The notes beneath the pieces were generated by a model. That model was not told the origin of the DNA, made no database searches, and was given only the letters and a program-made list of their open reading frames with translations. From positions 62,001 through 126,000 of the forward strand of contig SJRY01000260.1 of assembly GCA_011319805.1 (NCBI GenBank): a stretch of DNA of 64,000 nt. Reading direction: 5' to 3'. A program made the position numbers and the translations under genes. Positions 1 to 64,000 of this stretch are shown one piece after another. Position 1 is the stretch's first letter; each line of letters starts with the position of its first letter. The stretch comes from Macrocybe gigantea. Its lineage: Eukaryota; Basidiomycota; Agaricomycetes; Agaricales; Callistosporiaceae.

Positions 1-1682
1 TGACAGTGCGGGATTATTTATTTCTTATATTCAATCAATTTCCTTCACACTGAACTTGCGTTCTTGGGCTATTCAACACTCTATCTGAGCTGTGGATATT
101 TAGTGTTGGCGCAAAGTCGTATATTTTTCTTTTCCGTTTTCCGCGGCGTTGTTCTGATGAGCAGCTGGGCTGATGCTGTCGACCGTTCGCCCGTAGATGT
201 ATATCGTCCTGTCCCTAGACTTGAAGCTCGAATTCTCGCAGCTGATAAGAAACCGGAATATCAGAGCGCCTGTATCGCCGTTCATGTTGGCACTCAAAGA
301 CAAACTACGAGGTAGGGCGCGAAGCTTACATGCAGCTTCTGCAAATCATCACTTTTGCCGTGTCCTGGACACTTGACAAGCTACTAGAGATAGGTCAAAA
401 TTGTAGCGAGAAGATGTAAGGATAAACCAATTCAACACTGAAGGAGAGGATTTTCATTTGCATTGTGCGTCTAGACATCTAGACATGGATTTGATTGGAG
501 GAAAGCGACAAGGAGAGGGGTGCGAGGGGACGATGGGAGTCGAAGCAGTCTCATTAAGCTCCTCGAAGCTATCCAGACGCCCTTCAGCACGAAGGTCCTG
601 TGCTTCGAGTGGTTAGCCTGTCACATATACGGGAGGCAAGCGTACGGCATGTCCAGAGAGCCTGGTCAGCGTGCTGGGATGTTGCAGTAAGGAAGACCCT
701 CTCAGGACGACAGAACTCCAGTAAACATTCAAAGAATTTGAGACCACTAGACATCTATGTCAAGCTGTCACAGTCAAGCAAGGAGTCCGCGTACACGACT
801 CATACCACCTGCGCAAACACACGGTGTCCTCATGACCATCGTTGTGACCGTTGCGGCCGCATAAGTCCGAGAAGAGCACAACGGACGATCACCAACACGT
901 TGGTTTTTTACTGCATTGTTCCGAAAGTTGACGAGCATTAGATGAAAGCATGAAAGTAATTGTGTGGTCGAAGCAGTGAGGTGCCAGAAATTGTTCAGAA
1001 CGACTTTGTTTGGACGCTCGCCCTCTGCCTTTCATCCTTTCCCAGCACGGCACAAGCCAGATTATCGCATAATTACCGCCGTAGTCTTCAAAATTCTACA
1101 CGGGCGTGACGTAGGATTCCGTGGTCAAAGTGCGGCTCGTGCCTTCATAGCCTGAACAACATTGGTTCTAAAATGACGCTTTTCCGTCTTGACCGTGCTT
1201 CGCCGCAGCCAAGGCAACACTCCCTGGATCCTTGTCAAATGTATGATTGCGCACAAGACCCTCAGAACCAGGATGATTCTTCTTCGGGATTGATTGCCGC
1301 AGCGACACGCAAGCCGTGCTTCCAAAACCGCGCTCGGCGCTGCTCACAAGCCTCTCCGGATCACCACGCCACTCACGGAAACGCGGTTTTTAGCAATCAC
1401 AATGACGATCCCCCTTCGACATGCCATTTCGGTCACTCAGCCGGACGTTGCAGCTGCTACCGGAATCACAATCTTAGTCACCTCTCCGTGTTGTCTCGGC
1501 ACCTGTGCTACAGTCCCCTCAGCTTACCTCTTCTTTGGTGCCTTGGCTCCTCATGGTTGGGATAGCGCCAAAATCGTCGATCGAGCCCAACAGTCTTCAT
1601 CACATGATGTTCATGTGAAACAACGAGGAACAGCTTAAAAGGAAGCGTATTCTGTTCAGCGTGTACTTACCACAAACATTCA
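1..1682. other. No gene recognised
   Basis: Short open frames occur on both strands (for example around 600-941 and 1173-1638), but none resembles a protein family I know, none joins to neighbours through convincing splice sites, and their composition is not coding-like. The last part is presumably the promoter and 5' leader of the questin-oxidase-like gene that starts at 1683. Confidence 0.5.
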
Positions 1683-3410
1683 ATGGCACAAGCTTCCCAG
1701 GATCTCTTTCCAACCCCCTCTCTTCCGCCTTCGACGCTTTCTCCTCGCCCTTGGCCTGGAATCAGTCATGAATCCACTGAAGAGCTTCGAAGAATTCTAA
1801 AGGATAACAATGAAAGGTGGCACGTCTTCTTCAATGAAATGGGCTTTCATAAGTTGGTGTTCGCATCATTTGTGTCAATATACCCCGTCCTAATACTCTC
1901 AATAGCCATTCCTCACACTTTGCGATTGCATTATGGGCTTTAGGCGCCAATGAAGAGACCATGAGAGCTGCGTACAAGTTGGATTGCGAATATCAGCTTC
2001 CCGCCTTCAAATCTCCTGAAGCTATCACCGATGCGAACTTTGCTGAACACGTTGGAGACCACAGGTGAGATCTCTGCTAATCTCCATATATCGAGATCAA
2101 AAATGCTTATTCGTGAAATCGACTCCGGATAGGTTCTACAACGCGTATCTTGACTTCTTCGCAGATGTCGTCCGGAGGAAAGGCTTTTCGGAGACCTTGG
2201 AAGAATATGTTTTTGCGCGCAAGCTAAATTTCGATGATAATATCGGTGAAGGGAAAAATCAACCGGAGATGCTTAATCGATTCATGGATGGCTTGATCCA
2301 TCCCATGATCCATGTTGGATATGGAACTGAATTCGGATTGCCTGGAATGGTTGTCGAAGGTACCGAAATTGGCTATCATTGATCTGATCTTCATGCATTG
2401 ATATTTCATATTAGGATTGGCTTCTGCGGCCGTTCACAAGGGCGATTCGAGCACGGTTCTTCCTCGTTCCTTCTTCAACAAGCCAGACGTGGAAACCCTA
2501 ACAACTCGTCTGCCGGGTGCCCTCACCTTGGGAGGAAATTCGGGCACCGCAAAGGAGACGCATGCCCTTGACATTGTGGCCCGTATCCTCAAAGACCCGC
2601 AATTCATTCCGAAGTCCGGGATACCTGCTGGGCGTCTGTACCTACAAACCATGGAAACTCACGGTGGAGCTTTGTTCAAGGTCACGAGCGAGTGGACGAT
2701 AGACATGTCGAAGCCGAACGAGTTGGAGCGGAAGATTGAAGAGCTTGTCTGGGTGAACAGCATTATCTACGGCATAGGTGGTTGGTCGAAAGACGGACCT
2801 TTCACTGCCGATTTCTTGCAGTAAGCATTGCTTTTCTTCTTCACTGGAACGTCATTCTGACGCGATCAATTCAAGCATGCACCTCGTGACGTCCTCGTTG
2901 TTCTTGTTCTCTATTTCAGCGTACCTCAAGCCTTCCTCCCAAGAGCTTCTCCTCCGTTCCTACTTCACGGTTTGTTTGGCCTGGTGGGTCGGCCATGGCC
3001 GCACTGGCTTCGACATTCCAACGTTCTTCACAGCGGATACGAACTACCTCACGCCTCCAGGTCCCAACCCCGTCCCACACGCAAAGGCTTTGCCTGCAAA
3101 GACATCCCCGCTGGCTTCAAATCCAAACCCGTGGCTCTCCATCATTGAGAACACACTCGTGCACGCAGACGACCATCTTCCAAAGCTGCAGCGCGCTCTG
3201 GCTCATTTTGGGTCGTTGTACGGCACGAGGCCTGCTGGTTTCCTTGCAGGCACCGAATTGCCTGGTGCGGATAAGTTGGATGGTTCGCTGTTCTTGAGAG
3301 CGGCTGGTTTGACTGCGAAGCGAATGGGCCGAATGAGGGATGGTGAAGAGCCTTTGTCGTTCTGGGACAGACCTGGACTCGGTCCTCCAGGCATTCCAAA
3401 CCAAAATTGA
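1683..3410 (+). CDS. Questin oxidase-like protein (DUF4243 family)
   Basis: Five exons (1683-1852, 1906-2064, 2133-2359, 2415-2820, 2876-3410) join in frame to 498 aa ending in TGA. All four introns are GT-AG and 53-68 nt. The protein has the layout of the questin oxidase-like family: an N-terminal stretch ending HNHSSHFAIALWALGAN, then the patch with FMDGLIHPMIHVGYGTEFG, then a long C-terminal part with MHLVTSSLFL. In Aspergillus, questin oxidase opens an anthraquinone ring in geodin synthesis by a Baeyer-Villiger-type reaction. Many basidiomycete relatives are orphans of unknown substrate, and no polyketide synthase lies in this window, so the substrate cannot be given. Length fits the family. 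The start is the first ATG of the open frame, just after a stop-rich leader. Confidence 0.8.
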
Positions 3411-3736
3411 TTACAATGGCAACGCTTGCGAAATAACCACTCCCGACTCGATGTAAATTCTGTAATCGCTTTGTACTTGTCTCCTTTCGTGTGTATGTAC
3501 GTGTGCTCGAATTGTCGGGTCTGTCAGTGATCCCTTGGACGTTACTTGGAAGGAAAGTGTTCGCGTTATATGAGGGTACGTAGTCATCGAGATTTGTCAG
3601 CCATCATGCATGAAGCCTTTGTTTGGTCTTTCTTGTGGTTGCAAGTCGACCTACACATTAATCGGTACACCTTGCAGATAGAGCTCGAGGCAAGCAAAGC
3701 CCCTACGTGGGCGTGGACAAGACCTAGACGATATCA

Positions 3737-5096
3737 ATGTCATCCAGAAAACGAAAAGAGCGAACCAGCCATCATTCCAAGCAGAATCGAGGGACAGCAT
3801 CTTTCTCTCGCCAACAACAGCATCGCGGCGAACCAGATGCAGCCCTCTTTGTTCAGGCTTACGAGGCCGACATTGTACGCGGTCCTCGTGCCGCTGCAGC
3901 AGCCCAATCCCTTGAGGTCTTCGACTACGACACCTTGTCATCGCCGTCCGCTAAATCTCGCGACACCGCGTTAGCGTCCACTCTGACAGTGGGCGTTGCC
4001 CTGATACGCTGGGGCAACACCGAATCGTCGGCGCATGGATCTTCGACGTTTCCTCATGATGACGAGGAAATCATTACTTTACGCAAAACGCCAGAGATTC
4101 CGATATCCTCGAGCCCCGCTATCTGGCTAGACAGGTATGTTTCAGACTCAGTACGAAGAAGTGGAGAACGAAAAAGCATGGGCTTGTTTGATGCGACATG
4201 TCGAATGATGGATCTTGTCCGCGGAAACTGACATTTCTATTTCGCGAATCGAGCAAAAGTCATTTCTGTTTTTGCCTCTGTGTCTATGCAGCTTTGCTGA
4301 TGGTTTATTTCCGATGGCGTAGATACGATGCCCGGCTCTTGCTTGAGAGTCTACCTGCCTACAACTCCTCATCCGATGTCCAAATTCCCAGTTCCCCGGG
4401 TGGATGGTCAGACCTCCCATCCGATATAGAAGATACATTCTTCTTTACGCCTGAAGAGACGGACGACTTCAGACGGGATAAAAAGAGACGACTCCTGGAG
4501 AAAAACAGGGAAGACAGACTCAGAGCTCGGTTGGATGAAGACGGTGAAGATGTCGAGGAATCCGAGGAGGAAGTTTGGGGTGGCAGCGATGAAGAAGTAG
4601 GTCCATTCTATGTCTTGATGCTCCTCCATGAACTGACTGTGTCATTCAGCCGGACGAAGTTCAAAAAGAGTTGATGCGGCGGACGGCCCGGCACCTTCAG
4701 ACTTCACCGAATCCTGGCCAGCTGGAAATGCGTATCTTGGCTAATCACGGCTCCGACAAAAAGTTCGCTTTCTTGCGTGGCCGCTGGAGGCGGGCTTGGA
4801 AAATCGCCAAAGGAACAGCGAGGATGGAAAAGGAGATGGAGAAGCAGAAGAACCAGCCGTCTGGACTCGGAGGTCTAGCCAGCTATGGTGATAGTGAAGA
4901 TGAATCCAACACTGGAGATGATGTTAAGGACAGTGAGCTCGACCACGAAGCATTGACCTCTCATGTCAGCACGGCGCAAAATAATTCGGAATCCTCTCGA
5001 TCTCCCTCGCATCCATCAGATGCTGCAGTCATCGAGGCTCGCCGAGCTAGAGCGAAGGAATGGGCCGAGAGGAGAAGGGTTATGAAGAGTATATAG
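3737..5096 (+). CDS. Conserved unknown, charged nuclear-type protein
   Basis: Three exons (3737-4134, 4323-4596, 4650-5096) give 372 aa. The first intron is long for this genome (188 nt) and the second is 53 nt, both GT-AG. The N-terminus is basic (MSSRKRKERTSHHSK), the middle is acidic with runs such as EDVEESEEEVWGGSDEE, and residues about 225-270 form the best-ordered patch, with ILANHGSDKKFAFLRGRW followed by basic residues. That patch resembles in outline a SURP-like or other RNA-processing motif, but I cannot assign it. The C-terminus ends in a basic coiled stretch (EARRARAKEWAERRR). The gene converges on the methyltransferase-like gene ending at 5212, leaving only about 115 bp for both 3' ends. 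Existence is well supported by splice phase; function is unknown. Confidence 0.65.
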
Positions 5097-5211
5097 TATG
5101 TGCGTATGCATCTATCTCTTGTGTCTTACCTTTTCCTCGATATCTCGTTTGAAAGACTTTCTCTGCTATGACGTTAATCATACATACGCCCCAATGGTAG
5201 CGACAGTGTGC

Positions 5212-5997
5212 CTAGTATATGCCGGGAAACAGGGAGTACGGAACTTTCTGTGCCCACTCCTCCCACTCTTTGCCGAACGCCCGTTTCAAATTCTCGTTCT
5301 CCACTTTCGTTCTGCTCACCATGCACCACGTGACAATGAAAAAGTTGACGGCTTGCACGTAGATCAACTTCCCTGCGAATGTATCCAACACGCCAGATTC
5401 TTTCAGCCACGAACCAGGCGCGCCGTACCACATCACTCCACCAACGCAAACTAAGATCATTCCAAGATAAGCGGGATGTCGAACCACGCCGTACGGGCCA
5501 TCCTTGATCAACTTGTGGTCCTTTCTGATGCCCATATCGAACGTGAACATGTTTTTCAGCATCCGATAGCAATATGTTCGAAGCAACGTGCCGCAGATAA
5601 CGAGCGCCATTCCAGCGATCGATACGGGTCCGAGCCGGAGGCTGTCAAAGGTTTTTCCGCTCGGCCAAACAAGCGGCAAAATGCTTTTGGGTAAGGCTAA
5701 GGCCCGTTGCTTCATGGCGGTGATGATGAGAAGCTCTACCGCTCCTGTGACCCAGAAGAAGCCCTAACGCAGGTCATTTTTAGTACCTGGACATGGCTCA
5801 TCTCAGGTTCACTATGTGGTGCTTACCTTGTACGCCCACATCAAGTGGCGGCGTACAAATGCCATGTATCTCTCAAGGAGATCGTCTTCTCCGAACAGAG
5901 CGTCGTCCTTCGACACCATGCTAGGGGCGGTATTTGCAACGTGCAGCGCGTAAGTGGTCACACAGACGCAGACTTCTCGCGCAAAACTGCTCTGCAT
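5212..5997 (-). CDS. Isoprenylcysteine O-methyltransferase-like protein, copy 1
   Basis: Two exons (5997-5827 and 5763-5212) around a GT-AG intron give 240 aa. ICMT-family enzymes are multi-pass ER membrane proteins that use S-adenosylmethionine to methylate the C-terminal prenylated cysteine of CaaX proteins. The signature is visible near residues 145-157 as DGPYGVVRHPAYLG, and the C-terminal helix carries ENLKRAFGKEWEEW followed by KVPYSLFPGIY, matching the family's E-x-L-x-x-x-F-G-x-E region. Hydrophobic stretches lie around residues 58-73, 103-118, 155-170 and 190-205. The first of three tandem paralogues in the same orientation with an intron at the identical codon. Real targets are unknown; such lineage-specific copies may methylate small molecules instead of CaaX proteins. 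Confidence 0.85.
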
Positions 5998-7020
5998 GTT
6001 ATTCGAGCCTGTCTTGAGCTAGGTTATGAAATGCAGGAGTGGTACGTCTCCTTTTGACGATGCCACAGTGTTTTAAAGGTGACTTATTTGTGTACACAGC
6101 CAGATCCCATTGCCCTCCCGAGGATAGTTGGTTGATCATTTTATTGGTTCGACTTCTATCAACGTCATTGCTCCATCGGTTCGGTCATATGAGCCCGAGT
6201 GGATTTGGGGGATCAGCGTTTCATTAGTTGGCGTGAGGTCAATGCAGCTTTTCGTCTTATCTCATACACCCATAACTGCCGAACAAGACAAGGAGGCCGA
6301 GCGCTACCAAAGGCTGTGGTGGAATGAGTGCCAAATTATCTTTTATACCTGGGACGATGCTCTAACCGTTGGCGGAAGCCTTTTTTTCACCCACCAGTAG
6401 AATGTGGGTAGTACCAGTACACGCACTGACCTTCTCCTGTCATTCATGTGGTCACATTGCCAGAGCTAGCGCGAATGAGGCCTCTTCTTCACCGGATGTA
6501 TGACAGCTATGTTTCTCGCCGATTGGCCGTTGGCCCCCACGCCCATCACCATTCTGGTTGTCGGCGCCAAACTTCTGATGTAATAATCCACTTCCTGGAT
6601 GAAAGCTGACGCCTCGCTCCCAGGAACGATGTGGCTAAAAATGGCGTCCTGCATCTCATCTACCCGCAATATACGTTTAGGCCGGCGAAAGAGTAAGTTA
6701 TGAAGTAGCGGCATATACAGTACACCCGGAAAGGAGGGCTCAATTTCACCATGACCAAAATGGCAATTCAGCCATGCTCTTCAGAGGGCTGACTTTGGTC
6801 CTATGTACTCGTTTGACGCTGTGCTTCATCGACAATCGCTATCAATTCTTTCGTGAGCAGGGTTCTTCGCGATCGTCGTAATGATGTATTGAATTAAATG
6901 GTGGGATAGACTTGTTCAGCTGTCAAGAAGTGATTAAGCAATGCCCGATAGCATGAACGTATTTACGTATGTTTCTGATCCCGAAAGAAAATGCACATTT
7001 CAAACTCGCCTTCGTAAGGC
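5998..7020. other. Intergenic, no gene recognised
   Basis: About 1 kb between the first two methyltransferase-like copies. Open frames such as 6128-6400 (+) and 6466-6714 (-) are short, have no recognisable homology and no splice partners. The segment should hold the promoter of copy 1 and the terminator of copy 2. Confidence 0.45.
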
Positions 7021-7803
7021 TTAGAAAATACCAGGAAAGACGACATAGGGGACCTTCCGCGCCCACTCGTCCCATTCCTTTCCGAATTCCTTCTTCAGGT
7101 TCCTATCCTCTATCGTCATCCTTCTTAGTAAAGTCGAAGTGACGAAAAGGACGTTGAAGGCTTGCAGGTAGAAAAATGCCTTCCCGACCGCCGTATCCAG
7201 CACCCCTGACTCCCTGACCCACGAACCACGCACACCATACCACATGAAGCATCCAATGGTAGTCATCGCCATGCCAAAATAAGAAGGATGGCGGACGATG
7301 CTGTAAGGACCCTCCTTGACGAGCCTATGGTTCCTCTTTATGCTTATATCGAACGTGAACATGTTCTTCATCGTTCGATAGCAGTATGCTCGGATGAGCG
7401 TGCCGCCGACGATGAGCGCCAACCCGGCGGCGGATACTGGATCGAGGCGGAGGGTGCTGAGACTCTTGCCGCTCGGCCAGAGAAATGGCAGGACAAGCTT
7501 GGATAAACCCGACAAGGGCTTCTTCGCCGCGGCGATTGCGACAAGCTCAGCTGCCCCGGTGACCCAGAAAAAGCCCTGCATGAAATCCCATTTTAGTCAT
7601 CACTCGGGTCGTTTTCCCTGGCGGAGGCTAACCTTGAACTCCCACATCCCGTACTGTCGCAGCTTTAGTATGTAGCGCTCCGCAATTCCTTCTTGCCCCA
7701 CTATCGCATCCCCAGCGGTCACTGTGCTTGGGGCAGTATACGTGACGTGCATCGCATAGGTTGTCGCAGCAATGCATAGCGCCCTACCAACACTGCTCTC
7801 CAT
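7021..7803 (-). CDS. Isoprenylcysteine O-methyltransferase-like protein, copy 2
   Basis: Two exons (7803-7633, 7575-7021) give 241 aa with a GT-AG intron of 57 nt at the same position as in copies 1 and 3. The first exon is exactly 57 codons in all three, which fixes the start at 7803. The motif KEGPYSIVRHPSYFG and the C-terminal EDRNLKKEFGKEWDEW are intact, so the SAM-binding fold should be complete. Roughly half of the residues match copies 1 and 3 by eye, most strongly in the motif EAYCYRTMKNMFTFD-type region, so the duplications are not very recent. A TATA-like box lies about 62 bp upstream. Confidence 0.85.
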
Positions 7804-7864
7804 GGTGTCTTTGGGTAAGTGCTAGATGGATAGCTTGGTGCGTCTTCACTGTCATCTCGCACGG

Positions 7865-7873
7865 TTTTATATA
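7865..7873 (-). promoter_or_regulatory. TATA-like box of methyltransferase copy 2
   Basis: On the minus strand this reads TATATAAAA, about 62-70 bp before the ATG at 7803, a usual distance for fungal core promoters. Inferred from sequence and position only. Confidence 0.4.
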
Positions 7874-8459
7874 GCAGTGCTTGACATATCTTTGATGTTT
7901 CTGCCGGGACGCGCTGCCGAATAGATAGGGTTACCACACTGATACTCCTATTCACCGTCTTGAAGACATAATTAACGCGCGCCATGCGGAATGTGACGGA
8001 AGTTCCGCAACTAGAGTGTATTTGCAACGGCCTGTTTTGAACATCAGCTATATGAGATTTGATGCGAATTTCGTGGTGGTGCCTGTCACAACAAATAACA
8101 TCTGTTGAGCAAGCCATGGCCGGCATCTGCTGCTGGGTAGAGGCAAGTGTGACTTCGGCAGTCGAGCATAACGAAGTGTCTACTGCTTATTTGCTCAAAA
8201 GTTGAGCGGTCTCCGCGATAGGAAGAATCCATGGAGAACGATAATTACATGTCGTTGCTTTGAACGCTTCGTGGCTGAAACGTTATGAAGCCCTTGTATT
8301 CTTTTCGTCTCGCCCTTGCATACATAGTACAAGCGTTGTGTAACCTTCTTTGCAGCTTTAACTTCAGCCGACGCCGCTTATTATCTATATTCACAACCAA
8401 GTGCCTTCGAGATGGCGATGGAAGGATATCAAGCTATCTTCTCCCACAGTCCTTTAAAG
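7874..8459. other. Intergenic, no gene recognised
   Basis: Nothing coding is supported here. The open frame 7719-8126 (-) overlaps exon 1 of copy 2 in another frame and looks like a shadow. Confidence 0.4.
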
Positions 8460-9248
8460 CTAATAAATCCAAGGCAAGATAGAGTGAGGAACTTGCCGCG
8501 CCCAATCTTCCCATTCTTTTCCAAAAACCCTCTTCAGATTCTCGTCCTCCACCCGCCTTCGTCTGAGCGTGCCGAACACAACGAGGAAAGAGTTGAACGC
8601 TTCACCATAAAAGAAGGCCTTTCCCGCTGCTGTATTCAGCACGCCCGACTCTCTCGCCCACGAGCCGGGTGCGCTGTACCACATCAGCCCACCTACAAAG
8701 ACGAGCGCCAAGGCGAGATAGGATGGATGGCGAACAACTCTATACGGGCCTTCTTTTACCAATCTGTGACCTTTTCTGATGCTCATGTCATATGTAAATA
8801 GGTTCTTCATCGTCCTATAGCAGTAAGCGCGCAGGAGCGCTCCGCCGATGACAAGTCCCATTCCAGCGATAGACATATGTGTAAACCGGAGGTTCTCGAT
8901 GCCGTTGCCGCTTGGCCACACCAGCGGTAGGACGCGTTTTGATATTTCATGCATAGGCTGCCACTTCGTCGCGGTGATAGCTAGGAGCTCGGCCGTCCCT
9001 GTGACCCAGAAGAAGCCCTGCAAGCCAGATCATCAAATCAGCAGGTCAAGACACATCATTACACATCGCGGGCTTGCCTTGTGAGCCCACATCATATAGC
9101 GTCGGATGAATCTCATGTATTTCTCCAGAACGTCGTCCTCGCCCAGTAGAGTGTCCTCCTTCGCGACAGTGCTGGGCGCGGTGTTTGCTATGTGTAGCGC
9201 ATAGGTCGTCGCATAGACGCAGAGCGCTCTCCCGACGTAGTGCATCAT
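8460..9248 (-). CDS. Isoprenylcysteine O-methyltransferase-like protein, copy 3
   Basis: Exons 9248-9078 and 9017-8460 give 242 aa. The open frame extends upstream to 9335, but alignment with the other two copies puts the start at the methionine at 9248, again making exon 1 exactly 57 codons. The catalytic region KEGPYRVVRHPSYLA and the C-terminal EDENLKRVFGKEWEDW are intact. The single intron (9018-9077) starts with GC, not GT: exon ends AAG, intron begins gcaagc and ends gcag. Copies 1 and 2 have gtaagc and gttagc at the same site, so this is a GT-to-GC donor change in a conserved intron. Third and last gene of the tandem array. Confidence 0.85.
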
Positions 9249-9804
9249 GTTGTGTCTTCTGTGTTCCCGTACTTGAAAGGGGGCGAGCAGGGAAACGATG
9301 AGTCCTAAGGTGCCTTGTCCCGGCTTTCGCTGCATCTTAAATATCTCTCCAACACTGTATGGGATGCCACGGATACGTTCCGGTTGCTGTCAACAATTCA
9401 CCATCTTATGTGGACAAAAGCAACATGTTCCCTGACCTTATTCCAGGAACAACCCAGAACAGAGTGCAGTTGATGTCCACCGCACTAGAAGCCACACAAT
9501 TCCCCGTATATCCTTTAACCCGGGTGCGAGGCGCAGAGCATCATTCGGCGATACTTCTTCAGATGGTTCCCAAGCCTTATTTCTTAAATCACTCTATGGT
9601 CCCTGCTCTAACAGACGTCTCACCTCGAGCCGAGCCTCCGAAACTCGAATCGTTGAACATAGTCAGAATTCCCGACGTGCAGTGCAAAACCAGGATGCAA
9701 AGGATGCACAAATTACATGGTCCGCGATGAACGAAATGGCTATAGTACGATATCTTTTTACTTAAAGAAACAGGAAAAAAAAAAGACATGTATAAAAAAG
9801 TCAC
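9249..9804. other. Intergenic, no gene recognised
   Basis: Contains an open frame at 9359-9730 (+) of 123 codons with no recognisable features, and an A-rich tract near 9774-9783. It serves as upstream region for methyltransferase copy 3 and downstream region of the NTF2-like gene. Confidence 0.4.
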
Positions 9805-10699
9805 TTAAGGTTGACCGTTGGTACGGGATACGGCTGGATCCAAAGCCGGTTCCTTATCGCCTCTAGACTGATTGTTTGACTTTTTAGTACGCTTTCTCTT
9901 CTTGGTCCGAGGATGCTCCCAGCCTTGCGAATCTTCGCTGCCAGTATGCTCCACGGCCATGACAGGGATTTCGTCGCCAGGTCTCCAGTACCCCATGACT
10001 TGAGCGACCTTTGCCTGAATCACAGACAGGATGCCGGCTCCCGATAGACAGAATCGAAGGACTGGTACAAGAGGAGGTATGAGCAAGTTGAGGAATTCCT
10101 GTAAACTCATTTGGTCATCTCAACGTCAAAAAAATGGAAGGTGTTGCGATATTTACGTCCGGGTGGTAGAAATCCTCTTGGAACGAGATGTAGTGAAGAT
10201 TTCCTTCCCGCCTCAATGATAACCGGATTGTCAATCTATCCTAGTCACTAAATGAAGTGCATATATCGACCCCCAAAAGACGCACCGTGCTGGAGCCGGC
10301 TCGAAAGGCGAAAGGCGGACGTGGAAGAATTGTGTGACATCGAGAATAAGTATATCTCTTTCTTCGTCGTATACTGTGGCGCAATCAAGACATCACTAGC
10401 GGAAAGAAGCCAAGGTCTCCTTACTGACGGAGTTTATTTTCATTTTGATCTGCGGCGACATAACGCGATACCATCTGAAAAAATTGTCATGTATATAAAG
10501 AAGTCCTTGGTTCATCTTACTGATATACTCCGAGAATATCTTCCCTTGAGTTCGGACCAGGTGGGACGGAACAGACAAAGTGACGCAGACCAGCATCTTC
10601 TGAGTAGTATTTGTATATGGCGTCTCGCTGAGTGTCGGGTGACTCGCTGGTGGCGATGAGCTGGACAGCGTGCTCTATCTCTCCGGCGGGGTTCTGCAT
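9805..10699 (-). CDS. SigF-like NTF2-like domain protein
   Basis: Five exons (10699-10521, 10474-10425, 10373-10286, 10235-10157, 10098-9805) separated by GT-AG introns of 46-58 nt join in frame to 229 aa. Residues 1-150 read as a single alpha+beta cone fold of the NTF2/SnoaL type: an N-terminal helix, then AIYKYYSEDAGLRHFVCSV, GVYQWYRVMSPQIKMKINSV, a strand DILILDVTQFFHVRL, and REGNLHYISFQEDFYHPDEF. A hydrophobic segment LLIPPLVPVLRFCLSGAGIL follows, then a lysine-rich tail (RTKKRKRTKKS). Fungal proteins of this build are annotated SigF-like NTF2-like and have no established function; the hydrophobic segment suggests membrane association. Transcribed divergently from the small gene at 10895. 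Confidence 0.7.
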
Positions 10700-10894
10700 T
10701 GGGGTTGATGGTGGTCGGGCGCACGACTAAGACAGGATCGCCCTTGTGTTACGGCCCCATGACGTCACTGAGCTGAGCTCACGTGAAAAACACGTGCGTA
10801 GGTTTGGAAACAAGGTTCGATCCTCCCACTGGGCAAAATTCGCTGGCCAGTTCAGTAACCTGAACCACAGGGGTCCTTGGCACGACGACAAAAA

Positions 10895-11292
10895 ATGACC
10901 TCGCTATTCACCGAAGCCGAGAACGCCGTAGTCGACCTTGCACATTCATCGTCGGCGATTCTCGTTCGCTTGGCATGTCAATCCGTTGACAGTGAGTAAC
11001 CATTCTGTTATTTGAATGCTGAACCTGGTCAAGTACTTAAGGCCTTGGACGTAAGTTCTTATTCGCTGATTCGTTCCCAAAGAATGCAACTTGTGTGACT
11101 TCACACCATGCGCAACATGGCTACCCTGCTTGATTGCAGTTAGCTGAGAGACGAGGACTTCGGCAACATAGAAGGAAGGTGGTCATCGTAATAACCCATG
11201 GAGATAGGGGTACACCTCTGATCAATCATGTGAGTCAATCCATCCTCCGAGCAGCCAGTCGGGACACGAATGAACATGATCCACCTTCTTAG
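10895..11292 (+). CDS. Possible small three-exon gene, 88 aa
   Basis: The ATG at 10895 opens a frame that, with introns 10992-11033 (42 nt) and 11051-11139 (89 nt), gives 88 aa ending at TAG 11290-11292. The start reads MTSLFTEAENAVVDLAHSSS and the middle is amphipathic helical (DILKALDLAERRGLRQHRRK). Both introns are GT-AG with phases that agree. I know no family for it. Its position, about 200 bp from the divergent NTF2-like gene, is where a promoter-sharing gene would be expected. The first intron is at the lower limit of length, so the model is tentative. Confidence 0.35.
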
Positions 11293-11579
11293 AGTTGACA
11301 GTAGCCATATGGTATATTGAATTGACCAATGTTTTTCAACGTGCGGCTCTGTCAGGCCATTTCGAATGGCAGGCTATTGGGCTGTATTCAGAGTGTCAGC
11401 GTTATAAAAACTTGTCATGCTTTGCTCTGGCCTTTTCAAACCATCCATCCTCGCGGGCGACCTGTTTACGTTGTCGACTCTCCATTCATTCGCTCTTCGT
11501 TCCTTTTCTGCCCTGGAAGGCACTTTCCATTCTCGCTCGCTCGTTCTAGTTATCGTTGCATAACCGAGTCTCGGAACTC

Positions 11580-13873
11580 ATGTTTTCTTCCGCAATTATC
11601 TTCTTGGCTCTGCCTCTGGTCAACGGCGCCAACAACTGGAAAAAACCATGCTTTCAGGGAGAATGTTCTTATGATCTTCGCACTAATAACGATGTCACTG
11701 CAACCTTAAAAATTGCGAGTCGCAAAGTTTCATCGCTCGTGATATTCTGCTGACTTGTCCATCCAGTGGGGTTCTCCCAATGCCATCTCCGATATTACGC
11801 CCGCAGGAGGTTGGACGATTATTGGATGTGACCAGAATGCACTCGCCCAAGATATCCGACTGGTCTGCAACAGCCCTGCTGAGGGATGCGACCACCTGTT
11901 CCAAAGCGGCGGCCCTGTCGGCAAGATCGTTCGCCTTCCAGAAAACGTAACTGCGGTTTTGCTCGGCTACGTGCTCAATTCATGGCTGAATTTCTTATTC
12001 GTTGCCGTGTAGTGCGGCAAGAGCGCCTTCGCACGCGTGGCGAAGGCTTGGATTCCCAAGGACCAGTCCATTCCCGCCAATATCCGCCGAAGACTCACAC
12101 GTCGCCAGAGTTTCAACCCCGATGGTGGTGACTTTTCCGATCCCTCGGCCGACGTCACGACGGGTTTCGATCCTGCGGCGGATTCGACGACAGACGATAA
12201 CGATGGCGCTGCTAGCAGCTTTGATGGCTTTGGTTCTGACTCCGACACCTCCGAGTTCGATAACGCGGCAGACAACACAGGGGCGTCGGACAATACCGCT
12301 GACGGATCCGACCCCCAGGTCCAAGCGCTTTCTCTTGACACGAATTTTGACGCCATTGATCCATCCAAGTATGGGAACAATACTTTCCAATATGTGACAC
12401 TGACAACAGAATCATCTGAACAGAAACGGCGACGTCAATATTGCGATTCAAGGCGCGACGATCCCCGGCGAGAATGGCGACCTGACAATTACTCCTCCTA
12501 CGCCCACCCGGCGCCGTAGCAGCCGTCGTCGCGCTCAGTCCCGTCGTGGTCTTCTCACCTTCATCGAAGATGCTTTTGATAGTCAGTCTTTCAGATTCGC
12601 GTCGTGATAACGAATTTACGTATCCGTTTCCGACAGAATTCAACAATTTCGACGCCAGCACATCCCAGAATCTCCCACCGATTGACCTTTCGAAGACTTT
12701 CAACGTTTTCGAAAAGTCCATCTCCTGCCCCGCGAACGGTAATATCCCGGCAATTGACGCGTCCGTCAAGGCCGACGTCATCACCAAGGCGCATGCTGTG
12801 ATCACACTCGGCATCGCTGCAGCAGGTAAGATTGTCCCGCCCCAACTGACCGGCTTCGGGTTGTTCGCCGGCATGGATGCTCAGTTGGATGCGACTTTGA
12901 GTCTCGTCGGAAACGCAGCGGTGTGTTCGCAACCTAGTTAAAACCACAAAAAGATCAGGTACTTACTTTTACTCCAGGGCAAGGCTGATTCCGGGCGGCT
13001 CACCTTCTTTGAAGTCGGTGTTCCTGGATTGGACTTCCCAGGGTGCGCCGATCATTTATTTTTGTGAATGTTCTCGTTGAAACACCTGAGCCAATAGAAT
13101 CATTTCCATTGGCCCCACATTCAAGATCCAAGGACAAGCAACGGCGACCCTCGACATCAACGTCAATATGGATGTTGATCTCTCTTATAGCGTCAATGGA
13201 GCTAAACTGTTTTTCCCTCCATCAGCAAACCACGAATCCGGTGGTGCGTTCGTCCCCGGCAATGCTCGTACGTGGCTGCAACCCATACACGAAATAGAGT
13301 TATTTTTGATCTGACCGCTGTTCACAGCTCTGAAACTCTCTGTTAGTCCTTCGTTGCAGTCCAAGGCCGTCGTCGCGGCGCATCTCATCCCGCGACTGGA
13401 TGTCGGCGTGTCGGCATTAGGCGGTAAGGCCCAAGCGACCATCTTCCTGGACCTTGACTCCAGTGCGTCTGTGACCATGACGCTGAATGCTGCTGCCAAC
13501 GCCGGCGCCTCCATCGACACCGTCGATGCCGTTGCGAATGGAAATACAAACGTCAACACCTCTGCGAGCGGCAGCGTCGATGGTTGCGTTAGCGCCGACG
13601 CCGCCCTCAATGTCAATGCTGGTGCCGACGGCTCGTTCTTCAACCTCTTCGACCGCTCGACGCAAGTCAATCTCTTCACCAAAGACTTCGAGATTTTCAA
13701 GGTGAACTTTCGCTGTTCTCCTGCGCGGGAGGCTGATTTGCTGATCGCGACGTTAGAAATGCTTCGGTACTCAAAAGAGAAGCGCCATTCCTCGCCGTGT
13801 CTCCCAACGTCGCGCGATCTCTCTCAGCTGCCCAACCGCTGCATCGTCGTCGTTGGTCGCGTTGGCTCAATGA
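11580..13873 (+). CDS. Large secreted protein, Ala/Asn-rich C-terminus
   Basis: Nine exons (11580-11714, 11767-11946, 12013-12368, 12424-12581, 12637-12920, 12978-13042, 13098-13267, 13328-13701, 13757-13873) join in frame to 612 aa. A signal peptide (MFSSAIIFLALPLVNG) is followed by a cysteine-containing domain with AISDITPAGGWTIIGCD, a Ser/Asp/Thr-rich linker near residues 145-220, a conserved block NGDVNIAIQGATIPG, then a beta-rich region with the repeated VNMDVDLSYSVNG and NAAANAGASI types of segment. The layout resembles fungal secreted proteins carrying a DUF7223-type domain, but that is from memory of the pattern. Probable cell-wall or matrix role. The first intron appears to use a GC donor (ATT|gcgagt at 11715); a GT 9 nt downstream would add ASR and is the alternative. 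Confidence 0.7.
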
Positions 13874-14153
13874 GCGAATGACTTATAGACGTACATGAGC
13901 GCGTATTCTTTCATTCTAACGGACATGCGGATTCTGAATTTCACGGACTCTTTACTTGGCTATACCCGGGTATTCTTTTACGACGAGAAACATGTGTATG
14001 TGTATCATTTCTTTAACAGATAGTTTGGAAAAGGTTTGAATATACCTGGAGTGATTAATGCGTAGGGTAGAATGAGTAACAGTATTCCGGTACGTAGATC
14101 ATATGCGTGAAAATCTGGGCAATCAACTAAGGGTTCGAGCATGCGTGACGCTT

Positions 14154-16478
14154 CTAGCGGACGCTCCTCCGTTCTTCCACAACTTTGGCTATCCATCGCA
14201 GAAGGACCTTCTCCAGCATGGTCTCCCATCCTTCGTCTTTCCGCGCTACGACCTTCGCGTCAAAGAGGAGTGGCGGATCAGAATTCTGAGACGAGATGCG
14301 GTGAGTTGTCTTCATGGGCGAGCTGACGGGCGTAGAAGGGCGCATTGGAGCGCCGATCCCCGCTATTGGTTCCGTAGGTACTTGCAGTGGAATGGAGTAT
14401 CGCAGTTTCAGCGCGCTACGTAGATTCACAATCAGCACGTCGTGGACAATGACCAAGCGCGAGAACGTATGTTTGGGGAAAAAGACTGACCCAGCCCAGA
14501 GTCTAAGATTGTCGATCCTTCTGAACGTCCAACCCTTCTTGGTACCGTCATTCCTGCTCTCGCTCGACGTCGTCTCCTCTGCCTTTTCGAGAGCAATGAT
14601 GTCGTGTATGCCGTCCTTGTTGACGTAGCCCCAAGGCTTCTTGGACTTGCGCACGCACGAGTTGTATGCCATGCAGAGGAGCTGCCCCGATGAGAGACCG
14701 GCGAGGAAGTCTATTCGCGGCGTAGGAGGATGTAAGGACGGGAGGAGGTGTGATGGTAAGAAAGTCGACAGCACAGCATGGGCCCGGCCTTCAGTCGAAT
14801 GGATTAAGTCGAGCCAACGCGGATGATGAAATACGGGCCCTCACCTAGCTCATCGTCGGCAAAAGAGCTTCTCTTGGCCCAGTCGGGCAAGTCATCGTCA
14901 TCCACGCTTTCCTCCGCCTCCTCGTCCTCTCTGATGTCGTCCATCCCTTCCGGTTCTTCTGACAACCTCATCCCGCTCATCATGTCCAACATTCCCGTTG
15001 ACACTCTTCTTCGCTCACCACCGAGGTCCGCCATCGGCAAAGCTTTGGCGGCGCCATCCCCAGAGCTGACCCTCCTCCCCTTGAGCCTCGTGTGTGCCCT
15101 GTCGCTCTTCTCAAAAAGCTTCTTTCGTTGCACCTCCCACCCTCTCTCTGACCTGCCCGCACCCTTCTTGCCGTCGAATAGCACCTCATCCACCGTTTCC
15201 AGATAATTCTGCACAACTGCCCTTTCTGGCTCGAGCTCCCGCATAGTCACGTCTTGTCGATAGAGCCAACCGTTCCCGACGACGAGCCGTTCCTCCCAAG
15301 GCTGTCTCTTGTCCTTCTCTTCGTCGTCTGACGCGAACGTGATTTCCTCATCCTCCCAAACGGGGACGCTCTCATGCCTCCCCTGAACGCGGACAAAAGA
15401 ATAGCCGACAGAAGTGTCTGGGTCGACATGAGGACTCTGCAAAATGAGGTCCTCCTCCTCCGGCGGCAACTCGTCTGCCTTTTGATTCGGGCTCGCGACG
15501 CGAGAATGTGCACCACCCTCTCCACGCGACGTACCGCCTTCGCTCTGTGCATCATATGCCTCGTCACTCAGAGGCAACCTGCAACGCTCCTCCAAAGTCC
15601 TCAGCAGTGACAGAACCTCTAGTGCCGATCGCCGGATCAGCGCGGACGAGTCCGATTCCTTGGAGGAGGACGATGCAGACGAGCTGGGCTGCGGCTTGGC
15701 GGGACCAAGAATGTGCGGGCGGAAGTTGGACCGGGTGATGTTGATGGACTCGTCTGGAAGGTAGATGAGGTAGCTTCGAATCGATTGGACGGTCCTCGTG
15801 GTGACTTTGAGCAGGTCAAGGATGTCTATGGGAGCGTCACCAGCCAGCGCGCCACCACTCGACGAAGTCGGCTCGGGCTCGAGGTGCCATGCGCGGGACA
15901 CCGCCGTGAGGTCTTCAATCACACCAGGTAAGAGCGACTCGGGGTCAGTTTCGAAGCTTTTGACATACGAAGGTGCCGAGTCCCTGGGTTCAGGAATGAC
16001 TGGGGATGGCGGAAGTTCGAATTGGGAGCTTATTGAAGGGCTTGTCCGTATGTGTGTCGGGCCTCCGATGGCAGGGACAAGACCTTGATATGGCTTGTTG
16101 AGTGGGCTTGTGAACAAAATCGATTAGAAAAACGCATGGGACCAAAACTAGTTGCAAAAACGCGAGCTCTTCGACATCGACACGTCGAAGAGAGAAACAT
16201 GCTGTGCTGTAGAGGAACATGGCTCACTTTCTCTTGGCCGCGATGCCTGTCTTTGTAAAGTAGTGCTGCAGGTGCTCTATACTTCCCAGAGCCATGACGC
16301 TCTCGCGCTTCGCAGCGCTTCGACTGAACGGCTTCTGCGGCTTCCCGGAAACCTTCATATTCGGGTAGAACGCGGTCTGGCGGCGCGCCTTCTTCAGGGC
16401 GGATGCGTCGGGGGTGCCGCCCGTCGAGTCGGGCGTCAACACCATCGGGGATGTGGAAGCGGATGAATCTGAAGCCAT
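14154..16478 (-). CDS. Conserved fungal cytosolic protein, calponin-homology-like C-terminus
   Basis: Four exons (16478-16228, 16106-14845, 14788-14491, 14415-14154) join to 690 aa. The N-terminus carries the very conserved string AFYPNMKVSGKPQKPFSRSA and then ESVMALGSIEHLQHYFTKTG. A low-complexity Ser/Glu-rich middle (about 150-430) holds acidic linkers. The C-terminal about 200 residues (from RAHAVLSTFLPSHLLPSL through DFLAGLSSGQLLCMAYNSCV and GWTFRRIDNLRLWAGALKLRY) look like an all-helical calponin-homology-type fold with its typical G-x-x-L-C and W/L-x-x-A positions. Proteins with this arrangement are shared by ascomycetes and basidiomycetes but I know no function; an actin- or polarity-related role is only inference. 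The first intron is 121 nt, the others 56 and 75. Confidence 0.75.
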
Positions 16479-16679
16479 TACACGATTCGTTGAGCTCGAA
16501 CCCGCAGTCGATGGTGATAGAAAGTGGAGAAAACGGGGACGGCTAATGTCCGTTTACTGATCATCGATCACGGTCGTGAGAAATGACGGGAGCTTATTCA
16601 ATGCTAGATAGATCATATGGTATATACAAACGAGTGACTGAAAAACAGAATAACATCTTTAATTTGTAAGACTCGGCGT

Positions 16680-17621
16680 CTAAGCCACAGTCAAGACCAA
16701 TGTGGCACCCAAGGCAAGTCCTGTCATCACAGCGGAGGTCACGCTGGCAAAGCCGGAAAGGGCAGCATTGAAGAGCTTGCCAGGAAGAGAGTCGCTACCA
16801 GATCTGAAATAAAAGAAATAGGCATCTTCCATCAGCTTTTGCATGCTTATCATCTAATCTACAACACTTACGCAGCACTCGTAGACGAACCAAAGGCAGT
16901 TCCGGTCGTGGTCGGCACGGCCGTGACAGTGTTCTGAGTGGGGTTTGAGAATCCTGTGTTGGCAGGGCTCGAGAACGCGGGGCTAGAGAAAGCAGGGCTC
17001 GAGAACGCGGGCGTGAACGTGGGGGAACTGCCACCATTTCCAGACCCGGGCTTCCAGCATTGCCTTTCTCCAGTGGCGCTACGACTGCAGGTATCTCCAG
17101 CGGCTGCATTTAAATTGGGAGACCAGAGTTCAACGGCGATATACAAGGGAATTTGGGGAGATGACGACTTACGACAACAGAAATCTTCGCCAGCGCAGGG
17201 AACGTAACCTTCATAGGAACAAGGATTGTTGTTGGCAACACAAGTTTTGCCGATAGTGCAGCAGCCTGGCTTGCCGCCCCAGACACCACAATATTTTCCG
17301 ACTGGACAGCATCCATCACCTATGAACGACGAGAAGAAAATGCAAGTAAGGCTCTACGATTCCGACACGTAGATATTCATTATTCGCACCGTCTGAGCAT
17401 GGCAAATAACCGGGATCACACGTCCCGGACTGACGGCTCAAGAGATTGCTAGAAAGTTCGGAGCGTCCAACGTTGGGCTTGCGTAGCAATGCCGCAATGA
17501 CGCCCTCCGACCTGATAGCAGACGGGGCCTCTCTTTTCTCGACGGGAACGCCGAACGCAGCGGCAGAGAGGGCTTGCGAGAGCACGAGGGGCGCGACGAA
17601 TAGCAGCTTCAAGTCAAGCAT
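16680..17621 (-). CDS. GPI-anchor-type cysteine-rich surface protein A
   Basis: Four exons (17621-17390, 17319-17173, 17103-16872, 16803-16680) give 244 aa. A signal peptide (MLDLKLLFVAPLVLSQALSA) and a pro-like segment with RSEGVIAALLRKPN precede a disulfide module whose spacing is CCPVGKYCG...GCCTIGKTC...YVPCAGEDFCC...GDTC...RQC. A Ser/Thr/Pro stalk follows with three PAFSS repeats. The C-terminus is a hydrophobic GPI-signal-like tail (VMTGLALGATLVLTVA). This suggests a wall- or membrane-anchored protein; the cysteine spacing recalls small chitin- or ligand-binding folds but binding is not shown. It is a paralogue of the gene at 23375-24330, with introns at matching phases. A TATA-like box is at 17731-17738, 110 bp upstream. 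Confidence 0.8.
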
Positions 17622-19629
17622 GTTCCTTTTTCTTTTTTCAAATGAACGATCGGAGGAAGGGATCGAGAGGGGGAGAACGAGGAAAGGGTATCGTCAGGAG
17701 ACCTGGAGACGACTGGGGCGAATAATGAGCATTTTATACAAGGGGTCCCTGAACAAGTCAGGAGCACACAAACATCTGTCCTGTTCACGAACGCGTTTTC
17801 TTGGCGATCCAATTACAAATGACACCAAAGCCCTGGAAGCGATGTCTGCGCGTTCGGCGCCACCAGGTCTGCCCTGATAGATATCTCAATGCCAGAATAT
17901 GGCATTTTGAGAGAAAAAAGACATGTTGGGTTGCTACTTCAGGACTGAATCCGTCAAACTGTTAGGAAGACCGAGAATTATCGGAAAAAAAAGGCATTAT
18001 AATCGAGGAAATTGACGCACGTAATTAGACTTTGTTTACCTATATTTATTGATCTCGACACATCGTTCTTCATCCTGATTCCACCCGTTCTTTCATCTCA
18101 GCTGCTCTTGCGCGTCATGTAATTGAATCGTGGCGCGGTGCACATTTTATCACATATCTCTTATTCCCGCAATTTTATCCACTGGTGCTCTAGGACAGAA
18201 CTTCTTTTCTACCTGTCGAGACATTGATAGGCATCTTTGTGGAGCGATAATTTTAGGTCGTCTTGGCGAGGACTTGCGCTAAGCGAGACAGCCGATTATC
18301 AAGGAGGATGACCACCTGGTTGGAAGTTGGAACCTCCGTACCGCCACCGCAAAATATCATATCGACATATTCTGTCTGAGGTGGAATCTAGGACGCGAAC
18401 AATTTTGGCGGCATCGAGTAAATCTTTATTTTCCGCTGACATAGTGCTGGTACGCGTCATACCTCCTCCGTCTACACCAATGAATGAAGCATGAACGACA
18501 TTTTCTTTCAAAGTTTTTGAAGTTCCAGCACATCCTTGACCCTACCTTCCGAAACGGCGAAGTATACTATCACAAGATTCGCGCCGTACCTAGGGCAAGT
18601 CCGTTGGCAAGGACGCTGCCTACGGTTGCTTTTCTCACCTTACAGCCTTCTTCATCGCTTCGCCACAGCCACTTCAATATCTCTTCGACCTTGCTGCAAT
18701 CACCCATCCCAAGAATTGTGACCTGCAGTACGCAGCCTTCAGGCGGCAGAATGATGTACATTCCGAATAGATTTACATTCGCAGACCAACTGACTTCCTG
18801 ACTTCCAACATATAGATTCAACGGACATGGAACCCCCGTCGTAATCACGGATCCAGCCTGGAAGCCGCACGTCCTACAAAGCAGAGGCATTTCACATAGA
18901 TGTTTCGCCCAACTGCCAATTGCGAGCGAAGTGAAAAGAACGTCGTCAGTGGAATTTTGCCGTCCCGAAATCACGCATTAAACAAGGCTTGTCATCGCCT
19001 TGCTCAAGACGTGTCATTGCAAACGGGATGGTTCTCAAGTGCCATCATCTATCATGCAGGGACGTCGTCGAGAGCCCCGAACAATTGAACGCGCATGCTT
19101 CGAGGTCTGCCCGGTGAATCTGAGTTCACTCGCCGAACACAACGGACTGAATCCCACAAAACAACTATTTGTATTCCACTCTGTCACGTCCGCAATCCCC
19201 CCTGAAAGATCATCCCCGCATCTGGTATTGACGCAATCCCTTTCTAACCCCGTGCACAGCTATCATTCAATGTAACCTGTTCAGTCCACCAGGCCCCTTT
19301 GGAGCGCAACATATGCGAAGTAAACGCCGCTTTTCCGAGCTCGGATTTCTGTGGTTGCAGCACAACCGGAGACCATTTCACTCCTCCAACAGGTTTTCAC
19401 AGGGCATGTTGTTTAGTTACCTTTCTTATGATTGGTAGTCCAACCTTCTTGCCATTCCGCAGTTCAAGTCATCGTCGGTTGTTCATATGTATAGCTATCT
19501 AGCATTGTTCTCAATACATGACCGTTCTGACTTAGACATTGTTTCGTGATTCTAGTTAGCTAGGATAGCGCTGCGGCGTTCACTTTGGAGCTATACTCGG
19601 TATTAGGTTGTATAAGACATGCGTTCGCT
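17622..19629. other. Intergenic, one weak ORF
   Basis: Two kilobases with no recognised gene. The longest open frame is 18570-18974 (-), 134 codons, with several cysteines and hydrophobic stretches, but no start context, homology or splice partners that convince me. AT-rich stretches near 17980-18180 look non-coding. The 17.62-17.74 part is the promoter of surface protein A. Confidence 0.4.
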
Positions 19630-20450
19630 TTAGATCTTTTGCTCATATTCCGCAAACATCTCAAGCCACTTCGTCCACCTTCCATCCTGCCAAGCACTCA
19701 TGTCCTTCCATTCTTTGCTGTCCTCGCCCCAAACGATTTTCATGGAACGCACCATTGCAGCCAGCACGAAGTCTGCGAAGGAAACATCTTTGCCCATGAC
19801 ATAAGGTCCCTCATGGGCGCTCCGCTTAATCCAACTATCCAACACGCCAAAGCCGTTCTCGACTTTCATCCATGCTGCCTCGCGAACCTTTTCATCGGCA
19901 GGAAGCAGCTCGTCCAGGTCCCCAACCCCAAACATGACTTGGCGCGTACTACGGAAGTATCCTAAGCTTTGCTGATTCAAAACCTGCCTGTGTGTCTTGA
20001 GCGCGAACGGCAGGATGTCGCGAACGGTCGCCCACATGGCGGGATTGAAGGCATGTTGTAAAGCGTATGAACCAGCAGGAAGGAGTTTCGGCGTTTCGGT
20101 GTAGGTCTTGTCTAGGTATTCCGCGATCAGGATAGAATCCGCGACAGCGGTCTCCGTGGAGGGATCGTATATAGCGGGAAGGGTGTAAAAGGGACTACCG
20201 TTCGGTTTCTTTCCCGTTGGTGGTATGCCAACCTCCTTGCACTTCGCCTCGATATCCGGGTACTCGACCCATACGGTCTTGTACGGGAGTCCTTTATAGT
20301 TCAACGAATACCTGAATCGACGGCGGTTCTTGTAAGTCGACCCGTTGGTTTTTCAGACACTATAACATACCTCGTTTTTAAGGTATTCACATTCCAACCA
20401 AGGCCGTTGAGCTGGGAATTGATGTCATAGAAGATGATGCACTTGGCCAT
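19630..20450 (-). CDS. Glutathione S-transferase, copy 1
   Basis: Two exons (20450-20371, 20311-19630) with a GT-AG intron of 59 nt give 253 aa. The N-terminal thioredoxin-like domain has YTLPAIYDPSTETAVADSIL, where the LP provides the cis-proline that holds glutathione and ADSIL the gamma-glutamyl contact. The all-helical C-terminal domain ends in the conserved N-capping box as VMGKDVSFADFVLAA. The pattern LNYKGLPYKTVWVEYPDIE is typical of fungal class-A/etherase-like GSTs (GSTFuA group), which bind wood extractives and aromatic substrates and conjugate or reduce them with glutathione in the cytosol; class assignment is by memory of motif. The intron position is shared with the other two GSTs in the window. 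A TATTTAAG-like box lies near 20500. Confidence 0.85.
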
Positions 20451-21238
20451 TGCTGAACCTTAATCTGGGTTTCCTGGTTTGAGCAGATATCAACCACCTT
20501 AAATACCCGCAATCCAAAGACGCTTACCGAGGCTAGGGAAAGAACTCGTCTAGCATACCTGCGCACTACCCAATATCGTTCCCCACTTGGCGTCCGTTAG
20601 CAATCTTTTGATACGTGTCGTCGGCCGCAGCAGAGTCGAATCTCCAATTGGGAATTCCCTTGCCTTTTTTCGAAAACCATTTCCACAACCGAAACTTGGG
20701 CCTTTGATTCAATTCAAACGCACCGGACATCAAAAAAGCGCAGGCGCCACCGCAGCAACTAATACATGAATATAGCGACTTTGCTAGGCCGCAACATTCA
20801 CGCATCATGTCGTTAGCTCACCCGACCCTTCCGCCTGTCCCCGTTTTCCTCTCAAGCGTCTGCCACTACAACACGTCAGCTTCGGCCAGCCAGGGTCGCG
20901 GGTAGCTGCGGCGTTTTCGGTAATCCCGGGCTGCTGCCTTGCAGTGGAGTCTGGCTCAATCCATTAGAAATTGAACAAATATGTCAATGCCGCGTGAGCC
21001 TTCGTGCATTCTAGGATTTATTCTTGGTGTCAAAGGAGCTATATGTCCTTGCTGACAAGACAATTCAGGAGGATGCCGATATCATCGCGCGTGTTATACT
21101 CGAGCGCAGCCAGTGACCATCACCTTCTGCTGGTCGTGTCCCCGAACCGCTGATAAGTGCACGCACGGACCATTCTGGCTATCAGAAAAGAATGACAGCG
21201 TCTTCGATATCTGGTACACAACAATTTGGACACTCAGA
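20451..21238. other. Intergenic between the two GST genes
   Basis: Upstream region of GST copy 1 and downstream region of GST copy 2. No coding sequence, RNA or repeat could be supported. Confidence 0.45.
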
Positions 21239-22066
21239 TCATGTGGAATCCTTTGCCACGGAAAACTTTTCAACACGTCGAAGCAACTCGACCCAACGAC
21301 CGTCGTGCCAAGTCATAATGTCTTTCCACTTCTCGCTATCCTCGCCCCAGATGATCTTCATCCAAGTGAAGTACGCAGCGAGGACGAAGTCGGCGAAGGA
21401 AATCTGATTGCCCATGACGTATGGCCCTTCGTGAGCGCTCTTTCTGACCCAACCATCGACTTGGCCCCATTGTTCTTTCAATATAGCCCACTGCGCCTTT
21501 CCAGTGTCTCCCTTTGGCTCCATCTCCTCCATCGTGGTACCGAAAATAGCCTCTCTTGTCCTGCGGAAGTATTCTTCGCTACGCGGCTTGAGAATGGCAT
21601 TGCTCCCGGGCATAATGAACTGCCAAAGAGCCTCGGCAGTAGCTGGGATTGTACTAACCCAAGCGTGGGTCAGCGCATAGGAGCCCGCTGGGAGGAGTTT
21701 GGGTGTGTCAGGATAGGTCTTGTCCAGATATTCGGCGATGAGGATAGAGTCGGCCAAACCGGTCTTAGTGTTGGGATCGTAAATTGCCGGAAGGGTATAG
21801 AAAGGATCGCCGTTGCGCTTTTTAGATGTCGGCCCGATGCCCAATTTCTTGGAGAACTCTTCGACGTCTGGATATTCGATCCATTCCACCTTGTAATGAA
21901 GCCCCTTGTAATTGAGGGAAAAACTGCAAGAAGACCAATATGTCAATTTGCGACTTCGTCAATTATATGACCAGCCTACGCACTGCGTCTTCCAGACGTT
22001 GGGATTCCAAGGGACCCCAATCTTCGAAGTGAAGTCGTAGAGGATGATAGGATTCGACTCAGTCAT
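21239..22066 (-). CDS. Glutathione S-transferase, copy 2
   Basis: Exons 22066-21984 and 21923-21239 join across a 60-nt GT-AG intron to 255 aa. The start MTESNPIILYDFTSKIG replaces copy 1's MAKCIIFYDINSQLN. The glutathione site (FYTLPAIYDPNTKTGLADSI) and the C-terminal capping box (VMGNQISFADFVLAA) are intact. It is closely related to copy 1 (long shared blocks such as EYLDKTY, KLLPAGSYAL, KSAHEGPYVMG) and lies in tandem with it, about 0.8 kb away. A TATA-like box (TATAAAAAG, 22111-22119) stands about 45 bp before the ATG. The carboxyl end is a few residues longer than in copy 1. Confidence 0.85.
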
Positions 22067-22110
22067 CTGTGTGGGTGTGCTTTATTCCGGCTCGATCCTT
22101 CAGAGCGAGG

Positions 22111-22119
22111 CTTTTTATA
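22111..22119 (-). promoter_or_regulatory. TATA-like box of GST copy 2
   Basis: Minus-strand TATAAAAAG, 45-53 bp upstream of the start codon at 22066. Supported by sequence match and distance only. Confidence 0.45.
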
Positions 22120-23374
22120 TGGAAGTTTCCTTATTTCGGGAATATCATCTAGCGGTGATTCCATCTGACTTCGGTCGTGCATATGATAGGCAATTGTTAC
22201 AAAACGCCTGCTTCCTAATGGTCGATGTGAGGGTGCGATTATTCATTATTCAGCGACTTTCGGGGTGGGTTTTGCCATTCCACATGAGGTCATGGGTATC
22301 TTCGCAGGGAACAGAACTGACAAAGTGCCTCATCCTGGTGTCAGACGACCAGCTTGGAGAGAACTGATGCTACTGAAGCTTCGTTGGCATCTATTTTGAG
22401 TCTTGCCGCCCAGCGGCGATGATATTTGTGCCATGGTTATGCCGTCATGCCCAGCCGGCTATCGTTTGACCATATGTTTCTCGCTTTATGCCATTCGTAT
22501 ATTGATATCTTCTCTCTGGCAAGATTACGGGAGAAGTGATAGGAGTATGTTGTTGTTCTCAGTACATCACAGAGCGTGTGCTTCGCTGTGCTTCCCCGAG
22601 ACGCGGCATTGTCGTGACACTATCGTGACTCGTTTGATATTCAAATTCAGAGCCTCACATTGATCGATATAAACCCATGGAATCGATGGGGAATTTCACA
22701 TAGACACGCCGACCGACACTTATCTTGGTCCATCTGCGCGTGAGGACTCAGAGCTAGAGTCGATTAGTATAGAGGCTGCTCGACCTGATCGCCTTTCATA
22801 CGGCCACTCATTGTATGCACTGGGCCTTAACAGGATTCCCTATTGGTCCAAAGACCCTTGAAACGATTCCTAGAATGGAGGAAATCAGAGGAAATCGATG
22901 TCTCGAATATTGGCACTCTGGACATAGTGTAAACGACTGGCTGGAATGCCGTAGATGATGGCGGTAGATATGCCGCGATGTCTGGCTGGACCGGGTGTCT
23001 AGTGGGGGCTGTGATGACATTTTGGGAAATGATGGCCGCGTTGCGTTCATTGTGAGGTCACAAGCATCTTAGGCAACGCAGAGATGTGGGCAAAATGTCT
23101 TGAACACGTTGACATTGGCGCCAGTGAGGGGGAATGGCGTACTTTTAGATCAATTGATGGGACAATCCGTACTGACTTCTGCTTTGCGATTTGATAGATA
23201 AGCCTGCAATATCCAGTCGCTCATTCATCTCTCATGTGGTATCTCCACCATTACTCAGGCCCAACGGATAGATATCGAACATGAAAATCTTTAAAAGACA
23301 TCAGATCATTATGCAGCCAAATATTATACACGGATGTGGACTGACAAAAAGAAACGAAGAAATTCATCTCCTGA
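22120..23374. other. Intergenic, no gene recognised
   Basis: About 1.25 kb. Short open frames at 22403-22663 (+) and 22808-23050 (-) have no recognisable features. The 3' end of surface protein B starts at 23375. Confidence 0.45.
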
Positions 23375-24330
23375 TTAAGTGACAATCAACATGAGACCGG
23401 CCCATAAAGCGATACCAGTTATGACAGCGGCGATTGCAGAGTTTGAGATGGCGCCGTTGGCGGCCAACGGTGATGGCGTGAGATTACCACTAGGATAAAA
23501 GAAAGAACAATTATTGATGCCCATCCTCTGCGGGGACTTTTCAGTCACTCACGTTGCAGTCCCAAGATTCGGTACACTTGTGATGGTGTTCTGAGTGACT
23601 GTCGTAAGGGGAGTGGTAGCTGGGTCAGAGAGAACGGGTGACGACAGGACCGGACTTGATAACACCGGATTGGAGGGCGTAGGGCTTGGAGGCCTTGATG
23701 GAGACGGATCCTTTTGAGTAGGAGGAGGCGGAGGGGCTGGGCGACTCGTGGATGGAGGTGGTGGTGGTGGTGGTGGGGGAGCCTTCGTGGTTTGTGGAGG
23801 TGGGGTACCTCCTCCTCCAGACAAGCAAGTGTTTTGACCGCACGTCTCGGAAGGAGCTGTGATGGTAGAATCAGCAATGATGTATCATCACTGCATTGTT
23901 GCCTTCCACCTACCACAACAGAAGTCTTTTCCAGGACAATGGACATATCCTGTGTGAGCACAAACGGGGCTAGAACCACCGCAGATTTTGCCAAGCGGAC
24001 AACAACCCGCCTGCCCGCCCCACTCGCCACAGTAATAGCCAATAGGGCAGCAATGGGCACCTACAAAAAAAAAGTATAAAATGTGAGAATTCCCTCTGAG
24101 CTCGGGCAAGAGGTATGAACCATCGCACCATCTGAACAGAGAAAGTCGCCGCCGCCGCATCCTGACTGACGCCTAATAAAGCCGACAGAAAGGTCGGAGC
24201 GAGCGTGCTTGGGCGTGCTGAGCAGAGCCGCAATCACGCCTTCTGATCGTGCCAACGGACTGGCGGCGGCAGCGAAGAGTGTTTGAGAAAGCACGATCGG
24301 AAGTGCAAGCATGAGCTTCAAGCCGAACAT
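23375..24330 (-). CDS. GPI-anchor-type cysteine-rich surface protein B
   Basis: Four exons (24330-24129, 24060-23914, 23856-23553, 23489-23375) give 255 aa. The open frame runs up to 24363, but the methionine at 24330 starts the signal peptide (MFGLKLMLALPIVLSQTLFA) and matches the paralogue at 16680-17621. The cysteine module is CCPIGYYCG...GCCPLGKICG...YVHCPGKDFCC...ETCGQNTC. The stalk differs: here it is a run of prolines (nine in a row) and PPPPPTQKDPSP-like sequence followed by SSPVLSSPVLS repeats. A hydrophobic C-terminal tail (AVITGIALWAGLMLIVT) fits a GPI signal. Exon 2 is 147 nt in both paralogues. Wall or surface function inferred. Confidence 0.8.
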
Positions 24331-24715
24331 ATCGTGTTGAGTGAGGTGCAACTCTGAGCACAAGGTGCGAAGGGCTGTTGGGCGACCGTGAGGTACGATG
24401 GCAGGAATCCATTTTACTTTTATTCTCGTTCGAATGATCCCTACCTTGACAGATGAACTGTATTGGTTTGTGATGAAAAAAAAAGGCGCTCAGGGGCCCC
24501 GCTTGCGATGTGTAACCAGGTACATCGGAAGGGATGCTGCAATAATTTACAAAATGGTCATTTTTGAAGGACACAGTCCTTTTCCTTGGGATCCATCGAT
24601 TGGGTTTTCGAAGACTGACCACACGTCTCTAAGAAAACATTAATACATTAGACCGTCGAAGAGCAAGGTAGTTTTCTACATTTCTGCAATTCACCCAATG
24701 ACTGTCAGCAATATA

Positions 24716-24740
24716 AGGTAGAGGTGAACAGGAACCGACA
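24716..24740 (+). repeat. Left terminal inverted repeat of the 1.03 kb element
   Basis: Twenty-five bases identical to the reverse complement of 25724-25748. Identity is complete when checked base by base. Confidence 0.85.
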
Positions 24741-25070
24741 TGGTTTATGTAAGCAAGCGAGCTTCAATATCGCGACCTCTTCTCCTCGTCCACAAGTGAT
24801 ATATTTGACATTGTAAGACCTGAGAAGGAGAGTAGGATCCATAGGGAAGATGTCTCTGACTTTAGATTTTTGTAAAATTCCTTTCTCAGCCTCCAGTAGG
24901 GGTCACAAAGTAAAATGCATATTTCGTCCTATCTTGCCTCCAGAACCCATCCAGCAAATTTTCGAAAATTTCATCCCAACATTTTGCCGCTTATTAATGC
25001 GTCACGTGACCCTGCACGTGATGCAAAGAGACGAGAGGAGAGTGGACGAAATGGCACGAAAAGTGGTGAA

Positions 25071-25598
25071 ATGCCCCGGAAAAAAGCTTCAACAAGGTCA
25101 AGAATTCAAAATCTCCGAGCAACAAGGATCGAGGATGGACCGGATGGCGAAGATCAATGCCCAGAGTCTGGATCTGGATCAGACTCGGGCTCCGACTGCG
25201 AGCCTGACCTGGAAGTCGAGGAGTCAGCCCTGCAACACTTCACGGCCTTCCTGCAGAAGGCACACGACACTGCAGTTGCCCACCAGATGGAGATGAAGAA
25301 GCGGCGGGGCACTTATCTTGGCAATTCGGAACGCACGAAATGCCTGCATCGGCAGAAACGTCAGAAACTCGCAACCAGTGGTCATCGTTTCATTACCGAG
25401 TGGTTTTCCAGAGACGAGCCACCCCTGGATGCTGGCATGGCATGTGAAGATTCAGCACGATTCATTTCAGGATACCAACAAGGTTTGACTGGCACGGAAG
25501 CAGTCTGGGTGAACAAAAAATACCATGGCCACCGTGTATTGCCTCCCGAAATCGTCGCAGAAATCAAGAAATCATGTATTACTACTACCGTAGCATAG
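25071..25598 (+). pseudogene. N-terminal transposase fragment inside the TIR element
   Basis: The open frame starts as early as 24915, but the methionine at 25071 (MPRKKASTRSRIQNLRA) is the natural start. It codes for about 175 aa: a basic start, an acidic Ser/Asp/Glu linker, then a helix with LQKAHDTAVAHQMEMKKR and the block RRGTYLGNSERTKCLHRQKR. The string TYxGNSxRTxxxHR is common in N-terminal regions of large basidiomycete DDE transposases. The catalytic DDE part is missing; the frame ends at 25598 only 126 bp before the right TIR. Either a truncated relic or a retained DNA-binding fragment. Family assignment is from pattern memory. Confidence 0.55.
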
Positions 25599-25723
25599 TC
25601 CGCCGTAGATCGCCTTCCTCCTGGTCTCAAAATTTTCTGGAAAAATTTTCGTTGAATCCTGGTGCCCGTCATTTTGCCGCTTATGTAATCGATAAACCCT
25701 AACCCCATATGATTACCTAAGGG

Positions 25724-25748
25724 TGTCGGTTCCTGTTCACCTCTACCT
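25724..25748 (-). repeat. Right terminal inverted repeat of the 1.03 kb element
   Basis: Mirror of 24716-24740. The pairing stops at the inner side (tgg against ccc). Confidence 0.85.
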
Positions 25749-25750
25749 TA

Positions 25751-26382
25751 ATTCATTAATGCTTTCTTGGCATAGGGTGCCAAGCCACAGATCCTAATCA
25801 GCAAGCGTTAACGTCAGCGCCCGCAATTGCACTGCTCCGATGATAATGGAAAGAAAGGGCATGAGCTGATCCTTGATCTATTGTTCAAGGCGAGACTGAT
25901 GTCGACGTTCAGATCCAGTACATGTTTCGTATTGACGATGTCGGGCTCAACTTCAACCAGGATGGGGCGAGCCCATTTCTATTGACGCGACGACGCCCAG
26001 TGTGGATGTGATTGACAAGGACCATGGCAAGGATGATGCTCCACTGCAGTGCGCCTGACACAAGGCTGATGACCCTGTCGCTGAAGAATGAGAAAATAGC
26101 ACTGGTTGATGACCATGTGATAGCTTGAAATAATCACACTCCATGACTGCAACGTTAGTATTCGATGATGGCTTTTCTAGCTATTCAACAAGGTCAGTAT
26201 TCTGAGGTCAAGACATACGACAATGAATGGGGTACATGTTCGGACTGCCGAACACGGAGCCAATTGATCCGGCCAACGCTGACCGATAGGCTGTGCAGGA
26301 AGCTGTTGGCATGCGAAGATTGGGACAAAGAACTCACTAGTCTACTCATCCCTTACTGCCACTGAGGAATCCGTTCGAGAGC
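25751..26382. other. Intergenic, no gene recognised
   Basis: Holds the upstream region of the F-box-like gene. Open frames 25953-26144 (-) and 26165-26365 (+) show nothing recognisable. Confidence 0.4.
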
Positions 26383-28042
26383 ATGGCCATGGATTTACCT
26401 GCAGAAATATGGCTCATCATCCTCTCTCTGCTGCCTCGAGGATACTGTCGCCGAATGATGAGCTTGAATCGGTTCCTTTACAATCTCGGCATGGATTATC
26501 TCTACCAGGAACTCAGAATTCATGCAGACGACGTTCATATGCTTAGGACTCTGGATAGTCTCAGGTATTTCCGCTTTTCACTTCACTCTAACGACACACC
26601 CATCATGTAGCAACTCAACAGAATACCAGACATCGCGCGTCGAGTTGAACACATTTACATTCGACCGACATTCATAGCTACTGATGAGCCTCCGATGCAC
26701 GAGCCACAAGACTCAAAGAAACCAGAAAAGCCGCTGGAGAAGACCCTGAAACGCTTGTGCAAAGCTCTCGGCCATCGCACGCTGCGTCCGGTCACTCAAG
26801 TCTCGCCACATTCACGTGTCATTCATGCTGCCCGCATCGCGTTTCCCCACTGCACTAACGCCACCGAGCTCACCTTAGTTCTCCACGACCTCGAAATCGA
26901 GCCTCCATTCCCGGCCTTCCTCGAGACTGCGCTGACGGCTTTTAGGCCTCGACTGCGGCAGCTGAACCTCAGCATGACAAAGGAAAAACTGCATCACTTT
27001 TTCCGCCTTCTCCCTGGGCTTTGTTTCCCTGGACTCGAAGATCTCCATATCCATTTGACTTGGTCGCGGCTGGTGTTCTCCGATTCACAAGGTAGTCAGA
27101 CGGAAACCCTCCTGGCGTCGTTTGTGTCGTCCCAGAAATGGACTATCCGATCGCTCACAATGTCCTTATCGACCACGCGCTTTGACGTGAGCACCTTCCT
27201 CAAGCAGATCGCTCACCTGCCGCTATTGAAAACCTTCGCGGTAGAAGCAACATTGAACACGTTCACGCTTTCAGACACGTTGGCCCCGCTCGCATTCCTG
27301 CACGATCACAGCGCGACGCTGGAAGACCTGGCGATCTGCCGCAGCCCGGGCTTCAATCCTCCCGGCGCCGTGGACCTCGCACATGAGACGATGCTCGCGC
27401 ACGAGCTGCAGACGCTCCAGCTCCCTGTGCTGCGCTCGCTCAAGCTCGGTATCTGGCTTGACCCGCCCGTGTTCTTCCCGCTGCCGCTCCTTGCGCAGAA
27501 CGCCACGCAGCTGACGTCGTTCGCGCTGCTGCACAGCTTTCTATCATTCGAGGAAGTAGGCATCGTGCTCGACGCATTCGGCAACGGTTGTTTGAGGAAG
27601 CTCCGGCTCTGTGTGGCGGTCCTGAGCCCGGAGCTCGTCGATCTACTCGCAGCGAAGCTGCCCGAGTTGACGCATCTGGACATCATGTTCCTTCGCGTGC
27701 TGCCTCGCGACGGTCTCCCACTCACAAACCGATTTCAGTTCGTGAGTCTTTTTCCTCAGAGGATCCATGAAGATTTGTCGTTATGGTCTGATCGTTTTTT
27801 CTTTTGTTAATTGTTGCTCCGTGCTACCTTTGCTCCTTCAGGCCGCATTCCGCAAACAGATGACCTTGCGTTCTTACCCAGACTGGAAGCTTCGCAACCT
27901 TAAAATTGCCATGCGTTGGACCTCTTGTGGATGCGGTCACGTCCAGTCAGGCTGCATGAAGACCATCGCCAATTGTTTACCCGAAAATGTAGAACTTTTG
28001 CTCGAAGGCGACTCGTGCAGTTGTGACAACCGACCACTCTGA
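26383..28042 (+). CDS. F-box-like / leucine-rich repeat protein
   Basis: Three exons (26383-26564, 26622-27741, 27842-28042) with GT-AG introns of 57 and 100 nt give 500 aa. The N-terminus MAMDLPAEIWLIILSLLPRG has the L-P-x-E-I-x-x-x-I-x-x-x-L spacing of an F-box, the motif that docks adaptor proteins to Skp1 in SCF ubiquitin ligases. Residues 140-430 consist of irregular leucine-rich units (for example LRQLNLSMTKEKLHHFF, LPVLRSLKLGIWLDPP, LRKLRLCVAVLSPEL). The C-terminal exon is cysteine-rich (CGCGHVQSGC, CSCDN). F-box proteins of this sort are massively expanded in agaricomycetes and their substrates are unknown. The exon 2 acceptor at 26621 was chosen because the alternative at 26610 breaks the frame. 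Confidence 0.7.
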
Positions 28043-28171
28043 CCTCTTCTTTTGCATCTCCACAACATAACTAGTGTAAATTGTATGCTTAGACGACTTT
28101 CTCCTTGTAAACCTTTATGCGGGCTACAGCACAATATAAACGGATATAATGTCCAGGGTAAAATGAGTAGG

Positions 28172-29939
28172 TCAAATCTGAAAAACGTAGACATCATCAA
28201 GGAAACTCCAAGCCGGCGCTTTCCCTCCTCTAAACGACATCACATCCTCCCCATCGCCACGGGCCGTCACATCTACAGCGTAGTATTTCCACGGGCTATA
28301 CCCGTCCCGCACCGTCTTAACCACAGTGCCGTTCCACAGTACTTCGGCGAACGCGTCCGCCTCAAGCTCCGGGCCGCTAAAGTAGCTCGCGAGGAAGAAC
28401 TGGATCTGATACTGCTCCCCTGTGCGCGTGTTCAACCGGCCACCTACGCGCGTGAGCGTTCCAGGCAGATCGTCATGTCCCGTCGCGGATCCAAGGATGA
28501 CCGCCGCAGACCCACTGTGCGCGAACGGCGGGTAGTACGCGATCACAGCGTCGAGCTCGCCTCCAGGTAGGCTTGTGCAGAGCCAGGAGGCCGACTGCTC
28601 CATGTAACAAATGTCTTCATCACACGAGGCGAAGACCTCGAATCCAGAGTCGATGTTCGCATTCATGCGGTGGTATGCCATCGAGTCCGTTACGACAAGA
28701 CTGCCTTGGCCCGTGTTGGTGGCGAGGTCGGAACCCGAGGGTATATAGTACTGTGGGCATGCTACCTGGTCAGAGGGAAAAGCTTGGGATTGTGCGGAGA
28801 GGAAGGGCAAACCATGCTGCACGTGTACGACGCCGGTGCACCATCGACTACGGCTCTCCAAATATTAATGAACTGGCAGGCACCGCCGAACGGATCAGGA
28901 TCCCTTTTATTGCACAGATCCGCACATGCTAGAACGTCGTATCGGGCCAGCAGCGCAAAGCCCATATACTAAAAGGACGCTAATTAGCCGATCCAGAATA
29001 AAACATACGATCGTCATGTCGCTTACACCAGCGGACACCGTGGCAGCATTGAGGGGACCGTAGTTTGGTTCATACCCCTTCGGTACAGGCGGAACAGGCA
29101 AATCTCTGAGTTTCCACCCGCTGCTATTCTGAATATAAGACGTCACGTTCCCAGAAGGGGATGAGCCATCGAGGGGCCTCCCGTCGAAGTCCGTCTTTTC
29201 GTTGGCCATATGCACGTCCGCGAACGCCGCGCAAACAATACCAGTCACTGTGACTGTATCATTGACCGTCACCTGAGAATACAAGTTCACGAAAACTTCA
29301 GGTCAGATCAGAAAGGAAAATAAGACAGACACATTGCGATCAATAACCATGACTGCACCTCAACAAGAAGCTAGGACATACCACAGTCTGGGGTGCCATC
29401 GCAGAATTGAAGGCATGCAGGCACATTGTACACTACTCCAGGAATGACTTTGTATGTGAGAAATGCTGTTCCCTCCACCGCCGCATCCCTATCCTGCGGC
29501 TGTGTACCAGTACCATTAAACACTAAATCATAAACGCGCGTCTGCCGTTTCGCCGTCCTCACTGTCGGCAGCTGAAAGTGTTTCGCTCCCGTCTTTTTGA
29601 CGCCGCTCTTCTGCCTCACGCCCCGGACAGCTGCGAAGACGCCTCCCACATCCGTCACGCGCGCTTTTTTGGCATCGAGTGCGTTCGGGATGCCATGAAA
29701 GCCGAATTTTTCTTTGAGTAAGGAAGGGGAGGAGGGAAACCAGAGTGGCGAGGGGACAGTTGTCGCGTTTTGAGATGGACGGGAGAGGACATCCGCTGAA
29801 AGGGTAGATTTTCATGGTGTGGGCTTGGCTTGTAACGGCATAAGAGATGAAAGATAAGCGGACCTGGAAGTAGTACTGCGAGCAGAGCCAGGATAGAAAT
29901 GGCTTGGTACTTGGGAACCATCCTAGATGATTCGAACAT
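28172..29939 (-). CDS. Fruit-body specific protein A-like secreted protein
   Basis: Five exons (29939-29864, 29795-29382, 29295-29009, 28968-28813, 28750-28172) join to 503 aa. A signal peptide (MVPKYQAISILALLAVLLPG, preceded by six residues if the upstream ATG is used) leads into the family signatures RDAAVEGTAFLTYKV, PACLQFCDGTPDCVFVNLYS and ANEKTDFDGRPL. The second half has YDVLACADLCN, GGACQFINIWRAVVDG, TNTGQGSLVVT and ends APAWSFLDDVYVFQI. In Agaricomycetes such proteins are named fruit-body specific protein A. The C-terminal third has the look of a beta-sandwich carbohydrate-binding domain. Extracellular; molecular function not established. All four introns are GT-AG, including one of only 40 nt (28969-29008). 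Confidence 0.8.
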
Positions 29940-29983
29940 GGAGGGGGGATGTTGCCTTCGAGCCTCCCAATGCTCAGAGACGT

Positions 29984-29992
29984 TTTATATAA
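29984..29992 (-). promoter_or_regulatory. TATA-like box of the fruit-body protein gene
   Basis: Minus-strand TATATAAAA, 45-53 bp before the first ATG at 29939. Its closeness favours use of the downstream methionine at 29921 if the start site lies about 30 bp from the box. Confidence 0.45.
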
Positions 29993-30250
29993 ATTCCGAG
30001 GAAGCAGATGTCCACCCTGAAATCTAAAGGCATCAGGACAGTAGCGACTAGGAATGCGTTCTAGGTGTCAAGATCGACTGAAGAGATGCACAGGGACATT
30101 TGCTGTCTAACACGGACATCTTAGATGGCAATGATGCATATGGACAGAACCTTCAAGTCCCATGCACAATAACGCAGTTATAAATGCCCGATGTTTGACG
30201 AACGACGTCTTGTTGCGTTTCTGTTGGATCAAGGCATGCCGTGATGCCAA

Positions 30251-30256
30251 CATTCA
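30251..30256 (+). repeat. Left target-site duplication CATTCA
   Basis: Six bases immediately outside the left TIR, repeated in the same orientation at 36373-36378. Confidence 0.85.
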
Positions 30257-30305
30257 TATGGAAAGCCGGAGCATCGTGCTCAGCTTCTGAGCTGTCACAG
30301 GTGCT
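30257..30305 (+). repeat. Left terminal inverted repeat (49 bp)
   Basis: Begins TATGGAAAGCCGGAGCATCG and is identical to the reverse complement of 36324-36372. It holds two overlapping palindromes: GAGCA-TCG-TGCTC (30269-30281) and GCTCAG-CTT-CTGAGC (30278-30292), which share GCTC and so cannot form together. Confidence 0.9.
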
Positions 30306-30522
30306 TCTTCGTAACATGTTGCCATATAGGACAGTATTATTAATTCCGGACCTCGGTCACCTTATGCAATACGAGTGTCTGACAGTAGGCAACGCGCCAT
30401 GAGAGCCAGCAAGGTCATCGGAAATGCCAAGTTCATAACATTCATGGACCAAATTTATTCATGCTATCGTACGTCCAACGTGATGCTAGCTCGAAATCCG
30501 ACGCGGACCCAAAATAAATTTC

Positions 30523-33319
30523 TCAGGATTCGTTAGCATGTGCCTCGATAATTCCGTCGTCGTCCAAGGAGAACAGAGATAAGTTGAAGGGGGGCCATTT
30601 GCAATATCGGTTGCATTGGTGATGTTTCTCGAACAGAGTGAGGCTTGCTTCCACATTGCCATCGCCGAACATATCCTTTCCCTCATTTAGTGATCTATTC
30701 GAGTTGCAATATCAGCATCAGTTCGACTTTCAATGTAATCGAGACCTACGGGTGGGTAAGGACCTGAGGATCTGTTAGTAATGGTGCGGCGCCTAAGGTC
30801 AATTTCACGATGAGTCAATATGGATAGATACGATGGTTGTGACCGTTGCGACGTGCCTTGATAGTCCGAAATGTAGGCCAGGCCACCTGTCTTGATGTAC
30901 TGGATATGTTGTGTGAATACTAGAAACTCAGCAATATCGAATCCTTCTTCCTCTGGCTCAATGGATGGTGTGAAGTCCATATTGTGGATGAACTTCGTGA
31001 ACTCCTCCTTTGTACATGGAATCCTCTCCTCCAATAGGTACGCTCCGACGGCAGTGCCCGCTGATGGAGCAGAATTGTGGCTTCGCAAGGCATGAACCAA
31101 TGCCAGGCCCGCATGAACAAAGCGCAAGCGGGGAATGTCGAAGGGCGGACTGCTCGGAGAGCGCTGGATGCAATGGTCAATGTATTCATACGACATAGTC
31201 AAAAGCGACTTGGCCCAGTACAAAACATTGGCCTCACGATAGAGCTTTGGAAGTTCATGGCCAAAGCTGTAGCGGGAAATCTTGAGCTTTCTCGAACCGT
31301 GGGAGGGACCATTGTCTGATGGCTTGAAAAACATACGCTTGACGACCACATCTTGACGTGGCACCGTGCCAAGACCAAAGGTTGCCACAGGAGATAGCAT
31401 GAGTGACCCTGGATGGGCTGTCTTGAAGCCCCCAATTCCAATGAGCGACTCCAAGGACATGTCGGCTTCCAACCGTCCATGGTATCCACCAGTATTCAGT
31501 TCCAGACAATGTTTCTGGCGATCCCGGAGAATTATTTCCACTGACCGGGTTGGAATGGGGTGAAATACAATGTTCTCATGTTTCTGTGCCATGACTAATT
31601 TGGAATTTCAGAGAGAAACAGTTACGACAAATGACCAACATACGTTTCTGGACATCCAGTGATGCCTGACCCCCAAATTGAAGGGCTTCTTTCAGCTCCT
31701 CCCGGTTTGGTGAAGAGAATGGAACCAAGGTTGGGGCACACACGGAGGATTTACGAGGGGGTGAATCGGCTCCTGTGCTTGATATGCTGCGGCTTTGAGT
31801 GTGAGTGCGTTTCATGCGGCTGCTATTTGATGGCTCAGGCCCTGGCTTGGGTGCGCAAGCAGAGGGAGAAGGCTCGGCAATGGCAGGGAGCGGCGAAGAA
31901 AAGGAAGCCACATCTGAAAACCCAGAATGGCTGAGTTGTGTTGGCGTCCGTGTCCGCATGCGAGAGGTCAAGGATGCCACTGCCTCCGGTGTGAAAGCTC
32001 CTGACTTATTATCTGTGAAAGGGATAGACGGTGGTCGTCGCTCCGCTTTATTGCCAAGGTCACTATCGGAGTCGCCACACTCGAGGGATTCCGCATGCTG
32101 TTCGTAATCAAGCCATTGACTCTCCGGAACAACGACTGACAGTGAGAACTGCTTTGTCTTGAAGATTGGTACCTTTGGATTCTTCCGGTTTGGATGGAGG
32201 CACTCGTTGTAAAAGTATGGACGCGAACGGGAATATGAAGAGAGATCGACCCAAGATGAGTCGCGAACCACCAAATCTCTGACTTGCCACTGAAACGAAG
32301 GGCAAAATGCGATGATCTTGGGTACAATGGTGTCGATAGCGATTTTGATAAGACCAGGAGCGTCGATCAATGCATCGACGTCCTTGATGCCTTCGCAGAT
32401 ATTCTGTAATGTGATTGTTGGTTAGGCATTAAGTGTCGACGATGTGTGAAGCTACTTACTCCAAAGGGAATGCCGTGGCCAGTGCGTCCACCTCTTCTTG
32501 CCCTTCCCTCGTGAAGTGCAGATATCTGAAGAGATATTGTTTCTGCCAAGATGGCAGTCTGAGAGAACCTGGCCCAGCGTTCACGCTCTGAATGATAGGA
32601 GGCATGATTGCGCGAGTAACCCATGGCCAATGATGGATGTGTGTTATTGGCCGATGGTAAAGCAACGTCAGGCCCTTGCGTATGTCTCTGCAAATGCTGA
32701 TGTGTGCCCGGCACTGGTATTCCACGTGCTGGGTTCGGAAACGCCATGACTGGTGGAGGGTGAATGGCAGCTTCAAGACGACATGTTAGTTGAATGAGAT
32801 TTACATAGTCGCTTGAGAATAAGACATACAGCCTCGTTGACTCGCATTGACGGAAAAGCGAATGGCCTGGGCATCAGGAAGAGGCCAGGCATCTGTGGAC
32901 GGTTGGCTGCCTGATCGGTGAGGAGAGGCTCGTTAGCAGCAAAATTCAATCCCAATTGAAAGACGGCTGACCAGAGGCCTGCGTTGAAACCGCCGTGCCC
33001 TGAAACTTAGGATTTTGTGTGTCCGGAACCTGTGCTGAGATGGCCGTTCGTGTAGCTAAGAGTACATTGTGGCGTCAATACTGACACTACCAAGAAAGGC
33101 ATGACAGGACTTACCCGTTGGACGTGCAGTAGTTGCGAGGCTTCGCTTATAGTGCGAACAGCACTTAGCACAGACGAACTTTCCTCGCTTTTGGGGATCG
33201 ATGTGGGCAATGTAAAAGCAAGGCTCGCCTTTGCGTATCAGCACGGCACAGGCACTACGCTCGCAAGTACGATCGTACTTGGCATAGGCATCTTCGGTAA
33301 ATTGAGTGGCAAGCTCCAT
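30523..33319 (-). CDS. Alpha-type (atypical) protein kinase within the transposon
   Basis: Eight exons (33319-33115, 33055-32972, 32910-32830, 32770-32460, 32403-31644, 31594-30857, 30792-30750, 30694-30523) join in frame to 797 aa. The N-terminus has a Cys-rich patch (CERSACA, CAKCCSHYKR) as in other basidiomycete alpha-kinases; the middle is disordered, Ser/Pro-rich. The catalytic domain (about 485-797) shows GIGGFKTAHPG, VVVKRMFF with the presumed ATP-binding lysine, AYLLEERI, AEFLVFTQHIQYIKTGGLAY, the catalytic-loop-type ISDYQG, LLTDPQVLTH, DMFGDGNV and the zinc-binding HHQCNRYCKW. Every hallmark of the alpha-kinase fold is present, so activity is likely. Intron 30793-30856 is GC-AG (CAAG|gcacgt). 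A longer start at 33385 is possible. Kinase target unknown. Confidence 0.85.
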
Positions 33320-34314
33320 GTCGATGTGGAAATTGACCTCGAGACTCAAGTGGTTCGGGCTTATATACTGTTCGCAATGACTCAATGCCTAATGCCTCTT
33401 CACTCTGGACTTGAGATAATTACCAAGTCGTTCCACTGGCATGAGATAGGATGCATGTCGATAGAGGAGACCATGAGATGGAGCGATGTCGTGAATCCTT
33501 TTTCGAACTGCCAGCATGGTAGAGCTTGAGCGATGCGCAATGCACATTACACGTTGTGATTCGTGAATCGTGATTCTGGGGACAGGAGTTCTGTTGGGAA
33601 CGCCTTGGGGATTCACTCCGAGTCGTCAAAATGGTGTTCTAAACTCCCAGGGGCCTATGTGTTTGTGCTTACTGAAGTTCGTTCGGAGATTCTGGGCCCT
33701 CCTTTCCATGCAGATCGCAATTCCGCCATGCAGCAGGAAAAAGCGAGCGCGGAGACACTGACATGTTCATGAGTCATTGAGATGTTCTGGGCTCTCTTTC
33801 GCCTACACGTTGATATGACACGTTGCAAATTCGTGATTCAAGACAAGAAGGAGTTGAGGATTCACTGGTGAAGGATTATTCTCAAGTCCCGGTCGCTGAC
33901 ACGCTTGCAATTCAAACGCTTCGTCGATTCCTTCCGGATGTTCTGGGCTCTCTCAAACTCCACGTTGACGTATCGTGCAATGTGTCATCCTCGCCATGCA
34001 TCTCCACTTCGACCATGCAGACACAGAATCTGTTGGCCAAGCCTTTTCACCTTATCGTTATGTCAATTTGACATAAAGATAGCAGCATAGTCTTTGTTCC
34101 TTTTCTACCCAATGACCCAATTTTGCCGGCGTCTGTCTGGGCAGAGGGAATGTGTGCGGTACGTCGCGTTGCGTCTCATTCTTCCTGCTCTTGTAATTCA
34201 AATATTTTAATACAGGACAGCTCAAGGTCGTGTCTCACTACTGCCTCGTACCTTACCCCGCCAGAGTCTGCCTGTTTTGCCGCTTCCTCAAATTCTGTCC
34301 AGTCTTGCCCAACC
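33320..34314. other. Divergent promoter region of the transposon, with repeated motifs
   Basis: About 1 kb between the kinase and transposase starts. The 17-mer GATGTTCTGGGCTCTCT occurs at 33781-33797 and 33938-33954, each followed 23-25 bp later by CACGTTGA, and a degenerate third copy (GATTCTGGGCCCTCC) begins at 33688. Other shared words include GGATTCACT and CCATGCA. I see no coding sequence. The arrangement suggests shared control elements or internal transposase-binding sites; this is inference. Confidence 0.5.
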
Positions 34315-36157
34315 ATGCCGAACCAGTGGAAGCCTACGCGTGCGTCGTCGATAGTTGTTCCATCGACTCATTCTGACATCCAATTTGACCCATACCTTAG
34401 CACCCTTGGAAGTGATTACGCCCCACATTCGTCGTCTATGGAAAGCTCGACTTACCGACAAAGAAATGGTCGCTGAGCTGCAGAAGCATATCGATACCAG
34501 CAAATACGGAATCGGGTAATTGCGCCATCACCTCTGCACCACTGATTATATTCCAACTGTCTTACGATGCTTCTAGGTTGACGAAGTTTACCGCAATCAG
34601 GAAGGCCATGGGCCTCCATCGTGCTCGCCAACAAGGCCATACCGTGGAGACGATTCGCGATGCCATGACTGACTTGCGAGAAATCTATCCGAACGCAGGG
34701 GCGCGTGAAATGGTAAGTTTGCTGTTTCATGAAAAGAATATGAGTGTTCCAAGGTATCTATCGTCCCAATATCATATCAATTCAGATATGTGTTACTGAC
34801 TCTGGTTTCAGACGAGTTGTCCGAGAATATTTCGTGCAATATGAAGCCCATCTTGTTCGCCAGAGAAAAGCAGGTCGTCTTCAACGGCGCCGTTTCTGGG
34901 CTGCTGGGGTCAACGATATCTGGGCGGTGGACCAACACGACAAATGGCTTCGTTTTGGCCTCGGTCTACATACCTGCGTCGAGCCCTTTTCGGGGAAGAT
35001 CCTGTGGATTCGTGTATGGCATTCTAACCGAAATCCACAGTTAATTTTAAGCTACTACCTCGATAAGGTCAAGGATCTCGGGTGTGAGTGAATTGTCCTT
35101 GCTCACGTCATGTCTAATATCGACACTTGTTCACTCCGACAGTCATACCACTTGTAACCCAGAGCGATCCTGGGTCCGAAAACTTTGGCATCGCAAACGC
35201 GCAAACCATGCTGCGTCAAATTCACGATCCGTCGCTGGCGGGAACCCTTCAACACCGCTGGATGCGAGACAAAAAGAATGTCAAGCCTGAGATCGTATGG
35301 GCCCAGCTTCGACGTCGTTTCACTCCAGGCTTTGAAAGGATACTGGATCATGGCATCAATATGGGTTTATATGATCCTAACAATACTCTACAAAGGTAAG
35401 TGTAAATCCTAGTCTTGCACGAAGAATACATTCAAACCATTTCGTTCTAGAATGATATTCCTTTGGCTCTTCGTCCCCTGGCTTCAAGAAGAGCTGAATT
35501 CCTATCAAGATCGTGTTAACAACACGCCAAAACGGAGAGATAGAAACAAGATTCTTCCTCATGGCCGGTCGGAACTGATTTTCGACAGCGCGGAAGATTA
35601 TGGAGCATTGGATTTTAAGGTGTGTGGAGCATTTATCTATGCACGACATATTTGAAATCAATTAAATTTAGGTCGACGTCGATCCCAATGCCGTCATGCA
35701 CGTCCATGGTCAATATATCAATGATTCGCACCCGGTCTTCGACCTTATCCCAGGCCCCCTTGCTCAGCATTTGGAAGGATGTTACCAGGAAATGGGACGT
35801 CCATTGGTCACGCGCGACAACGTGTGGCGTGTTTACAATGAAGTTCTTAGTCTGGTCCAGGAGCGGGCATCAGCATCGCGTGCTTTTTCGCGCTCTCTAT
35901 CCGCTGCACTAGACACTGTCCCGGATCCAGATTTAGACGCGCTGCCACTCCTTCACAACCAGATCGAACTTCAAACTAACTTGGAGTACTATTATATGGG
36001 TGGCGTTCGTTCTGGTCTTGGATTGGATCCGGAACACTTTCAGAAATTAGACGAGTTGGATAACGAAGATGAGCCTGCAATTGTCGAGGTACCTGCTCAT
36101 CTTGTAGTCGCAGAGTTCTCTGATGACTCTGACACTGATAATGTCGATGACTTTTGA
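34315..36157 (+). CDS. Integrase-fold DDE transposase
   Basis: Seven exons (34315-34339, 34401-34515, 34577-34753, 34812-35083, 35143-35395, 35451-35619, 35672-36157) join in frame to 498 aa, no stop or frameshift. Residues 9-75 look like a helix-turn-helix DNA-binding region (RLWKARLTDKEMVAELQKHI, KAMGLHRARQQGHT). The catalytic domain begins near 135: GVNDIWAVDQHDKW holds the first Asp (about D146), VTQSDPGSENFG the second (about D205), and NVKPEIVWAQLRRR the Glu (about E246), a D-D(40)E arrangement of retroviral-integrase type. A C-terminal acidic tail (EFSDDSDTDNVDDF) follows. Such transposases cut both ends of their element and reinsert it. All introns are GT-AG, 52-61 nt. It is transcribed away from the kinase and its stop lies 167 bp from the right TIR. 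Confidence 0.85.
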
Positions 36158-36323
36158 TATGTACTACTTATCATCATAACATCAGTTGTATTCCAATCTA
36201 GAGTCAATGGCTTTGGAGGCCTATGGCATTGGTGATCAGTGCGACTCTCATCGAGGCGAAACATTAATGTGTTCGGGGTCTATGCTGAATAATAGTGCCT
36301 TATATAGTTAAGCGTTATTAATT

Positions 36324-36372
36324 AGCACCTGTGACAGCTCAGAAGCTGAGCACGATGCTCCGGCTTTCCATA
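36324..36372 (-). repeat. Right terminal inverted repeat (49 bp)
   Basis: Mirror image of 30257-30305 with no mismatch, followed directly by the second CATTCA. Confidence 0.9.
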
Positions 36373-36378
36373 CATTCA
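36373..36378 (+). repeat. Right target-site duplication CATTCA
   Basis: Direct copy of 30251-30256. No other base outside the TIRs matches beyond these six, so the duplication length is six. Confidence 0.85.
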
Positions 36379-37165
36379 ACTCTTGTCTTGGCGCCAGTGT
36401 TGGCTTCGGCATGCCACGGCTGCAAGCTCAGAGCTCTCTCAATCAATCCATTGCAAAGGTTGTCGTGTCAAAAACGTAAGGGTGACAGTGAAGGCAAGAA
36501 ATATGATCTGTAGTCGAGTACGTGAGATGATTTTGACAAGTGATTTTCATGAAACTCAAACATGTCATAGTTTGGCAAGTATATGTCAATGCACATAACC
36601 AAAACGAGGAACGATATATATGTGCACAACACGCAAGGTGGTAGTTCCGTCGATTCTTTTGTATTCCGTGGCAACTTAACATCCTAAGTGAGGGATGGCA
36701 TCCGCAGCAGAAAATGTTGACGATAAGGCCGAATAACATCGAAAAGCTTTGATCGTAGGGTTTTCAGGAGGATGTAGATTGTTACGTGATTGTTGCAACA
36801 CTGTTGACGTGATTAGCCCAAGACAATGACAATATTGTCAATGGCAGATATGAGAACTTCAATTTCGCAGTCAGTGGTAGAGATCATGGCACCCTATATG
36901 AAAAAGAAACTTCGTCAGCGCGGAGACAATAAATATTCAATCATGCAAAGAAGCCGACCGTTGTCCTTTAGAGATGTTTCAAAAGATCCTGGATGAGTAA
37001 AGTAAATCGAGGCCTAATGCAGCGCTAGGTTCATGGCGGAGGGAAGGATGATGATGAAATGCACAGAGTAAGTTATCAGACGCATGACTGCTGTCTCTAT
37101 ACAGGTCCCGTGATCATATTCCCGAAGTGTGCTCCCGATCGGAAGTGTAGGGTATTTTTCGAGTC
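36379..37165. other. Intergenic, no gene recognised
   Basis: About 790 bp between the transposon insertion and the acetyltransferase gene. Open frames on the minus strand at 36443-36739 are AT-biased and unremarkable. Confidence 0.4.
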
Positions 37166-37940
37166 ATGGCCGCTACAGAGCACGACGTCAATTTCTGTTT
37201 TCCAGTTCCAAAATACCTGGAAAGTGAACGAGTTAGGCTCACGCCGTTTATAGTAGAGTGTTCTCTCTTGACAGAAATAAGCAGCGTACTAACTGACATC
37301 TTGCTAGCCCTCGAAGCATGCTAAAGTGTTTGTAGCCGCGTCCACACCGTCAATGTATGACCACCTGCCATTCGGGCCGTTCGACAGCGCCACCAGCTTG
37401 ACGTCCACCCTAATCGAGGGCCGCATCCAACCGAACCCGGCCTGCGTCCTCTTTGCCGTGCATGACAAGACTCAGCTCTCGGAACAGTTTGCAAAGGACG
37501 GGGGCGCGCTCGCAGGAACGATCGGGCTCCTCAACACGTCCTCAACAAACCTACAAACCGAAATCGGATTCGTGCTCGTCCTTCCTGCATTCCAGCGCAC
37601 GCACGTCACGTCGAATGCGATTGGGCTGCTGCTGCGCTGGGCGCTGGACGCTCCCATGCACGGCGGGCTTGGTCTGCGTCGCGTTGCCTGGCGCGCGTCG
37701 CCGCTGAATGTGCCCAGCGTCAATGCAGCAAAGCGCCTCGGGTTCAGGCAGGAGGGCGTGCTCAGGTGGGATTGGGTCTTACCTGACCATAAGGTGAATG
37801 GGAACGGAATTGCTCTGAGGGGGAGCGATCCGAGGAAATCTTCCTTGGGGAGGGACACGGTCGTGCTAGGGCTTTGCTGGGACGACTGGGAAAAGGGAGG
37901 GAGGGAGCATGTCGAGAAAGTGATTTCCAGAACAGTATAA
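37166..37940 (+). CDS. GNAT-family N-acetyltransferase
   Basis: Two exons (37166-37252, 37308-37940) with a 55-nt GT-AG intron give 239 aa. The start MAATEHDVNFCFPVPKYLES is followed by ERVRLTPF, the usual opening strand of the acetyltransferase-3 type of GNAT. Later blocks fit the fold: LAGTIGLLNTSSTNLQTEIG (motif D/A strands), FVLVLPAFQRTHVTSNAIGL (acetyl-CoA pyrophosphate region) and WRASPLNVPSVNAAKRLGFR with EGVLRWDWVLPD (the asparagine and C-terminal strand typical of RimJ/RimL-like enzymes). Such enzymes move an acetyl group from acetyl-CoA to an amine of a protein or small molecule; the acceptor is not predictable here. Confidence 0.8.
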
Positions 37941-38929
37941 TGCTGGCGGTGATAAGTTAACCAATACGTCTCATGGAAACAAAAAACAGAATTCCAGTAG
38001 GAAGCTGATGTATGTGCATGTTTAGTTCAGTGGGTCCAATCAGGCTCTGGCAAGTATAGGACGCAATTTTTCTTCCGCCATGTGGACTCCAGGCCAAACG
38101 ACAACAACTACTCCACATCCAGCTTCAAGCATCACCATCCACGCAAATGGGCCTCTTTAGTCTTAGAGCAAGAAAGCGACGCTCAGAAACAGCCCTCTTA
38201 TCGATGCTCAATGGGTCCCGAATTTCAAATATCTAGCCTTAACAGACATTAACTCCGTTTTCCGATAGGATGTACGGCTGAATACACGTCGCGGCGGCTC
38301 CCTAGTGCATGCAAAGGACGGGGGGGTGGGGGGAGGAATCAAGCGAGACATTTTCCTTTTGTTTCTGAGTGCGCGTTCGAACTTCGAATGAAGGAAGGAC
38401 TTCTGGAGTAGGGCACTGGCTTCTCCTCTTCCTCCGCCGTTCACCTTCCCGGTGACATAACAAGCGATTCCGGACAATCGCCGCCTACGCCAGCCAGCCT
38501 GGCCCCCTCCCCCCGGTCTCCCAACCCAAGCCAAGCAGCGATCGTTCTTGATGGTGGTGCTGTGAGTTTACCTGGGCCACACTTGCTCCGCGCCTTACTG
38601 TTGATGGCGTCGAAGTGTCCCAATCCCACTACACCGGCCTCACGCCACCGTCAAAACGCGATGACCGATTGCAAGGACGTGCGCGATGGGTAGAGAAAGA
38701 GAAAGCATATCGGACAATTCGTCGAATAGCTGCCTCCGTATGGCGAGGAAGTAAGAATACCTTGACGGACTCGAGTGAGACGACCGGGATGGCGCACCTC
38801 CGGACTCCAAATTCATCGTCTGCGGGAGGAATATGGGATTACGCACACAATGCTGTATAAAAGCCCCCCCCCCCCTTTCCCCGCCGCTTGCACTCCGCCG
38901 GTGTTGATTCGGTCGATTCTCATCCGCAA
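37941..38929. other. Intergenic, promoter region of the hydrolase
   Basis: Nearly 1 kb without a supported gene. It includes a G-rich stretch near 38317-38334 and a run of C just downstream of a TATA box near 38870. Several overlapping open frames on both strands between 38440 and 38942 look like chance. Confidence 0.45.
38856..38863 (+). promoter_or_regulatory. TATA box of the alpha/beta hydrolase gene
   Basis: TATAAAAG, 67-74 bp upstream of the ATG at 38930 and followed by a C-run, a good fungal core promoter arrangement. Confidence 0.5.
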
Positions 38930-40313
38930 ATGTGCGCCTCACAATCAGGATCCTCTGCTCCCATTACACCAAGCGATAACGCCGTGGGCATGCAGCACGA
39001 GCGCGGGTGCAACTTGAAGCCCAGAACGCAGTTTTTCACCTCGACGGACGGCACAAAGATACACGCAGAGGCCGTTGGAGATCCCACCAAGCCGGCGCTC
39101 GTGTTCATTCATGGGTTCTCGCTCAGCTCCGTCGTGTTCGACAACATCTTTACTGATCCTGCGTGGGTCAGCGAGGTCTACATGGTGAGTGTATCCTCTT
39201 TTAGATCCAAATTGTTCACTCACGTTGAAATCGGTTTTGTCAGGTGCGCTACGACGTCCGCGGACACGGACGCAGTGACAAGCCTATGGATGAAGACGCG
39301 TGGACGTCGAGACGCCTAGCGGATGATTTTGACACTGTCGTGCGAGGATTCCACCTTTTCCGGCCCTTCGCCGCAGGATGGTGAGGCGAGCTGTTCCTCC
39401 TTCGTGCCCGTTCCCCTATGCCCCAAACCCAATAAATTGACAATCTGACCATAAATGTCTGATAGGAGCATGGGAGGTAAGCGGCCTTGTCCAGGAATCC
39501 TCCATGCATTCACCGTGCTCAATCGATCACTGACGCTAATCCATCTATTTCGCTCCCTTTCTGGCCCCTCACCGTTTTCTATCCCCTTCATGCGTTGTAT
39601 CTTTCGCATTGCGTTATCATCCACCATCTCACCCTATTATCCGTGCATTACGTACCTTTCACCATGCACGCCCTGCATCACGCACGCACATGCCCCGACT
39701 CGGAATTGCGCAATAATCGATCCCAATCAGCCACGCACATCGCCGACATCCTGTCGTTCCACCCTCCATCCTATCTCGCCGGCATTATCTACATCACTGC
39801 GCTGCCGTATCTGGGACCGCTCCTGCAGAATGTCGGCTCCCCTGCGGCGCTCGCATGCCTTCCTGGGCTCACGCAGACAGGAAACGTAGATGCATTCCAG
39901 AACGCCGCGCGCTCGTTTGTGGATCTGTGTGCCGATTTCGGAGACGATGATGCTGACGCGGAGGGCGGGCTCGCGCGAGGACATGCTCTGCGCCTCGCAT
40001 GTCTCGGCGCGGTGCTAATGCAGCCGCGCGCCGTGACGGCGCACCTCCTCGCCAGGACCCAGGACGCAAACGCGCTTCTCCGCGCCGGAGGAGTGCAGGG
40101 GGTGACAGCCTGCCACTGCTCATCGTGAACGGCGGACGGGACCGGGTCACGCACGGGCAGGAAGTCGTGCGCGTGATGGAGGGATGGGACGCGGAGAGGC
40201 TCTGCGTCGTCGAGCTGCCCGCAGCAGACCATATGCCTTGGGTGGGCCGTTGCGCCGGGTCGTTCCGGTGCGAGATTCTAGGCTGGGTGCGCGGCGTCGT
40301 GGGTGGTCGTTAG
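38930..40313 (+). CDS. Alpha/beta hydrolase with a frame break
   Basis: Exons 38930-39184, 39244-39380, 39466-39476 (11 nt) and 39731 onward join in frame. The core is that of an alpha/beta hydrolase-1 fold: PALVFIHGFSLSSVVFDN with the HG oxyanion motif, YDVRGHGRSDKP, the nucleophile elbow GWSMG (about residues 130-134), the acid in LLIVNGGRDRVTHG and the histidine in ADHMPW. The catalytic serine codon lies in the 11-nt microexon. After codon 253 the frame breaks: the C-terminal part with the Asp and His reads in another frame from about 40095 to the stop at 40311-40313. One extra G in the GGGGG run at 40098-40102 would restore it, so either a sequencing error or a recent disabling deletion. 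Intron 3 is long (254 nt). Confidence 0.7.
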
Positions 40314-42597
40314 TACAGTAGTACTGTTGCTGGTGGCTGCCTCGAGGCCTCTGCCATGAACTCGGATGCTCCAGCTCATGCGGCTCCTTAATCGTCGATC
40401 CTCGGCAGCAGAGCTTTCGTAAACCCTTTTCTTCCTAAATTTTAAATTCTTAGTTCCCGTTGTGCGTTGTCTGCGGGTCAGCTGCAGGCTCGCTGGTTCG
40501 CCTGCCGCATGTGCCAGAGCATGTTACCATACATGCTGCACGCAGTAGCTCCGATTAGTCTGTATTTGGCGAACCTTCCGGTCATCGATAATGCCTGTCA
40601 ACGCCCACAGTTCCGAGCCATTTCCATGCCACTGGAGTAGACTGCCACGGGTCGGGCGCTAGAGCATTCTATTTATTTATTCGAATTTCGCACACCGACT
40701 CGGTCTCACAATTCGGCCTCCGTCTCTACATCCGATTCCTCGCCTCCACATCGATCTGACATTGCCGCTTATCCCGAGGGACAGCAGATGGTCGCCCTTG
40801 ACCTCTTGGAGCACCAAGGAAATAGTGTTTGGTGTTGTTGAAATCCAAGTACTAACAATACTCCCAATTTGAGCACGACAAAAAGGTCTGTGCCTGAAAA
40901 GGAGTCCTGTCAGCAATCGTAACGTTCATATCCGCCTCATATCCGGACAGGTTCGGCCCGTCACATGCGAGCGCACTAAATTCAGACTAAGCCCAAAAAC
41001 TTGAGTTCGTCAGGGCGTGGAGACGTCCCGCTTGTGCCCATTTGCACACTTTTCAAGGGGCAATTTAATCCTTGATGTTTTTGCCTGTAATTCTGTTCAG
41101 AAGCCATGTTGAGGGGGAGGCTCGAATCAAGGTGTCCCAAAATCGCAGCTCAAACGCCGACACCGTGACAGGCAGGCATTGAGAGGGCCAGGAAATTCAA
41201 TGAAGGGATTTGGCAAGATCGGGCCCCGCAAGCATGCCCCAAAGACGCGTAGCTACACGTTTGGTCCGGGTCACCAGACATGTTTCTCGCTAAACCTTAG
41301 CCTGTCGGAATCAAGCGGCGTCGTAAATTGAACCCTGGCGTCAAGGTCGCTCTGGAGGGATGGCAAAAAAGCAGCAAGAAAGACCTGCAGAAACTTAGCG
41401 CATGGATAAGGGTCGCATGTTTAGAGAAGGACTCAATTGCAGTCGTGGAATCTTGGGTAGTCTATACGGGGATTCAGCCCTTCGGACGCGATTCAAATGC
41501 TACCGACAATGGAGACAAGGGGAATATCCGATAAGACCAACCTGCTGGTTGGCCAGGACGCTCGATCTGTTAATCGCGGTGAAAAATGCTCGCTTTTTGG
41601 AGTTATAACCAATACAGGCGCATAGGGGCCAGAAAGACGAATCAGTGAAATGCTCTCCTATCTGCATCGCAGACCATTAATGTGAACTACCCCTTTTCAC
41701 AGACTCGAAACACAGTTTTGGGACTAATGAATTGTTAATGAGCTGGTTCAACAGCTGATCCAACAAGAATGATGCCCGCACTGTTCGTGAAAAGTTCATT
41801 GGCTCCTCCGTATTCTGCTAGTAACTCGACATGTTACGGGGCGAGAAAGTGGAATGTCCACGGCATTAAGCCTCTTGTGAAAAAAATATCGAGACGAAGG
41901 AAGCTTGAATTGTGACATCAATCAGGTGTTGAGCCACGTGTACGTCCAACTTGGGCATTCCTTCCCAATTGCCCGCCCCAGCTTGCTTGCATATGCTTCT
42001 GTCATACGACAGGTAAAAACTCTATCTCACCCTGGATAAATTCTTGGTTGTTTTCTCATCGGATCACTGTTCACCGCGGCTGTGATTCTGTATTTTTTGC
42101 CTGTGCTATTTTGTTTTGCATTTCTAGGAGTGGGTAAAAGTCAGAAAGCGTTCATATCTACAAGTGTTTAATCGGACCGTTCTAACAGACCAGAGAGCTC
42201 CTCACCCCCACGGCACCACCTAAAGTGACACCTTGTTGGACTATTGGGGATCACCAACGACAGCACGAAACCATACTTACATAAATTTGCAGACTACCTT
42301 TGGGCAAAATCCGCAGCGACGCCAGCACATTTCTAGGAACGTTGAAATTCACAGTGCGAGCTGTCCAAGTCGCGAGGTTCGTGGCTACCCTCGCTGCCCT
42401 CTGAAATATGAAGATCTCTTAGTCAAGTGTCAAATTAGAAAGTCCGACAACGGGGTCCCATAGGGATCCACAAAATCGGACAAAGCCATAATACCGTTTC
42501 ATCCCTTGGACCGGTAGAGGTGATATACTTGGCCCCGATAGACATAACGCTCCTCAACGACCTCGCCCCCGTTCTCCTGGGTTTGAACCCCGCGACC
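40314..42597. other. Long intergenic stretch, no gene recognised
   Basis: About 2.3 kb. Short open frames (for example 40677-40916 minus, 41328-41608 plus, 42233-42463 plus) show no family features and no exon-like joins. No terminal repeats or microsatellites were found. Confidence 0.4.
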
Positions 42598-44886
42598 ATG
42601 AACGCGAAAAAACCAAATCTGTCGCTGGCTGCAAATCTGCCTTACAAATCACCAACGCCTCAACCAGCTGTGGTGAACCTGGTCTTTATCGAAAACTCTC
42701 ATGCCATGGCTCCGGCATGGCCTGGTCTTCGTGATCAATATCTCTCCACTTTTGTCAGAAACCTTGGGCCAGAAAACCCGCCAACGCCGGTGAAATGTTC
42801 TCGCAGGCCTTTCACGGCGATCTCGGCTTACCTGTCTCTCAATTCAGGCTACCAACCTCTTGCTAGAGAGCAAGCCGCTTGGCAGCGATATGGCACCCAC
42901 AGCACCGCGGCAGTGCGACAGCTTTCAAGAGAGCTTACGGGACGTTCAGTTTAACTACGATGCCGAAAATCGATTATCGCCAGGAGCCATCTGGGCTGGT
43001 ATCGACGTGTGTTCTCTCATGTCATGCCAGCAATGTCTCGTATTTATGGCCCAAAGCAGTTCTTAACGTCGAAGTTTCGTGGTCAGGGCGTCAATCGCCA
43101 TATCGTCATTGTCGCCGCCTCAGCACCTCGCAACGAGGCGCCTGATGCCGACATCCACGCACTCGGCGGCGCACTGTGTGGCAAAGATTAGCGCAGAGGC
43201 TAGCTCAGGTATTTCGTAGACCTGACCTTATATGGAGTGTGCTGACGTCTTTCATTCAGGACAATGTCCAATGCCACATCATTTTGCGTCGCACTCAAGA
43301 CATGGTTGCGTACGTAACCTTGTTTGAAGAGACGGTGCGTTCCTTCCGTCATGGACAGCATTTTTCATTTTTAGTGAATTTCCATGTTTCGTAGCTTAGG
43401 ATGCAGAATTATATTGAAGTTCTTCCACCACTTCAATATGATCAAACGGATCTGTTAATTCGCTTATCTGTCAGGCCTGGTCAGGACTTCTGTTCGGATC
43501 CAGGCAAGTCGTAATCCTTGATTCCACCGGGGATTCATTTTCACGGCATACTCCTGTGGTTACTTAGCTCCTACGCAGATGTACGTAATCACGTCGGTAA
43601 GATAATGTCTGTCTCTTATTTATTTTCCGATTTTAGCCTTCATATAATCGCCTGCCGTTGCGTCGTACCGTCCGGGGACACATCGACACCGTGCCAGTGC
43701 CTAGCGTGCATGAACAACGCCCGCCAGCCGAGTCCAAGCCAAGCCTCGTCACACAGCTGCAGCAATTCCACGGCCTGACGAAAAAGAAAGTCTACGGTAC
43801 CAAGCCACCCCGACTACCCTTCTTTCGCGACGAGAGAGTGAGCCCAAAACCGTACTCCGAGTCTGATCTGCTCGCCACGCCGCCGCTGCTCGTGCCCAGC
43901 TCCACAGGTCGGGCGATGCCACCCTCTAGGGCCGATCGCATGAGTCGGATCGCCCAGACGAGTCCGACCGAGTCACACTCGCGTCGCCCAGCATCCACCC
44001 GCCGGGGCTCGCGCGTGTCGTCCCCTGACTCGATGAGCGGCCTCGTCGCCGCGCCGGTGGGCAGCCAACTGTCGCCGCACGTGCCGTCGCCGGTCTCGCC
44101 CCAGCTGAGCGATCCTTATGCGGCCCACACCAGCAGCCCAGGCAGCCAAGCCTACACGCTGAAGGACGACGTGCTTCAAGATCCGACGTGGCTCCAGCCA
44201 CAGCCCCAACGACACGTGTCTTCATTGTCTCAGGGCCTTGCGGCGACGTCCTACTCGCTGCCACAAGACCAAGGAAGCGTTGTTCGCAGCCAGCGGCAAA
44301 GAACCGACGTCACCAGTGCGGGGTATAGTTATTCTTATCTGTCACCAGCCGCCACGACACAGCATAGGGCGATACTTCACTCGGGGGTTCCCCAGCCCAC
44401 GCAGACCGACCAATCGCGTCAGTCTCGTCGAGCAGCACACCGCGCTCTGCTAAGCCATCCAGGCCCCCGCTGCCCAAAGACGAGGAGAGATTCATGTTCA
44501 GCGACGACTACGTCGCGGCAACGGCCATTATGTTCGCGCGTGAGGTATTGCCTCTTTATCCGAACTTTGAGTCTATGGGTCAGCCGAAAAAGAGCAGCGC
44601 TACTACACCTTCCTCGGTGTCCGACTCGTCCAATACTCGGCGCAACCCGTCGACTCCTGTGCCTGAGCAAGGGTCGTCTCCCGTTGGGCCCATGAGCAAT
44701 TTGGACGACGTCCAGTCGACTCTCTCCTATGACTACACGCTCTCTGATGCTCAAATATCATACGCCTCTGGCTATGTGTCCGGCAGCACCTCCTCTCTCA
44801 CAGGCTGGGCGGCTAAGCTGCACCTGCTCTCTCCGACTTCTCTTCCCACAACAAGGGAAGCAGAAATGAAAAGAAAAGCCTCCTGA
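42598..44886 (+). pseudogene. Med25-like VWA-domain gene, apparently disrupted
   Basis: Pieces in different frames together resemble the VWA region of Mediator subunit 25 and fungal relatives: PAVVNLVFIENSHAMAPAWP (first strand of a von Willebrand A fold), then RHIVIVAASAPRNEAPDADI, then LAQDNVQCHIILRRTQDMVA and LIRLSVRPGQ. A long Ser/Pro-rich region follows (43700-44400) and an ending near 44494-44886 (MFSDDYVAATAIMFAREVLP). The join 42789/42848 over a 58-nt GT-AG intron works, and so does the intron 43212-43260 region, but the frame cannot be carried through around 42999-43030 (a 32-nt gap) or near 43170, nor between 44200 and 44440. Either a decayed gene or sequence with several indels. 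Role, if intact: transcription co-activator surface; assignment tentative. Confidence 0.45.
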
Positions 44887-45286
44887 CGATCGTTTCGTTT
44901 TTGGTGGCTGTTTTCCCCCTTTGGTTTTTGCCCTTGGGCTCGTGGGTTCTGTTTCTTTGGTTTCATTCACTTCTGCGATTTCTTGTAACTGGGACTTGTA
45001 AAGTTAGGGCTTCTGCCTTGCTACGCTTGCTTCGATCTCTTCTGCGAAAACCGCTTTGACGATTGTATGCTTTTCTTCCTTCTCCAGACATTGCGTGCCA
45101 TCGCTCGGGTTCGTTTGTGGTATGTTGCCACATTTTTGCCTCTTCTCCTGTTTCATCTCGTTATTTAGTTTTTCTCTGAATCTCGGCACATCTTTCTGCA
45201 TTGTTGTATTTTTGTGAAGCGAGTTGCGGCTCCTTCACTGTACGGACCTTACCACAGGTTGTAATCTGTAGCCTCCTGCCTATTTA

Positions 45287-47296
45287 CTATTCCACACTTC
45301 TCTTCTCTCTCTGGTCTAAGACAGGTCTATGACGGGGTTTCGCATACCTTTGCTTGCCAAAGGGGTAGCTAGAACTATTGACAGAAGTACATATTCTAAG
45401 GACAAGTGGTCTGAAAACTACAGTAACGGACAGTATGAGCAAGGTGACAAGACACCGACGGAGCATCCAAAGATGGCAGATCATTACGACTGTTCCGCAT
45501 ATATCTGGGGAAAAGTGGGGGAAACAGGGCAAGATGGTGAGCCTGAAATTCGTTACGCATGAACGGCCAGCCGTCTCCTTCTCCAAGGGTTGATGGAGAG
45601 GTCGGAGTTGCGGTGCAGGTTTCATAGAACTAAAGGTTTGCCTCACCTTGATCGTCTTATCAGCTCCGCCGGTAATGAGGCGTGTGCCCGTCTGATCAAA
45701 GGTGGAACAGAACACGCCTGCTTCGGCTTCGAGAGAACCTGGCTGGGGAATGTCCTCCAGGTTCTGGAAAGGAGTACCGCTGTCATAGTCCCAGAATGTC
45801 AAAGTGCCATTGTCGCCTGGTAATTGACAATTCAGTTCGGGACGGGAAAAAGACAAGGAAGGCAAAATGGAAACGAAGCGGAGAAGCAAAGACAGGGAAT
45901 CATAAGAAAGGAAGCAATGAAAAAAGCCGGTGCAGTGCGAGAACAAGAACGGACCTCCTGAGAAAAAGACGCCTTCGGAGTTGACGGACAACGTGTTGAT
46001 GATCGCGTTATGCCCGCTGAAATTGAAGACGAATGTGCCTTCTGGACACTTCCATTTTTTGATGTTGTTTCCGCCAGCAGATCCAGTCGCGAAAGAATAC
46101 TCAGTCGGGTGGATGGCGATGGAGCGTACTGATTTCTTGTGATGTGTCAGAGTGACCATCGTCTTTCCGGCCGCAAGGTCCCACAGCCTGCAAAGTTTGA
46201 AAGACGCGATTTAGTGAGCAGCATACCAAATATTGTCGACGGCTCAGTTACCTTACAGTCGAGTCCATGCTTCCCGTAATAACCTGTGGATCGGATTCTT
46301 GACACTTGACGTCTGCGACTGTGGCCGTATGGCCACTGAGCACATGAACCTGCGCCTTCGTCCGCATGTCCCACACTCTTGCAGATGCATCTCGGCCAGA
46401 CGTCACCAGAATGTCGAGTGTCGGATGGAGAGACAGCGCATAAACACCGGAGAGGTGCCCATGATAATGTCGAATGACCTTGTTTGCTTCAAGGTCCCAG
46501 CATTTGACCATCTAGAAGGTGTTTCAGCTAAAAGAACCATACCACAGCTAATCTCAAGGACGCGCCTTGTCTTCACCGCAGGAAAACAAATATGGGTGGC
46601 GTGGCGAGACAGCTAAACCCCGCACAGTCGATATGTGTCCGGTCAACGATAACTTCAGCTCTCCAGATGCCAAATCCCAGACTTTGATGACCCGATCCCC
46701 TGCGCCCGTCACAAACCACTCGTTTCCAGGCTCCACGGCGACACTTCGTACCCACCCTAAATGCCCTGATATGACACGGGCGAGTTTCCAGGGTGGATGA
46801 TAGGTCGGCTTGACCATACGAGTCGTTTTGTGGAGGGCAAGAGCTTGAGAGAGTCTGCTTGTGGAAGTAAATGTTGAAGGTTTGGCAGCGGGCGTCTTGT
46901 CAATGGTTGCAATGATTCGTGAGGTGTCGACATCAACAGAAGCTATACGATAGTCAGTGAATGTGCATATATAATCGTATGCAGAGCTTACGACCAGAAG
47001 TGATCATCTTTCGCTCGTGTTTTGGACGTGCGGGACCTATTGGCCCCTGTTGGGAGAGAAGAGCCGGTGGAAGCTCCTTAAAGTTGCGATATTCATCATG
47101 TATCTTCCCCGCTAGTCGTAGTCGTACGCTGCAAAGGTTCGGCATTGATAGCAGAAACGCATTTGTGCACCCCCACGCACCTTTTTTCGTCATCTTTCAT
47201 TCCAGCATCTGGCGATGATGCGAATACCTCGTATGTGCGCTTTGCATTCTTCCGCAGCAGTGGTTCCAGGGGCGGCAGCGCCGTCGCGGTCGTCAT
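45287..47296 (-). CDS. PRP46: Pre-mRNA-splicing factor Prp46/PLRG1-like WD40 protein
   Basis: Exons 47296-47181, 47128-46992, 46942-46566, 46511-46252, 46187-45955, 45816-45647 join to 431 codons. After a short helical N-terminus ([19 protein letters not shown]) come WD40 blades: [140 protein letters not shown]. This is the Prp19-associated (NineTeen complex) WD40 protein needed for spliceosome activation in the nucleus. Intron 46512-46565 is GC-AG (GAC AAG|gcgcgt), fixed by the conserved [12 protein letters not shown] junction. The 3' end is unclear: joining at 45504 gives IYAEQS and a stop at 45484, while the open frame runs on to 45287; the usual C-terminal tail is not visible. Confidence 0.8.
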
Positions 47297-47495
47297 GTCG
47301 GTGTTGAATGGTGTTGGTCAGATGATGAAAATGGAAGAGCGGAGTTGTTTGGACTTGTTTCTCGCCGCCACCGTGTCTTCGTTCTCACCACCAAGGCTTC
47401 TCTGGGTTGAGCAGCCCAAGGCAAGCAGACTTCGAGGGCGTTGACGTCGTTTATCGATATCGTTGCTGTCTGAGTTGTAGAGTAGAGCCAGTTTC

Positions 47496-48949
47496 ATGAG
47501 TAGAGACATGTCGGACGCGGCAGAGTTAAGAAAGCTCGTGAAACAGCTTCAGAGTGCTTCAACGCCAACGGTATGATTGATTTACCTCATAGATCCGTCA
47601 CCTTCGCTGATTTTTTCCCCTTCCACTGATCTTTTTTTAGGAGGTCATTGGCATTCTGAACCTTTTCAAAAACAATTTTGAAGTGAATGAAGCCATCCTA
47701 AGGGTGGGTGTTGCACGTTCTCTTTTTTATCGCTGTTTTGTCCTATGTCGGTCACTGATCTGCCTCGGTCGCAGGAAAGCAAGGCTGGTCTGGCCGTGGG
47801 CAAGCTGCGATCGCACGCGTCCAAGGACGTCTCTGATCTCGCCAAGGAAATCGTCAAGAAGTGGAAGAGCGCTGTCGAAAAGGCGAAGCTCGCTGCTGGT
47901 CATGGCAAGGTAGTCCTAAATGGCAAGGGTCAGCGCTTTTCTTCGTTCTACGTCTTGTTCTATTCTCGGCGCTCATTGCAATGCCTGTGGGAACACAGAG
48001 CAAAAGACGTCGGCTGCCAGCACCCAGGACGGACAACGCCCGCCACTCCCTCGGCTGCCAAGGTTGAAGCTCGCACAACAAAATCGGACGGCGTCAAGGG
48101 CTCGACCGGCAATCCTACTAGGGACAAGTGCATGGAGCTCATTTATGATGCATTGGCAAGCGACTCGGGCGCTCGTATGTTGATATATTTTTATCCTTGA
48201 CTGTCGGGCGTTGATGTGATGGATGCCTTGGCGACCAGCTGTCGAGCTTATCTTCAAGCGCGCTCAGGCAGTCGAAATTTCGGTATATAATGATAAAGGA
48301 GGCACGACCGCTGATTACAAGTCCAAGATCCGTTCATTGTTCGTGAATCTCAAGGACAAGAGCAATCCAAGCTTGAGAGAAGGCGTTGTTAGCGGCGAAA
48401 TTCCTGCAGACAAGTTCACCAAGATGACCAGTGAGGTCTGGAAAATGCTCCTGATCTTTGCACGTCCACTATTGACCGTCCTTATCCAGGAAATGGCATC
48501 TGAAGAAAGAAAGGCGGCCGATGCAAAGATCAAAGAAGAAAATTTCCACAAAGCGCTGGCCGCAGAAGAGCAACAGGCCGAGACGGATGCCTTCCAGTGC
48601 GGAAGATGCAAACAGGCATGTGTGATTCACTGATTGCCCAAGCGCGTGTATTGACTCTCGAGTACTAGCGAAAATGCCGTTATCGCCAAGCACAAACGAG
48701 GAGTGCTGATGAGCCTATGACTGCGAGTCTCAATTCATTTCCATATGGCGAAGCGCTGAACTTTTCCTTTGTGACTGCAGACTTTCGTAACGTACGTATC
48801 TGCCATAATCATCCGCTTTGGCTCAGAAATACTGACCTTCCCTTCCGTTTCATGCAGATGTGTAAATTGTGGCAACAGGTATGATGCAGAGCTATCCCTT
48901 CTATGTTTCGGGTTCTCATCCCTCGTCATCTAGATGGAAATTCTCATAA
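47496..48949 (+). CDS. DST1: Transcription elongation factor TFIIS
   Basis: Nine exons (47496-47570, 47641-47703, 47775-47909, 48021-48174, 48239-48615, 48669-48722, 48781-48791, 48858-48878, 48934-48949) join in frame to 301 aa. Domain I is the LW-type helical bundle (VIGILNLFKNNFEVNEAILR, ESKAGLAVGKLRSHASKDVS, EIVKKWKSAVEKAK); domain II carries RDKCMELIYDALASDSGA and KYKSKIRSLFVNLKD-like sequence; domain III is a zinc ribbon (CGRCKQ, RKCRYRQAQTRSADEPMTTF, CVNCGNRWKF) with the RSADEP hairpin that enters RNA polymerase II. TFIIS revives backtracked polymerase by stimulating transcript cleavage. Two introns start with GC: 48616 (CAG|gcatgt) and 48723 (ACT|gcgagt). Exon 7 is an 11-nt microexon. 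The intron-3 acceptor at 48020 was chosen to keep frame. Confidence 0.85.
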
Positions 48950-49324
48950 AACATACGTCTTCATTTTTGTATCTTTACCCTTTCTTTGGGCCCTTCAATT
49001 ATCTATTGTGCCCTTGACCTTGCCCCTCCAACATGCACCCTCTTTTTTCTGCCTCTTCCGCTTTCACGTTTTTGACGCTGCATCACACCCTGTCCATGAA
49101 CGTCATTTTCACAACCAGTTTTTTACAGCACTTAATATCATCTGTTTCTCGGTTTGCTGATCCCAAGTGTTCTCGCACTGATTGCGGGGCTAGGCGCTAG
49201 AGGATGAAAGTGCTTCTTTCGACGTGATTCCTTTGATATTGATTTTCAAGAAGCATAGCATCAAGACATTGACAACTACAACCATTTTCCAGGTAAAAGC
49301 CTTGGTCCACGTCTATGAGTTGAA
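48950..49324. other. Short convergent intergenic region
   Basis: Terminator region between the TFIIS gene and GST copy 3, which converge. Nothing else seen. Confidence 0.4.
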
Positions 49325-50134
49325 TTAAACGACGACCTCCCACTTCGCGAAGCTCTCCAAGTAGGTACCCCAATATCCATCATTCCACGACGTGATCTTC
49401 TTCCACTCCTCGCTGTCCGCCCCAAAGGTGAGCTTCATGCTCGTGAACAATGCAGCGAGTGCGAAATCCGCGAACGAGACCTGGTTACCCATGACAAATG
49501 GCCCGGCCTCCCTGTCCAGCCATTTCTTCAGCTTCTCGAACGCGTCCTTCGCCTGCGCCCAATGTTTCTCCTTCGCCTCGCCCACGGGCACGAGCTCCTC
49601 GAGCGTCTTGCCCTCCATTGCTTCCCTCACCTTGCGCATGTGCGCCGCGCTGACAGGGTTCAGGACTTTGTCGTGCGTCAGGATAAACGCGAAGGGCGCG
49701 AGCGGCTGGGTGGCGAATTGCAGGTTATCTGCGAACGCGTCGGTGAGCGCACGTGTGCCGGGAACGAGGACCTTGGGTGTCTTGGGATATGTCTTGTCGA
49801 GGTATTCGGCGATGAGGATGGAGTCGGAGATATACTTGTCCGTGGATGGGTCGTAAATGGTTGGCAGGGTGTAATGCGGCGTGCCGTCCGCATTTATCGT
49901 GAAGGGCGGCGCTCCGAGCTTCTTGAGCACGTCTTGGGCGTCTGGGTATTCCACCCATTCGGTCTTGTACGCCAAACCCTTGTAATTCAACGTGAACCTG
50001 CGCAAGATCATTCTCGCTCTCAGTTCGTGTCAACGCAAGGAATCTGGTCAGACCTGCCTTGTTTTCCAGACGCTAAAGTTCCAAGCGGTACCTGGAATCT
50101 TTCCTGCGAAATCGTACAAAATGATGGTGGACAT
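49325..50134 (-). CDS. Glutathione S-transferase, copy 3
   Basis: Exons 50134-50058 and 49997-49325 join to 249 aa. The start MSTIILYDFAGKIPGTAWNF is the usual first beta strand of the thioredoxin fold. Glutathione-site elements (HYTLPTIYDPSTDKYISDSI) and the capping box (VMGNQVSFADFALAA) are intact. It is more distant from copies 1 and 2 than they are from each other, lacking SAHEGPYV. The single intron sits at the same codon as in the other GSTs but its donor is GC (ACAAG|gcaggt at 50057), making it a GC-AG intron where the paralogues keep GT. A TATA-like box (TATAAAAG, 50167-50174) is 33-40 bp before the ATG. Likely cytosolic detoxification enzyme. Confidence 0.85.
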
Positions 50135-50166
50135 TGCAACGTTGCGGTTGGACCAATCTTTGGCAC

Positions 50167-50174
50167 CTTTTATA
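50167..50174 (-). promoter_or_regulatory. TATA-like box of GST copy 3
   Basis: Minus-strand TATAAAAG close to the start codon at 50134. The short distance suggests a very short 5' leader. Confidence 0.4.
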
Positions 50175-51011
50175 TTTCTGGTTTTCGCCCTCCGCAATCT
50201 GCAAAAAGAAGTAATCGGCCAAGGGTTTGCTGAGTGTCCATCAACGGAACCTTTGCGCTGTATGACAGATGCTGACTCGGTCCTCTCGTCTCAAAGAACA
50301 GCCGTTAGGGCTTGCCTGGGCTTGCACGGTAACTGCGGTTTCATCTCGTTTCCCAACACGCGTCACGTGTGCTTGCCAATCCCTCGATTTCAAAGCACGT
50401 CTCTTTAGACGAACGAGTACAATTTACATATATCTGATGATGCCAAAGGTAATCAAGCCTATTGGCATTGTTTTCAAGCTGCAGTGGTTGCAGCAGTCGT
50501 CGAGCAATCAACAAAAGGTGTTGTCTAATCAACTACTGTTTTGAACCTCGGTTTCCTTGGCTCAATCCGAGATAGGTCTCAGCCTCTCAGGGCTCCATCT
50601 CGTGCGACATCTGCCCACAGTTTCCCTATGGCCCTTCGATATCATCAAGGCTAAATTTGATATTGATATTGATATTATTCGGCTCCGGTTGTGCAGTCGA
50701 GTCTGGTCGAGTCGCCCTGAGAAATCACCGGCAGCGACCGCCTCAAGGCTTGGCAGCCAGCCAATTACACATCCAAAATGTCAGCTTGCTTAACCGCTGT
50801 TGACTCCGATGATTGTCCCACCAGGTGCTTATCTTGGTGTGGGCGACCACATCAAACGGGGTTGTGCTAATATTAAACGTCTCTACCAGAAATACATGAG
50901 AAGCTCTCAGGTTGCGCGTCTGCTTGGCATCATTGCAGAGCCAGGAAGAAAGGGCCTCGCGAGGGTAATTGCGCGCCAAGCTGCAAAATCCGATCATTGT
51001 ACACCAGCCCC
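50175..51011. other. Intergenic, no gene recognised
   Basis: Short frames only. It includes a TTGATA/TGATAT run near 50653-50672. Confidence 0.4.
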
Positions 51012-52347
51012 TCACATCAACGACTGAGAAATCAAAACACGACGAGATTCGGTTCTCCGAATTTGTGAACTTCTATCTCCAGTCCTTCCATGCTCAACGC
51101 ACGCAGTCTCTGCATTTCCAACCTTGATGGGATGTTGCTGAAAGTCACGAAATGCAGTTGCTGGGTTATCAAAGGGATCAAGCAACGAGAAGAAATTCCG
51201 CCCTAGCGGTCGTCGCTGAAAGTCGAAGGAAGATATGCGTAGCGTGGTGAGCGTTGATATCTGCGACAAACATTGAAAGAAGTTAAAGTGCGGTGTGCCA
51301 GGGTCTTCTACTTCTAGCTAGTCCATGTTTAATGAGAGCTTCTCCAAAGGACAGGCTGAGCGGGTAAGGAAAAATCTCAGAGAGTCGTATGGGGCTTCTC
51401 CTGCCATGGGAGGAGGGGATAACTCGGTAAGTGAAGGAAATATCAGGCGGTCGAACAGATCTTGAAATCGTATGACCCAGGGCATGATGTCAATCTCAAA
51501 TGACTTGAGATTCGGTGCCGACACATCATGCAGAGGCACCAGGGAATGTCGCGTGAGACCGAATTTGCAGGTCTCCAGGTTCGGGCAATTCTGCAAAAGG
51601 TACGCCATGTCCTGTGACGCCAAGAGGCCCACCCTAAGAACTCTGAGTTGAAGGCTGGGCAAACACATCACGAAAGGAAAGTCCAGACTGTCGCCGATGA
51701 AAGTCGAAGATTGGATATGGGTGCGCTGATGGACAGTCTAGACGTCATTTGAACGTGGATGAACAATGAAGAAAGGAGTGGGCATTCAACCGTACCCTCT
51801 CCTTGGCGCACGCCTGGCAGATAAAGGGTGGGAAGCTCGAAGTGTATCTTGCGCCACCTATGTGAATAGGCGATGACGACCTTCAACAGGGAATGCGGCT
51901 GCGGAGACCCGGGAGGTTGCCAAGATGGCAGATAGAGGCAAATTGCCAACGGCAAGGTGCCTGACCGTGCCAACCAGCCTCTGATGAGTGATAAACGAGA
52001 TTCAGAAAGGGAGGTTTCCGTGGCGAGATCGACTCGCATAGTGGACCACAGCTGGGGCAATTTCCATAGCAGGTCATGCCATCGGGTGCAAACGGCTCCA
52101 AGAGTAAAAGGACTTGTAGGCCGAGGACATGCCAAGCTTCGAGGGCGGGAAAGCAACAGATAAATATCTGGCAGAGCAACTCGGAAGGCAGGAGTCTATG
52201 AATCGGCGTCCGCTGATTAAATCTTCTCTTTATTGCGTATCTTTTGTATTCGAGATCCTTGAGCTGTTGCTTTGTACGCTCAATCTTTGCCTCGAGATTT
52301 ACCATTTCCTGGGTCAGGTCGCTCGTAAAATCCGTGCCGGCAACCAT
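51012..52347 (-). pseudogene. F-box-like protein pseudogene
   Basis: Starts at the methionine at 52347 (MVAGTDFTSDLTQEMVNLEA). It has the coiled N-terminus and F-box core of agaricomycete F-box proteins (IHRLLPSELLCQIFICCFP), followed by the usual VCTRWHDLLWKLPQLWSTM and leucine-rich segments. Three lesions or joins: a frameshift near 52118 between WHVL and the SPFTLGAVCTRW block with no plausible intron; a good GT-AG intron at 51688-51743; and an in-frame TAG at 51318-51320, after which the same frame continues to 51012 with FFQCLSQISTLTTLRISSFD. Most likely a decayed member of the expanded family; an assembly error at one site would not explain both lesions. Confidence 0.6.
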
Positions 52348-53917
52348 AATCTGGAGGTGTATGCACACAAAACATGATCAAACGTCCCGTTGTGCCTATG
52401 GTCTGCACTTATCGCACCTAATTCCTCGAACTATGCCAACAAAAAGCAGAGAGTTGGACAACCAGCAAGAAATGAAAGAGAGTGTGTGGCGCTGAACGCC
52501 TTCTGAAAGGGATTCCACGTGACCCTGCCACAGGTTCATCGTCCAAAAATCAAGAAGAATTCAGTTGTAGAAGCATGGACAGCAATAAACGTACGCTGCT
52601 GTGCCAACTCTGGCCAAAGTTGAACCTGGGCTGTTAAGCACGCAGTTTCGTCGCTGTTCAACGGAAAAATCGGCCATGAGCCTGATGATGGCCGCAACCA
52701 TCGGAACGAGGCACAGATGTAGGACGCCCGCCTGCGGCCGCCGATTGGTCACCATGCCCTCCTCCCCTTTCGCAATCACGGCGGTCTCACACAGGCACCC
52801 TTGTGACAACGTCCTGTATCGCATGTCTTCGACGGACGCTTCAAGAACTCACGATCGTCCCAAGCCAGCATTGTCTTCTCTATTCTTGTCTTCATCACGC
52901 CACCATTTTTGTGCGATGCTGCATGCTTGGCTCGCTGAAGGTAGGTCGGACGGTATTCCTCGGAGAGGGCATGCCAAAGTATGCTCAGTCGTTTGCTTTT
53001 TTACTCACTAGTCATCCCTTCTGCATGAATTGTATTACGTGGAAAACAGCGTTCCATACATGTACAAGCTATGATAAGACCGCATTGCTTTTGCGCGACC
53101 GTTTCACCTCTACACGTCCCCCAGAAAGTCGGGATCTATCGTACACTATCGGCCAGTCTGTCGGTCCGTCCATCTTGCTCGGAGGCACACATCGACTGCT
53201 CTCAGGCTGCTCCACATACTCTACATCTGTCTGACCCTGGCGGTGAGGATGAGCCTTCAGGAGCTCTGATGGATGATCGCTGTTTTGTTGGATACAATCC
53301 TGATACTCTCCACAAACTCCAGGATTGTTCCAGGGCTAGCAGCCATACAGCTATGTCACCACAAGCGCAATTAGACTGCCGAAGAGCTCAAGGCTTGCAA
53401 CAGATTGACATTGCTCATATATCATTGACAAAGGTCCGTGACAACGCAAAGGAGGGACAGGGAAATAGGTACGTAAGTAGACGGCCAGTCCATTGGGATA
53501 TCTACAAGTAAGTGTGTGACCTGCTGGCGAGATCTAGGAGGGGATAGGTGCGAAGCGGTTGCTGTTCGCGAAGGGAGGCATGAATGGGTCGTGGGGATGG
53601 CAAACGAAGAGAGCGGATGACGATGGCTGCGGCGCCGGCGATGGTGCAGAGGATGATTGGACATGCACGTGTGGAAGAGCATAGACGATGAGACGACAGC
53701 AGGAATAATTACAATGAACCTGAGACCATGGAAACCACGAATGACTGAGACCAACCACCCGAGGTGAAGAAAAAAAGAGGATTCGGAGAGAGACGGGAAT
53801 AAAGCGGTATACCTTAGAAAGAGAAAACGACCAAAGTAGGCCTATTCGTAATGAAGATCCAATCATGCACTCAAGGGAAGGGGAAAGAAGTTTGATCCTT
53901 TTTCTTCTCTTTTCCCC
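52348..53917. other. Intergenic, no gene recognised
   Basis: Open frames of 80-146 codons overlap on both strands (52601-53011, 53071-53511, 53422-53866), none with motifs or splice partners. Possibly old transposon debris, but no repeats were found. Confidence 0.4.
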
Positions 53918-56421
53918 TCAATACCGATTCTGCGTCGCCGCAGGACGCGCTGAAGGCGCCGCATAGGGATCGTAGCCACCCACATCATCGCGGTATGGGG
54001 CCGCCAAGCTCGTGCTGCTCGCGTTCCACGTCTGGCTCTGGTTATAATCTTGCTGCAGCGGCACAAATGAGCTCGCGTCCGACCCTCGCGCCAAGCGTTC
54101 CTTATAAGCTGCACCAGCGCTGAACGCGCCAGCTGACCCGGCGCCTGCACCGGCAAAGCCAGCGAGCGACGGTGGAAGGGTGCGCGATGCAGCGTTGCGG
54201 CGGCGCCTTGCGACGAGGATTGCGGCGAGCGCACCGAGGACGCCCAAGATAGCCACAGCGCCGACTACGCCGCCAATGATCGCACCAGTGCTCGGTCCCG
54301 ACGAGGCATTCTTATCGCTGCCGCTTGCGTTGTTCTGGTTGCTATCGGCGGTCAACCCTTCTGCGGATCCCTTGGCGGCATCGACGCGGACGTTGTCGGG
54401 GAGGACGGCTTGAGCGGCGGTGGGCTGCGCGCCCACCACTCCCGAGCCAACAATGACCATCTTACCGACACTCGGGGTGCCGTTAATTGTGACGAAGAAC
54501 AGCGCGGGACCGGGTTGGAGAATGTTCGGGTTTGGCGGAGCCTGCGAGACGTGGAGGACGATCGTGCCGTCGCTCTGCACGGTGTACGTGTTGTTCAGCT
54601 GGAGGTACCGCTGGCCCATGTTCAACGCGTGCGTCGTGAACCCGCCGCGCACGAGCGAGACTGTCGCGCTGTCCGCCGCGGCGTTGGACGAGCCCGAGTA
54701 GGATGAAGCAGGGACGGTGATGTCGAACGAGGCACCGCCGTACGATATTGTCTTGGGGATGCCCGTCGGCTCCGGACGCGTCTTGGCTGAGAAGTATGGT
54801 GGGTAGAAGATCTCTGCTCGGTACTCCGTCGGGAAGATCGTCGTCAAGTTGACATCGAAATTCGGGTTCGAGCCCGCGACGAGGACGGAGCCGTCAGGGA
54901 GAAGCATGGCAGAAGAGTGGTACAACCGCGCAATGTTGGACGTGCCCAGGCCCTCATTGGACCATCGCTGGCCTTTGGGCTTCCTGGGGTCGTAAATCGC
55001 CGGCCTGCCGACGGGTCCAGACGCAAGAGACATGCCATAGGGCATGTCTCCGTATAAGAACGTCTGCCCCGTTGCTTCGGAATAACCAGCGGTGCCGTTC
55101 AGACCACCATTAATGACAAGCATAGTGCCGTCGGGCAGGATGATAAATTGGCTCATCGTGCGACCCTCGGGCATGTCGTCGTCTTGCTCATACGCAGGTG
55201 CCGAGCCATCAGCGGGCTCCGGTGTGAGGCGTTGGCAATCCTTAGAAGCTGGGTAGAGCCACGTGTTGATCGTCGGGAAGGAGTAGTTGCCCCAGGCCTC
55301 ATCAGGCATGTCACTACCGCCACAAAATAGAATAGTTTGGGCGTAATTGTTGGCCGGAGTGACGGGCAGCATGGCAACTGCCCCCGAAGCAGGATATACG
55401 CGAACGACACCTTTGGGCATGTCAGGAAGAGGCGTTTCTACGTTGGCGTTGTAATCCCAAATGACTGCAGGAAAAAGATTAGCTGCAGGTCTGGCTGAAA
55501 CTTGATGAGTAAGAGGACGAACTAGTGGAAAGGTTAGCCTGGACGAGCATCTTGCCGGATGCCAGGAGGTAGGTATTCGCATACGCATTGAGACCAGAGG
55601 TCGTAATCATGAACTGCATTGTCTGCGCCTGGCGACCGTTGGCAGGGAAAAACTCGTACGTCGATTCAGCACCATCCTTTTCTGGGTGCAAGTTAGGCGT
55701 GTTCCTGTTGATGTAGCCGCCGTTCACGAATCCACCGATGAGCACGATCGTGCCGTCCGCGAGGGCCTCGGCGGCAGAGTACCACCTGCGACGCTGCATG
55801 GCGAGCAGGGTGGGGTCGTCAAACCACTGGCAGTTCGGGGAGGCAAAGTTATCGCTGTCCGTGCATGGATTGAGTATGCGGATAGCCTGGCCACCGTCAA
55901 AGTCTTGATACTCCGAGTCCCAGGCGCCGTTGCCGGAAGGATCGACCTGAGAGCCTTTCTTACCGCCGCGCCCGACGCCCTCGTTTCCGCCGAACGTCAC
56001 GTACGAACCGTTGGGGAGGTGCATGCCAGATGCGCAGAAGACGTTGGTCCGGACGTCCATGGGCGTTGTCTGATGCGTTTTAATATCCCTGTCATGATCC
56101 ACATCAGGACATCTGGTCTGAGTCAACCGTGGCAGGGAAGATTAACCAGACCGAGCCCCATGCTGAATGACCAGCGACTTGGGCAGCATTACCCTCTGCT
56201 TTATCCAGAATGTATACTTTTTCTTCATTACCAAGAAACAGCTGAAAACAAAAGATGGTTCAGACGGCGACTTTAGCACAGATGACTGGCACGATACGCA
56301 CCATCATGGCGCTGACGAGCGTGTTACCACCATCAGCGAACGAGCCTGCGGTCGCTGCTGAGACAGGAAGAGATATGGAAGCTAGCCATGGTACTAGCAA
56401 AGACAGGAGCGGTGGACGCAT
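53918..56421 (-). CDS. Copper radical oxidase (glyoxal oxidase-like), membrane-tethered
   Basis: Four exons (56421-56302, 56241-56147, 56088-55523, 55464-53918) join to 775 aa. A signal peptide (MRPPLLSLLVPWLASISLPV) precedes a seven-bladed galactose-oxidase-type propeller. Residues that form the radical copper site are visible by comparison with glyoxal oxidase: Cys in NVFCASG (about 90) and Tyr in RRRWYSAAEAL for the Cys-Tyr cofactor, Tyr-His in ARLYHSSA and His in THALNMGQRYLQL as copper ligands. The enzyme oxidises aldehydes such as glyoxal or methylglyoxal and yields hydrogen peroxide outside the cell, feeding peroxidases in wood decay. No WSC domains. After the propeller there is a transmembrane helix (about 653-679, IIGGVVGAVAILGVLGALAA) and a 92-residue Gly/Ala/Ser-rich tail after four arginines. 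Confidence 0.85.
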
Positions 56422-59039
56422 GAATGAATGTCAGCACACCGGGAAGGACGAAAAAGGACGATGGGAGGCAGAAGAAAAGGAATGTGAGAGAACAAGACGG
56501 GGCAGCGCATCCTGTCAAGATACCCATTTGAATGATACAACTGCTGTCTGTCCAGACTCGGCCTCGACAAGTCGGCTAATTCCTCCTCAAATCGTGCCTT
56601 TCGCTTCCGCACCTAATTTCAACTAAATTATTGAGGCTGTGTTCATCTTTCAGCGCTCTACGCCTAACCATGTCATCGTTTGACACAACCGTCGAAGAAT
56701 TCTTGCAAAGCCGGACGAATTGTCACGCCGCGTTGAGTTGATATTGGTCGTCAAACAAGCTCAAATGCACTCACACATTTCTTATCATCATTTATTCGTG
56801 CTTCCGTGACTCACAATTTACCATGGATCAGTCCAGAAGTGGTCGAGAATACGGCTGGAATATCTACGCCACGCCCTTATAGGCCGGGGCCCAGCAATTT
56901 TTTTCCCCCTTCGCATCCATTAACGTTTGCATTTTTTGCCACAGCCTAAACGAGCTAGACTAGTTGCCGCACCGCGTTTCTCGAGTTCAAGCCAGCGTCC
57001 GGTTCGTTTCAAGTAAAGTAACTCTAACGAAGATTGGACGACTCAAACTTTGCATTCCCGACAGATCATTGGGACACACATCGTGCGACATTGAACAACC
57101 CGTGCCGGACAGATAGTCTGCACTTACCTCACGACCAAAGGCACAAGAAGCACAATCGGGCACTTTCGGAATGCTGTCAGCCTTCTACCCATGGTCATGG
57201 GAAAGGACAAGACGACTTGGCCGGTAGTCTTAGGCCGCCAGAAAGTCATACGACAAAGGCGGGCAAGCAGGCTCACGAGGAGGACGCGCCCTCCAGGGAT
57301 GATCGTAGATGTCTTCATCGCCTTCTAGGCGAATAAATTCTTGGCCCTTCTAGAAATTTTGCTATAACATCGAGCCGGATCAACGAACAGTCTTTCACAT
57401 GCGCTTTGATCAAATATCTAGCGAACGGTCGGGCCACTCACTCTCAGCTGCATCATGCGTTTGAGGAAGAACATGCATGATATTGTTTCACCCTTTTCGC
57501 ACACACCCACATCCATACGGTGGGCGCTCGATAAAGCGAAGGAAGTTGTCTGCCGTTCCGCATCTCACTAGCCAGTTGAACGGCGCAGTACCACGACTCG
57601 TATCTGCAAACCCTTTCCACGCGCTCGAGCTGGCAGGCTGACCGCGACTTTCGAGGATCTGTCATTCCTCAGTTGAAACACATAGCGCTGTCTTTGCTAG
57701 AGAGAACGACATCCTCCACATGCACCATCGGCAGTTGCAAGGCGTGCCGGAATTACTGGCACAAGTCGACGGCCCAATACCGCTAATGACACTGTCTTTC
57801 AGTTCCTGTGTGAGCGCTCGTGATGGATCCAGCGATCGCTCTGATAAGTGCTCTCACTTTGTGTGCGGATGACTAATGCTAATGCTCAGACAGAGTGGCG
57901 TAATGTGGGTGGTTGAGGACTCACATGGGTAAGTGCCGAAGGGGGACGACGCTAACCGGGTGTTGGTGATTTGGACCTTCACAGCGGATATGCACTGTTG
58001 ACCAAAAAATCCTTCCTGAACCGAACCGCGAACGCCTTGGAGATCGACGGAACCTTTTGGCGCTCTACAGCGGGAACACTCTCATCGGCTCCGTGAGGGG
58101 AGGTCCATCCACTCTTGCTATCCTGATCGCGATCGGAACACCAGGAGGATATTAGCCAGTGTTTCGGTTTTGCCCTTGTGTTCTTGGAAATAGTGACGAT
58201 TGTGGCCAATCGATGTCCCGTCCATGTGTCTCTGAGCATGCCTTATCTCGGTGAATCAGAGTGGCCCTGCTACACGGATCCTCGCCTGCACGACATACAA
58301 TCAATTTCATGATCATTCAACACGTCACTGCGTCACCGGTTGAGAGTGCTGATTCCCTTTAACGCAGTTGCAACGAATGATGTTGACATACTCGCCGTTA
58401 TCCCTTGAGTCGTCCGCTTTTTCGGGGCTCCCACTAATCTAGCAACGCTCCCTTGGGATTGTTCGCACGATCTATGGCCAAGTCGTTCATCTGCCGGTCC
58501 ACAGAGTCGCTTTTTTGGGCGGCTCGCGGGTTCCCCCCCCGCAAAGCTCGAAAGGGATGAAGTTATGCGGAATAGACGACACATCGTTCACGGAATTCAC
58601 TTTCCGCTCCCAATCCTCTTCAAATACCAGCGAGGTCTCGCTTGCTAGCCCGACTAGGTGTCGTCGGTCGGCCGAGGAGTATTGCTGCTGCCTGACACTG
58701 GGATTCGCTGGTCGCGCTCCGATTTGGACTCGGCGTCACGTCAGGTAGTTCATGAAGGAAAACCAGAACTCCATGGGTCATCGGTCCACAAGGCCTCGTA
58801 GCCCGTGAGTCATAGGACGTACGCTTTATGTCACTCACAGCATCGACTTGATTGATCACACAGATGCTATGAACAGTATGCTCGGAACAAATCAGCTAGA
58901 AATTTATGGAAATTGGGGGCTAACAACCAGCTTGTCTGGCAAAGCAATTGTCTGTTTCAACGCGGAGTAAATATGATGAGAAGGATGAAAGCAAGGTCAC
59001 TTGAGACGAATAATCAGGTGATTGAGCAAGTGACCCACC
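56422..59039. other. Long intergenic stretch, no gene recognised
   Basis: About 2.6 kb. Open frames such as 57034-57336 (+), 57979-58239 (-) and 58515-58748 (+) are short and featureless. A C-run lies near 58530. Confidence 0.4.
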
Positions 59040-59689
59040 TCAACCTTCGACGAAGATCCGACCGATCCTCCCAAGATGGCTCTCACTACCATATATCGAA
59101 ATACCACTTTGGCCTTGATGGCTCGGATTCAGTATCTTTTCCATGCTTGCGATGATCTCTCGCTCGTCGTATCCAATTACGAGTTGAAAATAATGCAAGG
59201 ATATGCATGCAGCCAGCTGTCTCGTTAAATGGTACAAAAGGCCCAATTCGAACCCGACCCGTTCCGATATGTGTTCTCCCACTTCGGAAAATATTTCGTA
59301 AGGACTTCTCCCGTTTTCCTTTGCATGTTTATGAACGCAAGTGTCATCTTTTAGCAGAATCCCAAAATGAACGAGGGGTGTATTTGGGTTGGACTCCGTC
59401 CTGCGCAATTCATTGGGAAGCTGTTCCATGGGTTTTCGTGGCCAATTCAAGTCGGCGAGCATCTACAACGTTCTTTTCGTGTTAACGATTTATAGGACAA
59501 GGGATTTTTTTGACACGCAGCATTATATTCTGCACGTCTGCTGGCCTCCGTTTGTGCAGGTTTTCCAGGATCAGGTTTGGGTTGTTCAGTGGTGGAGTCG
59601 GACATGCGGTAACATGTCAATTGTAGAGCAACAACTGTGGAATCAGGTGAGGCAGAAGAGTTATTGGACAGACCTTTGGTAAACAACAA
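59040..59689 (-). CDS. Possible hypothetical protein in two overlapping frames
   Basis: A frame at 59689-59447 contains MSDSTTEQPKPDPGKPAQTE and an adjoining frame 59462-59040 reads MLADLNWPRKPMEQLPNELR and continues for 140 codons with ordered-looking sequence (ISERVGFELGLLYHLTRQLA). They overlap slightly out of phase, so either two pieces of a gene with a frameshift or two chance frames. No family recognised. Confidence 0.25.
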
Positions 59690-60661
59690 GGGTCAATTAT
59701 CGTGAACCTGAGACATGCAGCAGGAATGCCCGCCGTCTTTCTTTGAAGTGATAGCATTCACTGGCAAGAGCGGCCGGCTAGTGCTAAATGAAGATGGAAA
59801 ACGCGCTACGTACTACTTTATCTCGTGTCGTGGCTCGTGCAGAGAGATGTCTCGCATAGCAAGATAATAGCAAGTAGCTCGAGGACGGGTTATCTGATTC
59901 AAAGCGAAGGAGACTCGAAATTGACCTCAGCTTGCTGACACAGTCAGCCATTGCTGACAACACACTCAATATCTACTGTCATTCTACATTCGACAATTCC
60001 GACCTCCGCTAGCTGTACGGGGGAATGGAATGAGCGAGACTCATCGACTAATTCTAGCTCCGCTTCTTCTCGTGAACCTCGGTTAGCAGAGCCATTTTCG
60101 TGAATTCTGCTACAGAACAGCTTGTCTACGCATTCTGCTAGGGGCAACCACTCAGGCATGACTCAGTCTTCGAGGGTCGCTATAATGAAGTGCAGCGTGT
60201 ACGACTTTCTTTGCTCGATTTGATCTATTCAGTTGTAGCCGAGTTGAAACCTGACTGGAGCTATGACTCGATGGATCTTTTTCTCGCTTTGCCTGTCTGT
60301 ATGTCTACTAGGGCCTGGCTAGGTTTCCGCAGCCTGCGTTTCCCTGTTGAGACCCCTCGCCCTTCAGCACTGTTCATCACGTTGCGTCGTTCAAATCTGG
60401 AGTGGAAAGTGACGATGAAATATATTGAGGAGGATGTACTGAAGGCGTCGTGCCGAAACGGGGTGCGGTTGAGGCCATGCCAGCCATCGTTGCAGTATCA
60501 TATTCTTCGGCCGTTGTAAGCGTAATCTGCAACCGAGATTGATGCATGGAGTCGATGAGGTAAAATTACGTCTCATGTCATTTTTCCCCTTCACACTATT
60601 AGCATTATAAGTACCGGCGTTTTTGCAGAGCAGTCATCAATTCATCTTCACTCCGTCAAGC
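59690..60661. other. Intergenic, one weak ORF
   Basis: Contains a 109-codon plus-strand frame at 60190-60519 with no recognised family; it is not joined to the downstream gene by a clear intron. Confidence 0.35.
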
Positions 60662-62188
60662 ATGACAAACCCCACACAAACCCCGACTTTGTTTGGAGAT
60701 ATCTCTGAGAAACACAGCAATTCTCAGGCCGACACAGAATGTGACACGAAGCAAAGCCAGCAGAACGAAATTGAGCAATGCAAAAGCGACGAAGGTGTGT
60801 CGTATTACGGCTGTTTCACTATCCAGTCCTCATCCTCTACTTAAGCGGAAGTAGGGCGCGGTACGCGCCTCGAAGTGAAACGACTGGACAAAGTACGTTC
60901 CGAGAAGCTGCAATGGGAGCTGAAAGACACCCTTCCATCTGAGGATGACGATGAAAGGGAGATGACTCCAACATCAAAGAGCCGATACGACGATTACGAC
61001 GACTACGCATTCATCGTTCGCCGTAAAGTTTTTCCCTCTCCCGACATTAGCAAGCCTCCGACTTATGATACGAAAATTTACATCTGGAGCGAACCACTGC
61101 GGTCAGCTCTCAAGCAGGTGTTGAAGTATGTTCGAGCCATCTCTTGGAAGAAAGAGCCTCTGAAGGTAGTAGCGTCAGTTGTGAAGCAACTCGACTTTCC
61201 CTCACCTACGAACTTCCCTAGCTTGATCCAGAGATCCTTGTTGCTTTTCTTCCCCATCTAAAGGAGTATCTCGAAACACTCAATGGCGATTCTCAGGACA
61301 ACGAACATTTGGCTCTCATGGTCGACTTCCTGCAGTCAGAATACGCCTATACACTGCACAAGATCGAGAAGTTACTCTCTGAGCAAGAAATTACTAGCAA
61401 GCTCCTCTGGGCTATTTTCTTGCCAATGACTACAGTCCTCACTCGATGCGAGATTACCTCTGAAAAACGGGCTTTTCGGTTGCGCTACATCCGGTTTGAA
61501 TCATCCAGGTCCGCGCCATACTGGAAGTTGAAATGTCAGTACATCGAAGCGAGCGACTCTGATTCCGAACAGACCTTCGGCTGGAAGGATCTTGACCTCG
61601 TGATACCGAGCTTCGAGGGCAGGCGGAAAATCACCGCACTCGCTGTTTATCCGATTGAATATGACCCACAACGCCAGGACACTGAGAATTATCTTCTCAA
61701 TCGTGGCCGCAAATGGTCACGCATCCCAAAACTATATCATGCGCATCATAACGGTCTGGCTTATAAAGGGTACCGAAGATATAACGTATGTCGTTGTCTC
61801 ATATTTCAAAATGGCACTCGACCTGTAAAAACCAGGTGAACGGACGAATTATGGTCGATCGAGGTTTGTCTCTTTTGTTCTCACAAGCAGGATATTCACG
61901 TACAGAATGGATTTTCAAGCTACTTACTCCTCTAGTTATGAAAATGTACCCAAAGCGGAGCAAGGCTTCCCTATTTCATCATCAGACTCGGGCTCAAATA
62001 CTCAACTGATGGACTCCGACTTGATTTTCGCTTCTCCCATTCTTTATGGTTTCGACCTGACTGACAAGCACTGGCGTAAGTCCTTCCGAAGGCTCACGGC
62101 GTCCTCATTTGTTCTCACTTTGCCTAGTCAGGTTCAATGTACAGAATGTCATGTTGGACGTAGGCAGGGACCGAAGGGGCGCGTGAAC
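60662..62188 (+). pseudogene. AAA+ ATPase N-terminal (DUF7025-type) region, truncated
   Basis: Exons 60662-60794, 60846-61165, 61222-61785, 61836-61863 and a further part to about 62188 carry the N-terminal half of a fungal AAA+ ATPase of the DUF7025 type: GTRLEVKRLDKVRS, YDDYAFIVRRKVF, LKLDPEILVAFLPHLKEYLE, EGRRKITALAVYPIEYDPQR, YKGYRRYNVNGRIMVD and LIFASPILYGFDLTDKHWLR. In relatives, a Walker A/B ATPase module follows (with a GPPGVGKT-type loop). Here the reading stops at TGA about 62186-62188 after FNVQNVMLDV, and no ATPase module exists downstream; copia sequence begins instead. One small exon join near 61864-61906 does not keep frame by my reading. Truncation by the retrotransposon is the simplest account. 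Confidence 0.6.
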
Positions 62189-62207
62189 GCAGGAATCTAA
62201 ATGTATA

Positions 62208-62236
62208 GCCTCAGTGTGTCTGGTAGGACCACTGAG
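62208..62236. repeat. Hairpin repeat, copy A
   Basis: A 29-base near-palindrome starting GCCTCAGTGTGTCTGG and ending CCACTGAG. It is identical to 62316-62344 and sits 108 bp before it. The word CTAAATGTATA also occurs twice, at 62198 and about 62253. Confidence 0.6.
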
Positions 62237-62315
62237 TATGTGATGTAAGTACCTAAATGTATACTACAAGGTACTTCAGTAAGGAATAGAAAATAAATAA
62301 ATATACGGGACTCAC

Positions 62316-62346
62316 GCCTCAGTGTGTCTGGTAGGACCACTGAGGC
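62316..62346. repeat. Hairpin repeat, copy B
   Basis: Same sequence as copy A but with the last two bases (GC) completing a 9-bp stem GCCTCAGTG / CACTGAGGC. It lies in the presumed 3' LTR of the copia element. Confidence 0.6.
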
Positions 62347-62450
62347 GGGCGACCAGAAGCGAGCGAAATTTTCTAGCCCGCTTACATAACGTGTTGAGGC
62401 GGGAGCTCGACTCGACCTCCAACACTCCCCCTCGAGTCAACGACCGTCCG

Positions 62451-64000
62451 TCAGGCACCGACGCCCATCAAAGCTCGATGTTTTTCAAATTTTGGTCGCG
62501 TGAGGGCTTTCGTCATCGAGTCGGCAACCATATCGGCCGTCGGGCAGTACTCGAGGCTCGCAGCGCCCATTTCGACGGTTTGGCGGACGAAATGGAAATG
62601 GACGTCGATATGCTTCGTTCGTCCATGAAATTTGGCATCCTTCGACAGCGTAATCGCGCCTTGGTTGTCGCAGAAGAAAGTCGTCGGCTTTTGGAAAGGA
62701 AAAATGAAGGAAATTTCGGTAAGTAATTTTTGAATCCAAATTAATTCTTTTGACGCGTGGGTAAGCGCCACGTATTCTGACTCCGTGCTCGATGTGGTTA
62801 TTATAGGTTGCTTTTTGCTGCTCCACGACACAGCACCGTCTCCGACGAAGAAGACGTAACCGGAAATCGAGTGGCGGTGGAGCTGGGAAGCCCAGTCGGC
62901 ATCCGAGTACCCGAAGACAGCGGTGTGTTTTCCGCCCAAGGTGAGTCTCATCTCTTTCGTCCCGATGAGGTATCTGACAACGCGTTTAGCCGCGTCGAGG
63001 TGTGTTGTGCTCGGCGCTTCGAAGTTCTGGGACAGCGTCGATACGGCGAACGCGATCTCGGGACGGGTCATAACGGCAGCATACATCAGCGACCCGATGA
63101 TTTCTCGATAGCGGGTCTTTTCGGCAGGCGTTAGGAGCTTCGGCGACACGGATGGCGATCCGGGGGTGAGGTCAACAGCGGGTTCCAGTGGTGTCGCGGC
63201 GACGCGTGCACTCTCGAGTCCGTACTTTTCTGCCATCTCCTCAATATAAGCTTTTTGGCTTAATGAAATCATTTTAGCCTCCAGGTCGTGCTCAATCTTG
63301 ACCCTGAGCAGCCAGTTGATTGGTCCGAGATCGACTATCTCGAAGTGCTCGGAGAGCTGGTGCTTCAAGATGCTGGCGGCTGGCTCAGAGTCAGCGAGGA
63401 TCGTGAAGTCGTCCGTTGCGGCGGCCATGATCGTGTATTTGTCACCGTCAGTTTTGTAGAAGACGGCGTGGTCCGCCTCCAGGCGCTTGAGTCCAAGCCC
63501 CTCGGCAATTCGTCGAACAGTCGCGTACCAGTCGTGTGCACCCTGTTTCGTCCCGTAAACCGGCGCAAGGAGCTTGCAGGCCACGGCATCCTCCTTGTCC
63601 TCCAGGTCCTTCGGCAATCTGTGGAATTCGAGGTACTGAGGGGGGAGCTTCATGTAGATGACAATGCCGGGAGGTAGTCGGGCGTTCAGGTAAGCATTTT
63701 TAGCATCGCACTGCGTGATGATAGCGCCTTTCGAGGCCCCTAATGATAATAAAATTCGTAGGGTTTCAGCGTGGACTGTGGGGGCGAAGGTGTCCTTGTA
63801 ATCGACTCCGAATCACTGCCGGAAGCCCTTTGCGACGAGGCGTGCCTTAAATCGAATGATCCGGCCTTCATCATCTCGCTTTCTACGGAACATATAGCGG
63901 CAAGGGATCACGTTGGCGTCCTTTGGGGGGATAACGAGCTCCCAGGTCTTCAGTTTCTCGAATTGGTCAAGTTCAGCCTGGATCACGCATCGCCAATCTT
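62451..64000 (-). mobile_element. Ty1/copia retrotransposon, 3' part of pol (RT and RNase H), runs off the window
   Basis: The minus-strand frame (63653-62451, about 400 codons) holds the end of copia pol: VYGTKQGAHDWYATVRRIAE, the polymerase-site region MAAATDDFTILADSE (DD present), MYAAVMTRPEIAFAVSTLSQ, and RNase H with GYSDADWASQLHRHSISGYV, STESEYVALTHASKELIW and CDNQGAITLSKD. Upstream (64000-63654) the same frame continues as RLVAKGFRQ-stop-FGVDYKDTFAPT and IITQCDAKNAYLNARLPPGI. The in-frame TGA at 63813-63815 shows this copy is probably defective. Gag, protease and integrase must lie beyond 64000. Confidence 0.9.

What the first reader, a model, noticed from the sequence alone, without database searches (positions are those of the whole stretch)
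30257..36372. A complete DNA transposon that carries an intact alpha-type protein kinase next to its transposase
Seen: 49-bp identical TIRs, perfect 6-bp CATTCA duplication, and exactly two genes inside, transcribed divergently. One is an integrase-fold DDE transposase without any break. The other is an 797-aa alpha-kinase with the full catalytic and zinc-binding core. Known: alpha-kinases are expanded in some basidiomycetes, and most cut-and-paste elements carry only a transposase. Inference: the kinase is a stable passenger that may regulate transposition (for example by phosphorylating the transposase's acidic tail), counter host defence, or be an adaptive cargo. It may explain how such kinases spread.
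Basis: partly seen in the sequence, partly recalled or inferred. Interest (0 to 1): 0.88.

Follow-up and report, generated by a model that had tools for sequence, protein, structure and literature searches.

The report
Mushroom transposon with built-in alpha-kinase
This is a recently active cut-and-paste transposon of the IS3EU superfamily, apparently in a mushroom-type fungus, and the unusual protein kinase beside its transposase looks not like stray cargo but like a partner gene that has travelled and evolved with the transposase for a long time.

Summary
In detail: a 6,116-bp element with 49-bp identical TIRs (TATGG..CCATA), a 6-bp TSD, a 498-aa DDE transposase and a divergent 797-aa alpha-kinase. 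Two further copies have their own 6-bp TSDs, and other contigs carry clean empty sites for the window copy and the C253 copy, so it moved recently. Every alpha-kinase locus that the searches found in this genome (11 of 11, five families) lies beside an IS3EU-type transposase; 9 of 11 have both ends and a TSD, the other two are cut by contig ends. In 21 kinase/transposase pairs the two gene trees share 16 of 18 splits (shuffled labels: mean 0.35, maximum 5). So the kinase is most simply a co-inherited core gene of this IS3EU lineage. That IS3EU elements carry transposase and alpha-kinase in opposite orientation is already in print for TET-bearing families of rusts and a truffle (PMC12730594); here no TET gene was recognised. 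The kinase's substrate is unknown; a conserved S/T in the transposase's acidic tail is a candidate, but also fits host CK2. New member of a known kind, with new evidence that the kinase is core.

The parts
30251..30256 (.). target site duplication, left copy (CATTCA)
   Evidence: single copy at the empty site on C17 (L041)
30257..30305 (+). left terminal inverted repeat, 49 bp, TATGG...
30523..33319 (-). alpha-kinase gene, 797 aa; exons 33319-33115, 33055-32972, 32910-32830, 32770-32460, 32403-31644, 31594-30857, 30792-30750, 30694-30523
   Evidence: Pfam PF02816; exon 2 (33055-32972) is the least certain exon
33140..33265 (-). approximate coding region of the N-terminal cysteine-rich, zinc-like domain of the kinase protein (C19, C24, C50, C53)
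   Evidence: alignment; model of homologue P0003; also seen in family B (E 3e-11) and weakly in D (E 0.002)
30793..30856 (-). GC-AG intron inside the kinase catalytic region
   Evidence: only solution found between SDYQ and LLTDPQ
30523..31480 (-). approximate region coding for the alpha-kinase catalytic domain (three exons)
34315..36157 (+). DDE transposase gene, 498 aa; exons 34315-34339, 34401-34515, 34577-34753, 34812-35083, 35143-35395, 35451-35619, 35672-36157; D146, D205, E246 (DD40E)
   Evidence: fold of homologue P0081
36116..36127 (+). F-S-D-D, the conserved motif in the acidic C-terminal tail of the transposase
36324..36372 (-). right terminal inverted repeat, 49 bp, ...CCATA
36373..36378 (.). 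target site duplication, right copy (CATTCA)

Best explanation
The stretch is a complete, recently inserted DNA transposon of the IS3EU kind with two genes. SHOWN: TIRs, 6-bp TSD, empty sites, further copies, an integrase-type DDE transposase and an alpha-kinase whose tree follows that of the transposase in elements of Boletales and Mycena. INFERRED: the transposase cuts the element out and pastes it with a 6-bp stagger; the kinase is a second, trans-acting element gene kept because it raises the element's own success. The most likely mechanism (about 0.35) is that it phosphorylates the transposase, perhaps the conserved S/T of the F-[S/T]-acidic tail motif, and so tunes its activity, nuclear handling or turnover. 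Next (about 0.3) is a host chromatin or silencing factor. The confidence given is for identity plus core, co-inherited status, not for the substrate.
For: TIR/TSD; 3 family-A copies with TSDs CATTCA, AAGAAT, TGTTTG; empty sites on C17 and C252; termini and TSD match published fungal IS3EU (TAYGG..CCRTA, 6 bp; PMC12730594). 11 of 11 kinase loci found are next to an IS3EU-type transposase. Kinase and transposase distances r = 0.905 in 22 pairs; in Suillus alone (11 pairs) 0.895, while the best of the 35 other within-species pairings gives 0.539. 16 of 18 tree splits shared. Catalytic residues near-invariant. The kinase's N-terminal cysteine-rich domain recurs in family B and weakly in D, its middle domain in C and D.
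Against: No expression, enzymatic or transposition data. The tail motif also fits a CK2 consensus (recalled), and 54 of 165 acidic tails do not match the pattern. An IS3EU-type element without a mentioned kinase is described (Styx), so the kinase is not needed for IS3EU transposition in general. Gene order differs among the families here (divergent A, convergent B, tandem C, D, E), which would also fit separate captures, although the trees speak against that. One kinase split with support 0.927 is not in the transposase tree. Family E, the most divergent, was left out of the trees. Pairs were matched on organism and contig length, three of them on contigs over 2 Mb.
Confidence: 0.87

Rival explanations
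1. The kinase is a core IS3EU gene but acts on the host's silencing machinery (chromatin or DNA-methylation factors), as proposed for transposon TET genes, rather than on the transposase.
For: Copies decay at CpG: 259 of 280 differences of the C2 copy are C>T or G>A, 180 of the 259 at CpG; 14 of 14 differences between the window and C253 copies are at CpG, so the family appears to be a methylation target. TET+ IS3EU families carry a TET gene between the two genes (PMC12730594).
Against: No substrate data; the N-terminal cysteine-rich domain has no identified function.
Confidence: 0.3
2. The kinase acts like its characterised relatives eEF2K or myosin heavy chain kinase: it phosphorylates a cytoplasmic host protein (translation, stress, cytoskeleton) and so creates a cell state that favours transposition.
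For: Catalytic domain closest in fold to ChaK/TRPM7, MHCK A and eEF2K.
Against: A similar fold does not give the substrate; the matches cover the catalytic part, and the other parts were barely tested.
Confidence: 0.15
3. The kinase is adaptive cargo for the fungus, carried because it benefits the host.
For: Alpha-kinases are reported as expanded or enriched families in rust genomes (PMC4469406; PMC5295586).
Against: The kinase tree follows the transposase and not the species; degenerating copies lose the kinase frame too (C2: 5 stop codons; C253: one, in the least certain exon); no kinase was found away from an IS3EU-type transposase in this genome (lower bounds).
Confidence: 0.06
4. A single recent capture of a host kinase by one element.
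For: None found.
Against: Five families in one genome, pairs in Suillus, Pisolithus, Chiua, Boletus and Mycena, congruent trees.
Confidence: 0.01

Closest known systems
[quoted passage not shown] passages and the Discussion, first part, read)
   Same: 6-bp TSD, TIRs over 30 bp ending TAYGG..CCRTA, transposase and alpha-kinase in opposite orientation
   Different: no TET/JBP gene was recognised between them here (no TET profile was run); other families in this genome have the two genes convergent (B) or in tandem (C, D, E)
Styx of Zymoseptoria tritici (PMC10853768, passages read)
   Same: IS3EU-type DDD/E transposase; the two TSDs quoted in a passage are 6 bp (TGTGAT, CATAAG)
   Different: its other three genes are described with GATA, CCHC and DUF3577 domains; no alpha-kinase is mentioned in the passages
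Alpha-kinases: TRPM7/ChaK, Dictyostelium MHCK A, eEF2K
   Different: about 15-21% identity over aligned residues; an N-terminal part with a cysteine-rich zinc-like domain and a middle domain of unknown function
TET-bearing fungal transposons of other superfamilies (Kyakuja, Plavaka and others; PMC12730594)
   Same: a DNA transposon with an enzyme besides its transposase
   Different: TET genes are reported as exchanged between transposon superfamilies, whereas the kinase here follows its transposase

Membership tests
IS3EU superfamily | TSD usually 6 bp (PMC10045372) | tested here: met
   CATTCA, AAGAAT, TGTTTG; GAAATC, GAACAG, GTAGCA, GCAAAC; CAATCG if one terminal base has changed. Family E shows only 5 bp (CCATT).
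IS3EU superfamily | Termini TA..TA; in TET+ fungal families TAYGG..CCRTA with TIRs over 30 bp | tested here: met
   Family A TATGG..CCATA, 49 bp
IS3EU superfamily | Integrase-type DDE transposase without an HHCC motif before the core | tested here: met
IS3EU superfamily | Transposase groups with named IS3EU transposases in a tree | not tested
IS3EU families with alpha-kinase | Alpha-kinase gene in the element, opposite in orientation to the transposase | tested here: met
   for the window; families C, D, E in this genome have both genes in the same direction
TET+ IS3EU | TET/JBP gene between transposase and kinase | tested here: inconclusive
   About 1 kb lies between the two start codons, with no ORF over 150 aa listed there; no TET profile was run
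Alpha-kinase family (PF02816) | Profile match above the curated cut-off | tested here: met
   41 bits against cut-off 21.3 (793-aa model)
Alpha-kinase family (PF02816) | Catalytic and zinc-site residues present | tested here: met
   present in the window protein and near-invariant in 57 homologues
Alpha-kinase family (PF02816) | Protein kinase activity | not testable with these tools
   needs a biochemical assay

The most novel reading that the evidence does not exclude
A self-regulated two-protein transposition system: the alpha-kinase is a dedicated partner that phosphorylates the S/T of the conserved F-[S/T]-acidic tail motif of its own transposase, so that cut-and-paste transposition in this fungal lineage is switched by an element-encoded kinase; and much of the alpha-kinase 'expansion' counted as host genes in basidiomycetes is IS3EU content.
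Probability: 0.2. Interest if true: 0.85.

Novelty: new member of a known kind. Interest (0 to 1): 0.52.

Why it matters
If the kinase is a core gene of fungal IS3EU elements, (1) it makes testable whether a eukaryotic cut-and-paste transposon controls itself by phosphorylation; (2) it contrasts with TET genes, which are reported to pass between transposon superfamilies (PMC12730594); (3) alpha-kinase enrichment reported for wheat rusts (PMC5295586 Table 3, ratio 2.34, which the authors discuss under adaptation of gene regulation and host interaction) may be partly transposon content, which would affect comparative-genomics claims.

Tried and rejected
Single-copy capture: rejected by further copies and families. 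Selection from dN/dS of window versus C2 copy: not informative, because the C2 copy is decaying at CpG (kinase ratio 0.80, transposase 0.40, with 5 and 7 stop codons). First kinase model of 793 aa replaced by the 797-aa model after the homologue alignment. C3 and C111: only fragments of an A-like transposase C-terminus; no TIR pair and no kinase match in the 10 kb read of each. Viral, metagenome and bacterial collections were not searched because the host is a fungus. Matches outside the kinase domain were too weak to name the middle domain (FHOD1 E 0.04; barely tests that part). Host species: not determined; homologues point to Agaricomycetes near Boletales, an inference only. Empty site of the C2 copy: one flank matches C10 and C244 only in part, left open. 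In print: the paper searches were made; in their listings and the passages read, only PMC12730594 states the kinase-IS3EU association, and I saw no kinase/transposase tree comparison; supplements could not be read.
Full report

MOBILITY. Three family-A copies with both ends exist: the window, C253 (14 differences in 6,116) and C2 (95-96% identical, split by two insertions). Their duplications differ: CATTCA, AAGAAT, TGTTTG. Contig C17 carries the window's site empty with one CATTCA; 487 of 487 bases of the left flank and 897 of 900 of the right flank are identical. C252 carries the C253 site empty with one AAGAAT. Most simply these contigs are the other haplotype (inferred). The C2 flank gave no clear empty site. 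So at least two insertions look polymorphic and recent.

ALL KINASE LOCI FOUND. The Pfam search found seven places. The protein search added the three family-A copies, and C292 is added because its alignment to C63 covers the kinase: 11 loci. An IS3EU-type transposase lies by each; for family E (C63, C293, C292) that match is weak (E 1.1e-5, 25% identity). Both ends and a duplication were found for 9 of 11: A at three places, B at C37 (GAAATC) and C244 (GAACAG), C at C317 (GTAGCA) and C205 (GCAAAC), D at C187 (CAATCG, if one terminal base has changed), E at C63 (TACGG..CCGTA ends, 5-bp CCATT). C293 and C292 are cut by contig ends and may not be independent. Orientation varies: divergent in A, convergent in B, tandem in C, D and E. 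Genome searches are exon by exon and give lower bounds, so a divergent host kinase could be missed.

CO-INHERITANCE. Four pairs have consecutive locus tags (Chiua virens 7918/7919, Suillus fuscotomentosus 1191263/1191262, S. luteus 15633/15632, S. lakei 1912656/1912657) and Boletus reticuloceps has 8963/8961. With five pairs from this genome (A, B, C twice, D; family E left out as too divergent; B, C and D are chains of aligned pieces) the kinase and transposase distances correlate at r = 0.905 (22 pairs). Within Suillus alone r = 0.895 (11 pairs), and the best of the 35 other within-species pairings gives 0.539. Over all 4,320 within-species pairings none other reached the observed value (next 0.9048). 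FastTree trees of 21 pairs (one of two near-identical C copies dropped) share 16 of 18 splits; 2,000 label shuffles average 0.35 and never exceed 5. Against this, one kinase split with support 0.927 is absent from the transposase tree. The shuffles do not allow for relatedness of the elements; the within-species swaps partly do. Besides the catalytic part, the cysteine-rich N-terminal domain is seen in B (E 3e-11) and weakly in D (E 0.002), the middle domain in C (E about 1e-11 to 2e-12) and D (E 1e-5). This is what a core gene looks like. By contrast TET genes are reported to pass between superfamilies (PMC12730594, section 4.1 read).

DECAY. Between the window and C253 copies 14 of 14 differences are CpG against TpG or CpA: in 11 the window keeps the CpG, in 3 C253 does; one makes a stop in the kinase of C253 (R71*, in the least certain exon). 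In C2, 259 of 280 differences are C>T or G>A, 180 of the 259 at CpG. This suggests methylation-driven mutation of these elements.

MECHANISM. The transposase tail is acidic and poorly conserved except for a short motif. Of 216 transposases from two searches, 165 have an acidic last 45 residues; 111 of these 165 hold [FWY]-[ST]-[DESN]-[DES], against 5.4% of shuffled tails, and 54 do not. Where F-x-[DESN]-[DE] occurs, x is S or T in 95 of 106 (no separate control was made for that share). In this genome family B has EFTEDE, C ends DFTDSE and D ends EFSDEE. S and T exchanging at one place is what a phosphorylation site would show, but the site also fits the CK2 consensus (recalled), so it does not prove that this kinase uses it. 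Kinase-less relatives were not available as a control. I commit to the transposase as the most likely substrate at about 0.35, a silencing factor at about 0.3.

COMPARISON. IS3EU elements have TA..TA termini and usually 6-bp TSDs (PMC10045372, passages); [quoted passage not shown] The window element fits this without a recognised TET gene. Membership by a tree against Repbase families could not be tested. The alpha-kinase family is called highly expanded in rusts in PMC4469406 (one passage) and is listed in PMC5295586 among families enriched in wheat rusts against eight other basidiomycetes (ratio 2.34, Q 0.035; passages). It is worth counting how many of those are IS3EU genes.

VERDICT. A real, recently active IS3EU-type transposon with an alpha-kinase that behaves as a core gene.

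Noticed in passing
window 30243-30256 against L041 about 1318-1500: The empty site on C17 has about 177 bp more than the window, 8 bp from the insertion point: a small insertion there or a deletion beside the element here.
   Followed up: partly
window element against L014, L015 and L016: Copies differ almost only by CpG transitions (14 of 14; 259 of 280 C>T or G>A, 180 of the 259 at CpG), suggesting methylated, mutating elements.
   Followed up: yes
window 36116-36127 and transposase tails P0080-P0295: Conserved F-[S/T]-acidic motif in otherwise variable acidic transposase tails, sometimes doubled (P0206, P0231, P0262).
   Followed up: partly
C205 12300-16650 (L020, L028): A further insertion inside a family-C element has ORFs that look like a BED-finger/hAT transposase (by eye, not searched).
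   Followed up: no
C37 17980-22180 (L017, L018) and C187 17750-20935 (L022, L025): Long stretches inside family B and D elements besides the two genes, with unidentified ORFs (up to 276 and 175 aa); possibly further cargo.
   Followed up: no
C3 142096-142224 (L036), C111 43429-43615 (L037): Short remnants of a family-A-like transposase C-terminus without TIR pair or kinase match nearby.
   Followed up: partly
window 30257-30305: The TIR contains two small palindromes (GAGCA-TCG-TGCTC and CAGCT-TCTG-AGCTG); as a single strand it folds somewhat better than shuffles (z -2.04, 7 of 200 shuffles at least as good).
   Followed up: no
P0003 residues 188-321: The conserved middle domain of the kinase protein is predicted with high confidence but got only weak matches (FHOD1, ubiquitin-like domains); it was not folded and searched alone.
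   Followed up: no
window 16965-17011: The only tandem repeat reported in the window: 15-bp unit, 3.1 copies.
   Followed up: no
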